Assembly (NCBI GenBank): GCA_001783335.1
Contig: MFLU01000007.1
Coordinates: 1 to 49,101 of the forward strand
Source: Candidatus Kaiserbacteria bacterium RIFCSPLOWO2_01_FULL_50_24
GTDB taxonomy: Bacteria > Patescibacteriota > Minisyncoccia > Phycocordibacterales > UBA2100
Reading direction: 5' to 3'
Length of the DNA: 49,101 nt
In this document: piece after piece, positions 1 to 49,101 of the stretch
Position numbering within the stretch: the stretch's first letter is position 1
Layout: every line of letters begins with the position of its first letter
Position numbers and translations under genes: made by a program
Notes under the pieces: generated by a model
Told to the model about the DNA's origin: nothing
Seen by the model: the letters and a program-made list of their open reading frames with translations, nothing else
The model's database searches: none

Positions 1-100
1 AAAATGTTGTTCTCATATTTCTTCTGCTAGTTGGTTAATGCTAACAAAAGAAAACATCGACCCCGTGGCCGTGTCCACTTTATGGGGTACAGATCACTTG

Positions 101-172
101 TTGCGGGGGCAGGATTTGCACCTGCGACCTCCGGGTTATGAGCCCGACGAGCTACTGCTGCTCCACCCCGCT
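101..172 (-). tRNA. tRNA-fMet (CAT), initiator-like
   Basis: Reverse complement reads AGCGGGGTGGAGCAGCAGTAGCTCGTCGGGCTCATAACCCGGAGGTCGCAGGTGCAAATCCTGCCCCCGCA; CAT anticodon, GGG/CCC anticodon stem typical of initiator tRNA, T-arm GGTGCAAATCC. Confidence 0.85.
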
Positions 173-657
173 GTAGTAATGACACTATACACCAAAATCG
201 CGCGTTACAAAATTCTCTCTAATACGTCGAAGTCATGAGGCCAAAAACAATTTGGAGAAAACAACACAGTGCAAAAATACTCCCGCTTATCAAAAGCAAT
301 TGCCACGAGAAGGTAATGAGCGCGATGCCGAGCGCATGCACGACGACGACGAAAGAAAGTATCCAAATCACAGATGTTATGTGTACCGCAATATTGAGCA
401 TATATTTCTATTGTGGCTAGCGAGGAGCGAAGTGGGAGAGTGCTCTCTCACATTTCGTCCGAGCGACTCTGTTTTCTTACGAGTGAAGCGAATTAGAAAA
501 CAAGAAGTACTCTTGTGGTGCGAAGACTCAAAAAAGCTCTGCCTTTATATCATGTTAAACGCGAGCGCGGCACATGACACATGTTCGCAAATGACGTGTA
601 GTATCTTATGCACACGTAGTATCGATATTCGAACCCACGATATGATACTATATATGC

Positions 658-1359
658 ATGGCAAAATCAGAACAACGACTGGAAGCTGTACAATTACGTC
701 GCGATGGGAACAGTATTAAGAATATAGCCAAAAAACTCAATATTTCGAGATCGTCTGCCAGTGTATGGTGTAGAGATATTATACTATCCGCATCACAGAA
801 ACAACGGCTTCTAGAGCATGCCATAAAGAACGGACAACGAGGAAGGTTAATGGGTGCAGAGGCGAATAAGAACAAGCGTTTAGAAAATATATCAACTCAA
901 GAAAAAATAGCCGGATCCATGGTGGGTAACCTAACTACACGAGATAGGTTTATGTTAGGAATAGCGTTGTATTGGGGAGAGGGCACGAAATCTATGAGAA
1001 GCAACACTTCAATTACCAATTCGGATCCCGAAACAATTTTGTTTGCACGGCACTGGTTTGAACAATTGGGTGTAGAGAGAAACATGTTTCGTCCCTATAT
1101 CTTTATTTCCGAGACCCACAAACACCGCGAAAAGGCGATTTTGCGATTCTGGTCCGAATACCTTGATATTCCGAAGACTCAATTTGCCAAGATGGTTTTC
1201 CTTAAGGGTAGGCCAAAAAAGATTTACGATAACCACGATTCGTATTATGGTGTACTTGCCTTACGTATTAGGAAAGGAAGTACGCTAAAATATAGGATAC
1301 TTGCTCTTATAAAAGCATGTAAGGAGAAGGCCGGCGTAGCTCAGGTAGTTAGAGCGTGA
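658..1359 (+). CDS. HTH-domain protein with LAGLIDADG-like (LYWGEG) region; C-terminus runs into tRNA-Met gene
   Basis: 233-aa ORF; N-terminal HTH (IKNIAKKLNISRSSASVWCRDI) then FMLGIALYWGEGTKS; last residues (GVAQVVRA) are translated tRNA sequence. Confidence 0.6.
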   Translation: MAKSEQRLEAVQLRRDGNSIKNIAKKLNISRSSASVWCRDIILSASQKQRLLEHAIKNGQRGRLMGAEANKNKRLENISTQEKIAGSMVGNLTTRDRFMLGIALYWGEGTKSMRSNTSITNSDPETILFARHWFEQLGVERNMFRPYIFISETHKHREKAILRFWSEYLDIPKTQFAKMVFLKGRPKKIYDNHDSYYGVLALRIRKGSTLKYRILALIKACKEKAGVAQVVRA

Positions 1360-1403
1360 CACTCATAAAGTCAAGGTCCCAGGTGCAAATCCTGGCGTCG
1401 GCA
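1330..1403 (+). tRNA. tRNA-Met or tRNA-Ile2 (CAT)
   Basis: GCCGGCGTAGCTCAGGTAGTTAGAGCGTGACACTCATAAAGTCAAGGTCCCAGGTGCAAATCCTGGCGTCGGCA; 7-bp acceptor stem GCCGGCG/CGTCGGC, CAT anticodon. Confidence 0.85.
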
Positions 1404-1410
1404 AAAAAAG

Positions 1411-1432
1411 ACACTCCCGCTAGCGGGAGTGT
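1411..1432 (+). terminator. Rho-independent terminator-like hairpin after tRNA
   Basis: acactcccgc-ta-gcgggagtgt followed by tt. Confidence 0.6.
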
Positions 1433-1435
1433 TTG

Positions 1436-1530
1436 CCCCGTTAGAAGCAAAAAGCCCGCTTCTTATCGGGAGATACAAAATACATGCGGCGAGCGTTAAG
1501 TTGCGTGCTATGTGCTGGCTTCTAACGGGG
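1436..1530. repeat. 13-bp perfect inverted repeat bounding a 69-nt spacer
   Basis: ccccgttagaagc (1436-1448) / gcttctaacgggg (1518-1530). Confidence 0.7.
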
Positions 1531-1953
1531 TTTGCGTTTTTGAATGCGTGCGTGTCGTCTGGCGGCGATTTTCGGGAGTGTTCTGTTCACCAAATCCTCC
1601 GGCGATTCGTTGTCGTGGACAACGACACATAAAATATATCTGCCATACCCTGTTTCCATAAATGCCGCACAGGCACGCTCGGAGCTCTTTATCTGAATAT
1701 GTATTGGTCCAACATCAGTGATTGCCACGGCATCGGTCTTTTGATGATAGTCCTCGGTTTTTGTTGCCGGTCGGACTACCGTAAGCCACGTAGGCAATTG
1801 CTTCGCGTGTCGCGCCGCCTCGTATGCATCAATAAGTCTTTGCTCATTTTCTTTGCCTCGGCGTTTGCCCTCGCGGCCTTTCTCAATCCTTAACTCTCGC
1901 TGCCTTCTCCGTGCCGGATATGACTTTCTTATTATTTTGGTACCCCGCTTCAC
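1522..1953 (-). CDS. Hypothetical protein, PD-(D/E)XK nuclease-like fold suspected
   Basis: 143-aa ORF; KTDAVAITDVGPIHIQIKSS resembles the D-x(n)-(E/Q)xK core. Confidence 0.5.
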   Translation of the reverse strand: MKRGTKIIRKSYPARRRQRELRIEKGREGKRRGKENEQRLIDAYEAARHAKQLPTWLTVVRPATKTEDYHQKTDAVAITDVGPIHIQIKSSERACAAFMETGYGRYILCVVVHDNESPEDLVNRTLPKIAARRHARIQKRKPR

Positions 1954-2093
1954 TGCCGAATCTCCCTGTTTGTCTCACTCCATAATACCAGGTGTTCGCC
2001 AGCACAATGCAGACAAAGTGCATATTTTCTGTTAAAATCCTTTTTGCTACCGAATGGGGGCGTAAGCAGAGCTTTCGTCTCCAGCACTCGAAA

Positions 2094-2122
2094 AAAGTCA
2101 GAATATGATGTATTCTGACTTT
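2094..2122. terminator. Bidirectional terminator-like hairpin
   Basis: aaagtcagaata-tgatg-tattctgacttt, perfect 12-bp stem. Confidence 0.6.
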
Positions 2123-2133
2123 GTTTCTCGTTT

Positions 2134-2210
2134 GGGGGCGTAGCTTAGCCCGGTAAAGCATCTGCTTGTCACGCAGAAGACCGCGGGTTCAAATCCCGTC
2201 GCTCCCGCCA
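2134..2210 (+). tRNA. tRNA-Asp (GTC), CCA encoded
   Basis: GGGGGCGTAGCTTAGCCCGGTAAAGCATCTGCTTGTCACGCAGAAGACCGCGGGTTCAAATCCCGTCGCTCCCGCCA. Confidence 0.9.
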
Positions 2211-2240
2211 AACAGCAAATTCGCAAATTCCAAACAAAAA

Positions 2241-2261
2241 CGCGGGGGCTTTGCCCCCGCG
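2241..2261 (-). terminator. Terminator of the dioxygenase gene
   Basis: cgcgggggc-ttt-gcccccgcg; on the minus strand followed by tttttgttt. Confidence 0.75.
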
Positions 2262-2273
2262 ATGAATAGTCCG

Positions 2274-3431
2274 TCACAATATTGCCGCGCGTGTCTCGTC
2301 TACATGTTTTCTTAAGGATGCCATAAACTGAGTGCCGCCGGTTCCGATGTCGGTCGGATTAGAGCTGGCCGATGTGCTCGATCTGTTCGCTTGCTTGTTG
2401 ATGTAGCTCGCCGCATATTCGTAATGTTTGTCGCGAAACTTAGCAAGCCATTCCACGCACTCGTTATATGCCATGAGCGCATCATGGAGTTTGTGAACAA
2501 CCTGGACAATCCTGGAAACAGGTTCACGCCCTTCAACTTTTTCAAGGAGCGCGCGATGCTTCGGCGGCATATACCATCGCATCTCCGCCAAGTGACTGCT
2601 TAAATTGCTTGGCTCGTGCACGATTCCAAGCACGGCATCAAAGAGGGGAGCGATAGTGCTTTGTGCGCCCGTTTCTCCGCGGAATGGCTGTGGTGTGCCG
2701 TCAAGGGGCGACACTCCCTCAAACACAACGCCCGCAGGAACGAACAGGTATGGTCGTACGCGGCGAAAGTAGATATATGGGTCGCAGCATTCAAGCATGC
2801 GGCAGAGCGTTTTATACATGCGCTCTTGCGCCGTGGCCATAATTTTGAGCTGGCGTGCAACTTCCGCGAGGTCGTTTTGTGCCGCCGCCTCTTGTGCGCG
2901 CACCGCCGCGATTATTGCTTGCCCGGCGTGTGTCTCAATTTCAATGTGCACAAGAATAAACCACGCCTCGTCTAGGCCGCCGAGAAAGTGTTGCAACACG
3001 GCAAGATTTCCCAGCGCGATCGGCCCCTCCGGGTCAAGTCGCCGCCAATTGTTGAGCGCGTAGGGCGAGTATGAAAGTACGGGCGGAAGACCGAGCCGCT
3101 TTGAAATGACGGTGAGTGGCACTCCCAAACACGCGGGGACACGAATACTCAAATTGTTTTTCTGGCACTCGTGCATATAGCCGTGCAGAAGAAATGTTAG
3201 CCGCACATGTGCTGGCGCAAGCTCTTCATCTGTCAGGCCGCATGTGTCAATTACAAGCATGTTGCGAAGGTATTTCCCGAATGTGCCTGCCGCAAGAAGT
3301 GCCGGCATCTCTCCCGCGAACCCCTCCCAATACTGGAAAGCGGGTGAGAGATAGATAGCTGGATCGTGTTTCGGCAAAAACCCGCGCTCCGATGTTACGT
3401 CGTACTTTACAAGGTCAATCGGTTCGTACAT
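2274..3431 (-). CDS. Indoleamine 2,3-dioxygenase family protein
   Basis: 385 aa; LGLPPVLSYSPYALNNWRR, FLGGLDEAWFILVHIEIE, FRGETGAQSTI, LAEMRWYMPPKHR, FRDKHYEYAASYI and GTGGTQFM are IDO-family landmarks; SD aaggag upstream of ATG. Confidence 0.9.
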   Translation of the reverse strand: MYEPIDLVKYDVTSERGFLPKHDPAIYLSPAFQYWEGFAGEMPALLAAGTFGKYLRNMLVIDTCGLTDEELAPAHVRLTFLLHGYMHECQKNNLSIRVPACLGVPLTVISKRLGLPPVLSYSPYALNNWRRLDPEGPIALGNLAVLQHFLGGLDEAWFILVHIEIETHAGQAIIAAVRAQEAAAQNDLAEVARQLKIMATAQERMYKTLCRMLECCDPYIYFRRVRPYLFVPAGVVFEGVSPLDGTPQPFRGETGAQSTIAPLFDAVLGIVHEPSNLSSHLAEMRWYMPPKHRALLEKVEGREPVSRIVQVVHKLHDALMAYNECVEWLAKFRDKHYEYAASYINKQANRSSTSASSNPTDIGTGGTQFMASLRKHVDETRAAIL

Positions 3432-3540
3432 CGTTTGCTCCTTTTCGTTCTTTCTGATCTGTTACCAGCGTATGTTTTTGCAGGCCACGCGTCAATGAGG
3501 ACCTGTCCACACACTTACTTGCGTCTTGCTCTTGTATCCC

Positions 3541-3563
3541 ACGGCAAGGCCTCGCCTTGCCGT
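3541..3563. repeat. Palindromic hairpin (GGCAAGGC type)
   Basis: acggcaaggc-ctc-gccttgccgt. Confidence 0.6.
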
Positions 3564-3678
3564 ATAAGTGTTGGGGATAACTCACTTGCGCGAATTGTGG
3601 ATGTGCGTATACTGCTTCTAATTTATGCATAGGTACTCGTCATACCACACGCTAAATGCGCACGCGGGCGCAAATGGA

Positions 3679-3702
3679 AACCCCTTTCGGGGTTATTTTT
3701 TT
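3679..3702 (+). terminator. Terminator-like hairpin
   Basis: aacccc-ttt-cggggtt followed by attttttt. Confidence 0.55.
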
Positions 3703-3794
3703 GCCTCGCCCCCACACTTATTGCGCCGCACTTCGTGCATCGGCACAATAAATGTGAGGGTTCGCCATTAGTAACTTACTAAAAATATAATTTT

Positions 3795-4667
3795 ATGATT
3801 GGCAACCACTTACCAACCGGCGACATCGTTTCATTCAGTAAGGCCGTAAACGCCCTTCGGGCGTTTTTTCTTGGCAGGGGATTTATAGAAGTGCATACGC
3901 AAGATCGTCTCTCCATTCTTGCGGCGTGCGAAGATCCCTATACGGTTGCCACATACCAATACGAAGGAAATTGTTGGCCTCTGCCGCAAACGGGGCAGAT
4001 GTGGCTGGAGTACGAACTTCTTACAAAGCCGGAATTGCCCGGTGTGTTTTGCGTTTCCACAAGTTATCGTAATGAGCCGAACCCGGTGCCGGGGAGGCAC
4101 GAGCGAATGTTTCCTATGTTTGAGTTTGAGGCGAGAGGTGAATTTGCCGATTTGCGTGTGCTTGAAGAAGATCTCTGCGAACATGTGGGACTGGGTACGC
4201 GTGGCGCATTTCATCACGCAACATACGCCGATATGGCGACGCACTATGACGTGGAGGAACTCACGAGTGTGGAAGAAAAAAGAATGGCCGACGACTTCGG
4301 GCGCGTAGTGTTTCTGGAGCGTTTTCCGGAGCACACGTCGCCGTTTTGGAATATGCGTCGCGGAGTGGACGCGGCACACAAAATTGACGTTATTATTGAC
4401 GGCATGGAGACCATCGGCTCTGCGGAGCGAAGCTCCGACGTAGATGATATGCGTAAGCGTTTTTACTCAATCTCCGACGGCGGCTACGCCGCGCTTCTTT
4501 TTGAAAAATTCGGCAAAGCACGAGTTGAAAAAGAACTTGAAGAATTTTTCTCGCTCCCGTTTTTTCCTCGCTTTGGCGGCGGAATCGGTATGACACGCGT
4601 CATGCGCGCGCTTAAAAACACGCCTGGGGCAGTAACGGCCAGTCGCCAGTTTGCAGCTGTGTTGTAA
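3795..4667 (+). CDS. Class II aaRS (Asp/Asn) catalytic-core-only protein; AsnRS-like asparagine synthetase candidate
   Basis: 290 aa; CVSTSYRNEPNPVPGRHERMFPMFEFEARGEFADL (motif 2-like) and GGGIGMTRVMRAL (motif 3); no N-terminal anticodon-binding domain. Confidence 0.75.
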   Translation: MIGNHLPTGDIVSFSKAVNALRAFFLGRGFIEVHTQDRLSILAACEDPYTVATYQYEGNCWPLPQTGQMWLEYELLTKPELPGVFCVSTSYRNEPNPVPGRHERMFPMFEFEARGEFADLRVLEEDLCEHVGLGTRGAFHHATYADMATHYDVEELTSVEEKRMADDFGRVVFLERFPEHTSPFWNMRRGVDAAHKIDVIIDGMETIGSAERSSDVDDMRKRFYSISDGGYAALLFEKFGKARVEKELEEFFSLPFFPRFGGGIGMTRVMRALKNTPGAVTASRQFAAVL

Positions 4668-4850
4668 TGCGCGCATGGGGGAAGTTGACCTCCGAATATC
4701 TTAAATAATGACGAGCAATATATTTTTTTGGTGCTCTTGTGTGGTGCACAAGTTAAAACATGCTACCCGATATTTGTTAATTCAATTGAATTAACAAATA
4801 ACATCGTGCACAAATTACACACGGGATGCGTTTTGAGGCAGGTGGGGGGA

Positions 4851-5075
4851 TTAAAGTTTCTGAATCTCTTTCAAATCGTGGTCAGGCAAAAAGAGGATTG
4901 CCAGCCCAAGCATAATGCCGCCTATAGCGGTCCATGTATGGCTCCCGCCGAAGAACGCCACATCTACAATATCCAGCGTGTACCACACGCCACGCCATAT
5001 CAAAACCAGCCCGATAACGATAGAAAGATTTTTCGCCAGGTAGCGTACAGGGTGTTTGGGCCACGGGGTGTTCAT
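4851..5075 (-). CDS. Small membrane protein
   Basis: 74 aa, two hydrophobic segments (NLSIVIGLVLIWRGVWYTL; TAIGGIMLGLAILFLP). Confidence 0.55.
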   Translation of the reverse strand: MNTPWPKHPVRYLAKNLSIVIGLVLIWRGVWYTLDIVDVAFFGGSHTWTAIGGIMLGLAILFLPDHDLKEIQKL

Positions 5076-5115
5076 GTGTTTAGTATATCAAATTTGTAGT
5101 ATAAATATCTCACTA

Positions 5116-5187
5116 GCCGAGATAGCTCAGCGGTAGAGCAACTCCATGGTAAGGAGTAGGTCCCGGGTTCAAGTCCCGGTCTCGGCT
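5116..5187 (+). tRNA. tRNA-Thr (GGT)
   Basis: GCCGAGATAGCTCAGCGGTAGAGCAACTCCATGGTAAGGAGTAGGTCCCGGGTTCAAGTCCCGGTCTCGGCT; anticodon loop ATGGTAA. Confidence 0.9.
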
Positions 5188-5323
5188 CAAGAATCGAAGT
5201 CAAATCTACATGCTCGATTTTCCTGTCCTTTTGTGCACAATTGTTCTATGCTAGTGTTTTGCCTGCCCGTCCGTAGCTTTATGCGGAGGAGGGCAAAACA
5301 CTAGCATAAGGTAGAATGCCGGA

Positions 5324-5599
5324 ATGGTCAACATATCGTACAGAAAGATTGAGTGTATCGTGAAAGGGTTCGCAAACCACCGACGCGTCCAGATCATGGA
5401 TCTTCTGCGCCGTAATCCGGAGCTTTCTGTTGACGACATTTCCGAGCGTCTGGATATTGGATATGAGAACGCATCCGATCACGTGCGCAAGCTTGCGACC
5501 TCGGGTCTTGTAATGAAGCGAAACGACGGGCCGAGCGTGCGCCATAAGCTTACCACACGCGGAGAGCTTGTTCTAATGTTTTGCAAAAGACTGCAATAA
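5324..5599 (+). CDS. Winged-helix (ArsR-like) transcriptional regulator
   Basis: 91 aa; RRVQIMDLLRRNPELSVDDISERLDIGYENASDHVRKLATSGLVMKRNDG. Confidence 0.75.
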   Translation: MVNISYRKIECIVKGFANHRRVQIMDLLRRNPELSVDDISERLDIGYENASDHVRKLATSGLVMKRNDGPSVRHKLTTRGELVLMFCKRLQ

Positions 5600-5620
5600 G
5601 GAAAACTTTGTACTCCGAAA

Positions 5621-5677
5621 CAGAAACTCACGCCGCGAGGGGAATCTGTTCTAGTGTTTTGCAAAAGACTAGTATAA
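5621..5677 (+). pseudogene. Detached duplicate of the 3' end of the winged-helix gene
   Basis: Frame reads QKLTPRGESVLVFCKRLV*; compare HKLTTRGELVLMFCKRLQ* at the end of 5324-5599 (13 of 18 residues identical). Confidence 0.7.
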
Positions 5678-6245
5678 GGGGAGGGGTTCAAAACAAAATA
5701 CATGGTTCGACTTCGTTCGCCACAAGCTGTCTCGTCGCACTCTTTCATGATCCAGATTTTGTTGTGGCTACTGTGACTTAGAAAATCGCAGGCCTATCGT
5801 TCATTATAGACACCCGTAGACGGTCCCCTTGGGGGACTCCAAAATCAAACCCAAAGGCATCTCACCGTTTTTTGCTGGCGGCGCGACTTGTAGTGAGGAG
5901 CGTAGAACGTAGAACTAAGCGCCGCGCGCTTCCTCGTGCCCCTTTGTGGACAACTGCGTTTTCGCAGTATGTGCATGTGCTATCGTTATGATATTGCATA
6001 TGCCCGGTAGTAGATTGTGGCGAATGCCTGTCCAGAAGCGTGTTTACTCTGCTTCTGGGAACATGCACAAAACAAACAATATGAAAACAGCAACACAAAA
6101 AATAGTAGATACTCCAATAACCATATCCCTGCTTTGCGCATATTCAAACGACATGATTCCTCGTATACCTCAACAACTACCGTGCCGCTGTCGAACGGCG
6201 CATACAATCAGGGCGCAAAGCATCGCCACAATTCACTAACCGGGT

Positions 6246-6659
6246 ATGGTTGACCAAAAAACCGTTCTTGTCGTTGAAGATGATGAAGGGTATCGCATGC
6301 TACTTAATGATGCGCTCACCGATGCGGGGTTTGCTGTTTTGCTTGCGAAAAGCGGGGAAGAGGCGTTGGAGAAAGTAAAAGAGAGCCCTGACCTCATTCT
6401 GTTAGATCACATACTTCCCGGCCTTCCAGGCGTTGAGGTTTTGAAAGCGATACGTGAGCGCAGTGATGCGTGGTCTAAAGAAGTGCCCGTTTTCATGCTG
6501 ACTCAAAAAAACGATCTCAATACGGTGGCGAACGCAATGGAGGCCGGTATTTCCGGATACCTCGTGAAGAGCGGAGAAGAATTATCGCGCGTAGTAGATA
6601 CCGTTCGGCAGAAGTTTGCCCAAACAGAGGCGAAGCATCACAAGGGGAGTGATTCATGA
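6246..6659 (+). CDS. CheY-like response regulator receiver protein
   Basis: 137 aa; VLVVEDDEGYRMLL, LILLDHILPGLPGVEVL, PVFMLTQKND, GYLVKS. Confidence 0.9.
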   Translation: MVDQKTVLVVEDDEGYRMLLNDALTDAGFAVLLAKSGEEALEKVKESPDLILLDHILPGLPGVEVLKAIRERSDAWSKEVPVFMLTQKNDLNTVANAMEAGISGYLVKSGEELSRVVDTVRQKFAQTEAKHHKGSDS

Positions 6660-6706
6660 CGAGCACACCACATTTTTAATAAGATTTTAATATAATATAC
6701 TATAGT

Positions 6707-8866
6707 ATGGATACCACCGTAACAGGAACTCCACCCGCAGATGGCAGAGTTGGCAACGCGCCGTTCGGGTTAGTAGGCCTCGCCGTGATTGTTCTCATAG
6801 CCGTAGCGGGATTTGTTTTTTTTGCAGTAGCGCTTGAGCGCGGGCGAACGCCCATTATGACGCCCGACCGCCTACATGCTTCGGTGGCGCTTGCCGTGTC
6901 TGCCGAAGCATACGTCAAGATGCCGGGGAGCGAGGCGTTCCAGGAAATAGTTGGAAGTGTTCCCCTTGAGGCGGGTACAGAAATAGCGACATCTCCTTCC
7001 GGGCGGGCATTCATCACCTCGCCAAACGGTGCTCTTACCGTCGTTAAAGAAAATACACACATTATTATTTCGGAGCTTGGAGCAAACGGTAATCAAACAC
7101 GGCTTACGCTTTTGGGGGGAGCACTGCGGACTCGCATAGAGCGTCTGCTCTCGGGCGACGAGTATTATACAGTGCAGTCGGGCGACATAGTAACGTCTGT
7201 CCGCGGCACTGAATTTGAGATTGAGCGCACGGGGGCGGCGACTGAAGTCACGGTAGTGCAAAGCGAGGTGGCACTTACGGCTATTGAAACGGCGGCGACC
7301 GATGGGGCAGAGAGCGTTGTATATGTCGCCTCGGGAGAAAAGATAACACTTGACGACGGCGCGCTCCTCGGTGGAGACGTTGCACAAACCAAACGCACGC
7401 TCACGAAAGAGGAGCTGGAAACGCTTATTGCAGAAAGACCCGATTTCGGCTTCATACAAAGGAGCGCCGCGCTCGGGCTTATTGACAGAAGGGCGGCGGA
7501 TGACGCTTCGGTCGTGGCTGGCGCACTGCCAGGCACGCCCCTGTACGCCTTTAAGCAATTTGTTGAATACGCGGCGGTGATGACAACCTTCGGAGAAGAC
7601 GCAAAAGCGCGACGCCATCTTGCGCGCGCGGAGAGGCGTTTGTTTGAAGCACTCGCGCTTTCCGAGAGGGGAGATCCGTCTGCCGAGCGGGCGCTTGAAA
7701 AGTATCAAGAATCGCTCTCGGATTTCCTTTCCGCCGGAAACCGTACCATAGAAAGCGATGTTCGCGAATTAATTGCGCGTTCTACGCTCGCGCACCAAGA
7801 GGTGCTAGACGCGGTTCTTGAAAAGATTCCCGAACAAGCACGCACCGCGGTATTGCACGCACAAGCGGTGTCCGAACAGGGGCACCTGGAGGCAGTGCGC
7901 GCGCTCGGCGCGGTGTCGCCGGAGAGGGCGTTTGGCGTTGCGGTGGAATCCATGGAAGCGAACATGCGCTCCGCGCAAAAAGAAAGCGTGCGACGCAACA
8001 GCGTAAGCACGTTTAATACATTGCGTCAGTATGACAGGATGACGCGCGTTGCGTCCGATATCGTGTTGGAAGAGCGTTCTCTTGACTTGAACGAGCGCTA
8101 CGCGGACGAACTGCACAGGTCGCTTACCGCCATAGAAACGCTTGATACGCTATCGCCGTCTCTTCTGCCTGGCATCACTCGTTCCGTTGACGAGGTGCGC
8201 TCGCGAAACGTCAATAGTCAGCTCGCTTCTCTCGCGCCGCTTGCGGTGGAGCGGCCGGAGCGGGCAGTTGCCGCATTTGCAAAAACAGCCGATTACTATG
8301 TGGAGCGTCTAGAAGACAAGGCGCGCCGTGGCGAAGACACGGCGGGCGAATTCTCGGCAACCGTTTCTTCATACTCGGATTTTGGCTCTGAAATAGCATC
8401 TCTCGCTCGCGCCACGAGAGGCGAAGAGGCCGCCGTGCGCGAGCTCGTACAGCGCGCGACTGCACACCACGTGGAAGTGCTTTCAGATGTGCGAGATAGG
8501 GTTCCCGAGGTAGCACAGCAGGCGATTGACAGAGCAATTTCCAACACGTCGTCAACGCAAAGAGCGGCGCCGCCCGTGCGCGCCACTGACCCAGAGGAGT
8601 TCAAGCGGGAGCGCGAGGTTGAACGTGCGAAAGAAGATATTACTCCGGAGTCGTTTGGTCTTCCCGCGTTGCCGACCGTAAGACCGAGCGTAGCGCCTGA
8701 ACAACCGAGACCGGACGTAGCACCCCAACCAACAAAACCGAATGTAGTGCCCAAGCCGGTAAAGCCGGACGCGGTACTTGAACAACCGACAAAGCCAGAC
8801 GTAGCACCCCAGATCGAGCCAGTGGGTCAGAACACATCTCAACCAGAGACGCGCACCCTGCCTTAA
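6707..8866 (+). CDS. FecR-domain protein with TM anchor and proline-rich C-terminal repeats
   Basis: 719 aa; TM near N-terminus, FecR-like GTEIATSPSGRAFITSPNG...SVRGTEFEI; KPDVAPQPTKPNVVPKPVKPD repeats. Confidence 0.75.
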   Translation: MDTTVTGTPPADGRVGNAPFGLVGLAVIVLIAVAGFVFFAVALERGRTPIMTPDRLHASVALAVSAEAYVKMPGSEAFQEIVGSVPLEAGTEIATSPSGRAFITSPNGALTVVKENTHIIISELGANGNQTRLTLLGGALRTRIERLLSGDEYYTVQSGDIVTSVRGTEFEIERTGAATEVTVVQSEVALTAIETAATDGAESVVYVASGEKITLDDGALLGGDVAQTKRTLTKEELETLIAERPDFGFIQRSAALGLIDRRAADDASVVAGALPGTPLYAFKQFVEYAAVMTTFGEDAKARRHLARAERRLFEALALSERGDPSAERALEKYQESLSDFLSAGNRTIESDVRELIARSTLAHQEVLDAVLEKIPEQARTAVLHAQAVSEQGHLEAVRALGAVSPERAFGVAVESMEANMRSAQKESVRRNSVSTFNTLRQYDRMTRVASDIVLEERSLDLNERYADELHRSLTAIETLDTLSPSLLPGITRSVDEVRSRNVNSQLASLAPLAVERPERAVAAFAKTADYYVERLEDKARRGEDTAGEFSATVSSYSDFGSEIASLARATRGEEAAVRELVQRATAHHVEVLSDVRDRVPEVAQQAIDRAISNTSSTQRAAPPVRATDPEEFKREREVERAKEDITPESFGLPALPTVRPSVAPEQPRPDVAPQPTKPNVVPKPVKPDAVLEQPTKPDVAPQIEPVGQNTSQPETRTLP

Positions 8867-11157
8867 TGTCTTTTTTTTCCGATTACCGTTATCTCGCCCT
8901 CACGGCGCTACTTATCGTCGTGTGGTTGTCTGGCACACTGCTTGACCCTCTCTTTTTCTCCCTTAAAAACCGCTCAACCGACCTTCTATTTAGAGACACC
9001 ACTCCCTTTGGCAGAGTAATTCTTATAAAAGTTGACGATGCCAGCTTAAATAAAATCGGACAATGGCCCTGGCCGCGCTCAATAATTGCTGAGCTAGTTG
9101 GACGTCTCGGGGCCGCTTCCGTTGTTGGCATTGATATCTCTCTCCAGGAGCCATCTCGTTTTGGTGCAGAGGACGATCTCGTGCTTGCTGACGCTCTAAA
9201 AAACAGCCTCGTCCCTATAGTTCTCCCGTCATTTTACGCCGAATCGCAGGTGGCGTATCCGCTTGAAGTTTTTGGCGCGTGGCATGGTTTCTCTAATGTT
9301 CCTGTTGATGGTGACGGTGTAGTCCGCCACACGTACTCCGAACGCGCGTCAGTTTCTAGTTTTTCGTACACAGTTGCGTCGCTGTATTACGCAGACGAAA
9401 AAGCGACACTGCCGGATAAGACGCGCCGCATTCATTTTCATGGCCGCAATACCACGTACCCAAGCGTTTCTTTTATAGACGTGCTGGAAGGCAACATACC
9501 GGAAGATGTATTCAAGGGGCGCATCGTGCTTGTGGGAGTAACCGCGAGCGGTCTCGGTACGTTTTTGAATACTCCTTTCGGGCTCATGAGCGCCCTTGAG
9601 ATACAGGCCAATGCGGTTGATACATTTGTAGAAAAAACATACTACACATCTTCTCGCGCTCTTGATGCCGGCATAATCGTCCTCATGACGATTCTGGGAG
9701 GATGCGTGTCGCTCTTTGCGCGCCGCATTTTTCATGTGGCGGGCGCGCTCGTGGGTGTTCTTGCGCTGTACTCGGCAAGCGCGTTGGTGCTTTTTGAAAA
9801 CCACATCGTCGTTGACGTGTTCTATCCGCCCATTGTGATGTTCGGCACCGTCCTTATTGCAACGACCTATCAGTACGCAATCACGTTGCGGCGGGAGCAA
9901 ACGCTTCGCCGCTCCTTTGACGCGCTCAATTCTATGGTTGCGAGCATGACAGAAGGAGTGGTGATGGTAGATAAGGATAAGCGTGTGGTGGTTTACAATC
10001 CGCAAGCGGAGCGTCTGCTTGGGGTACATCACCCGCAAACGCTCGCCTTTTCCGACATTGTTCGCGTATTGAAAGAGTACGCTGATATTGAGAGAATCAT
10101 TGATTCCATCCTAGGGGAGGGGAAGGTGCACTCGTTTCGGGACGCACGCATCGGCGACCATTTCTTCCAAGTGGTGATGGCTCCCGTCTCCTCGCGCGCG
10201 GCAGTTGATGGCGCCGTCATTCTTTTTCACGATATTACCGACGAGAAAGAAATAGAGCGCGTGCGCGAGGACTTCACTTCCATGCTCGTACACGAGCTTC
10301 ACTCGCCACTTGACGTTATGCGCAAAATGGCGGAAGTTCTTGCGGCGCCCACTGCGTCTTTGAAGAAAGAGCGGCGTGGGCAATACATGACGCAAATTAG
10401 CGAGAACGCGACCCGTATGCTCTCTCTGGTGAATGACCTATTGGACGTCGCAAAGATGGAGGCGGGAAAATTTGAGCTCAAAAAAGAAAATGCAGACATT
10501 AGGGCGGTTTTCGGAGATCGTTTCGCGTTTTACGCGCTCCTCGCGGGAAGCATACGATTGGAATACCACGTTGATGAAACGGTGCCGCGCGCGTTTTCAT
10601 TTGACCCACAGCGTATCGCGCAGGTGCTCAATAATCTTCTTTCAAACGCGATTAAGTTCACCCCCACACCTATTCCTCACGGCGTTACCGTAAATGAAAA
10701 AAGTAACGATACCAACAGCGCCCTCAAAAATCATGTAAGGACGCTGGATGGAATAGGTGTGAGCTCGCAAAGCGAGCGGGGGTTCACCAAACAAAGAGGG
10801 GACATCGTGGCAGACGTGTATCTGTGTAACACGCGCCTTCCAAAGAAAAGCAAGCACGGCGCGCCAGTGTACTGGTTTGCCGACAGCGCGCGTGAGCCTC
10901 AAGCCGCGCATTGTGTCGTTGAGATATTTAACAGTGGTAGCACGGTGGCGAGAGAAGATATACCTCGTTTGTTTGACAAATTCCGGCAATTTGAAGCCGC
11001 GATGAGGAGTACCAAGAAAGGCACGGGTCTCGGCCTTGCGATCGTGCGCGGTATTGTGGAAGAACACGGTGGGGTAGTCGGCGCCGCCTCAAACGCAGAA
11101 GGCACGAGTTTCCTGTTCAGCATCCCCGGGGCATCTGATATACTCTCGGCGGTTTAA
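8866..11157 (+). CDS. CHASE2-PAS-type sensor histidine kinase with unusual insertion in the ATPase domain
   Basis: 763 aa; CHASE2-like DLLFRDTTPFGRVILIKVDDASLNKIGQWPWPR, H box FTSMLVHELHSPLDVMRKM, N box NNLLSNAIKFTP, G2 GTGLGLAIVRGIVEEHGG. Confidence 0.85.
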   Translation: MSFFSDYRYLALTALLIVVWLSGTLLDPLFFSLKNRSTDLLFRDTTPFGRVILIKVDDASLNKIGQWPWPRSIIAELVGRLGAASVVGIDISLQEPSRFGAEDDLVLADALKNSLVPIVLPSFYAESQVAYPLEVFGAWHGFSNVPVDGDGVVRHTYSERASVSSFSYTVASLYYADEKATLPDKTRRIHFHGRNTTYPSVSFIDVLEGNIPEDVFKGRIVLVGVTASGLGTFLNTPFGLMSALEIQANAVDTFVEKTYYTSSRALDAGIIVLMTILGGCVSLFARRIFHVAGALVGVLALYSASALVLFENHIVVDVFYPPIVMFGTVLIATTYQYAITLRREQTLRRSFDALNSMVASMTEGVVMVDKDKRVVVYNPQAERLLGVHHPQTLAFSDIVRVLKEYADIERIIDSILGEGKVHSFRDARIGDHFFQVVMAPVSSRAAVDGAVILFHDITDEKEIERVREDFTSMLVHELHSPLDVMRKMAEVLAAPTASLKKERRGQYMTQISENATRMLSLVNDLLDVAKMEAGKFELKKENADIRAVFGDRFAFYALLAGSIRLEYHVDETVPRAFSFDPQRIAQVLNNLLSNAIKFTPTPIPHGVTVNEKSNDTNSALKNHVRTLDGIGVSSQSERGFTKQRGDIVADVYLCNTRLPKKSKHGAPVYWFADSAREPQAAHCVVEIFNSGSTVAREDIPRLFDKFRQFEAAMRSTKKGTGLGLAIVRGIVEEHGGVVGAASNAEGTSFLFSIPGASDILSAV

Positions 11158-11200
11158 TTGGAAGCGGGCCGAATCTGTATATATTTGTGATTTGCTCGGC

Positions 11201-11275
11201 TGGTTATATCGACTTCGTAAGTCGATAGGGGTTCATGGTTGGTTATATCGACTTCGTAAGTCGATAGGGGTTCAT
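11201..11275. repeat. Two tandem 36-bp direct repeats, each with a hairpin
   Basis: tggttatatcgacttcgtaagtcgataggggttcat at 11201-11236 and 11240-11275, identical. Confidence 0.9.
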
Positions 11276-11436
11276 TCGGTCCGTCAAAGTCCTCCGTTTA
11301 TTGGCGTGTGATACCCCGTAGCGAGCTTAGGGGATACACACTAAACAGAATCGGCGGAGTGAGCCGCGAGTGTGCGGAGCGGCGCAAGACCTTTGGAGCA
11401 TGGCAGAGAAAAGTGAAATATGCTATCCTGTTGTGT

Positions 11437-11727
11437 ATGACTAAGTCAACGTATGTTAAACAACTGAAAGATGTCGTTTTCAAGTTCGATCCACAGGGCT
11501 CGAACCGATATTTTCTATTTGGTTCCTCTGTTCGAAAAAAAAAGTTCCATGATATTGATCTTGGCATTGTGGGCAACAAGAAATCGCGGAAGAATATCTC
11601 TGAACTACGCGACAGATTTTATGACTCGCGTATTCCGTACAAAATTGACGTCGTAGATTTTGATGCCGCCGACAGTGAATTTCGGGAACATGTACTGCAT
11701 AACGAACCTGTCGTATGGATACTGTAG
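11437..11727 (+). CDS. MNT-type minimal nucleotidyltransferase
   Basis: MTKSTYVKQLKD...YFLFGSSVRKKKFHDIDLGIVG...KIDVVDFD: G-S-x(n)-D-x-D nucleotidyltransferase signature; internal start chosen within the 139-aa ORF. Confidence 0.75.
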   Translation: MTKSTYVKQLKDVVFKFDPQGSNRYFLFGSSVRKKKFHDIDLGIVGNKKSRKNISELRDRFYDSRIPYKIDVVDFDAADSEFREHVLHNEPVVWIL

Positions 11728-12113
11728 CCGCCCGCACGAGAGCGCGTTTTTCGAAAGCGATTGTGGCGCTCACAAAAGCTGCCGCGCTCGGCGCACTGCC
11801 GGAACACGCCGAGAGGGATGCGGTACTTCTGCGATTTGAATTAGCCGCTGAACTCATGCCAAAAACTCTTCAACGTCTTCTAAGTGAGCGCGGTGCTGAC
11901 GTTATACTGCCGAAAGATGTGGTGCGTGCCGCGCGAGCAGCGGATCTCGCAGACGAGGAAATGGCCGAGACGCTACTTGCCATCGTGGATGACAGGAACA
12001 GAATGGTTCATGATTACGGCGAGAAGTTTGCAGATGAACTATATGAGCGCGTAAAGAGCACATATGTACAAACCCTAAGGGGTCTTCTACAGCGCATGGA
12101 GCCGAAGGCGTGA
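11715..12113 (+). CDS. HEPN-domain protein, partner of MNT
   Basis: 132 aa; RNRMVHDYGEKFADELYERV with Rx4H HEPN motif; overlaps upstream MNT gene by 13 nt. Confidence 0.8.
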   Translation: MDTVAARTRARFSKAIVALTKAAALGALPEHAERDAVLLRFELAAELMPKTLQRLLSERGADVILPKDVVRAARAADLADEEMAETLLAIVDDRNRMVHDYGEKFADELYERVKSTYVQTLRGLLQRMEPKA

Positions 12114-12215
12114 CCTCAACGTCTGCTATTGCCGAAGAAATTATATAGGAAAACGGTGCCTGTCCCCGAATCCTATTCGCAGATGTGGTGTTGCCAAGTA
12201 TTGAAACATTGCGCG

Positions 12216-12240
12216 GGAATGGTGCCATTGGCACCATTCC
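12216..12240. terminator. Convergent terminator-like hairpin
   Basis: ggaatggtgcc-att-ggcaccattcc between the + HEPN gene and the - secreted gene. Confidence 0.55.
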
Positions 12241-12293
12241 TCTATTCTTTTCTCTCCTTGTTCTCTCTACTAACCACTCCCTACTAACTAGCC

Positions 12294-13400
12294 CTAAATC
12301 TCCCGCCACACAGGGATAATATTTATGGTTACGGAATCCGTTTTTGTTTCGCCGCCTGCTCTCGCGCACGTAATAGTGTATATTTGTTGTTCAACTATAT
12401 TTTCCGCCTCGGAGCGGCCCGCAAGATCGGTGGAGATAGGAGTTCCCGAGCGGCGTATGACGCATGATTGAGAACTTCTGGAACCCCATTCGACGGTGGA
12501 TGAGTCTCCTTGCCGCACAAGGCGCGGAGTCGCATCTATCCATACGTCATGGTCCTGCACTCCTCCCTCACCGCCGCTATCTCCAGAAAGTGCTTCCGTT
12601 TCCCTAGCACTGCACGATGCCGTTTGGCACGGACCGGCCGGTTGCGATGTTGGGTCCGCGACCCATACCCGAGTGGTTGTGCATGATCGCCTTTTTTTCC
12701 CGGAAGACTTGCATGTGCGCTTCTCCTCCCAGTGGCCGTTGCCTCCGGTTTGATTTATCACTCTATCACCCACGACAGTTTGCGTCGTTCCACCTGAACT
12801 ACCGCCAGAACCAGAAGAAGAACCTCCGCTACTGCCTCCACTACTCATATTCACGGGATTGTAAGAAGGGTTGGTATACGACCACGTGTCGGACTGCGCC
12901 CCCGTTAGACCGCCACTCTGGTTAGATATAGTAACCTGCACTGACCGTCCTCCAACCATGGTATATCCCGTTGTAACGAATGTATTGTAATTAGAAGTAA
13001 CTCCCGAAACAACTAAACCATTCGCATATGTGAGAGTGATGCCTCCAGATACCGAAGCTTTAAGATTGGTGACAGAAGAAGGAAGAACGGTATACGTGCC
13101 GGTTACAGAGCCGCTTGAGCTTGTGTAGTTACTTGAGTTTGCGCTATAGACATTGCCGCCGCTTTTTGCTGTTTGGACCGTTGCGCTCGTGTAGCATCCA
13201 CACGCATTTTGAGCGACATAGCTGTTGTATGCGGATTGGGTGGAACTGGTGGAGCCGGAAGAGCCGGAACTTGAGGAGCCCGAGCTTGATGAGCTTGAAC
13301 CCCCGGAGAACGTCACATGCGGGAAAGCTATCGCCAACGCCACAAGTACAAGCGTGATAATACCAACGTTCAGTTCAAGTTTTTGGCTATACGTTTTCAT
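12294..13400 (-). CDS. Secreted/anchored Ser/Gly-rich protein with C-terminal Ig-like domain
   Basis: Signal-anchor near N-terminus (VGIITLVLVALAIAFPHVTFS), poly-Ser/Gly linkers, C-terminal TITCARAGGETKTDSVTINIIPVWREI. Confidence 0.65.
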   Translation of the reverse strand: MKTYSQKLELNVGIITLVLVALAIAFPHVTFSGGSSSSSSGSSSSGSSGSTSSTQSAYNSYVAQNACGCYTSATVQTAKSGGNVYSANSSNYTSSSGSVTGTYTVLPSSVTNLKASVSGGITLTYANGLVVSGVTSNYNTFVTTGYTMVGGRSVQVTISNQSGGLTGAQSDTWSYTNPSYNPVNMSSGGSSGGSSSGSGGSSGGTTQTVVGDRVINQTGGNGHWEEKRTCKSSGKKRRSCTTTRVWVADPTSQPAGPCQTASCSARETEALSGDSGGEGGVQDHDVWIDATPRLVRQGDSSTVEWGSRSSQSCVIRRSGTPISTDLAGRSEAENIVEQQIYTITCARAGGETKTDSVTINIIPVWREI

Positions 13401-13418
13401 GTTCCATTGCATAGATTT

Positions 13419-14543
13419 TTATGGTCTCCAGTCGGTAAGAGTCGTTAGCAACGGATCATAAATTGAAAGATCAGTCGAGACCGAACTTAACGATAGTGTT
13501 TCAATACTGTAAAAAGCAATACGAAATAGAGGAGAAGAACCCGGTGCAAGCTCATCGGTGATATCGGTAAGAATAGCCAACATTGATGAGTCCGGTGATA
13601 TAGTTGGCCACAATCCCGGGACAGGAATCACTCCGCGTAACGTTACAGTTGGTTTATTCCAATCCAAGACGCGCAAAAGAGTCACCGTGCCGCTCTCGGG
13701 CGTGCTCCACGCTATTATGGTTTTGTCATCCGAGAGATCAATCATTGAGCCACTTGTTATAGTACCCATCGTTCCCCACAGCTTGTCCGAAGTGTTCGTA
13801 TCAATGTTGTGTATGTAGAGTCCATCGTTATACAAAAAGATAAAGCGGTTTGAATCTACCCATTGAGGATATATACCTTGTGTTGCTCTCACTGTTCCGC
13901 CGCCAAGAGGCACATAGATGATTTCCCATGAGTCCGGTCGTGTGCCGGGTAATTTCTCAACCGCTATACTCATGTAGAGAATGTCGCCCGTATCTGATAC
14001 GACCGGAGCCCATTTGAATTCTGGGCCGTCCGAGACCATAGTCCCGGCACGTAATATATCAATAACAGATTGAAAGTCGGTGGCTGTAGATAGATTAGAT
14101 TGATACACTCGCGGAGCGCTTAGAGTCGTCGCGGTGTCAGTTATGTGTAACTCTTTTCCGAGAAAAACTGCCCAACGGCTGTCTGACGAAAATCGGTATT
14201 GTTCTGTAAACGGGTGCTCCACTCCAACGAGATTGTCAGCTGGAACATATGAAAACCCACCACGTGTTGCCTCGTACGTGGCTGGAAAAATCCCAGCAAA
14301 CTCGTTTGGCATCGGGGGCACCGGTGCAAGTGAAAGCACCAGCAATCCTTCCGGCGCTTGCGCGAATCGCTTTCCCTCTTCGGAAATGCCCAAAAATCCT
14401 GTGATACTGCTGTAACCGCCCGCAAATACCACGACTAAGATGATGAGGGCGACCGCTGCAAGAACGAGCTTGAGAAGACTGTGCGTACCACCTGCGGGAG
14501 GAGGTTGCACTGGCTGTTTTATCCCGAGAGATTGCGACTCCAT
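13419..14543 (-). CDS. TM-anchored TolB-like beta-propeller protein
   Basis: 374 aa; one N-terminal TM, repeating DSRWAVF / DTGDILYMS / SPDSSMLAILTD propeller-like blades. Confidence 0.55.
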   Translation of the reverse strand: MESQSLGIKQPVQPPPAGGTHSLLKLVLAAVALIILVVVFAGGYSSITGFLGISEEGKRFAQAPEGLLVLSLAPVPPMPNEFAGIFPATYEATRGGFSYVPADNLVGVEHPFTEQYRFSSDSRWAVFLGKELHITDTATTLSAPRVYQSNLSTATDFQSVIDILRAGTMVSDGPEFKWAPVVSDTGDILYMSIAVEKLPGTRPDSWEIIYVPLGGGTVRATQGIYPQWVDSNRFIFLYNDGLYIHNIDTNTSDKLWGTMGTITSGSMIDLSDDKTIIAWSTPESGTVTLLRVLDWNKPTVTLRGVIPVPGLWPTISPDSSMLAILTDITDELAPGSSPLFRIAFYSIETLSLSSVSTDLSIYDPLLTTLTDWRP

Positions 14544-14677
14544 TCAACCAGTATAATAGGCAATTGAGGATTTTTATATGAGAGGTTGTTGATAACTGTG
14601 GGTATATTTTTTCTTGTTATGTAACTGCGCACGGAGGCGAGTGTTGCGTGGGAGCCGATGAGCCACAAAAAAGTTAA

Positions 14678-14707
14678 GAGGCTCGCACGACGCATCGTGC
14701 GAGCCTC
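14678..14707 (-). terminator. Strong terminator hairpin
   Basis: gaggctcgcacga-cgca-tcgtgcgagcctc; minus strand followed by ttaactttttt. Confidence 0.7.
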
Positions 14708-14741
14708 CTGATCGGTTTGCAAATCCAATCTCGGTCGCAGA

Positions 14742-15164
14742 CTATGCGGACGGTCCGAGGCCCGGACAAATCGGTGTGAACGACTCCGGCCACCGGAACG
14801 GGCAGAGTAGAGCGGTCTTGCCGACCAGTCTCTTCCAGTCCGCATACAGCGGACCGACGTACGCTGCTGCGGGCTCAATGTCCGGCACAAGCCATCTTGT
14901 GGTCCCGCCGTCTGACAGGTCGCAATCCACGGTGACGAAATCGTACCCGATGCCCGTTTTCGGATCGATAACCCCCCTCCTTTCATCCACATCGCAAGTG
15001 AGGAGGATGGGCTGGAGCCGGATTAGTTCTTCGAGCCCAACCGTTGAGCCGTTCGCGATCAGCACCTGCTGTCGCGGCAGGTTCGCCACGAATATTCCCG
15101 TGATTATTCCCGCGATTGTCGCCAAGAAAAAGGCGGCAAGCACACTCTTCATAGTGTGCGTCAT
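14742..15164 (-). CDS. Small exported/anchored protein
   Basis: MTHTMKSVLAAFFLATIAGIITGIFVANL...; gggag SD just upstream of this internal start. Confidence 0.5.
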   Translation of the reverse strand: MTHTMKSVLAAFFLATIAGIITGIFVANLPRQQVLIANGSTVGLEELIRLQPILLTCDVDERRGVIDPKTGIGYDFVTVDCDLSDGGTTRWLVPDIEPAAAYVGPLYADWKRLVGKTALLCPFRWPESFTPICPGLGPSA

Positions 15165-15327
15165 TGGGTTCTCCCTTTTTTGCACCGTTGTGCCCAGCCC
15201 ATTCAGACTGGGATTTCTACCCTTAATCATACATCCGATTACTACGCTTGTCAATCCCAGTTGTCGCGAGTCGTCGCGAGCCCCGCTAGAAATGGGAGCG
15301 GCCGGGACACGTATGCCTCGGCCGCCT

Positions 15328-16107
15328 TTAGGCACCTGCCCCAAGAATACGCTCTGCAAGTTCCCGATTTTGCGTGTCCACCGTCTTCTCGGATGGGTCT
15401 AGTTCATACGGCTCGCCGAAAGAAATGCTCATCACATTTCCCCTAAGCAGTAACCATAGATACCCAAGAGGTCTTAGTTTTTTCTCCGAGCCGAGAAAGC
15501 TGACGTATGCAGGCAATATGCGTGCGTGCGCTAACCGAACCAAGCGCAAGAGTTCTGCATTCTCGAACTCTGCGATTCGCCGCTCACCCCTCACTGCGAA
15601 AGACGCGCCGCATACCGTTAAGTCACCTTCCGGGTAGCAGACGACCACGCCGTATCCTTTCAGTATGGCGAGCGCCCGCTTTACGCTGTCGGCCGTAAGA
15701 GCTTTCTTGCGCGCTGACTCACGGACGCCATCATTCAAGAGTTTCCTACAGACAGGCAGGCAGTACAGCAGGTGGAACATAAACCGCAGTCCGCGCGGGA
15801 GAATGTCCTCACGCGCAATGCTCCATGGCATCGCGCGCTCTTCCCATAGACATTGTGGCCAAGATACCGCAACCGGAAGCCACAGCGTTTCGAGCCATGA
15901 CGGGTGGTTTGCCGCAATGAGAAACCTCCCTTCCGCGACCGCGCGCTCTAGTCGCTCACGCCCCTCAATACGGACATAGCCGAGCCGCACGAGCAAACGG
16001 AATACGAGCGCTATGAATGTCACAATCGTCCAGCGCCCGAGGACGTTTAACGTTCTATTTCGCCGCCAGACAGGAGTCCGGCGGCCACGCATACTCTGTG
16101 TGGTCAT
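15328..16107 (-). CDS. PlsC-like 1-acylglycerol-3-phosphate acyltransferase
   Basis: 259 aa; AANHPSWLETLWLPVAV (HX4E variant of HX4D) and VVVCYPEGDLT. Confidence 0.7.
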   Translation of the reverse strand: MTTQSMRGRRTPVWRRNRTLNVLGRWTIVTFIALVFRLLVRLGYVRIEGRERLERAVAEGRFLIAANHPSWLETLWLPVAVSWPQCLWEERAMPWSIAREDILPRGLRFMFHLLYCLPVCRKLLNDGVRESARKKALTADSVKRALAILKGYGVVVCYPEGDLTVCGASFAVRGERRIAEFENAELLRLVRLAHARILPAYVSFLGSEKKLRPLGYLWLLLRGNVMSISFGEPYELDPSEKTVDTQNRELAERILGAGA

Positions 16108-16259
16108 GTGGTCCTCCTTTTCTGGTCCAACGCAATCCTACTATACGAAACGCTTCTGCTCAATAAAACGGATCATACGCAAAAGTGGTAGTGTAGTAGT
16201 TCGTCATCGAGCGCAGCGAAGCAATTCGGAATAGTGTCGTACTAACTTAGAACCTCACT

Positions 16260-16431
16260 AGTATGTTTGAAAGCCTTCGCTCGCTGCATAGTGCTCGCAC
16301 CGAACAGGACGCAAGAAACAAAGGATTCTGTACGGCTACTGCGAGGTGCCACAATAACTTGAGAGTTTCCTGCGCGATGTTCTCTCGGGCACTATGTGCG
16401 CTCGCTCTCGGTAAACAGTTTCAAACATACT
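16260..16431. repeat. Long imperfect inverted repeat, potential ~170-nt hairpin
   Basis: agtatgtttgaaa (16260-16272) / tttcaaacatact (16419-16431) perfect outer arms; inner arms pair imperfectly (gcatagtgctcg.../...cgggcactatgtgc). Confidence 0.75.
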
Positions 16432-16443
16432 CTCTGCCGGACT

Positions 16444-18066
16444 TTACCACCACTTTTTCGTATGATCAACAAAACGCCGTGCCGTTAATGCGCCGACAAT
16501 AAGGAGCGGCACCAAAAGCACTCCTTCGCCGAACCTCACAAAGGGCGTCACATCATTGCGAGGGTTTACCTCAACATACAGCACGCCATCTTCCCCTTTT
16601 TCTGTTGTCGCAACCTGTCGGCCGTAGGGGTCTATGGCAAACGATGACACGACATTGCCGGAGAGCACAAACCAGCGTCGACTTTCAACCGCGCGCGCGG
16701 ACGCAATACGTGCCGTGAGTTCATCCATGAGGTATGAACCCTCGTACACCGCCTGCGAGGAAAGGTTGAAAAATACTTGCGCGCCCTTTGCCGCTTGATT
16801 TCTGTATAACAAAGGACTGACGCCGTCTGAACATAAGAGAGCAGATGCGCGTATTGATGATTTCACGGGCACCGGCTCTTGGGGTTCTCCTGACTGAAGT
16901 CGTGCTTCTTCAAAGGCCTCCGCAAATAGTTCTCGCAAACCCAGCGCGTCGGCGATGCGGATGTATACGCCTGGTACTGTCTCCGCGTATGGAAACAACT
17001 GTTGTTTATACGCGAACGACGATCGCCGGGTTCCCACATTCCGATATTCAATGCGTGAGCGGCGAGTGCCATCAAACTCGTCCACGTGAACAGAGTCTAT
17101 AACGACGGGACCATCCGCGCGTTCTGCAAAAGAGGCGTCAAGAAATCCGGAGAGAAGCCCGTGTTCTCTCCGGATTTGCTCAAGCACTCCCCTCCCTTCT
17201 GGAATAAGAATTACATCCGCATCGCGCACGGACTGCAGTAGTTCAAATACCCGGGCTACGCGCGCATCAAATTCTTTTTCGCTGAGCACGGAGCGAATCG
17301 TTTCCTGCGTGTTGATAGCGGCTATCGTCAAGGCCTCCGGCGAGCGTGCGCCGACCTCCATGCGCGACAGAGTGGCGTGGCCGCCGACCCATAGAATGAG
17401 CATAAGCGCGGCAAGAATGCTCAATGCGAGCCTCTCGTGAAAACTCTGCGTCGCCCACAGGTGGAATAAAATCGCTCCGCATAGCGCGATGAACGCATTG
17501 AGCGCGAACAATCCTCCAAGCCACGACACCTGCACCAACGCGGTGTCTGCGGCCAGCAGATATCCGAATGAGCCGAGAGTGAAATGCGGGCCGTACAGAA
17601 CTCCCTCATTCGCGTTGGCGAGACTGAAAATCCACGCTCCGAGCCAGTCGGCAAGCGGCCACGCTGACGCGACGAGCGGCACGTCGAGCCACGAGCTGGA
17701 GTGTAGCGCGCGGACGATGAGCGCGAACAGGCCTGTTGAAAGCGCGAACGCCAGCACTGTTGAACTCCACAGAAAGACGCCAATGAGAATGTACTGCCAG
17801 GGCTCTACCACATGCGCTAGAGAAATGGAGCGCGCGGTCAAAAACGACGGATAAAACGAAAGGCCGTAGGCGACATATCCAAATGCGAAACCAAGGAAAA
17901 ACACTCGTCTGAAAAGCGCGACGGGGCTTGATAGTATCGCGTGGAGAAAGGGGGCAAACGCAAAAAGAGAAATCCACCACAGTGTGGGCGCGACGAATCC
18001 GATACCAAGCAGTATTCCGCCTACACAAGCCCAGAGAAAATCGCGATACTGCATGACGATAAGCAT
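16444..18066 (-). CDS. lnt: Apolipoprotein N-acyltransferase
   Basis: Multiple TMs plus nitrilase-like domain with E (DVILIPEGRGV), K (FAYKQQLFPYAETVPG), C (ALLCSDGVSPLLY); start taken at MLIVMQYRDFLWACVGG rather than the 654-aa ORF start. Confidence 0.85.
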   Translation of the reverse strand: MLIVMQYRDFLWACVGGILLGIGFVAPTLWWISLFAFAPFLHAILSSPVALFRRVFFLGFAFGYVAYGLSFYPSFLTARSISLAHVVEPWQYILIGVFLWSSTVLAFALSTGLFALIVRALHSSSWLDVPLVASAWPLADWLGAWIFSLANANEGVLYGPHFTLGSFGYLLAADTALVQVSWLGGLFALNAFIALCGAILFHLWATQSFHERLALSILAALMLILWVGGHATLSRMEVGARSPEALTIAAINTQETIRSVLSEKEFDARVARVFELLQSVRDADVILIPEGRGVLEQIRREHGLLSGFLDASFAERADGPVVIDSVHVDEFDGTRRSRIEYRNVGTRRSSFAYKQQLFPYAETVPGVYIRIADALGLRELFAEAFEEARLQSGEPQEPVPVKSSIRASALLCSDGVSPLLYRNQAAKGAQVFFNLSSQAVYEGSYLMDELTARIASARAVESRRWFVLSGNVVSSFAIDPYGRQVATTEKGEDGVLYVEVNPRNDVTPFVRFGEGVLLVPLLIVGALTARRFVDHTKKWW

Positions 18067-18152
18067 ATCACGCGTTTTTTGCCACCCTGCGGCAAGGCCG
18101 GGCCTTGCCGCAGTTGGAGTATTCCGCCTACACAAGCCCAGAGAAAATCGCG
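18011..18152. repeat. 35-bp direct repeat flanking lnt start plus palindrome
   Basis: agtattccgcctacacaagcccagagaaaatcgcg at 18011-18045 and 18118-18152; palindrome ctgcggcaaggcc-g-ggccttgccgcag at 18087-18113. Confidence 0.9.
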
Positions 18153-18187
18153 GAGCCGTGCTGAATTCATGTGTCAGGAAAACCGCA

Positions 18188-18745
18188 TTAGAGTTCCTGC
18201 CATACGGGAGCGATGTTAACGACTGCCGTGTCGACGAATTGCCCGTTCGGACTGTCGCAGGTGATAGTGAAGGTACTGCGTTCCCTGATAAGTACCGTTT
18301 GGGTGCCGGAGAGTCCGACGGCAGAGAGCCCTGGACCAACGACGGCGCACGAATCGGCATCCCGCACACCCCAATAAACGGTCGTGTTGCCTCCGCTTGC
18401 CGACACAAGCGACGGCACGGCTCTGATGAGATGCCATGTGCCGCTTAATGTCGAGGATGGGTCGGGATATATGACCGCAACGAAAAACGTCGCGGAGGCG
18501 GAGAACGCGTCGTTCGAACATTCAAGCTTGTATATGCTCGAATTGATGATGTTTGACGCGACGGTGGAGCCGGATGTGCCGCTTGCTGAAACGCCGGGGC
18601 CCGTCAAACTGCACGCTTTCGCGCCACTTGAAGACCACGTGAACGTTACCGAGCCGCCCGGGAGTATCGTCTGCGCGGAGCCGTCGAGGTTAAGGGCTAT
18701 GGAATCGCCGACCGGAAGCACTATTGTTGAAACGAACCGGAGCAA
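18188..18745 (-). CDS. Ig-like repeat protein, probably 5'-truncated
   Basis: Two Ig-like repeats (TVTFTWSSSGAKACSLTGPG / NTTVYWGVRDADSCAVVGPG); no signal peptide; ends VVNIAPVWQEL. Confidence 0.55.
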   Translation of the reverse strand: MLRFVSTIVLPVGDSIALNLDGSAQTILPGGSVTFTWSSSGAKACSLTGPGVSASGTSGSTVASNIINSSIYKLECSNDAFSASATFFVAVIYPDPSSTLSGTWHLIRAVPSLVSASGGNTTVYWGVRDADSCAVVGPGLSAVGLSGTQTVLIRERSTFTITCDSPNGQFVDTAVVNIAPVWQEL

Positions 18746-18878
18746 GAATATCCTACATCAACGAGCAACGCTCCCATTTAGAGCTATCCCATCATAAAGA
18801 AAAAGCCCCCAATGGAGACAGAACTCCACAAGGGTCTTTTTCGTAGGAATCAATTGTATAATAGCAAACCCTTATTCT

Positions 18879-19037
18879 ATGTCAAGTATCTGGCTGTGGA
18901 AAACTAAATTACCTAAAATAGCGCGATTCTTGCTGATTTTTGTTTTGGCGGCGAGCTGGCTATTTAGTGGATTTCCTTCGATTTGGCAGAATCCGCGAAT
19001 TCCGCCGAAAATTCGGGAAGCGCGGGCGGCGGATTGA
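18879..19037 (+). pseudogene. Truncated paralogue of the N-terminus of the 19302 surface protein
   Basis: MSSIWLWKTKLPKIARFLLIFVLAASWLFSGFPSIWQNPRIPPKIREARAAD*; same FSGFP..(N)..PP...EARA signature as MSMPKLWIKFFRTFVIFLVIFSWIFSGFPQIFNFPPEVEEARAQ. Confidence 0.7.
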
Positions 19038-19054
19038 TGGTAAAATTAGCAAAT

Positions 19055-19273
19055 ATGATTTTAAAAGAAAACAATTACGCCTTCATAGACAGTCAAAATT
19101 TAAATCTTGGCGTTCGCGCGCAGCGATGGGAGCTTGATTTTGCGCGTTTTCGCGTATATCGAGCTGATTTCTTGCCATACACCAGATTTGTCGCCGATAT
19201 TAGAAACAAGGTCCAAAAAAAGAAAGACCCCGATGAGGACAAAACCTCATCAGGGCACCCTTTCCGTTCGTGA
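19055..19273 (+). pseudogene. N-terminal fragment of a NYN-domain (LabA-like) protein
   Basis: MILKENNYAFIDSQNLNLGVRAQRWELDFARFRVY matches the start of NYN domains; the rest of the domain is missing. Confidence 0.6.
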
Positions 19274-19301
19274 TAATTCAAGTATAGCAAACCATTATTT
19301 T

Positions 19302-21659
19302 ATGTCAATGCCCAAACTGTGGATAAAATTTTTTAGAACTTTTGTTATTTTTTTGGTAATTTTTAGCTGGATTTTTTCGGGGTTTCCGCAGATTTTCAAT
19401 TTCCCGCCGGAGGTCGAGGAGGCGCGGGCGCAGACCGCCGACATCAATGTTCAGCGCGGCACCGCGGACATCGGCGTTGCTGGTGGCACGGCCGCACCCG
19501 GAACGCCGTTTGGGTCGCTTTCCTCGGCTTTTGTCAAGCTCCAAAACAACCGAACGAATAACGCCGGGCCATCGACGGTGGACGCCGTAACGTACCACGC
19601 CGACGATCTGTCAGGCACGGTTGAGCTCACGGGCACCAACCAGCTCACCTTCACGCGGCAATCGGCATCGACGAACGCTAATTTTAAGTTCGCCTGGGAA
19701 TCGTGGGAGTACGTCGGCGCGTCCGGTGGAGCCAACGAGTTTATCGTTCGCTCGCGGAACACGGTGACGCTGGCGAGCGTCGAATCCGCCACCGAAGCGC
19801 TCGACACTACTCCGACGAGCATCAATAAAACCATTCCGTTCATCACGGGAATAAAATCCGGCCAGACGTCGGCCGACGCCAACGCCATCACGGCTATCGC
19901 CTGGCTCACGGGCACCAACACGCTCAACGTGAAGCGCGGCGGGGGCTCAACCGGCACTACGGTCGTTCAGGTCGTGACAGTTGAATTCACCGGTTCCAAC
20001 TGGCAAGTGGCGCACGGCCGCGTTACCGGCAACACCGGGGACACCGGCACGATCACGCTCGTGGACGCGGCGGACGGCACGACCACGGGCGGGGGCGACA
20101 TCGTCAATTGGGCTACTGCCGTTATTTTCCATCAACTCAAGGCCGATTCCGACTTGGCTAATGACGCACTTGCCGACACCTCGTCTGCCTACCGGCCCGG
20201 GGCCAACACCACGACGGTAGCTTGGGCGTTTCATACGGACCATGCGGTAGGTACTGCCGCCGATGACCACTTCGTGCACGTTCTGCGGCACCCCGACCTG
20301 GCCCTCACACGCTTTACAAGTACCGGCTCGCTTCAGGGCGCGAACAATGTTGATGTTACTTCAGCCGGCCTCACCAACCTTGCGCAATCTGCTTCCGAGC
20401 TCTCGTGCACTTCATCGGGAACCGGCGCCGCCTATGCCCGCGGTTGGAAGAACGGACGGCTCACGTCGCTCACGAACTTTGAACACCGGGTGCACCGTTC
20501 TGGGAACACCATTGACTGCGCGATTCAGATCATTAATCTTTCCGGAATACTGGGGATAAGTTTTAATCAATCCGCCTATCGCCTGTTTAACAATGCAGAC
20601 TCAACTGACGTGGGCACGGCTTTGGCGGCGCAGGATACGGCCGCGACGCTTGGTTCAGCCGGCGCCGCGTTTCGTTTGAGAACGCTTTTGCATATTACCG
20701 GCACCGGCGGCCTATCAGCTAGCGGTCAAAATTTTAAACTCCAGTTTGCCCAGCAGTCAGGCACCTGCGATACGGCTTTTTCCGGCGAGACCTATGCCGA
20801 TGTTACCGCGGCAACGGTGATTGCTTACAACAACAACGCCACGCCGGCTGACGGCGCGGATTTAACCGATAACGCCAACGACCCGGAGCACAACTGTCCT
20901 TCCTGTCACACCAATGTCAATCAAGACTATGAAGAGTTGAATAACTTTACCAATTCGGTTGCGGCAATTCCCGCGGGACAGGACGGCAAATGGGATTTTT
21001 CTTTGAAAGACAATGGCGCGACCGCGAGCACCGCCTATTGCTTTCGCGCCGTCAAATCCGACGGCTCGCAACTTGATACCTACTCTGTGGTCCCTCAAAT
21101 TACAACCGCCGCGGCGGCCTCACTCACTTTTACCGTCAGTACAAATAATTTTCCTACCATCACACCCAACTCTCCTGTCTTTGCGACAACTACTTTAAGC
21201 ATTGACTCGTCAGGCGGATGGAATATTACACTTTCGGGCGATGACCAAAGTCCAACTAATACCGCGTGCGACCTTGATACCGATGCCTCGATTGGACTTA
21301 CCGACCAACTTGAATGGATTCCCGGAGCGGCGACTACCACCGCCGGAAACTCTGTGCGAATATCCTCACTTGATAACTCCGCCGATGCGCTTGCTTTTAG
21401 GGTTATGACCGCAAGCGGCACTGTCCCTTTTAGATCAACCGCGTGGTGGGGGACAACCGACAGCTACATTGACAGCGCGACCACCCTTTGGGCGGGCATT
21501 GCAAGTTCTACGGCGTCCAATAAAAAAATAGGCGAATCAAGCGTGAGTTCTGGCGGGGGAGCCGTTTTGAGCACCGTTCTCTATTATCTTGATGTGCCTA
21601 CTACCCAGCGAACAGGCGCCTACAGTTGTCCTTTGACCTATACGGCTGTCGCGCTTTAA
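19302..21659 (+). CDS. Large secreted surface protein with WxL-like C-terminal domain
   Basis: MSMPKLW.. signal anchor, Thr/Gly-rich repeats; C-terminal ~170 aa shares STAWWGT, LWAGIASST, YYLDV, TGxYxxPLTYTA with the 22196 ORF. Confidence 0.7.
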   Translation: MSMPKLWIKFFRTFVIFLVIFSWIFSGFPQIFNFPPEVEEARAQTADINVQRGTADIGVAGGTAAPGTPFGSLSSAFVKLQNNRTNNAGPSTVDAVTYHADDLSGTVELTGTNQLTFTRQSASTNANFKFAWESWEYVGASGGANEFIVRSRNTVTLASVESATEALDTTPTSINKTIPFITGIKSGQTSADANAITAIAWLTGTNTLNVKRGGGSTGTTVVQVVTVEFTGSNWQVAHGRVTGNTGDTGTITLVDAADGTTTGGGDIVNWATAVIFHQLKADSDLANDALADTSSAYRPGANTTTVAWAFHTDHAVGTAADDHFVHVLRHPDLALTRFTSTGSLQGANNVDVTSAGLTNLAQSASELSCTSSGTGAAYARGWKNGRLTSLTNFEHRVHRSGNTIDCAIQIINLSGILGISFNQSAYRLFNNADSTDVGTALAAQDTAATLGSAGAAFRLRTLLHITGTGGLSASGQNFKLQFAQQSGTCDTAFSGETYADVTAATVIAYNNNATPADGADLTDNANDPEHNCPSCHTNVNQDYEELNNFTNSVAAIPAGQDGKWDFSLKDNGATASTAYCFRAVKSDGSQLDTYSVVPQITTAAAASLTFTVSTNNFPTITPNSPVFATTTLSIDSSGGWNITLSGDDQSPTNTACDLDTDASIGLTDQLEWIPGAATTTAGNSVRISSLDNSADALAFRVMTASGTVPFRSTAWWGTTDSYIDSATTLWAGIASSTASNKKIGESSVSSGGGAVLSTVLYYLDVPTTQRTGAYSCPLTYTAVAL

Positions 21660-21681
21660 GACGGCAGACAGCAGGGGTGTG

Positions 21682-21972
21682 CCCCCACACTAATTAAGAC
21701 TTTTGAATTATGTTCTATGTTTATATTCTAAAAAGCAAAAAAGATACTAACCTCTATATAGGTTATACAAATAATCTTAAACGGAGGATGGAAGAACATA
21801 ATTCAGGTGAGAATAAATCAACGAAGTTTCGAAGGCCGTTTGAGTTGATTTATTACGAAGCATACAAATCAGAAGATGATGCCAAACATAGAGAAGATAT
21901 GCTGAAGCTTTTTGGACGCGCTTTAGGAGGTTTAAAACGCAGGATTAAATTAAGTCTTAATTAGTGTGGGGG
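21682..21972. mobile_element. GIY-YIG gene bounded by 21-bp perfect inverted repeats
   Basis: cccccacactaattaagactt (21682-21702) / aagtcttaattagtgtggggg (21952-21972). Confidence 0.6.
21710..21964 (+). CDS. GIY-YIG endonuclease-family protein
   Basis: 84 aa; FYVYILKSKKDTNLYIGYTNNLKRRMEEHN. Confidence 0.9.
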   Translation: MFYVYILKSKKDTNLYIGYTNNLKRRMEEHNSGENKSTKFRRPFELIYYEAYKSEDDAKHREDMLKLFGRALGGLKRRIKLSLN

Positions 21973-22117
21973 TGTGGATAAGTTATTTGATGTCAGTATA
22001 CATAATGATACAGTAGAGTCATGAGTGCTGTGTATAAAAAACATCAAAACTTAGTGCGGATTCCGTCTCTCTCTCTCTACTCGTAGGGGTTTTATCAATA
22101 AACCAAAGTGTTGCTAA

Positions 22118-22141
22118 GCGCCCATATTTGGGTGCCTTTTT
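22118..22141 (+). terminator. Terminator-like hairpin upstream of surface gene
   Basis: gcgcccatatttgggtgc followed by cttttt. Confidence 0.5.
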
Positions 22142-22195
22142 ATTTTGTAAGTAAAGGTCGGAAGAAAATTAAAAATATTAAAAATATTAAAATAT

Positions 22196-22879
22196 ATGTT
22201 TAAACACATCGGCACATCAATAAAAGAAGATATTCATTTGCTTGGCGCGGCGTTGTTTGTCACGTTGTTGGTATTTTCCGGCCTTTATGCTACCTATGCC
22301 TACGGAGAAGCAGTAAACTTGACGGTAACGGTGAGCTCAACATTAAGCTTTACGACGAGCACTAATCAGTTTGCCGCTTTAACGCCAGGAACGCCGAGAC
22401 AGGCAACCACAACACTCTCCGTAACGACCAATAATGCTAACGGCTGGAATGTCACACTTTCCTGTGATGACAGAACGCTTACGGTAGCGTGTGGAAGCAT
22501 CGGTGGCCTTAATGTTACAGAACTTCCGGATGCCACCGGATGGATTGTTGCTGCTGCCACCGCGACAACGAGCGCGGGAAATGCCGTCGCCATTACTTCG
22601 GGAAATGATTTTCTATATTTCCGAATGATGAGTGCCTCCGGTTCTGTGCCGTTTCGTTCGACGGCATGGTGGGGCACGAGCGACGCGATGTTTAACGGGA
22701 GCCAGTTATGGGCTGGAATCGCCAGCTCAACGAATGCTTCCAGAATCGGAAACGCGGGAGCCGGTTCCTATAGCGTAAGCGCGCACCTAAACACCGTACA
22801 GTACTACCTTGATGTTTCGTCAGGCCAGCAAACTGGCGATTACGAAGCCCCCTTGACATATACGGCAACGGCAAACTAG
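22196..22879 (+). CDS. WxL-like secreted surface protein
   Basis: 227 aa; signal peptide, NGWNVTLSCDD, SASGSVPFRSTAWWGTSD, LWAGIASST, VQYYLDVSSGQQTGDYEAPLTYTATAN. Confidence 0.65.
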   Translation: MFKHIGTSIKEDIHLLGAALFVTLLVFSGLYATYAYGEAVNLTVTVSSTLSFTTSTNQFAALTPGTPRQATTTLSVTTNNANGWNVTLSCDDRTLTVACGSIGGLNVTELPDATGWIVAAATATTSAGNAVAITSGNDFLYFRMMSASGSVPFRSTAWWGTSDAMFNGSQLWAGIASSTNASRIGNAGAGSYSVSAHLNTVQYYLDVSSGQQTGDYEAPLTYTATAN

Positions 22880-22882
22880 AAT

Positions 22883-23815
22883 TTGATTTCCATGAAAGAT
22901 TCGTTAATAACCATAAGAGTGGTAATACTTTTCACTGTTTTGTTCAGCGTGGCTTTGGTGGGGGTTGACGCAGTTTATGCCGATAGTACGGGTTTAACTA
23001 TACAGCCCGTCAAAATCTCTAAAACGATAGGACCCGGCGAATCCATATCTGGTGAAATTATTCTAAAAAACGAAAGTGAGGGCGCGGCGAGTGTTGAAGT
23101 TACTGTTGAGGATTTTGTCCCTGCCGCCGGAAGCACCAATATCCAGTTTGTCGGCAGGGCGGAAGGAGTAACGACGGTCCGGGATTGGATAACGCTTGAC
23201 GCGCCCGATTCGTTTGTCTTTGGAAAAGGTCAGTCAAGAAACATTACCTATACTATACGAGCGCCTTCGCACGCCGAACCCGGCGGGCACTTTGGCGTTG
23301 TCTTTTTTAAGGCAAGTGATGCCAACGAGCAAGGTCAGCTTAAGGTTGGCACAAGAGTCGGCGTGCTCGTTTTTATAACGGTTCCCGGAAACCAACTGCA
23401 AAGTGGCAATGTTTTGGATTTTTCCGGGCCGTTTTTTGTGCAGAAAGGTCCGGTCGAATTTACCATCAAATTTGAAAATACCGGCACGGTTCATTTTGAG
23501 CCGAAAGGAACCATAACCATAACCAATATATTCGGGAAAGAGGTTGGTGTGGTTGAAGTGGCGGGACAGGCGGTATTGCCAACAGGGGTTCGTGATCTTG
23601 CCGCGGCGTGGAATGCAGAAGGATTATTAATCGGTCGCTACGTCGCAGAGATAAACATTGTTGATGGGGAAGGGCGGGAGCTTACCGCCAATCGCATCGC
23701 GTTTTACGCGTTTCCAATATTGTATGTGATTGCTTTTCTCATAACCATTATTGTGCTCTTTTTCGGTATCAAGTTTATTAGGAAAAATATCAAGATTTCA
23801 ATCTGGAGAAAATAG
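22883..23815 (+). CDS. DUF916-like (WxL-interacting-protein-like) exported membrane protein
   Basis: 310 aa; signal peptide, two Ig-like regions (GPGESISGEIILKNES; EFTIKFENTGTVHFEPKGTITI), C-terminal TM then basic tail. Confidence 0.65.
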   Translation: MISMKDSLITIRVVILFTVLFSVALVGVDAVYADSTGLTIQPVKISKTIGPGESISGEIILKNESEGAASVEVTVEDFVPAAGSTNIQFVGRAEGVTTVRDWITLDAPDSFVFGKGQSRNITYTIRAPSHAEPGGHFGVVFFKASDANEQGQLKVGTRVGVLVFITVPGNQLQSGNVLDFSGPFFVQKGPVEFTIKFENTGTVHFEPKGTITITNIFGKEVGVVEVAGQAVLPTGVRDLAAAWNAEGLLIGRYVAEINIVDGEGRELTANRIAFYAFPILYVIAFLITIIVLFFGIKFIRKNIKISIWRK

Positions 23816-23819
23816 ATGA

Positions 23820-26800
23820 ATGTGCACAAACTTTTTACAATATGTTCAGCATATTCGTGCATGGCCGCTTGCCATGCTCGTCTTTTTGTTTGTACCCGTC
23901 ACCGCGTTTTCCGCCACGACCGTTTTGACCGTGACCATCGGTGCTGAAACATCGAGTGTTGATTACTATACGGAAGGCGTTAACCCCACGTCAGTATTTC
24001 CGCGTTTGGCGCAGACGAGTGCTACAACCATGTATGAAGTTAAATTCCCCGTTAATGTTTCTATTCCGTCAGGAGGGAAGATAGTGATACTGTTCCCAGT
24101 CGGTTTTAGCTTTGCTTCTCTGTGCCAGACCCCGATTACCTCTGTGGAAAATGACGATATTAACGGATTTTCCGCCGGTGTCGTTTCTATTGCATCCATC
24201 TCCTGCAATAGTTCTACGCGAATAATTTCAATTACCACCGGAGGTGCGACGGTCGCCGTGGGCGATCGTGTACGTTTTTTTATACAGGATGTGGTCAACT
24301 CCGTTCAGGCGAGGGATTATACCACCGCGGGTTATATGACAACTATTGAGACACAAAACACCTCCGGCGCATTTTTGGAATCAAAATCATCACAGCCATT
24401 TTTTCTGGCGCAGGCGGGAACGCAAATAATTTCTGGCACGGCTTTTGACGACAACGGTTCCGGGCTTTTTGGCTTTGCAAACGACGGGATTAAAAACGGT
24501 TCAGAGCCGGGGGTGAGCGGCGTTCGCGCGTGCCTCCGCGGCGCAAGCGGTGTTTTTTGTTCCGTCACCGACACAAACGGTTTATATAATTTTGGCAATC
24601 TCTCCAACGGGACGTATCACATAGACATTCCCTCGCTTGTCTCGGGGAATTTCGTCGGCGGACCGTTTTTCCGCGACGTTGTCCTTTCGGGAGGGCAGAA
24701 TGCGACCGGAATTAATTTCGCGCTCCAATCCTCCAATAGAAGTGTTACCGTGAACATCTCCGGAATTCCCTCCGGCACCAATCTTGATGTATTTGCTTTT
24801 AGTCCCACAAGTATAGAATTTGGCGGCACCATCGTTCGCGAAGTGCTCTGGGACGGAAACAGTGGCCGCACGGCGGTGCTCCCTTTGCTTGACGGGTCTT
24901 GGGAAATCGGCGTTAGGTCGTGGATGCCAAAAGACCCTTCCATGATGACCGCTCAAGTGCCGATGCAGGTCAATTTTGTTGTTCCACAACCGCAACAAAT
25001 CCAAATTTCTGGAACAGGAACATATACCATAAGTTTCGCGCTTACTGCCGCGAACAACATTATTAAAGGAAAAGTGAAAGACGGTTCCGAAAATGCAATT
25101 CCCAATGTGTTTATGCAGGTAACAGCTTCCTCCGGTTCAAGCGAGGGAGCGTCCCGCGGCCAGTCACTTAATGACGGCACGTTTGAATTGCGGGTGCGAA
25201 ACGGAGCGTACAAGATAATCGCCACAATGCCGGGCATGCCTTCCTCAAATGAAGTTGAGGTTACCGTAAATAACGACAGCGGAAATGTGGCGACAGACAG
25301 CAACAGTACCGCTGACGTATATATTGGCGGAACTCTTGTTACCAACGATGGCGACAACGGTAGCGATAACCTTGTCCTAAAAATCAGTAAGGGCTCCCGC
25401 TCTATTTCGGGGAAGGTACTTGACGAATCCGGGAACGCCATCCCATATGCGCATATAGGCGCGCAAAAACTTGATGCGTCTAGCAATCCTACAGGAAGCG
25501 TGGTTGGGTCGCCGACAGACGCCTCCGGAAATTTCACCGTGTACGTTTCTGACGGAACGTGGAAACTTCAGGGGTACGCGCCGGGATACGGCGAATTGAG
25601 CTCTCTCACCGTTACCGTTTCCGGTTCCAACCAGACCGGTAAAAATCTTCAGGCATCCGCCGCTTCGTTCGGGACCATTACCGGCCGAGTAACAAAAAGC
25701 GGGAGCGCAGTGGTTGGCGCATTCGTATCCGCCCACGGTTCATCAGGAGGAAACATGACAGTAACCGACGCGAGTGGTGATTACTCACTCAAAGTAAAAG
25801 CGGGGAGCGGATACACCGTAGAAGGTTTTATGCAGGGTTCTGGGCCCACGTCTCAAATTACCGGCGTTACGGTTACCGCCGGAGCCACGGCAAGCGGAAA
25901 AAACTTAACCTTAAGCACTCCCGGCACCATAAGAGTTACCATAAGTGGCGTAAGCGACGCCTTTGTAAACGCACTTGATTCTTCCGGTAGAGGAAACGGG
26001 ACCGCCTCAAATCCGACAAGCGGTATCTACGACATCAATGTTCCCGCAGGCACCTACATCGTTACTGCGCAATCTTCGAGCCATGGACCCATCGGCTCCG
26101 AGACGGGAGTCGTTGTTTCCGGCGGGGCAACCACCAATGTTTCATTTTCTCCGTCCACAGTTTACACGGTTTCCGGAAATGTCCAGTCATCTTCCTCTAT
26201 TTGTAAGAATAGCGCCTCGGTACTTTTGTCGGATGCCACCAAGGGACGGAAAATCGTTGTTACCGCGGATTCCGCCGGCGCCTACTCGCTATCGGTCCCC
26301 AACGGCAACTATCAAATAAGCGCCTCAAAGCCGGGATGCATTGATACTGCGGCGCCCTCGTCACTTTTGGTAAACGGCTCAAATGTGAGTTCGGGAACCG
26401 CCAGGACTCTGGCTGTGGCGGATGCTACGGTCTCCGGCAGTGTTACGCTTTCGGGGAGCAATGTTTCGGCATCCACGCGGGTAATCGCTAAAAATTCAAA
26501 CGGTATATATGCGTTTGCAAGCGTGGATACATCTGCCGGGAGCGGCACCAACTATACGCTGAATCTTAACGCAGGCAGCTGGACCGTGTGGGCGCGCTCT
26601 GACGGATATACGTCATCGGAACAAACGACATCAGTGTCTTCCGGAGGAAGTGGAACGCTAAACATAACCCTCTCGGCCTTGAGCGGGTATTCAATAAGCG
26701 ATAGCAAGTCATCACTCATAACTCCCTCGCAGGGCGGAACCGTACGCAACACAGAGATCGGCAGCAACTTCCAAATGCAAATCCCTGCGGGGGTCTTCGG

Positions 26801-28241
26801 AAATTCATCCGATTCAAATTCAGTCAGCACCAGAGTGACAAGCGCCGTTATTACCGAGACACCGACCGGAAAAGTGGTTGGCGGTAAAGGGATTGAAATT
26901 ACCTCGCAGGACTCATCCGGTCAGTCCGTCACTTCGTTGTCCTCGTCTTCGGGCACCGGAGTTACGATTACGGTTCCGTACGAGGAGTCCGACGTTACAA
27001 CACTAGGAGGAGACGAATCAAAATTGGTTCTTGCTTCGTGGTCGGAGGACAAGCAAGAATGGGATCCGCTCTCAACAACCGTTGACGCGACTAACAACAC
27101 TCTCACGGCCATAGCAACTCACTTTTCTATATTTGCCCCCATCGTTCCTACGGGCGGAGGCGCGCCCTCTATCCCGAGCGGACTTTCCGCAAGCGCGGTC
27201 AGTTCTTCGCAGATAAATCTTTCGTGGACTGCGTCCGATGATGCCACCAGCTATGATATTTACCGTGACACTTCCTCGAGCGGTTCATTTACAAGGGTAG
27301 GCAGTGAGCCAACCGTTTCTTCCGGTGATACTACGGCATACGCAGACACGGGACTTTCTGCAGGTACGACGTACTACTATAAAATTAGCGCACTCAACGC
27401 CTCCGGAGAGTCCGCGGTATCAAGCGCCGTGTCGGCAAAAACCAGTGATGCCAGTAGTAGCAGTAGTAACAGCAGTAGTGGCGGCGGAGGTGGGGGTGGT
27501 GGTATTGTCTCGGCTCCCGCGACAAGCGCGGTATTCAGCGGCAAGGCGTATCCGGGAAGCACCGTAACCTTGCTCAAAGACGCACAAATCGCGGCGATGA
27601 CTATCTCTGGGCAAGACGCCAAATTTCAGATAAATCTTTCAGGGCTTTCCGGCGGCAGTTATATCTTCAGTGTTTATTCGGAGGATAAAAATGGCATACG
27701 CTCATCACTTCTTACCTTTCCGGTGAGCGTAACAAGCGGCACTACGGCAAATATAACCGGCATTTTCATTGCGCCAACCATCGCTGTTGATAAAAGCGAA
27801 GTGAAACGAGGAGAAAGTATCGCTATTTTTGGCCAGTCCGCGCCTAAAGCGGATATTACCGTTGCAATAGGTTCGGAGGAAGAATTTTTTGGTAAAACCA
27901 CCGCCGACCAAGACGGCGCCTATCTTTACAATTTTGACACTGCCAAACTTGAGAGTGGCCAACATCTCGCCAAGTCAAAAACGGCACAGGACGGCGAAAT
28001 AAGTTCTTTCAGCAAGGCGGTGGCATTTCTTGTGGGTAAGAAAAATGTGCTTGCGCCCGTACAGGAAAAAACAATCGTCAAAGGAGATCTCAACGGAGAC
28101 AGAAAAGTAAATCTTGTTGACTTTTCTGTTGCCGCATACTGGTATAAGCGTGCCAACCCTCCCGCGTCCGTAGACGTCAACGGCGACGGGAAAGTCAATT
28201 TGGTCGATTTTAGTATCATGGCGTTTCATTGGACTGGGTAG
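23820..28241 (+). CDS. Giant modular surface protein: SdrD/carboxypeptidase-regulatory-like repeats, Fn3, C-terminal type-I-like dockerin
   Basis: 1473 aa; signal peptide, repeated GxVxDxSGNAI...TVTASGxYxLxV modules, Fn3 PSGLSASAVSSSQINLSWTAS, Ser/Gly linker, terminal DLNGDRKVNLVDFSVAAYWY + DVNGDGKVNLVDFSIMAFHW. Confidence 0.85.
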   Translation: MCTNFLQYVQHIRAWPLAMLVFLFVPVTAFSATTVLTVTIGAETSSVDYYTEGVNPTSVFPRLAQTSATTMYEVKFPVNVSIPSGGKIVILFPVGFSFASLCQTPITSVENDDINGFSAGVVSIASISCNSSTRIISITTGGATVAVGDRVRFFIQDVVNSVQARDYTTAGYMTTIETQNTSGAFLESKSSQPFFLAQAGTQIISGTAFDDNGSGLFGFANDGIKNGSEPGVSGVRACLRGASGVFCSVTDTNGLYNFGNLSNGTYHIDIPSLVSGNFVGGPFFRDVVLSGGQNATGINFALQSSNRSVTVNISGIPSGTNLDVFAFSPTSIEFGGTIVREVLWDGNSGRTAVLPLLDGSWEIGVRSWMPKDPSMMTAQVPMQVNFVVPQPQQIQISGTGTYTISFALTAANNIIKGKVKDGSENAIPNVFMQVTASSGSSEGASRGQSLNDGTFELRVRNGAYKIIATMPGMPSSNEVEVTVNNDSGNVATDSNSTADVYIGGTLVTNDGDNGSDNLVLKISKGSRSISGKVLDESGNAIPYAHIGAQKLDASSNPTGSVVGSPTDASGNFTVYVSDGTWKLQGYAPGYGELSSLTVTVSGSNQTGKNLQASAASFGTITGRVTKSGSAVVGAFVSAHGSSGGNMTVTDASGDYSLKVKAGSGYTVEGFMQGSGPTSQITGVTVTAGATASGKNLTLSTPGTIRVTISGVSDAFVNALDSSGRGNGTASNPTSGIYDINVPAGTYIVTAQSSSHGPIGSETGVVVSGGATTNVSFSPSTVYTVSGNVQSSSSICKNSASVLLSDATKGRKIVVTADSAGAYSLSVPNGNYQISASKPGCIDTAAPSSLLVNGSNVSSGTARTLAVADATVSGSVTLSGSNVSASTRVIAKNSNGIYAFASVDTSAGSGTNYTLNLNAGSWTVWARSDGYTSSEQTTSVSSGGSGTLNITLSALSGYSISDSKSSLITPSQGGTVRNTEIGSNFQMQIPAGVFGNSSDSNSVSTRVTSAVITETPTGKVVGGKGIEITSQDSSGQSVTSLSSSSGTGVTITVPYEESDVTTLGGDESKLVLASWSEDKQEWDPLSTTVDATNNTLTAIATHFSIFAPIVPTGGGAPSIPSGLSASAVSSSQINLSWTASDDATSYDIYRDTSSSGSFTRVGSEPTVSSGDTTAYADTGLSAGTTYYYKISALNASGESAVSSAVSAKTSDASSSSSNSSSGGGGGGGGIVSAPATSAVFSGKAYPGSTVTLLKDAQIAAMTISGQDAKFQINLSGLSGGSYIFSVYSEDKNGIRSSLLTFPVSVTSGTTANITGIFIAPTIAVDKSEVKRGESIAIFGQSAPKADITVAIGSEEEFFGKTTADQDGAYLYNFDTAKLESGQHLAKSKTAQDGEISSFSKAVAFLVGKKNVLAPVQEKTIVKGDLNGDRKVNLVDFSVAAYWYKRANPPASVDVNGDGKVNLVDFSIMAFHWTG

Positions 28242-28269
28242 TGAAAAAATGGAAAAATAAAAAAGCAAA

Positions 28270-28641
28270 ATGGAAAACGATAAAGAAAAATTTAAAAAGG
28301 AATTCAAAGCGCGACTATATGTATTGACATTGCGTATCGTGCGATTTGTCGACGCAATGCCAAGAGGAATGGTAAGTGAAGTAATGGGGAAGCAACTATT
28401 GCGGAGCGGTACGAGCGTACTTGCAAATTATATAGAGGCGCAGTCAGCAAGTTCCAAGAAAGATTTTACAAATTTTTTCACGCATTCTCTTAAATCTGCG
28501 AATGAGTCGAAGGTGTGGATTACGCTTTTGCGTGATACCAACAAGGTTTCAAAGAGTGATGCGGAAGCACTTTTGTCTGCACTGTCGGAGGCGGCGCGCG
28601 TTATCGCCTCAAGCATACTCACGCTCAAAGGTAAAAAATGA
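28270..28641 (+). CDS. Four-helix-bundle protein (23S rRNA IVP-like)
   Basis: 123 aa; MENDKEKFKKEFKARLYVLTLRIVRFVDAMPRG...LLRSGTSVLANYIEAQSASSKKDF. Confidence 0.85.
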   Translation: MENDKEKFKKEFKARLYVLTLRIVRFVDAMPRGMVSEVMGKQLLRSGTSVLANYIEAQSASSKKDFTNFFTHSLKSANESKVWITLLRDTNKVSKSDAEALLSALSEAARVIASSILTLKGKK

Positions 28642-28643
28642 TT

Positions 28644-29540
28644 ATGTACAAAAAACTTATTTTTCATTTGGCATTGTCATTTTTCATTTTTCATTTTGCT
28701 TTTTCCATTTTTACTTCGCCGGCTTTTGCAGCCGACATATTTTTTGATGCCGACGGCAGGCAGTTTCTGCAAGGCGAGGATTTTTTGTTAAATGTGTTTC
28801 TGAATACGGAAGGGGATTCGGTAAATGCAATTGAGGGGCATCTCGTGTTTCCCGATGACCTTCTAGACATGCTGGAGGTTCGGGACGGCGACTCCGCCGT
28901 TACCTTTTGGATTAAAAAACCAAAATTTCTTACATCAAACACCCTTGAATTTTCCGGCATCACCCCCGGAGGATTATCGGGAATCAAACATTTCTTGTTT
29001 GCCGTTATATTTCGTGCGAAGACGGACGGAAACGGCGCGGTGAGGTTGGGAGAGCTGCAGATTTTGCAAAATGACGGGTACGGAACGCGCGCGCGCGCCA
29101 CGTCGGTCCCATTTTCATTTTCAATCTCTAAAAGTTCCGTACCGTCGGAATCAAGTGTTGAGCCGGCGCAAGATGTAATACCGCCGGAGAATTTTACGCC
29201 ACTTATTATACAAAATCAGAATGTATTTGAGGGGAAGAACGTTCTTGTGTTTTCGGCGCAAGACAAAGTGTCCGGGATTGACCGCTACGAAGTGCGCGAG
29301 GGGACATGGGCGCGCTATGCGGAAGCAGAGAGCCCCTTTCTTCTGCAAAATCAGGCACTGGATAAAAAGATTTATGTAAAAGCGATTGATAAAAATGGCA
29401 ACGAGCGTGTTGAAGTTGTTTATCCACCGCACTCAAGTTTGTTGCACGAAAGTTATTGGATGCTTGGTATAGTAATGATGAGCGCAGTGTTACTCCTCGC
29501 TATACTATGGCGAAGGCCTACAAAATATTTTTTCTTTTAG
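28644..29540 (+). CDS. Cohesin-domain protein, C-terminal TM anchor
   Basis: Signal peptide; VNAIEGHLVFPDDLLDMLEV...LEFSGITPGGLSGIKHFLFAVIFRAKTDGNGAVRLGELQILQNDGYGTRARA; C-terminal TM + RR. Confidence 0.75.
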   Translation: MYKKLIFHLALSFFIFHFAFSIFTSPAFAADIFFDADGRQFLQGEDFLLNVFLNTEGDSVNAIEGHLVFPDDLLDMLEVRDGDSAVTFWIKKPKFLTSNTLEFSGITPGGLSGIKHFLFAVIFRAKTDGNGAVRLGELQILQNDGYGTRARATSVPFSFSISKSSVPSESSVEPAQDVIPPENFTPLIIQNQNVFEGKNVLVFSAQDKVSGIDRYEVREGTWARYAEAESPFLLQNQALDKKIYVKAIDKNGNERVEVVYPPHSSLLHESYWMLGIVMMSAVLLLAILWRRPTKYFFF

Positions 29541-31015
29541 TTTTTGTCTTGACAGTACCGTCTGGCCTCTATGCAGCTGAATTACACTTCTCGCCGGCGT
29601 TAGCTACATACTCTGTAGGGAAAACATTCACCGTCAACCTGCTTGTTTCCTCGGGAGAACAAGCGCTTAACGCCGTTGGCGGGGAAGTGTTTTTTTCTCC
29701 CGAAGTATTGAGTGTGGTTTCTGTTTCAAAAGAGCAGTCAGTCGTTAATTTGTGGGTAAGTGAGCCGTCGTTTTCAAATACCGCCGGCTCTATTTCATTT
29801 GAAGGCGTTGCGCTGAATCCCGGTTTTCAGGGTTCCGGAGGGAAAGTGTTATCTATTGCGTTTCGAGCAAAAACGGCAGGAGTTGCCGACGTGCGTTTTG
29901 TATCCGGGTCGGTGCTGGCGAACGACGGTACCGGAACGAACATTATTGAGGAAATGCGCTCCGCGAGTTTCACTATACGTTCAGCAGCGTCCGACACTGC
30001 GGAGAGTTCTCCCGTCCCGTCTGCTTCTCCACGAAGCGAACCGAAGCCGGCTAAAACAGCCGCTGGTGCGCCGAGCGCGCCTGATGTAATGTCTTCTTCA
30101 CACCCCGATTCCGAGCGTTGGTACGCAAATACTACCGCAACGTTCCGGTGGGATGTTCCAAACGGCACCACGGCCGTTCGGCTTCTGTACGGCACAAAAG
30201 AAAGCATAATACCAACAATACTCTACCCGCGTCCTATCTCCGAAAAAGTCATTGAAGATATTCCCGATGGTACCTACTACTTTCACGCTCAACTAAAAAA
30301 TGACGCAGGGTGGAGCCCAGCGAGACATTTTAAGTTCAATGTTGATTCAACGAAGCCGGTTATATCAGCCGTTGTCCATCTTCCGGAACGCTCCACTCCG
30401 GGGCAAGCAATCTTTTCAATCACGGCTCGCGACGCACATTCCGGAATTGACCACTACGAAATCAGTGTCAACAACAATGAGCCAGAAATATGGAGTGGAA
30501 GCGCCGACGGTACATACGACGCACTGATACCCTCAAGTTTTCTTCAGGCATTAACATCAGTCATTATAAGCACTGATGCGGCAAAGGAGCATACGCTCAC
30601 CGTCAGCGCGGTAGATGGTGCCGGCAACAAGAGTTCGCAAACCGTACAATTTCTTGGCGTGTCGTCTGTTTGGATAAAAGAAACGTGGTTGGTGAAATAT
30701 ACTTCGGTTCTAGCGCTTGGTATACTTACAATGTTGTTAGCTTGGTTTTTGTGGCGTTACGCGTGTAACAAAAAAGCAGGAAGAGTGTATATATCGCGTG
30801 TGAGCGACATGCGCAGTACCAGAGCGCACAACAAGACGTACTGGCAATTGTTCGGGAAGGTTGTACTGATGCTCGCAAGGATATTGCTTATTGTGGTCAC
30901 CACTCCATTAATTATTCTATTCCGTACGATGCAAGAAATTTACCACGAAGTTTTGAGAACCTTTGCGTCCGGTACGTACAAACCAAAGATAAAAAACAAA
31001 TGGCCGCCACGGTAG
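29507..31015 (+). CDS. Cohesin-domain protein with Ig-like domain and C-terminal TM segments
   Basis: MAKAYKIFFLLVFVLTVPSGLYAAELHFSPALATYSVGKTFTVNLLVSS...LNAVGGEVFFSPEVLSVVSV...ISFEGVALNPGFQGSGGKVLSIAFRAKTAGVADVRFVSGSVLANDGTG. Confidence 0.75.
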   Translation: MAKAYKIFFLLVFVLTVPSGLYAAELHFSPALATYSVGKTFTVNLLVSSGEQALNAVGGEVFFSPEVLSVVSVSKEQSVVNLWVSEPSFSNTAGSISFEGVALNPGFQGSGGKVLSIAFRAKTAGVADVRFVSGSVLANDGTGTNIIEEMRSASFTIRSAASDTAESSPVPSASPRSEPKPAKTAAGAPSAPDVMSSSHPDSERWYANTTATFRWDVPNGTTAVRLLYGTKESIIPTILYPRPISEKVIEDIPDGTYYFHAQLKNDAGWSPARHFKFNVDSTKPVISAVVHLPERSTPGQAIFSITARDAHSGIDHYEISVNNNEPEIWSGSADGTYDALIPSSFLQALTSVIISTDAAKEHTLTVSAVDGAGNKSSQTVQFLGVSSVWIKETWLVKYTSVLALGILTMLLAWFLWRYACNKKAGRVYISRVSDMRSTRAHNKTYWQLFGKVVLMLARILLIVVTTPLIILFRTMQEIYHEVLRTFASGTYKPKIKNKWPPR

Positions 31016-31039
31016 ACGCGGCGGCCATTCGAAATTTCT

Positions 31040-31321
31040 ATGCTGCTGCCGCTTGCGCTTGGTGCGCTCGCGTGGGGTGGTGCGCACCTCTGGTTCAGGA
31101 TACCCCGCACGATTCAACATATGCGGTGCGAGGCGCGGGAAGCGGAAAAGGTGTCCGAAGAAGCATTCAGAGTCCTTCGCGCAGGTGTTGCCAACCATGT
31201 GGCGCGGCTTAAGAAGGTCAAAAGAAAACTCACAGAGGAAGAAGTGGAGTTTTTGGAACAGTTTGAACAAAAACTTGAAGAAGCGGAAGAAGTAATCACC
31301 AAGGAGATACAAGACATCTAG
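31040..31321 (+). CDS. Small membrane-anchored coiled-coil protein
   Basis: 93 aa; N-terminal hydrophobic stretch then charged helix KKVKRKLTEEEVEFLEQFEQKLEEAEEVI. Confidence 0.5.
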   Translation: MLLPLALGALAWGGAHLWFRIPRTIQHMRCEAREAEKVSEEAFRVLRAGVANHVARLKKVKRKLTEEEVEFLEQFEQKLEEAEEVITKEIQDI

Positions 31322-31462
31322 CGCTCGTGAGTACGATTGAGACTCAAGAGTTGGAAAAGAGCAAGAAATTGCGTAGGATAGTATTGTTCGCCAGCGTAGC
31401 TCCCCGGTACCACAGCCTCGCAAGTTCGGCTGGCTACGGGGCAGGCAGTTGGTAGAGCATCA

Positions 31463-31536
31463 GCCGACCTAGCTCAATGGTAGAGCAACGGTATCGTAAA
31501 CCGTATATCGGGGTTCGATTCCCCGGGTCGGCTCCA
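31463..31536 (+). tRNA. tRNA-Thr (CGT), CCA encoded
   Basis: GCCGACCTAGCTCAATGGTAGAGCAACGGTATCGTAAACCGTATATCGGGGTTCGATTCCCCGGGTCGGCTCCA. Confidence 0.9.
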
Positions 31537-32050
31537 TGAAAAAACCGAACGAAGACATCGGAGCAGAAATCGCGGATCTGGAGCGTTACGTTGAAGAAAT
31601 GAATGTGGAGTGCATGCTCCGCGAGCAGGAGATTTTACGGACTTTCACACAATTCACTAGCGGAGAAAAACGAGATACTTTTCGCCCCCTGCGAAGTGCT
31701 GGAGGCAAAAATACGACAAGGTGTATCAGTAGATACAGTGAGGAGTATTTTTGCTGAAGCACGAGCGGGGGGCGAAAATGGCCGTTTTTGGTGCTAGTGA
31801 ATTGTGTGAAAGGGAGTATCATGCCGGCAGAAACTGCTTGGTTCTGTTTTGCTTGCCGACCGTACGATACTCACTGAAAGTGAATGAAAAAAAACGGACG
31901 AAGAAACATCGGTTTTGCACAAAGAACTTGAAACGCTTGAAGCTCGCGCTAGTAATCAGGGAACATGTTGCAACATACACGACACGGGTCGCGCGTGCGC
32001 GTGATGCATACGAAAAGAAAAAGCCCCCGCGCTAAACGGGAGCTTTGTTG

Positions 32051-32587
32051 CTAGTCAGAGTTCTTTGGGACCCAACTAATATCTAGGATTGTGTAGGTTG
32101 GATTATCCTTCTGAAACACCGGCTTCACTGGCATGCCGATATACGGCTCATTTTCACCAAACTTCGAAAGATAGCTCATGAATTTGGTGCATACTCCCCG
32201 AATCTCAACAGAGATGAGAGGGCACGGCGTCGTGAGCATGAATCCGGCACCCGGAAGATTGATGGTTGAGTGCGTGTATACTTTCGCGCCTCTCGCATCA
32301 ATCGGAACCCATTCCATTGCTTCCCAGCAGTCCGGACAGTGCACTCTCGGCGGAAGCCATATGTCACTCCATTTGCAGTTTTGGTTTAAACACACCGTGC
32401 CCCACAACACGCTTTCTGCGAGACCACCAAAGAATCTCGAAAGTCCGCCATAGGTGTGCCGATGCACAATCGTCCGCGGATTTTCTCGCACGATATACTC
32501 TTCCGGTATCGCTTCCCCGAAGTTTTCTTTCAGAAGTATCGTTTCAAGACCTTGAAGCATTTTGACTTCCTGTCTCTGATTCGTCAT
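32051..32587 (-). CDS. DUF35 / Zn-ribbon OB-fold protein
   Basis: CLNQNCKWSDIWLPPRVHCPDCWEAMEWVPI rubredoxin-like Zn ribbon then OB-fold; ATG overlaps upstream stop (TGATG). Confidence 0.8.
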   Translation of the reverse strand: MTNQRQEVKMLQGLETILLKENFGEAIPEEYIVRENPRTIVHRHTYGGLSRFFGGLAESVLWGTVCLNQNCKWSDIWLPPRVHCPDCWEAMEWVPIDARGAKVYTHSTINLPGAGFMLTTPCPLISVEIRGVCTKFMSYLSKFGENEPYIGMPVKPVFQKDNPTYTILDISWVPKNSD

Positions 32588-33942
32588 CACTTGCCTCCAT
32601 CTAGAATGATACATGTCACGTGCGAGCCGGTGCCCGCATGGCTTATCGCCATGCCACGTCGCGCATCGGGAACTTGCAAACTCTCAAAGTCCGTCGGTTT
32701 GGTTTTGCCGAACCGTTTCCATAGTTCTTCGTCGTCGTGAATTTCATTCCATTGTCCTCGCACTTGCCAGAAAATCTCTGCAAGTTGGAACAAGCCAGTG
32801 GCACCAACCGCATGCATTGAGCCGATGAGGCCGCCGGATAAATTCGTGGGAAGCCGTCCGCCCAAATAGGCATCGCCACTTTCCACAAATTCAGCTCCGC
32901 GTCCATACGGCCGGAAGCCGACGTCTTCGTAGGTCTGGATGTCGGAAACGGTAAACGCATCGTGCGTTTCCGCCAGGTCCAATTCCTCAACCGGATCGGT
33001 GATTCCCGCCATAAGATACGCTTGCCGTGCCGCAAAGCGCGCGGCAAGGAAACTCGTAAATCCAGGCCAATCATTACTGCGGCCCTTGTATGTGTCTTCC
33101 GTTTCGTTCGGCAGAAGCAATATAGGCATATCGCGCCTATCTGCGGTACGCAGAGTATGTGTTCCCGCGCCTATACCGATAACCTCAACGGGGTGATCGG
33201 TGAGGCGATATGCCGTCTCCTCATCACAAAAGATGAGCACGGCAGCACCGGTACTCATGACGCAACATTCCGGGAATGTTAGCGGGTCGGAGACGACCTT
33301 TGCATTGAGGATTTCCTCTATTGAATAGTCGCCCGGCAATTGCGAAAACGGCGAAAAACGCGCGTAGTGATGATTCTTCTGCGCGATTTTGGCGAGTGTC
33401 TCCCGTTGGGGATGATACTCGTGCAGATAGCGTCGCATCATGAGCGCATAGTACGCGGTGTAGGACCAGCCGAGAGGAGATTCAAAATCTTTACACGCTG
33501 CGGACGCAATGTATGCATTTCCTTGGCGCGTATTGACTTCGTCCATCCTCTCCCAACCGACTACAGGAACCACCGAGGCAGACCCTGATGCAATGAGCTC
33601 AATCGCTGTTTTCGCGGCGGAACCACCTGTCGCGCCACCGGTTTTCACTTCAATGTTTGGAATCGGATCAAAACCGAGATAGTCGTGAATCTTTGATGCG
33701 GCCAAAAGCTGATCGCCGAAGTGGTCCGCAAACTGCGAATAGACACAGAGGTTCACCATACCGTGAAATTCCTGTGCGGACACTTTCGTGCCTTGAACGG
33801 CCATCTTCATTGCCTCAAGGCACAACTCTGTTGACTGTTTTTCCGGATAGAATTTCCGAAAATCGGTCATCCCGACCCCCACAAGAAATACCTTGCGGGA
33901 TAGCCTGGGCACTCGTAGGTTTCCTTTGCCAAATTTAATCAC
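32587..33942 (-). CDS. SCP2-type thiolase-fold protein lacking the canonical nucleophilic Cys
   Basis: GTG start with AGGAGG SD; IEVKTGGATGGSAAKTA in place of ENxCASGSxA; HDAF-like ETHDAFTVSDI; GGLIGSMHAVGATG. Confidence 0.8.
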   Translation of the reverse strand: MIKFGKGNLRVPRLSRKVFLVGVGMTDFRKFYPEKQSTELCLEAMKMAVQGTKVSAQEFHGMVNLCVYSQFADHFGDQLLAASKIHDYLGFDPIPNIEVKTGGATGGSAAKTAIELIASGSASVVPVVGWERMDEVNTRQGNAYIASAACKDFESPLGWSYTAYYALMMRRYLHEYHPQRETLAKIAQKNHHYARFSPFSQLPGDYSIEEILNAKVVSDPLTFPECCVMSTGAAVLIFCDEETAYRLTDHPVEVIGIGAGTHTLRTADRRDMPILLLPNETEDTYKGRSNDWPGFTSFLAARFAARQAYLMAGITDPVEELDLAETHDAFTVSDIQTYEDVGFRPYGRGAEFVESGDAYLGGRLPTNLSGGLIGSMHAVGATGLFQLAEIFWQVRGQWNEIHDDEELWKRFGKTKPTDFESLQVPDARRGMAISHAGTGSHVTCIILDGGK

Positions 33943-34033
33943 TTCACATCCTCCTTAGTTTCCTTAGTCAAAGGCCAGTCTGGGCACACACTACTATGTT
34001 GATTGCCGCATGTAAACCCCCACACCTTTCCTG

Positions 34034-34072
34034 TTTTTTCCACTAACGCAAGTTCTTGCGTTAGTGGAAAAA
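34034..34072. repeat. CACTAACGCAA hairpin, copy 1
   Basis: ttttttccactaacgcaag-ttc(t)-cttgcgttagtggaaaaa. Confidence 0.75.
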
Positions 34073-34108
34073 GAAAAAGCTCCCGCACAAGGCGAGAGTT
34101 ATGATAGT

Positions 34109-34552
34109 TTAAAAAACAAACAGCGTGACCTCGGTCGGCTCAATGACATTCTCCCCTTGCTGGTTAGTGTATCTCACCCCGATCTGCAGTTTGCTGTTTT
34201 TAATATCCAGTACCTCAAGCCGAGTGGTTACGGTATCTCCCACTTGCACGGGTTTTATAAACCGCACTTTTTCTAGTCTGCCGAATATGGCCCCGTTGCC
34301 CCCAAGTCTCCAAAGAGGCCCAGAAACCAACGATGCACAAAGCATGCCGTGCGCGATTGGACGGCCGATGTTCAACTTTTTCTTAATTTCTTCTTTACCC
34401 GGGAAATTCTCTTTCGTGTGCATGGGGTTGAAGTCTTCAATTAGAGCCGCAAACCCATCTATGAGTTCTTGTGTTATTTCTTTTTTAAAGATCACCACGT
34501 TTCCGACTTGTGGCATTTCTGCCTCTGCGGTTCGTATTTTACCTCGTGGCAT
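34109..34552 (-). CDS. MaoC-like (R-specific) enoyl-CoA hydratase
   Basis: LIEDFNPMHTKENF hydratase-2 motif, RPIAHGMLCASLVSG, VRFIKPVQVGDTVT. Confidence 0.85.
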   Translation of the reverse strand: MPRGKIRTAEAEMPQVGNVVIFKKEITQELIDGFAALIEDFNPMHTKENFPGKEEIKKKLNIGRPIAHGMLCASLVSGPLWRLGGNGAIFGRLEKVRFIKPVQVGDTVTTRLEVLDIKNSKLQIGVRYTNQQGENVIEPTEVTLFVF

Positions 34553-34730
34553 TTCCGCCTCCGCTGTTCGCGTTCTGCCCGCATTTAATACCTGTTTGTA
34601 TGAAAGTCAAGCATTACTGGAATTCGTCGAGAACGCCCTGCCCTCTTGGGGCAGGGATCGAGCGAGCTGGCGTTTTTACGGTACCGTACTCTACTGTATG
34701 CAGAAATCTCACAATGGTGTATCAAAGCAA

Positions 34731-34757
34731 AACTCCGGGAATTTTGCTCCCGGAGTT
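34731..34757 (-). terminator. Terminator downstream of thiolase
   Basis: aactccggga...tcccggagtt; minus strand followed by ttgctttg. Confidence 0.55.
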
Positions 34758-34815
34758 GTTGGGGGTGGACCCACATAGGGATCACCCCGGAAATGAACAT
34801 TAAATGTCTCACGTG

Positions 34816-36048
34816 CTACACCCGCTCCAAGAGGACCGCCACGGCTTCGCCGCCGCCGTTACAGGTTGTGGCGATGCCATACCGCAATGCATGTTTTTGT
34901 ATTTGAACTGCAAGTGTACCGGTTATGCGCGCGCTCGTTGCACCAAGCGGATGTCCTATCGCGATTGAACCACCCCATATATTCAGACGACCTCGAGGAA
35001 TCCGCAGTTCCTTTGCTGTATAGATCGGTACCACCGCCGACGCCTCATTGACCTCAAAAAAGCCGATGTCTGAAATGTCAAGTTCATTTTTAAGCAGCAG
35101 TCTTCCGATTGCGGGAACCGGCGCCGTCGTATACCACTCTAGATCGTGCGAAAAGGTAGCGAAATCCACGATGCGCGCAAGAGGTACAAGGTGGAGCCGC
35201 CGTATCGCATCATCACTTGCAATGAGGAGTGCTGATGCGCCGTCTGCAAGCTGCGACATGGCGGCGAGAGTCACCCGAGTGCACTTGGGAAGTGGCGCCA
35301 TATTTTTCATTTTCTCTAATTCCGGTCCTCGTAGCGTCTCGTCACGCGTGAGTTCTGTGCCGTCAGATAACGTAATCGGGACTATATGTTCCGCCATGCG
35401 ATCTTCCAGATCCGTCATACTGGCACGCGCGCAACTTAGATATGCATACTGGTCCAAATCGTCTCGCGGAATATTTTTGTCTACCGCGCACAGGTCGGAA
35501 AGCATTGCCATGTTTGGACGATCCATCCGCGATGGCTCGGTGAGTCCGTCATAAAACATGCTGTCGTATGCCAACACACTTTCCGCATCTCTCAACGAAG
35601 TAGCTTCCTCATACAGGGTCGCAAGGTTCTGATCGCCCGGCTTTGCACTCACGCGCCGCAGTAAATACGGTGATCGGCTCATGCTCTCCATGCCACCCGA
35701 AATCATTAGGTTTACCTCTCCAACACGAATCATATTTGTTGCGTGATGTAGTGCGACAAGTGAGGAAGAGCAGACCTTATTGAATGTTTCTGCAGGGCAC
35801 GACTCTGGTAAGCCGCCAAGAATCGCAGCTCTCCGCGCCGGAGCTTGACCCTCACCGGCAGTTAAAACCTCCCCCATGAAAACACCGTTCACTTCTTCAC
35901 GAGGAATCTCGTACTTTTGAAGCAGTTTTTTGATGGCAATGCCGCCAAGCTCGGCAGCGGAAAAATCCTTGAGTGCGCCCATGAATTTCCCATGGGGTGT
36001 GCGTGTAAAGCCGCACATGTATACGTTTCGTAATGCAGATTTTCTCAT
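34816..36048 (-). CDS. Acetyl-CoA C-acetyltransferase (thiolase)
   Basis: 410 aa; ETFNKVCSSSLVALHHA (Cys), GGSIAIGHPLGATSARI (His), ATTCNGGGEAVAVLLE (Cys). Confidence 0.9.
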   Translation of the reverse strand: MRKSALRNVYMCGFTRTPHGKFMGALKDFSAAELGGIAIKKLLQKYEIPREEVNGVFMGEVLTAGEGQAPARRAAILGGLPESCPAETFNKVCSSSLVALHHATNMIRVGEVNLMISGGMESMSRSPYLLRRVSAKPGDQNLATLYEEATSLRDAESVLAYDSMFYDGLTEPSRMDRPNMAMLSDLCAVDKNIPRDDLDQYAYLSCARASMTDLEDRMAEHIVPITLSDGTELTRDETLRGPELEKMKNMAPLPKCTRVTLAAMSQLADGASALLIASDDAIRRLHLVPLARIVDFATFSHDLEWYTTAPVPAIGRLLLKNELDISDIGFFEVNEASAVVPIYTAKELRIPRGRLNIWGGSIAIGHPLGATSARITGTLAVQIQKHALRYGIATTCNGGGEAVAVLLERV

Positions 36049-36079
36049 CTTTCAATTTCCTCTTGTTTCTTTTCCTACA

Positions 36080-36504
36080 CTAGCCCAGAACTAAATTAAT
36101 ATCAAGCCCCAACCGCCACGCGATCACCAAACGAACCCGTGCAGTCGATGTTTTTCGCAGAAATCATAGATGCATAATTAATTTAGTGCTGGGCTAGCGC
36201 ACCTTCGCTTAAAGAACAAGGGGGCGCTCCGTCGGCGCACCTGTTTGGGAGACCGCTCACGCCCCGCTCCAGTTTTGTCTTTCAGCAAAACTGGAGCGGG
36301 ACTCTGCTACGGTTAAGTCTCCCAAACAGGTGCGCCTCCTCCGCTAAAGTTGTAGGGGTTGAAAAACGGCTCACACGCGAATGAGCCGTTCAATATGGCT
36401 TAAATACTTACTGGTATGCGCTGTGCACGGTATCGGGATTTCGTAAATCCCGATATACGAAGGAGAGTTCTTCGTCTAATATCGGGATTTACGAAATCCC
36501 GATA
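36080..36504. repeat. Intergenic stack of nested and serial inverted repeats
   Basis: Arms 36080-36100/36177-36197; 36234-36252/36318-36336; 36263-36277/36286-36300; hairpins 36365-36390, 36431-36455, 36480-36504. Confidence 0.85.
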
Positions 36505-36539
36505 TACTCCGCTACGGTTAAGTGCTCGGGAAAACAGAT

Positions 36540-36565
36540 GGCCGTCCCGGTAAGCCGGGACGGCC
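36540..36565 (-). terminator. Terminator of Nudix gene
   Basis: ggccgtcccgg-taag-ccgggacggcc; minus strand followed by atctgtttt. Confidence 0.65.
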
Positions 36566-36573
36566 AGGTATAC

Positions 36574-37206
36574 TCATGCCGCTTGTGCGGCGCGGTGTTC
36601 TTCTTCCCACGCCGCGATGACCAGTGGGAGCAACATTGTCGGCTCACGGTGGTCCCAAAAGAGGGGCGCGTTTTCGCCTCTCTCGGTCCTTCCGTTAAGG
36701 AAGTTAGGGTCGGACAAGATGTCAATCGGCAAGATTTCGATAATCTCGCCCTCGTTCCCGACTCCCTTCGCCTCGACGCTCTTCCATAAAAACTCTTCTG
36801 GCACAAATGTTGCGCCGAAGTCAAAAACGTATCCCTTACTGTCCGAGAATCGCCCGAGTGATTCAAACTCGTCGTGCGGGTTCAATGGAACACCCGTCTC
36901 CTCGTCAATTTCTCGGACGATTGCCGCTTCTCGAGACTCACCCGGCTCAATCTTTCCGCCAGGATGTTTTCGGCAATCTAGATGTTTCGGGTCCATCACG
37001 AGCGCGATACTCGTAACCCGCATGTCTTGGTTATGGCCAAGTATCGCACGCCGCACGCCGGTTACCGGCATGTCGGGAGCAACTTTCGCGCTGCCGCTCG
37101 CTCCAAACTGCCGCCTCTGCGGCTCGCCGCTTCCGGCATCGACGGGCTCTTCTTGCAGATATTCCCACCAGGGGAATTGCCAGCCCTTGAAGTGCTTGTT
37201 GCTCAC
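36574..37206 (-). CDS. Nudix hydrolase
   Basis: Nudix box GGKIEPGESREAAIVREIDEETGV. Confidence 0.9.
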   Translation of the reverse strand: MSNKHFKGWQFPWWEYLQEEPVDAGSGEPQRRQFGASGSAKVAPDMPVTGVRRAILGHNQDMRVTSIALVMDPKHLDCRKHPGGKIEPGESREAAIVREIDEETGVPLNPHDEFESLGRFSDSKGYVFDFGATFVPEEFLWKSVEAKGVGNEGEIIEILPIDILSDPNFLNGRTERGENAPLFWDHREPTMLLPLVIAAWEEEHRAAQAA

Positions 37207-37456
37207 TCTCTGCTCCTGTTCGCGCTTGATTGCGCGCCGAATGCATTAAAGCATACAATAGCCAATTACGCAAGCTATGGTATAGTGGTATGTGTTCTGT
37301 AAGAGCGAAACATAGGTTATGGTTCGACACCTCTTAATTTTCAATTACCAATTCTCAATTTTCAATAAATGTTCCAATTACCCAATGTTTGAAAATTGGA
37401 AATTAAAAATTGATAATTTTTCCCACCATAGCCCTTAGTAGATTTTTTGTGGAGAT

Positions 37457-38344
37457 ATGGATAAACACGCCACACAACAAAGGATTTCCGAAATAGAGAC
37501 CGCGATGGGCGCGGCTGATTTTTGGGTTGACAAAGATGCCGCACAAACAGTGCTCAAAGAATATCAGGATCTAAAACAACAACTTGTGGGCGGTCTAGGG
37601 TACGACAAGAACGACGCCATCATAAGTATTACTTCCGGTGCGGGCGGCGACGATGCGGAAGATTTTTCTCGGATATTGTTTGAAATGTACGGAAAGTACG
37701 CGGCAAAGCGGGGGTGGAAAACCGCGCTTCTTTCTTCCAATCAAAATTCCAATGGCGGCTACCGGCACGTTTCGTTTGAGGTACTTGGAAAAAACGCATA
37801 TGGAACGCTTAAAAACGAAGCGGGCGTGCATCGCTTAGTGCGCATGTCGCCCTTTAACGCAGCTGGGAAGCGGCAAACAAGCTTTTCGCTCGTGGAGGTG
37901 TTGCCGAAATTGCCGGATACAGACGACACGCGTATACCGGAAGTGGAACTTGAAATGTCGTTTGCAAGATCCGGCGGCGCCGGCGGGCAAAATGTAAACA
38001 AGCGTGACACGGCGGTGCGTATAACGCACAAGCCGACCGGGCTTTCCGTGCACGTAACGAGCGAGCGCAGTCAAGTGCAGAACAGGGAAAAGGGGCTGGA
38101 ACTGCTCCGCAGTAAACTCTGGGAACTTCGCGAAAGGGAGCGCGAAGCGAAAGAGCGCGGTCTTTCGGCGGGTGCGTCTACAAAAATAGAGTGGGGGAGC
38201 CAGATTCGCTCGTATGTTTTACACCCGTACAAATTGGTGAAAGACCACCGCACCGATTACGAGGAAAGAAATGTAGACCAAGTGCTCGAAGGTGATATTC
38301 GGGGGTTCGTTGACGCAGGAAATTCGCGGCAAGATAAAACATAA
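37457..38344 (+). CDS. prfB: Peptide chain release factor 2
   Basis: [15 protein letters not shown] (SPF tripeptide) and [12 protein letters not shown] (GGQ); C-terminal [19 protein letters not shown]. Confidence 0.95.
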
Positions 38345-38374
38345 ACAACATGTATGACGCTAGCAGATAGTATC

Positions 38375-38405
38375 GCCGGCAAAACCAATTCGTGGTTTTG
38401 CCGGC
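38375..38405 (+). terminator. Hairpin between prfB and ftsE
   Basis: gccggcaaaacca-attcg-tggttttgccggc. Confidence 0.6.
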
Positions 38406-38475
38406 TCCTTCATATGCTATATAATGGAACTCGTATTTCCTAGAAGCTGACAGCTAAAAGCTGAAAGCTATTTTT

Positions 38476-39156
38476 ATGATTTACTACGACAAAGTTACGA
38501 AACAATACAACGGCGGAGCTCCCGTCGTACACGAAGTGACTCTTGGCATTGAGCCGGGCGAGTTTGTTTCTATCGTGGGTCACTCGGGGGCGGGAAAAAC
38601 AACGCTTCTCAAATTATTGTTCGCAGAAATTAAACCGACCGAGGGATCGGTATATTTTGGCTCAAACGATGTACACACGCTTTCTTCTAACGAGTTGTTA
38701 AAACTACGTCGTAATATAGGCACAGTATTTCAAGATTTTCGGCTTTTACCCACAAAAAATGTGTATGAAAATATCGCGTTTGCAATGGAAGTGGCGGGGC
38801 ACTCGGACGACGATATCCAAGCAGACGTGCCACACGTCTTGGATCTCGTTGGCATCTCCGACAAAATATGGAGTTTTCCTCGAGAGCTCTCTGGCGGAGA
38901 GCAACAGCGGGTGGCGATTGCGCGCGCCATTGTGAACCAGCCGGATGTTTTAATAGCAGACGAGCCAACGGGAAATCTTGACCCCATTAACACGCACGAT
39001 GTCGTAGAGATACTTAAAAAAATAAATGACCTCGGCACAACCGTGCTCTTAACGACGCACAACAGGTCGGTCGTTGATTCCGTTGGAAGGCGCGTGGTCA
39101 CTATGGACCAGGGCCGCGTTATTCGGGACGACGCGCACGGTAAATATACCTTATGA
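38476..39156 (+). CDS. ftsE: Cell division ATP-binding protein FtsE
   Basis: Walker A GHSGAGKTTLL, signature LSGGEQQRVAIARA, Walker B VLIADEPTGNLD; followed by ftsX. Confidence 0.95.
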   Translation: MIYYDKVTKQYNGGAPVVHEVTLGIEPGEFVSIVGHSGAGKTTLLKLLFAEIKPTEGSVYFGSNDVHTLSSNELLKLRRNIGTVFQDFRLLPTKNVYENIAFAMEVAGHSDDDIQADVPHVLDLVGISDKIWSFPRELSGGEQQRVAIARAIVNQPDVLIADEPTGNLDPINTHDVVEILKKINDLGTTVLLTTHNRSVVDSVGRRVVTMDQGRVIRDDAHGKYTL

Positions 39157-39250
39157 ATATAGCTTCTAGCTTTTAGGTGCTAGCTTCTAGGAGGAAAGAT
39201 ATGAATAAGCAGCTTCTAGGTGTTAGGTTCTAGCTTCTAGGAGAAAAGAT

Positions 39251-39622
39251 ATGAACAAGGAAGTTCGGTCTCATAAGGATTTAGTCGTCTGGCAGAAATC
39301 AATCGTGTTGGTAGTTGAGATCTATTGCTTCACAGAAAAGTTTCCGCGAGAAGAAATGTTTTCCCTAGTATCACAAATGCGAAGAGCGGCTGTTTCTATC
39401 CCGTCAAATATTGCAGAGGGCAGAAGCAGGGGAACGCGAAAAGATTTTACTCACTTTCTCCGCGTTGGACTTGGATCAGTGGCAGAACTTGAAACACAAC
39501 TATTTATTTGTCAGAAATTACATTTCGGGGACCCCAAACAATCGCAAGGTATTGAAAGTGAGCTATCCGAAGTCGGAAGAATGTTGCATGCTATGATTAA
39601 AAAGCTAGAAGCTAAAAGCTAG
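39251..39622 (+). CDS. Four-helix-bundle protein inserted between ftsE and ftsX
   Basis: 123 aa; HKDLVVWQKSIVLVVEIYCFTEKFPREEMFSLVSQMRRAAVSIPSNIAEGRSR. Confidence 0.9.
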   Translation: MNKEVRSHKDLVVWQKSIVLVVEIYCFTEKFPREEMFSLVSQMRRAAVSIPSNIAEGRSRGTRKDFTHFLRVGLGSVAELETQLFICQKLHFGDPKQSQGIESELSEVGRMLHAMIKKLEAKS

Positions 39623-39643
39623 CACCTATAAGCTATATACACT

Positions 39644-40588
39644 ATGAATAAATGGACCAACACTAAACGAGTGGCGCGGTACGGCCTCATTGGTTTTATT
39701 CGGAATGGCTTTGTGTCGTTTTCCGCTATTCTGGTGATGACGATAACGCTGTTCGTTATAGCCAATATCCTTCTGTCGCATGCCGCTCTCAATTCTACGC
39801 TCCAGCAGCTCGTGAATCAGGTAGACGTAACCGTGTATTTCACTACCGAGACATCGGAAGGAGAGGTGAGCGACATAAAGCGCGCACTTGAAGCACTGCC
39901 AGAAGTTGCCCTTGTTTCTTACACAAGCCGAGAACAAGCGCTCATGGACTTTCGCGAACGTCACAAGGCAGATCAGCTTATCTTGCAAGGGTTGGATGAA
40001 CTCGGTGAGAATCCGTTAGGCGCATCGCTTTCTGTGCGCGCGAAGGAGACGTCGCAGTATGAATCAATTGCGAAGTTTCTTGACACGGTAGAAATCAACA
40101 GCACCTCCGGCGTTATTATAGAAAAAGTGAATTTTCACCAAAACAAAGCAGCCATTGATAGGCTCACCGATATTATCGCAACATCGCGAGAAAATAGCAT
40201 TGCGCGGTTTTTACTCTTCGCGCTGGCGACGCTCGTTATCGTATTTATCACCATTCGTTTCGCCATTTATACCGCCCGCGAAGAGATCGGTGTCATGAAC
40301 ATAGTCGGCGCCTCGCGCTGGTATGTGCGCGGTCCCTTCGTGATTGCGGGGGCGCTTTACGGCGTCATCTCGGGGCTCATAGTGCTCATGTTGCTGTATC
40401 CTATTCTACTCTTTCGTCCAGTATTGGTTGGCCTTGATGCGACTTCGGAAATACTCTTTGGTGACTTTGATGCGTTTCAGTATTTTACCGACTCATTTCC
40501 GTTGTTGTTTCTCACCATCATGGGCACGGGTATTGTGTTGGGAGTGCTCTCGAGCTTCTTTGCTGTGCGGAGGTATCTCAATGTGTAA
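39644..40588 (+). CDS. ftsX: Cell division protein FtsX
   Basis: 314 aa; N-terminal TM, extracellular domain (VDVTVYFTTETSEGEVSDIKRALEALPEVALVSYTSREQAL), three C-terminal TMs. Confidence 0.9.
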   Translation: MNKWTNTKRVARYGLIGFIRNGFVSFSAILVMTITLFVIANILLSHAALNSTLQQLVNQVDVTVYFTTETSEGEVSDIKRALEALPEVALVSYTSREQALMDFRERHKADQLILQGLDELGENPLGASLSVRAKETSQYESIAKFLDTVEINSTSGVIIEKVNFHQNKAAIDRLTDIIATSRENSIARFLLFALATLVIVFITIRFAIYTAREEIGVMNIVGASRWYVRGPFVIAGALYGVISGLIVLMLLYPILLFRPVLVGLDATSEILFGDFDAFQYFTDSFPLLFLTIMGTGIVLGVLSSFFAVRRYLNV

Positions 40589-40623
40589 ATCCGAAGCACG
40601 AAATTACGAAAATACGAAATACG

Positions 40624-40729
40624 AAACTCTAAATTCTAAACAAACTCGAAATAATAAATAACAAAAATCAAACACCGACGTTTGAGGTTTATGATTTGGA
40701 ATTTAATATTTGTTTAGAATTTAGAGTTT
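40624..40729. repeat. AT-rich 21-bp perfect inverted repeat upstream of pyrG
   Basis: aaactctaaattctaaacaaa (40624-40644) / tttgtttagaatttagagttt (40709-40729). Confidence 0.85.
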
Positions 40730-40794
40730 AGTGCTCGGAATTTCATTTGGATACTTGTTTCGGATTTCGATATTCGGATTTAGAATTTATAAAA

Positions 40795-42477
40795 ATGTCC
40801 CAAAAAAATCATAAGTACATTTTTGTTGTCGGCGGTGTCATGTCGGGTGTTGGAAAGGGTATTGCGACAGCATCAATTGGCAAGCTTCTTTCGGCGCGTG
40901 GACTTTCGGTCAACCTCGTGAAGGTTGACCCCTATCTCAATGTAGACGCCGGCACGATGAATCCGGCTGAACACGGAGAAGTGTTTGTGCTTGATTCAGG
41001 ATTGGAGTGCGATCAGGACATGGGAAACTATGAACGTTTTCTGAATCGCGATGCTGGCGCGGAGGATTATATGACGAGCGGTATGGTATATCGCTCCGTG
41101 ATAGAGCGCGAACGCGGCTTGTGGTATGGCGGGAAGTGTGTAGAAGCAATTCCGCATGTGCGCGACGAGATAGTGGCACGGTTTCACAAAGCGGCTGACG
41201 CGTCAAGGTCGGATGTTTCCGTTGTGGAGATAGGCGGCACCATAGGCGACTTTCAGAATGCGCTCTTCATTGATGCGGCGCGTGTGATGCATCTCGAGAA
41301 TCCGTCTAACGTGCTTTTTGTGATGGTGTCGTACCTTCCCGTGCCCGGAGTGATAGGCGAAATGAAAACGCGCCCCACTCAGCACGCGGTGCGCGCGCTC
41401 AATTCCTATGGCATACAGCCCAATATAATTATTGCGCGCTCTACGCATTCTCTTGATAAAAAGCGCAAAGAAAAACTTGCCGTTTCGTGTAGCGTTGCTC
41501 CTGACTCTATTATCTCCGCTCCGGATGTGAAGAGCATCTACGATGTCCCCGCGAATTTTGAGCGCGATCACCTCTCAGACATTTTGCTCAAAACGCTCGG
41601 CAAGCGCGTGAGAAACGGTTCGGACCTCAATGAGTGGAAGCGATTCTCGGAAAAAGCGCACAATGGCCAAGATGGAATGAAGATTGGCATCGTCGGTAAG
41701 TATTTTGACACGGGCGATTTTGTGCTTTCCGATTCCTACATATCCGTTATTGAGGCATTGAAATTTTCTGCGTATAACGCGGGTGTGAAGCTCACGATTG
41801 ACTGGCTTAATGCCAAGGGATACGAGCGCGACTCTAAAAAAGTGAAAGAGCTTGTGAAATACGATGGCGTTCTTGTTCCCGGAGGATTTGGCGAGACGGG
41901 GGTGGAGGGGAAAATCCGCGCTATTCAATTCGTGCGGGAAAATAAAATTCCATACCTCGGCCTCTGCTACGGCCTCCAACTTGCGATAGTGGAGTATGCG
42001 CGAAATGTTGCGGGGCTTTCGGGTGCGCATACGACGGAGATAGATGAGAAAACACCGCATCCGGTTATTGCGATTTTGCCGGAGCAGGTGGAAAAGATAA
42101 TGAGACGCGAATACGGTGGCACGATGCGCCTCGGCGCGTACCCCTGTGTATTGAAAGAAGGGACTATCGCATATAACGCATATTCAAATTCGGAAAGCTA
42201 TAAGCTGACAGCTAAAACCTATAAGCTAATTCACGAGCGTCATCGCCACCGCTTTGAAGTAAACCCTGATTATGTGGAGAAGCTTGAACAAGCGGGCTTT
42301 GTTTTCTCCGGTCAGTCGCCCGACAGGCGCTTAATGGAAATCGGAGAGCTCTCGAAGTCCAAACATCCGTTTTTTCTCGGCACGCAATTTCACCCCGAAT
42401 TCCGCGCGCGTCCGCTCTCTCCGCACCCGCTTTTCACGGCGTTCATTAAAGCCGCTGTTTCAAAAAAGAAAAAGTAA
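40795..42477 (+). CDS. pyrG: CTP synthase
   Basis: YIFVVGGVMSGVGKGI, DPYLNVDAGTMNP, GLCYGLQLA, ERHRHRFEVNP, QFHPEF; start at MSQKNHKYIF. Confidence 0.97.
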   Translation: MSQKNHKYIFVVGGVMSGVGKGIATASIGKLLSARGLSVNLVKVDPYLNVDAGTMNPAEHGEVFVLDSGLECDQDMGNYERFLNRDAGAEDYMTSGMVYRSVIERERGLWYGGKCVEAIPHVRDEIVARFHKAADASRSDVSVVEIGGTIGDFQNALFIDAARVMHLENPSNVLFVMVSYLPVPGVIGEMKTRPTQHAVRALNSYGIQPNIIIARSTHSLDKKRKEKLAVSCSVAPDSIISAPDVKSIYDVPANFERDHLSDILLKTLGKRVRNGSDLNEWKRFSEKAHNGQDGMKIGIVGKYFDTGDFVLSDSYISVIEALKFSAYNAGVKLTIDWLNAKGYERDSKKVKELVKYDGVLVPGGFGETGVEGKIRAIQFVRENKIPYLGLCYGLQLAIVEYARNVAGLSGAHTTEIDEKTPHPVIAILPEQVEKIMRREYGGTMRLGAYPCVLKEGTIAYNAYSNSESYKLTAKTYKLIHERHRHRFEVNPDYVEKLEQAGFVFSGQSPDRRLMEIGELSKSKHPFFLGTQFHPEFRARPLSPHPLFTAFIKAAVSKKKK

Positions 42478-42481
42478 GGTT

Positions 42482-42991
42482 ATGTATCGGCACTTTCGCT
42501 ATCTTCCAGAGTTTGTATACGGTGGCGTGGACGGTGTTATCACGACGTTTGCGATAGTGATGGCGGGGGTGGGAGCCGGTTTTTCCGCGAGCATTATTTT
42601 GGTTATCGGATTTGCGAACGTGTTTGCGGACGCATTCTCAATGGCATCGTCCAGCTATTTATCGGCGGAGTCGGAAGAGGCAGCGATATCGGGAGGTCGC
42701 ATTGAGCGACCGCTTCGGCGGGCCTTCGCGACATTTTTCTCGTTCTCGTCCGTCGGCGCTGTGCCACTCGCGCCATTCGTCGTTGCGCTCATGTTTCCCA
42801 CACTGTCGGAGTTCGTAGTTGCGCTCTCAATCGGGGCGACTATTTTTGCTCTTGTGGCAGTGGGGTATGTTTCCGGGGTTGCCGAAGGAAAAAATCCGTT
42901 AATAGTCGTATTTCGTACCGTGCTCATCGGCGGCACCGCCGCAACAATCGCATTTTTCGTTGGCGTATTTCTAGGGGGCATGGTCGTATAG
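42482..42991 (+). CDS. VIT1/CCC1-family transporter-like membrane protein
   Basis: 169 aa; FVYGGVDGVITTFAIVMAGVGAG, multiple TMs. Confidence 0.8.
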   Translation: MYRHFRYLPEFVYGGVDGVITTFAIVMAGVGAGFSASIILVIGFANVFADAFSMASSSYLSAESEEAAISGGRIERPLRRAFATFFSFSSVGAVPLAPFVVALMFPTLSEFVVALSIGATIFALVAVGYVSGVAEGKNPLIVVFRTVLIGGTAATIAFFVGVFLGGMVV

Positions 42992-43008
42992 TCCTGATAT
43001 GCACAACT

Positions 43009-43052
43009 GCCCCAATTCACTAACGCAACAAGTTGCGTTAGTGAATTGGGGC
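43009..43052. repeat. CACTAACGCAA hairpin, copy 2 (21-bp perfect arms)
   Basis: gccccaattcactaacgcaac-aa-gttgcgttagtgaattggggc. Confidence 0.85.
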
Positions 43053-43116
43053 GTCCACTCACACACGGAAGTTTCTAATTGAATAACCGCGCCATTTCGG
43101 CTAAAATGGCCGAAAT

Positions 43117-43503
43117 ATGAGCAAAGATTTTGATGGGTGGAATGAGCAGAAGAAGGTTACACATAACGGTGCTGGGCGTTTTTATCACGAACGTGAGGTG
43201 TGGTGGTGTTCACTCGGCGTGAATGTGGGTTTTGAACAGGACAGACGCGGGTATTTGTTTCAGCGCCCCGTGTTAATCGTGAGGGGCCTGAGCTCGCACA
43301 CGTGTATAGTTGCTCCGTTCACGACGTCTTCCGGTGACAATCACCCAATGCGTATTCCACTCGGCAAGGTGGGAGAGCAAGAGGCGTATGCGATTATTTC
43401 GCAACTGCGTGTGATCGATACGCGACGCTTCACGGAGCGCCTGGCGGTGCTTAATAAGGGATTATTTGCAGTCGTACAAAAAGCCGTCAAGAAATTATTC
43501 TGA
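43117..43503 (+). CDS. PemK/MazF-like toxin-family protein
   Basis: 128 aa; YHEREVWWCSLGVNVGFEQDRRGYLFQRPVLIVRG...APFTTS...AIISQLRVIDTRRF. Confidence 0.75.
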   Translation: MSKDFDGWNEQKKVTHNGAGRFYHEREVWWCSLGVNVGFEQDRRGYLFQRPVLIVRGLSSHTCIVAPFTTSSGDNHPMRIPLGKVGEQEAYAIISQLRVIDTRRFTERLAVLNKGLFAVVQKAVKKLF

Positions 43504-43515
43504 CGGCTTTTTGCT
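43478..43515 (+). terminator. Terminator overlapping the stop codon of the mazF-like gene
   Basis: aaaaagccgtca...tgacggcttttt. Confidence 0.75.
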
Positions 43516-43680
43516 TTTCTCTCCTCTTACGAGGGGTGGGCCCGAAGGCACTTGTAACTATCATGATATACACACACCGCACAAAAGTCATTCACTGTAC
43601 GGGTACGTGTGGAAAATAATTTCAGTGGAATGAGCTAGCAGATTGAATAAAACCCATTTTTGCTATACGGTTAGGCGTAT

Positions 43681-43754
43681 TGCGGGATCATCTAGTGGTA
43701 GGATGCGACTCTCTGGAAGTCGTCACCTTGGTTCGAATCCAAGTCCCGCAGCCA
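43681..43754 (+). tRNA. tRNA-Gln (CTG), CCA encoded
   Basis: TGCGGGATCATCTAGTGGTAGGATGCGACTCTCTGGAAGTCGTCACCTTGGTTCGAATCCAAGTCCCGCAGCCA; loop CTCTGGA. Confidence 0.85.
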
Positions 43755-44074
43755 GCAGAAAATCTTTCCCGCCAAGGCAGGATTAGATTTTCAATCATCC
43801 CGAGGCCTCGCGAGGGAATTTCTATTCCATTTTATTTATACAAACGTTTTGCAAAACGTTAGAATGAGAATGAGGAGGATTCAGTATGTTCTTGATTATT
43901 CATGCTTGCGCCGCCCGCAAAATATGCGGGGTTGTGGCATAATGGATACATGCCCATTCGACAGATTAAACCCGTTAGACCGATTCAAGGATTTTCAGAA
44001 GTTTGAGCGTATGATTTTTTTGATGATGTAGCAACGAAATTTGGCATAGATGACTCCTATAATTGTAAGAATGT

Positions 44075-45367
44075 ATGAACGCTAAAAATTTCCTCTTTGT
44101 ATCAAAAGACAGCTTGAGTGGCGATCTTGCAGTCCACTTATTAAAAGAGGGACACAATGTAAAATTTTATTTTGAAGATAAGAATAGCAAAGATGTATAT
44201 GATGGTTTTGTGGATAAAGTTGATAATTGGAAAAAGTACCAAAGATGGGCGGATGTCGTAATTTTTGATGATGAGAATTTTGGTTCCTATGCAGATAGAT
44301 TGAGAAAGAAAAAGAAACTGGTTATTGGCGGTAGTAAATATACAGACAAGCTGGAAATCAATAGAAACTTTGGGCAAAAAGAATTGAAAAAAAACGGTGT
44401 CAAGATAGCGCCTATGTGGAATTTCAGCACATACGACAAAGCCATCAATTTTGTGCGGGAAAATCCGGGAAGATATGTTTTTAAACCTAGCGGTAACAAT
44501 CAATCTGGTGATAAAAGGCTCGTTCTCATATCACAGAGAGAAGACGGATCTGATCTGGTGGAATTTCTAACCCAGAATAAAAAAGTTCTAGAAAAGAAAA
44601 ACAAGAAATTTGTTTTACAAAAATTTATAGAGGGCGTTGAAATTGCCGTCGGGGCTTTTTTCAATGGAGATGATTTTATATACCCAATAAATGTAAACTT
44701 TGAACATAAAAATTTGTTTGCGAAAAATTTAGGGCCCATGACTGGCGAGATGGGGACGCTTATGTTTTGGTCTAAAGTGAACAAAATTTTTCGTTCAACA
44801 CTGGCGAAAATGAAGCCCGACCTTAAGAAGTCCAAGTACATTGGATATATTGACCTAAATTGTATTGTCAATGAAGATGGCATTTTTCCCTTGGAATTTA
44901 CCTCACGATTTGGATACCCGACCATTCAAATTCAACTTGCCGGGATACTGGATGAAGCAGGAGAATGGCTACTAAAGCTTGCGATGGGTAACAAGTTTCG
45001 ATTGTCTACAAAAAAAGGTTTCCAAGTGGGAGTTGTGGTGGCAACACCACCGTTATTGTCAGAGGGAGAGGATGCGGAAATCGTAAAAATTTTTAGAGAC
45101 ATAAGTATACGTTTTAAGAATGGGAAAGAATCAAAGAATGTACACGTCGGTGATATTAAAAGGGATGCTGATGGAATCTGGCGCATAGCCGGAGCAAGCG
45201 GATGGTGTTTGATTGTAACCGGAGTGGGTCACACTGTGCATAGAGCCAGAGCTAAGGCTTACAAAGAAATCAGAAATATAAAAATACCAAGCATGTTCTA
45301 TCGAAATGACATCGGTTTGAGATGGTCAGCAGACAGTAAAAAATTAAGAAGCTGGGGTTATCTTTAA
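44075..45367 (+). CDS. PurD-like (GARS) ATP-grasp protein
   Basis: 430 aa; YVFKPSGNNQSGDKRLVLIS, FVLQKFIEGVEIAVGAFFNGDDF, GPMTGEMGTLMF; AT-rich relative to neighbours. Confidence 0.65.
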   Translation: MNAKNFLFVSKDSLSGDLAVHLLKEGHNVKFYFEDKNSKDVYDGFVDKVDNWKKYQRWADVVIFDDENFGSYADRLRKKKKLVIGGSKYTDKLEINRNFGQKELKKNGVKIAPMWNFSTYDKAINFVRENPGRYVFKPSGNNQSGDKRLVLISQREDGSDLVEFLTQNKKVLEKKNKKFVLQKFIEGVEIAVGAFFNGDDFIYPINVNFEHKNLFAKNLGPMTGEMGTLMFWSKVNKIFRSTLAKMKPDLKKSKYIGYIDLNCIVNEDGIFPLEFTSRFGYPTIQIQLAGILDEAGEWLLKLAMGNKFRLSTKKGFQVGVVVATPPLLSEGEDAEIVKIFRDISIRFKNGKESKNVHVGDIKRDADGIWRIAGASGWCLIVTGVGHTVHRARAKAYKEIRNIKIPSMFYRNDIGLRWSADSKKLRSWGYL

Positions 45368-45388
45368 ATAACATATTCGCCGGTTTGC

Positions 45389-45417
45389 TTGACAGAAATA
45401 GGGCCATCTGGTATCAT
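45389..45417 (+). promoter_or_regulatory. Sigma70-type promoter with overlapping inverted repeat
   Basis: TTGACA (45389-45394) - 17 nt - TATCAT (45412-45417), extended TGG; IR tgacagaaa/tttctgtca overlaps it. Confidence 0.65.
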
Positions 45418-45557
45418 AGTTTCTGTCAGACATTCTCCATCGGTTGACGTCTTGGGATAGCCAAGACCGCCCGCAAGCTACGAGGCGAACCTATTCCGGG
45501 ATAGTTCGACAATATTTTAGGGCCTTTTAGGCCATAGCCCGTACATCGGGCATATAT

Positions 45558-46859
45558 ATGAGTACTTATTCTAGACACAGCAAACCGTCCGCGCGCGGGC
45601 CTTCGCCACGCCATAGCGGGCCTCGGCCTCGCGGCGGCGGGCGGAGCTTTTCTGGTGCGCGCCATTCGTCGCACGCTCGCCGGCCTTTTCAGGGTGCGCG
45701 CCGCGGAGGGCCTTCGCCACGCCATGGCGGGCCTCGGCCTCGCGGCGGCGGGAGGGGAGAGCGAATTGATATTTCACGATTTGTCAATATCGTTGACGCA
45801 GTTGAAGCGATAGAAACGTACGAGTCACGGCACCGGTTTGCCGATTTTGAAGTGGATGCGCGTATCAAAGAGAACGTTGCGAAGAAGGGATATGTAACAC
45901 CGACCCCGATTCAGGACCATGCAATACCATATGTGCTTTCCGGGCGCGATATCGTCGGCATTGCGAATACCGGTACCGGAAAAACGGGCGCATTTCTCAT
46001 TCCGCTTCTCAATAAAGTGGTGAAATCGCGTAGTGAGCGCGTCCTCATCATCGTACCCACGCGCGAGCTCGCAATTCAGATAGAAGAAGAGTATCGCGGT
46101 TTTTCTCGCGGTTCAGGCTTTGAATCGGTATGTGTTGTCGGCGGGGCGAATATGAAAACACAGATCCGCACACTGGGGCGCAATCCGCATTTTGTAGTAG
46201 GCACGCCGGGGCGCCTAAAAGACATGATAGGATGTCGCGCGATTGACCTTTCGCGTTTTCAGACGCTCGTCTTGGACGAGGCCGACCGTATGCTTGATAT
46301 GGGGTTCATTGCCGATGTGCGCCACATTGTTTCTTACATGCCGCGCGAGCGGCAGACGCTTTTCTTCTCCGCGACGCTTTCGCGTGACATTGAAAAGCTC
46401 GTCGGAGATTTTCTGAAGGACCCTGTGCGTGTTTCGGTTAAAACCGGCGACACTGCGGACACAATCAATCAGAATGTCGTGCGACTTCGCGGGAAAGACA
46501 AGATAGATGTGTTGCATGAACTGCTCGTTCGGCCGGAGTTTGACAAAGTGCTTATTTTCGGTCGCACGAAACACGGCGTTGAGAAACTTTCCAAAATACT
46601 CGTCACACGCGGATTCAAGGCGGCGTCTATTCACGGCAATAAAACGCAGAGCCACCGTCAGCGCGCGTTGACGGCATTCAAGGAAAATCAGGTGCGTGTT
46701 CTTGTGGCGACGGATGTTGCCGCGCGCGGATTAGACATTCCGAAAGTGTCTCACGTTATTAACTACGATGTGCCGAATAGTTACAACGACTATGTGCACC
46801 GTATCGGTCGCACCGGTCGTGCGGGCCGTATGGGTCAGGCGCTTACGTTTGTCGAATAA
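45558..46859 (+). CDS. DEAD-box RNA helicase with RGG/SPRHxGPRPRGGGR N-terminal repeats
   Basis: 433 aa; ANTGTGKTGAFLIP, PTRELAIQ, TPGRLKDMI, DEADRMLD, FSATLS, HRIGRTGRAGR. Confidence 0.95.
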   Translation: MSTYSRHSKPSARGPSPRHSGPRPRGGGRSFSGARHSSHARRPFQGARRGGPSPRHGGPRPRGGGRGERIDISRFVNIVDAVEAIETYESRHRFADFEVDARIKENVAKKGYVTPTPIQDHAIPYVLSGRDIVGIANTGTGKTGAFLIPLLNKVVKSRSERVLIIVPTRELAIQIEEEYRGFSRGSGFESVCVVGGANMKTQIRTLGRNPHFVVGTPGRLKDMIGCRAIDLSRFQTLVLDEADRMLDMGFIADVRHIVSYMPRERQTLFFSATLSRDIEKLVGDFLKDPVRVSVKTGDTADTINQNVVRLRGKDKIDVLHELLVRPEFDKVLIFGRTKHGVEKLSKILVTRGFKAASIHGNKTQSHRQRALTAFKENQVRVLVATDVAARGLDIPKVSHVINYDVPNSYNDYVHRIGRTGRAGRMGQALTFVE

Positions 46860-46948
46860 TACTTTGTATTTCTGTGGTAGAGGGTGGCGAACAAGCACAT
46901 GATTAAGATTGAAAAAACAACCTTTTAATTAAAAACTAAAATCGAAAA

Positions 46949-47005
46949 ATGAAAAACGACAATGAAAAATTTAAAGTTGAACTCAAAGCTCGCATGTATC
47001 GATAA
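46949..47005 (+). pseudogene. Remnant of the 5' end of a four-helix-bundle gene
   Basis: MKNDNEKFKVELKARMYR*; compare MENDKEKFKKEFKARLYV at 28270. Confidence 0.65.
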
Positions 47006-47062
47006 TTTTTAACTTTTAACTGCACTTTTTACTTTTTCATTTTTACTTTTTAACTTATCAGC

Positions 47063-47224
47063 ATGTCCAAAAACTTCATGCAGGATGGCAAGTGGATTGA
47101 TAATCCAAACAAGGTGGCGGTTTCAGTGTGCAAGTGCAAAAGTAAATATGTAAAAACGAGAGATGGACAAACGGCATGTCTGCGCTGTATGTCTGACGTT
47201 ATCGGCTCGGGTAAAAAGTCATGA
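47063..47224 (+). CDS. Small Zn-ribbon-like protein (53 aa)
   Basis: MSKNFMQDGKWIDNPNKVAVSVCKCKSKYVKTRDGQTACLRCMSDVIGSGKKS*; CxC...CxxC; stop overlaps next ATG (ATGA). Confidence 0.45.
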   Translation: MSKNFMQDGKWIDNPNKVAVSVCKCKSKYVKTRDGQTACLRCMSDVIGSGKKS

Positions 47225-47772
47225 AAAATATTTTTATTGTTCTTGCGGTTATTCTGGTTCTCGCCACCGGGGTAATGTGGCTCAAAAACCGCGGCGCAGA
47301 GAGCGCCGCAATGGTGACAACGTTTGAAGAGTGTGTCGCCAGGGGAAATCCTGTGATGGAAAGCTACCCGCGCCAGTGCCGGCACGGAGGCGAGTTGTTT
47401 GTGGAGAACATCGGGAACGAACTTGAAAAAATGGATCTTATTCGCCTTGAGTCGCCGCGCCCGAACGCTGTGGTTTTAAGTCCGCTTGAAATCAAGGGAG
47501 AGGCGCGCGGAAGTTGGTTTTTTGAGGCGAGCTTTCCAATTGTAATCGTTGATTGGGACGGAAAAATCATCGGGCAGGGGTACGCCGAGGCCGAGGGTGA
47601 ATGGATGACGACGGAGTTTGTCCCATTTGTGGCGACGGTCGAATTTGACGTGTCGCAGATATCGGGCGCGTATGCCAATCGCGGTACGCTGATACTTCAG
47701 AAAAATAATGCTTCCGGATTGCCGGAGCATGACGATGCGCTGGAAACGCCGATATTTTTTGGTTTGGAGTGA
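47221..47772 (+). CDS. Anchored Gmad2 immunoglobulin-like domain protein
   Basis: 183 aa; N-terminal TM, SPLEIKGEARGSWFFEASFPIVIVDWDGKIIGQGYAEAEGEWMTTEFVPFVATVEF. Confidence 0.75.
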   Translation: MKNIFIVLAVILVLATGVMWLKNRGAESAAMVTTFEECVARGNPVMESYPRQCRHGGELFVENIGNELEKMDLIRLESPRPNAVVLSPLEIKGEARGSWFFEASFPIVIVDWDGKIIGQGYAEAEGEWMTTEFVPFVATVEFDVSQISGAYANRGTLILQKNNASGLPEHDDALETPIFFGLE

Positions 47773-47788
47773 ATCCAACACCAATCGC

Positions 47789-47830
47789 AATACTACACAA
47801 AATGTCCTATCGGACATTTTGTGTAGTATT
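47789..47830. repeat. 19-bp perfect stem hairpin
   Basis: aatactacacaaaatgtcc-tatc-ggacattttgtgtagtatt. Confidence 0.8.
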
Positions 47831-47907
47831 AAGATGCTCTGTTGTTTTTGTTGACGGCAAGTGGTACAAAGGGCGCAGAAACATAGTGAAAAAGCAGGAG
47901 GAGTACA

Positions 47908-49053
47908 ATGCGCTGGCAAGAGCCGAGGAACGAAGAAGTGCGTGCCGTGGTGGATATGGTGCGTACATTTGGCAAAGAAGTCGTAGAGCCAACCTATGCG
48001 ACACATGAAGACGAGGGTAAGTTTCCGGATGCCGTAGTGGAAGAAATGGGGAAGCTGGGGCTCTTTGGCCTCACGATTCCCGAAGAGTACGGCGGCTCCG
48101 GTATGGGCACGGTCGCGGCGTCATACGTGGCGCGCGAGCTCGCATACTTCTGGCCCTCGCTTCATCTTATATGGACGGCCAATAGTTCGCTTGCCGCATA
48201 CCCGATCCAACTTGCCGGTACGGAAGAGCAAAAGGAAAGCATTTTGCCGGCACTCGCGAGAGGCGAGGCGCTGGGTTGTTACGCACTAACGGAGCCGAAT
48301 GCCGGCTCTGATGCGCAATCAATGCAGACGACTGCGGAGCTGAATGAAGGCGGTTGGTGGATTTTGCGTGGCACAAAAACATTCATAACCAATGCCAGGC
48401 GCGCGTCGGTAGCGATTATTTTTGCGCATACGCGGAAGGGTGTATCTGCTTTCGTTCTTTACACGAAAAATCCCGGCCTTGATTATCCGCATGTGACGGT
48501 GCGCCACATGCACAAGCGCGTCTTGAAAAGCTGTGATTTTTGTGAGATTTACTTTGACGGCGCGACCTTGCCGCAAGAGGCTCTTCTCGGGGAAGAAGGG
48601 CAAGGATTTTCGATTGCTATGAAGACGCTTGATGGCGGCAGAATAAACATAGCTGCGCAGGCGATTGGTATGGCAACGCGTATTTTCGACGAAGCGCTTG
48701 CGTATACGCGCACGCGCGAGCAGTTCGGCAAGCTCCTCTGGGAAAATCAGAAAATCCAGTTTGATTTTGCCGAGGCGTATGCAAATATCGCGGCGGCATG
48801 GGCGCTCATTATGGAGGCGTCAGCGGCGCGCGATCGTGGGGAAGATATTACACGGCTTGCGTCGGCGGCAAAGCTGGTGGCGACGGAAACGGCATGGCGT
48901 TTTGGGACGAAGCTCGCCACCTATTTCGGCGGCTCGATTGTAGTTGAAGATTTGCCGCATCTCGCGCGCATGATGGATATATTCCCCACCCTTATCTATG
49001 AAGGAGCGAATAATATCCAGCACATGGTGATCGCGAAGCGGTTGAATGACTAG
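47908..49053 (+). CDS. Acyl-CoA dehydrogenase
   Basis: 381 aa; CYALTEPNAGSDAQSMQTTA, TKTFITNA, RTREQFGKLLWENQKIQFDFAE, YEGANNIQHMVIAKRL; SD aggaggag. Confidence 0.95.
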   Translation: MRWQEPRNEEVRAVVDMVRTFGKEVVEPTYATHEDEGKFPDAVVEEMGKLGLFGLTIPEEYGGSGMGTVAASYVARELAYFWPSLHLIWTANSSLAAYPIQLAGTEEQKESILPALARGEALGCYALTEPNAGSDAQSMQTTAELNEGGWWILRGTKTFITNARRASVAIIFAHTRKGVSAFVLYTKNPGLDYPHVTVRHMHKRVLKSCDFCEIYFDGATLPQEALLGEEGQGFSIAMKTLDGGRINIAAQAIGMATRIFDEALAYTRTREQFGKLLWENQKIQFDFAEAYANIAAAWALIMEASAARDRGEDITRLASAAKLVATETAWRFGTKLATYFGGSIVVEDLPHLARMMDIFPTLIYEGANNIQHMVIAKRLND

Positions 49054-49101
49054 TGGGACATGACTAGTGGGACAAACAAGAGCGGGCTTGGTGCTGTGCA
49101 C

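What the first reader, a model, noticed from the sequence alone, without database searches (positions are those of the whole stretch)
23820..31015. Apparent cohesin-dockerin surface complex in a CPR-like genome
Seen: a 1473-aa secreted protein ends with two consecutive dockerin-like F-hands (DLNGDRKVNLVDFS / DVNGDGKVNLVDFS). It is followed on the same strand by two proteins with cohesin-like N-terminal domains (LNAVGGEVFFSPEVLSVVSV...; VNAIEGHLVFPDDLLDMLEV...) and C-terminal TM anchors. Known: cohesin-dockerin pairs build cellulosomes and other multi-protein surface assemblies. Inference: the giant adhesin-like protein is docked onto membrane-anchored cohesin scaffolds, giving a non-cellulosomal surface-display or host-attachment complex. 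Both repeats carry the same L-V pair at the positions that usually set specificity, which would fit dual-mode binding.
Basis: partly seen in the sequence, partly recalled or inferred. Interest (0 to 1): 0.87.

Follow-up and report, generated by a model that had tools for sequence, protein, structure and literature searches.

The report
Cohesin–dockerin surface operon in CPR bacteria
A gene cluster in a tiny, probably symbiotic bacterium encodes a secreted protein ending in a dockerin 'plug' and, right behind it, two membrane-anchored proteins carrying cohesin 'sockets', and the same plug–socket–socket gene order recurs across many candidate bacterial phyla, which points to a widespread surface-anchoring device with no link to cellulose digestion that I could not find described.

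Summary
The 1473-aa product (23820-28241) ends in a genuine type I dockerin (Pfam E 4e-7, above cut-off; it matches solved cellulosomal dockerins). The two downstream products (28638-29540; 29507-31015) miss Pfam's cohesin model themselves. But their family profiles hit cohesins in the PDB, 24/48 and 8/38 of their relatives hit PF00963, and confident AlphaFold models of both N-terminal domains (pLDDT 95) match solved cohesins at the top (50 of 50 and 39 of 39 leading hits). In 68 of 68 assessable loci from CPR genomes the dockerin gene lies 5' of cohesin A, followed by cohesin B. The dockerin protein is secreted with no membrane anchor; both cohesins have a C-terminal transmembrane helix. The recognition pair L-[V/I] is nearly invariant in both dockerin repeats across 63 orthologues. 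Upstream sit a conserved Ig/TM-type protein and pilin-like genes related to NCBI's 'Pam pilus' family. Best reading: a non-cellulosomal, Ca2+-dependent device that holds a secreted surface protein on the membrane, possibly as part of a pilus or attachment apparatus. Binding itself was not tested; host attachment is inference. No report of CPR cohesins was found in the open literature.

The parts
19107..21659 (+). 850-aa secreted protein with a C-terminal pilin-like domain shared with the next pilin gene
   Evidence: phmmer E 5e-41 to the 22196 product; recruited by an iterated Pam-pilin-type profile
22196..22879 (+). 227-aa pilin-like protein, N-terminal hydrophobic segment
   Evidence: NF058581 CPR_Pam_pilin_C E 5e-5, 23 bits, below the cut-off of 55; iterated profile
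22883..23815 (+). 310-aa protein with signal peptide and C-terminal TM (called p310 here), no Pfam family
   Evidence: TM 276-294; three related subfamilies lie directly 5' of the dockerin gene in 42 of 60 loci
23820..28241 (+). 1473-aa secreted dockerin protein: signal peptide, SdrD_B, CarboxypepD_reg repeats, fn3, Gly-rich linker, two Ig-like domains, dockerin
   Evidence: Pfam; no TM beyond the signal segment
28080..28238 (+). type I dockerin module: two F-hand Ca loops DLNGDRKVNLVD and DVNGDGKVNLVD
   Evidence: PF00404 E 4e-7; loop conservation in 63 orthologues; PDB dockerins
28270..28641 (+). 123-aa four-helix 23S rRNA IVP-type protein between the dockerin and cohesin A genes; probably an inserted cassette
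   Evidence: PF05635 E 4.5e-17; comparable gaps in other loci hold IVP or GIY-YIG genes
28638..29540 (+). cohesin A protein, 300 aa: signal peptide, cohesin domain (28722-29147), Ig/OmpL47-like domain, C-terminal TM (272-290)
   Evidence: AlphaFold/Foldseek, profile, topology
29507..31015 (+). cohesin B protein: signal peptide, cohesin domain (29567-29995), fn3/Ig-like domains, C-terminal TM; the ORF opens at TTG 29456
   Evidence: AlphaFold/Foldseek, profile, Pfam Cohesin in 24 of 48 relatives
31040..31321 (+). 93-aa ORF in the same frame as cohesin B after its TAG stop: a detached TM plus coiled-coil tail that is fused to cohesin B in relatives
   Evidence: 80% identical to the C-terminus of L107 and L110 cohesin B

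Best explanation
This is a non-cellulosomal cohesin-dockerin surface-anchoring operon of CPR (Patescibacteria). The dockerin protein is secreted and has no membrane anchor of its own. Its conserved C-terminus (Gly linker, two Ig domains, Ca2+-loaded dockerin) plugs into the N-terminal cohesin domains of two neighbouring proteins held in the membrane by a C-terminal TM helix. This displays its variable N-terminal part (here about 1200 aa of Ig/CarboxypepD-type stalk domains) on the cell surface. The internal two-fold symmetry of the dockerin (L-[V/I] in both loops) would allow binding in either orientation, to cohesin A or B. The linked p310-type and pilin-like genes suggest the complex belongs to, or anchors, a pilus-like attachment apparatus. 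Shown: domain identity, folds, topology, operon conservation. Inferred: the binding itself, its Ca2+ dependence, dual mode, and the attachment role.
For: Dockerin above Pfam cut-off, in 61 of 63 orthologues, Ca-loop ligands conserved. Cohesin folds: pLDDT 95.4 and 95.0, pTM 0.88; all 50 shown hits for A and the first 39 for B are cohesins. Cohesin is the Pfam family most members of the two domain alignments hit, and PDB profile hits are led by cellulosomal cohesins. Dockerin gene 5' of cohesin A on the same strand in 68 of 68 assessable loci, median gap 6 bp, loci chosen by cohesin B only. Order-level co-occurrence OR 17.6, p 1e-17, adjacent in 47 genomes; phylum-level OR 7.5, p 9e-19. Topology: cohesin C-terminal TM in 108 of 110, dockerin proteins almost never. 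p310 family 5' of the dockerin gene in 42 of 60 loci; pilin-like genes 37 of 39 upstream on the same strand.
Against: No complex was predicted or measured. Window cohesins share only about 4-23% identity with solved cohesins in the structure alignments and do not reach Pfam's model alone. Pilin-like genes are recognised upstream in only 16 of 49 loci, so the pilus link is not universal. Some genomes have dockerins without a detected cohesin of this family, or the reverse. In the window the cohesin B C-terminus is rearranged, so its function here could be altered.
Confidence: 0.8

Rival explanations
1. The dockerin protein is the base or anchor of a Pam-type pilus: the pilins and p310 build a filament, the dockerin protein caps its base, and the cohesins are the membrane foundation. 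It would then be a pilus-anchoring device, not adhesin display.
For: Pilin-like genes, usually a long and a short one, sit about 1 kb upstream on the same strand; NF058581 over its cut-off in L119; p310 between pilin and dockerin genes.
Against: Recognisable pilins in 16 of 49 loci while dockerin-cohesin-cohesin is in all assessable ones. The N-terminal part of the dockerin protein varies from 0 to 1227 aa, odd for a structural base. No Pam family matched the dockerin or cohesin proteins.
Confidence: 0.3
2. The dockerin and cohesins are relics or independent domains: the F-hands only stabilise the C-terminus, and the cohesin-fold domains bind other ligands such as glycans, S-layer or host proteins.
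For: Unpaired non-cellulosomal dockerins exist elsewhere, e.g. Omnitrophota giant ORFs proposed as adhesins (PMC10066038). Cohesin-like folds resemble CBM-type beta-sandwiches (general knowledge).
Against: Invariant gene adjacency across dozens of families, strong co-occurrence, and near-invariant residues at the dockerin recognition positions.
Confidence: 0.12
3. It is a degenerate cellulosome or polysaccharide-degrading complex.
For: Cohesin-dockerin pairs are best known from cellulosomes.
Against: No glycoside hydrolase or carbohydrate-binding family dominates the operon proteins or their dockerin orthologues; one cohesin per protein instead of tandem scaffoldin cohesins; one dockerin in the whole genome.
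Confidence: 0.03
4. Chance or compositional artefact: low-complexity beta-sandwich proteins and EF-hand-like repeats misread as a pair.
For: Single-sequence searches of the two cohesin proteins find no Pfam cohesin hit.
Against: All of the profile, structure and synteny results.
Confidence: 0.01

Closest known systems
Cellulosomal cell-surface attachment in Clostridium/Acetivibrio (anchoring scaffoldins such as OlpC, OlpA, ScaB with dockerin partners)
   Same: Same cohesin fold (4dh2, 3ul4 and 4ums among the top structural hits), dockerin with two Ca2+ F-hands, cohesin on a cell-surface protein, dockerin on the displayed protein
   Different: No enzymes, no scaffoldin arrays, no CBMs; a single cohesin per protein with TM anchor; CPR genome of about 0.85 Mb; recognition pair L-[V/I] nearly invariant across many candidate phyla, not species-specific
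Non-cellulosomal cohesins and dockerins (Archaeoglobus fulgidus 2xdh; Clostridium perfringens glycoside-hydrolase cohesins 2jh2, 2vo8)
   Same: Cohesin fold outside cellulosomes; 2xdh is hit 2 for cohesin A at 23% identity
   Different: Here a fixed three-gene operon with matching dockerin and two membrane-anchored cohesins, conserved across CPR
Essential dockerin protein SEML1_0315 of the Saccharibacterium Southlakia epibionticum (PMC10633639)
   Same: A cell-envelope dockerin protein in a Patescibacterium, essential for growth on its host
   Different: Whether it belongs to this family or has a cohesin partner was not tested; the paper speculates on glycan targeting and does not mention cohesin
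NCBIfam CPR 'Pam pilus system' (NF058581, NF058579 PamT)
   Same: Pilin-like genes upstream of the operon match NF058581
   Different: Window pilin is below the family cut-off; none of the Pam models found matches the dockerin or cohesin proteins; no paper on Pam pili was found in the library

Membership tests
Type I dockerin (PF00404) | Profile match above the curated cut-off | tested here: met
   30.5 bits vs 22.9
Type I dockerin (PF00404) | Two F-hand repeats with Ca ligands at loop positions 1, 3, 5, 9, 12 | tested here: met
   Window loops DLNGDRKVNLVD and DVNGDGKVNLVD. In 63 orthologues, repeat 1: D 62, N 60, D 63, N 63, D 63. Repeat 2 is less strict at position 1: D 42
Type I dockerin (PF00404) | Ca2+-dependent binding to a cohesin | not testable with these tools
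   Needs biochemistry or a complex prediction
Cohesin (PF00963) | Profile match of the window proteins above the curated cut-off | tested here: not met
   No PF00963 hit for either window protein. Cohesin is the Pfam family most of their relatives' domains hit: 24 of 48 B (best 5e-11) and 8 of 38 A (best 1.7e-5)
Cohesin (PF00963) | Cohesin jelly-roll fold | tested here: met
   Foldseek PDB: A best E 1.6e-8, TM 0.77; B best E 1.5e-10, TM up to 0.81; leading hits all cohesins
Cohesin (PF00963) | A partner dockerin in the same organism | tested here: met
   Single genomic dockerin, in the same operon
Cellulosome | Scaffoldin with several cohesins, CBM and dockerin-bearing glycoside hydrolases | tested here: not met
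   Single-cohesin proteins; no CAZyme or CBM domains in the window's operon proteins and none recurrent in orthologues
Pam pilus system (NF058581) | Pilin subunit match above cut-off | tested here: inconclusive
   Window pilin 23 bits vs 55; relatives in L119 66.5 and 85.7 bits

The most novel reading that the evidence does not exclude
A large part of the CPR uses one shared, nearly invariant cohesin-dockerin code to plug a pilus-linked surface protein into the membrane as a general host-attachment device, with interchangeable N-terminal payloads on a constant Ig-Ig-dockerin adaptor.
Probability: 0.3. Interest if true: 0.88.

Novelty: new variant of a known kind. Interest (0 to 1): 0.74.

Why it matters
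How CPR bacteria hold onto host cells is a major open question, and most of their surface proteins are unannotated. This gives a concrete, conserved two-component anchoring system found in about a third of sampled CPR genomes (cohesin family in 134 of 384), with a simple in vitro test. It also shows cohesin-dockerin pairing as a core surface architecture far from cellulose degradation, and offers an unusually conserved plug-and-socket pair for protein engineering.

Tried and rejected
PF00963 on the own genome found nothing, so single-sequence evidence alone would have missed the cohesins; phmmer of both proteins against the PDB was uninformative. NCBIfam OmpL47 hits reflect the Ig-like domains C-terminal to the cohesins and were not taken as beta-barrels. 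A degenerate cellulosome was rejected for lack of enzymes and scaffoldin arrays. Alignment A2 was too diverse for the search for related loci, so a closer subset was used. NF058580 proved to be a lipase family, irrelevant; NF058579 PamT had no hit in the own genome. Literature searches for CPR cohesins and for Pam pili returned nothing relevant. Co-evolution between dockerin and cohesin surfaces was not attempted: too few sequences.

Full report
Where it is. The window lies in a genome of 848,802 bp, 22 contigs, 99.6% complete, placed by its relatives among the CPR. Named relatives of cohesin B carry labels such as Magasanikbacteria, Falkowbacteria, Kaiserbacteria, Nomurabacteria, Taylorbacteria, Uhrbacteria, Wolfebacteria, Komeilibacteria and Colwellbacteria.

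The observation. The ORFs are real and as described. The 1473-aa product has a signal peptide, an SdrD_B domain, seven CarboxypepD_reg stretches, an fn3, a Gly-rich linker and a C-terminal Dockerin_1 (E 4.1e-7, above cut-off). That dockerin is the only one in the genome. Its 57 residues match solved cellulosomal dockerins (5nrm 1e-5, 2y3n 5e-5). The two downstream proteins have no Pfam cohesin hit on their own. The second most likely starts at ATG 29507, which puts the signal peptide at its N-terminus.

Are they cohesins? I aligned the N-terminal domains of 38 A-type and 48 B-type proteins, window included. Profile searches of the PDB put cellulosomal cohesins first for both. Scanned singly, 24 of 48 B members hit PF00963 (best 5e-11) and 8 of 38 A members (best 1.7e-5), in each case the family most members hit. 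A and B domains are homologous to each other (hhalign E 2.6e-34). AlphaFold models, built with alignments of relatives from public genomes, reach pLDDT 95.4 and 95.0 with pTM 0.88. Against all solved structures, the 50 hits shown for A are all cohesins (best 6kgc, then the non-cellulosomal A. fulgidus cohesin 2xdh at 23% identity), and so are the first 39 hits for B (best 2vn5, E 1.5e-10). The cohesin reading is therefore firm for both.

Is the pairing more than chance? In 197 genomes of the same order the A-type family is in 71 and Dockerin_1 in 78, both in 56 (Fisher OR 17.6, p 1e-17). In 47 genomes a dockerin lies less than 1.5 kb 5' of a cohesin on the same strand. Across 384 genomes of the phylum: cohesin family in 134, dockerin in 151, both in 93 (OR 7.5, p 9e-19). 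These tests do not correct for shared ancestry, so the gene order matters more. In 80 loci fetched by a motif of the cohesin B domain only, every one of the 68 with enough upstream DNA has a dockerin gene 5' of cohesin A on the same strand and then cohesin B. Gaps are a median of 6 bp (dockerin to A) and -28 bp (A to B); one locus has a 2.2-kb gap. The 40 loci of the first set (chosen by cohesin A) also carry a homologue of this dockerin.

Anatomy of the system. The dockerin protein orthologues (63 aligned, median 355 aa) have a variable N-terminal part (0-1227 aa; 1227 is the window) and a strongly conserved C-terminus of about 245 aa: Gly linker, two Ig-like domains (Big_6 in 58 of 63), dockerin in 61 of 63. 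Loop positions 10-11, which set specificity in cellulosomal dockerins (general knowledge), are L and V/I in both repeats in nearly all of them (repeat 1: L 61, V/I 62 of 63; repeat 2: L 61, V/I 58). This symmetry fits the dual binding mode described for type I dockerins (PMC12484212), but is not proof. Topology is complementary: a C-terminal TM in 64 of 66 A and 44 of 44 B cohesin proteins, and almost none in the dockerin proteins.

Surroundings. Directly 5' of the dockerin gene lies a signal-peptide/TM protein (window 22883-23815). Its three related subfamilies occupy that place in 42 of 60 loci. Further 5' come a short and a long protein sharing a pilin-like domain (window 22196 and 19107). 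Relatives match NCBI's CPR 'Pam pilus' pilin model above its cut-off, and such genes are upstream on the same strand in 37 of 39 cases, though recognised in only 16 of 49 loci. In the window 22196-31015 runs on one strand with gaps of 3-28 bp or overlaps, so it is probably one operon.

Mechanism. Best supported: the secreted dockerin protein is held on the cell surface by Ca2+-dependent docking to membrane-anchored cohesins A and B. Domain identity, fold, topology and synteny are shown here. Binding, Ca2+ dependence, orientation, partner choice, and a role in host attachment or pilus anchoring are inferred. A Saccharibacterial dockerin protein is essential on its host (PMC10633639), which gives the attachment idea outside support, but whether it is an orthologue is untested.

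Novelty. Non-cellulosomal cohesins and dockerins are known in general (Peer et al. 2009, cited in PMC10066038). I found no paper in the open library describing cohesins or this operon in CPR. The two papers holding cohesin, dockerin and CPR do not: one reports cohesin proteins only in Firmicutes_A bins and the other only general polysaccharide-degradation counts. Subscription papers and preprints were not searchable. I rate it a new variant of a known kind: the parts are known, but the membrane-anchored, operonic, phylum-wide arrangement with an almost fixed recognition code appears undescribed.

Oddities. The window's cohesin B has an unrelated last 134 residues, and its ancestral TM/coiled-coil tail persists in the same frame after a TAG stop as a 93-aa ORF, with a GC-rich inverted repeat across the junction. 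A four-helix IVP gene sits between the dockerin and cohesin A genes; in four other loci with a 400-470 bp gap the insert is likewise an IVP or GIY-YIG gene.

Noticed in passing
window 30610-31321: Cohesin B's last 134 residues have no relatives. The conserved TM/coiled-coil tail of relatives survives in the same frame behind the TAG stop as a separate 93-aa ORF, and a GC-rich inverted repeat (TGGCCGCC...GGCGGCCA, about 31001-31027) spans the stop.
   Followed up: partly
window 28270-28641 and 21710-21964; L107:4394-4777, L112:6491-6718, L137:6721-6993, L171:6365-6664: Small 23S-IVP four-helix genes or GIY-YIG genes recur as inserts in this operon; four other loci with a 400-470 bp gap between dockerin and cohesin A carry one. 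L162/L074 even has an IVP-like stretch in the cohesin A ORF. They may be mobile RNA-level or homing cassettes.
   Followed up: partly
window 19107-22879: An 850-aa and a 227-aa protein share a pilin-like C-terminal domain related to NCBI's CPR Pam pilus pilin; the long/short pair recurs about 1 kb upstream of the dockerin gene in several loci.
   Followed up: partly
genomes G374, G265, G292, G515, G264, G053, G185: Some CPR genomes carry 6-15 dockerin matches, suggesting that several displayed proteins may compete for the same cohesins; these were not examined.
   Followed up: no
genome G072 (same genus as the window): A 99% complete genome of the same genus has neither the cohesin family nor a dockerin, so the system is lost or gained within a genus.
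   Followed up: no
L128: Contig labelled Candidatus Methylomirabilis but carrying the CPR-type operon; probably a mis-binned contig.
   Followed up: no
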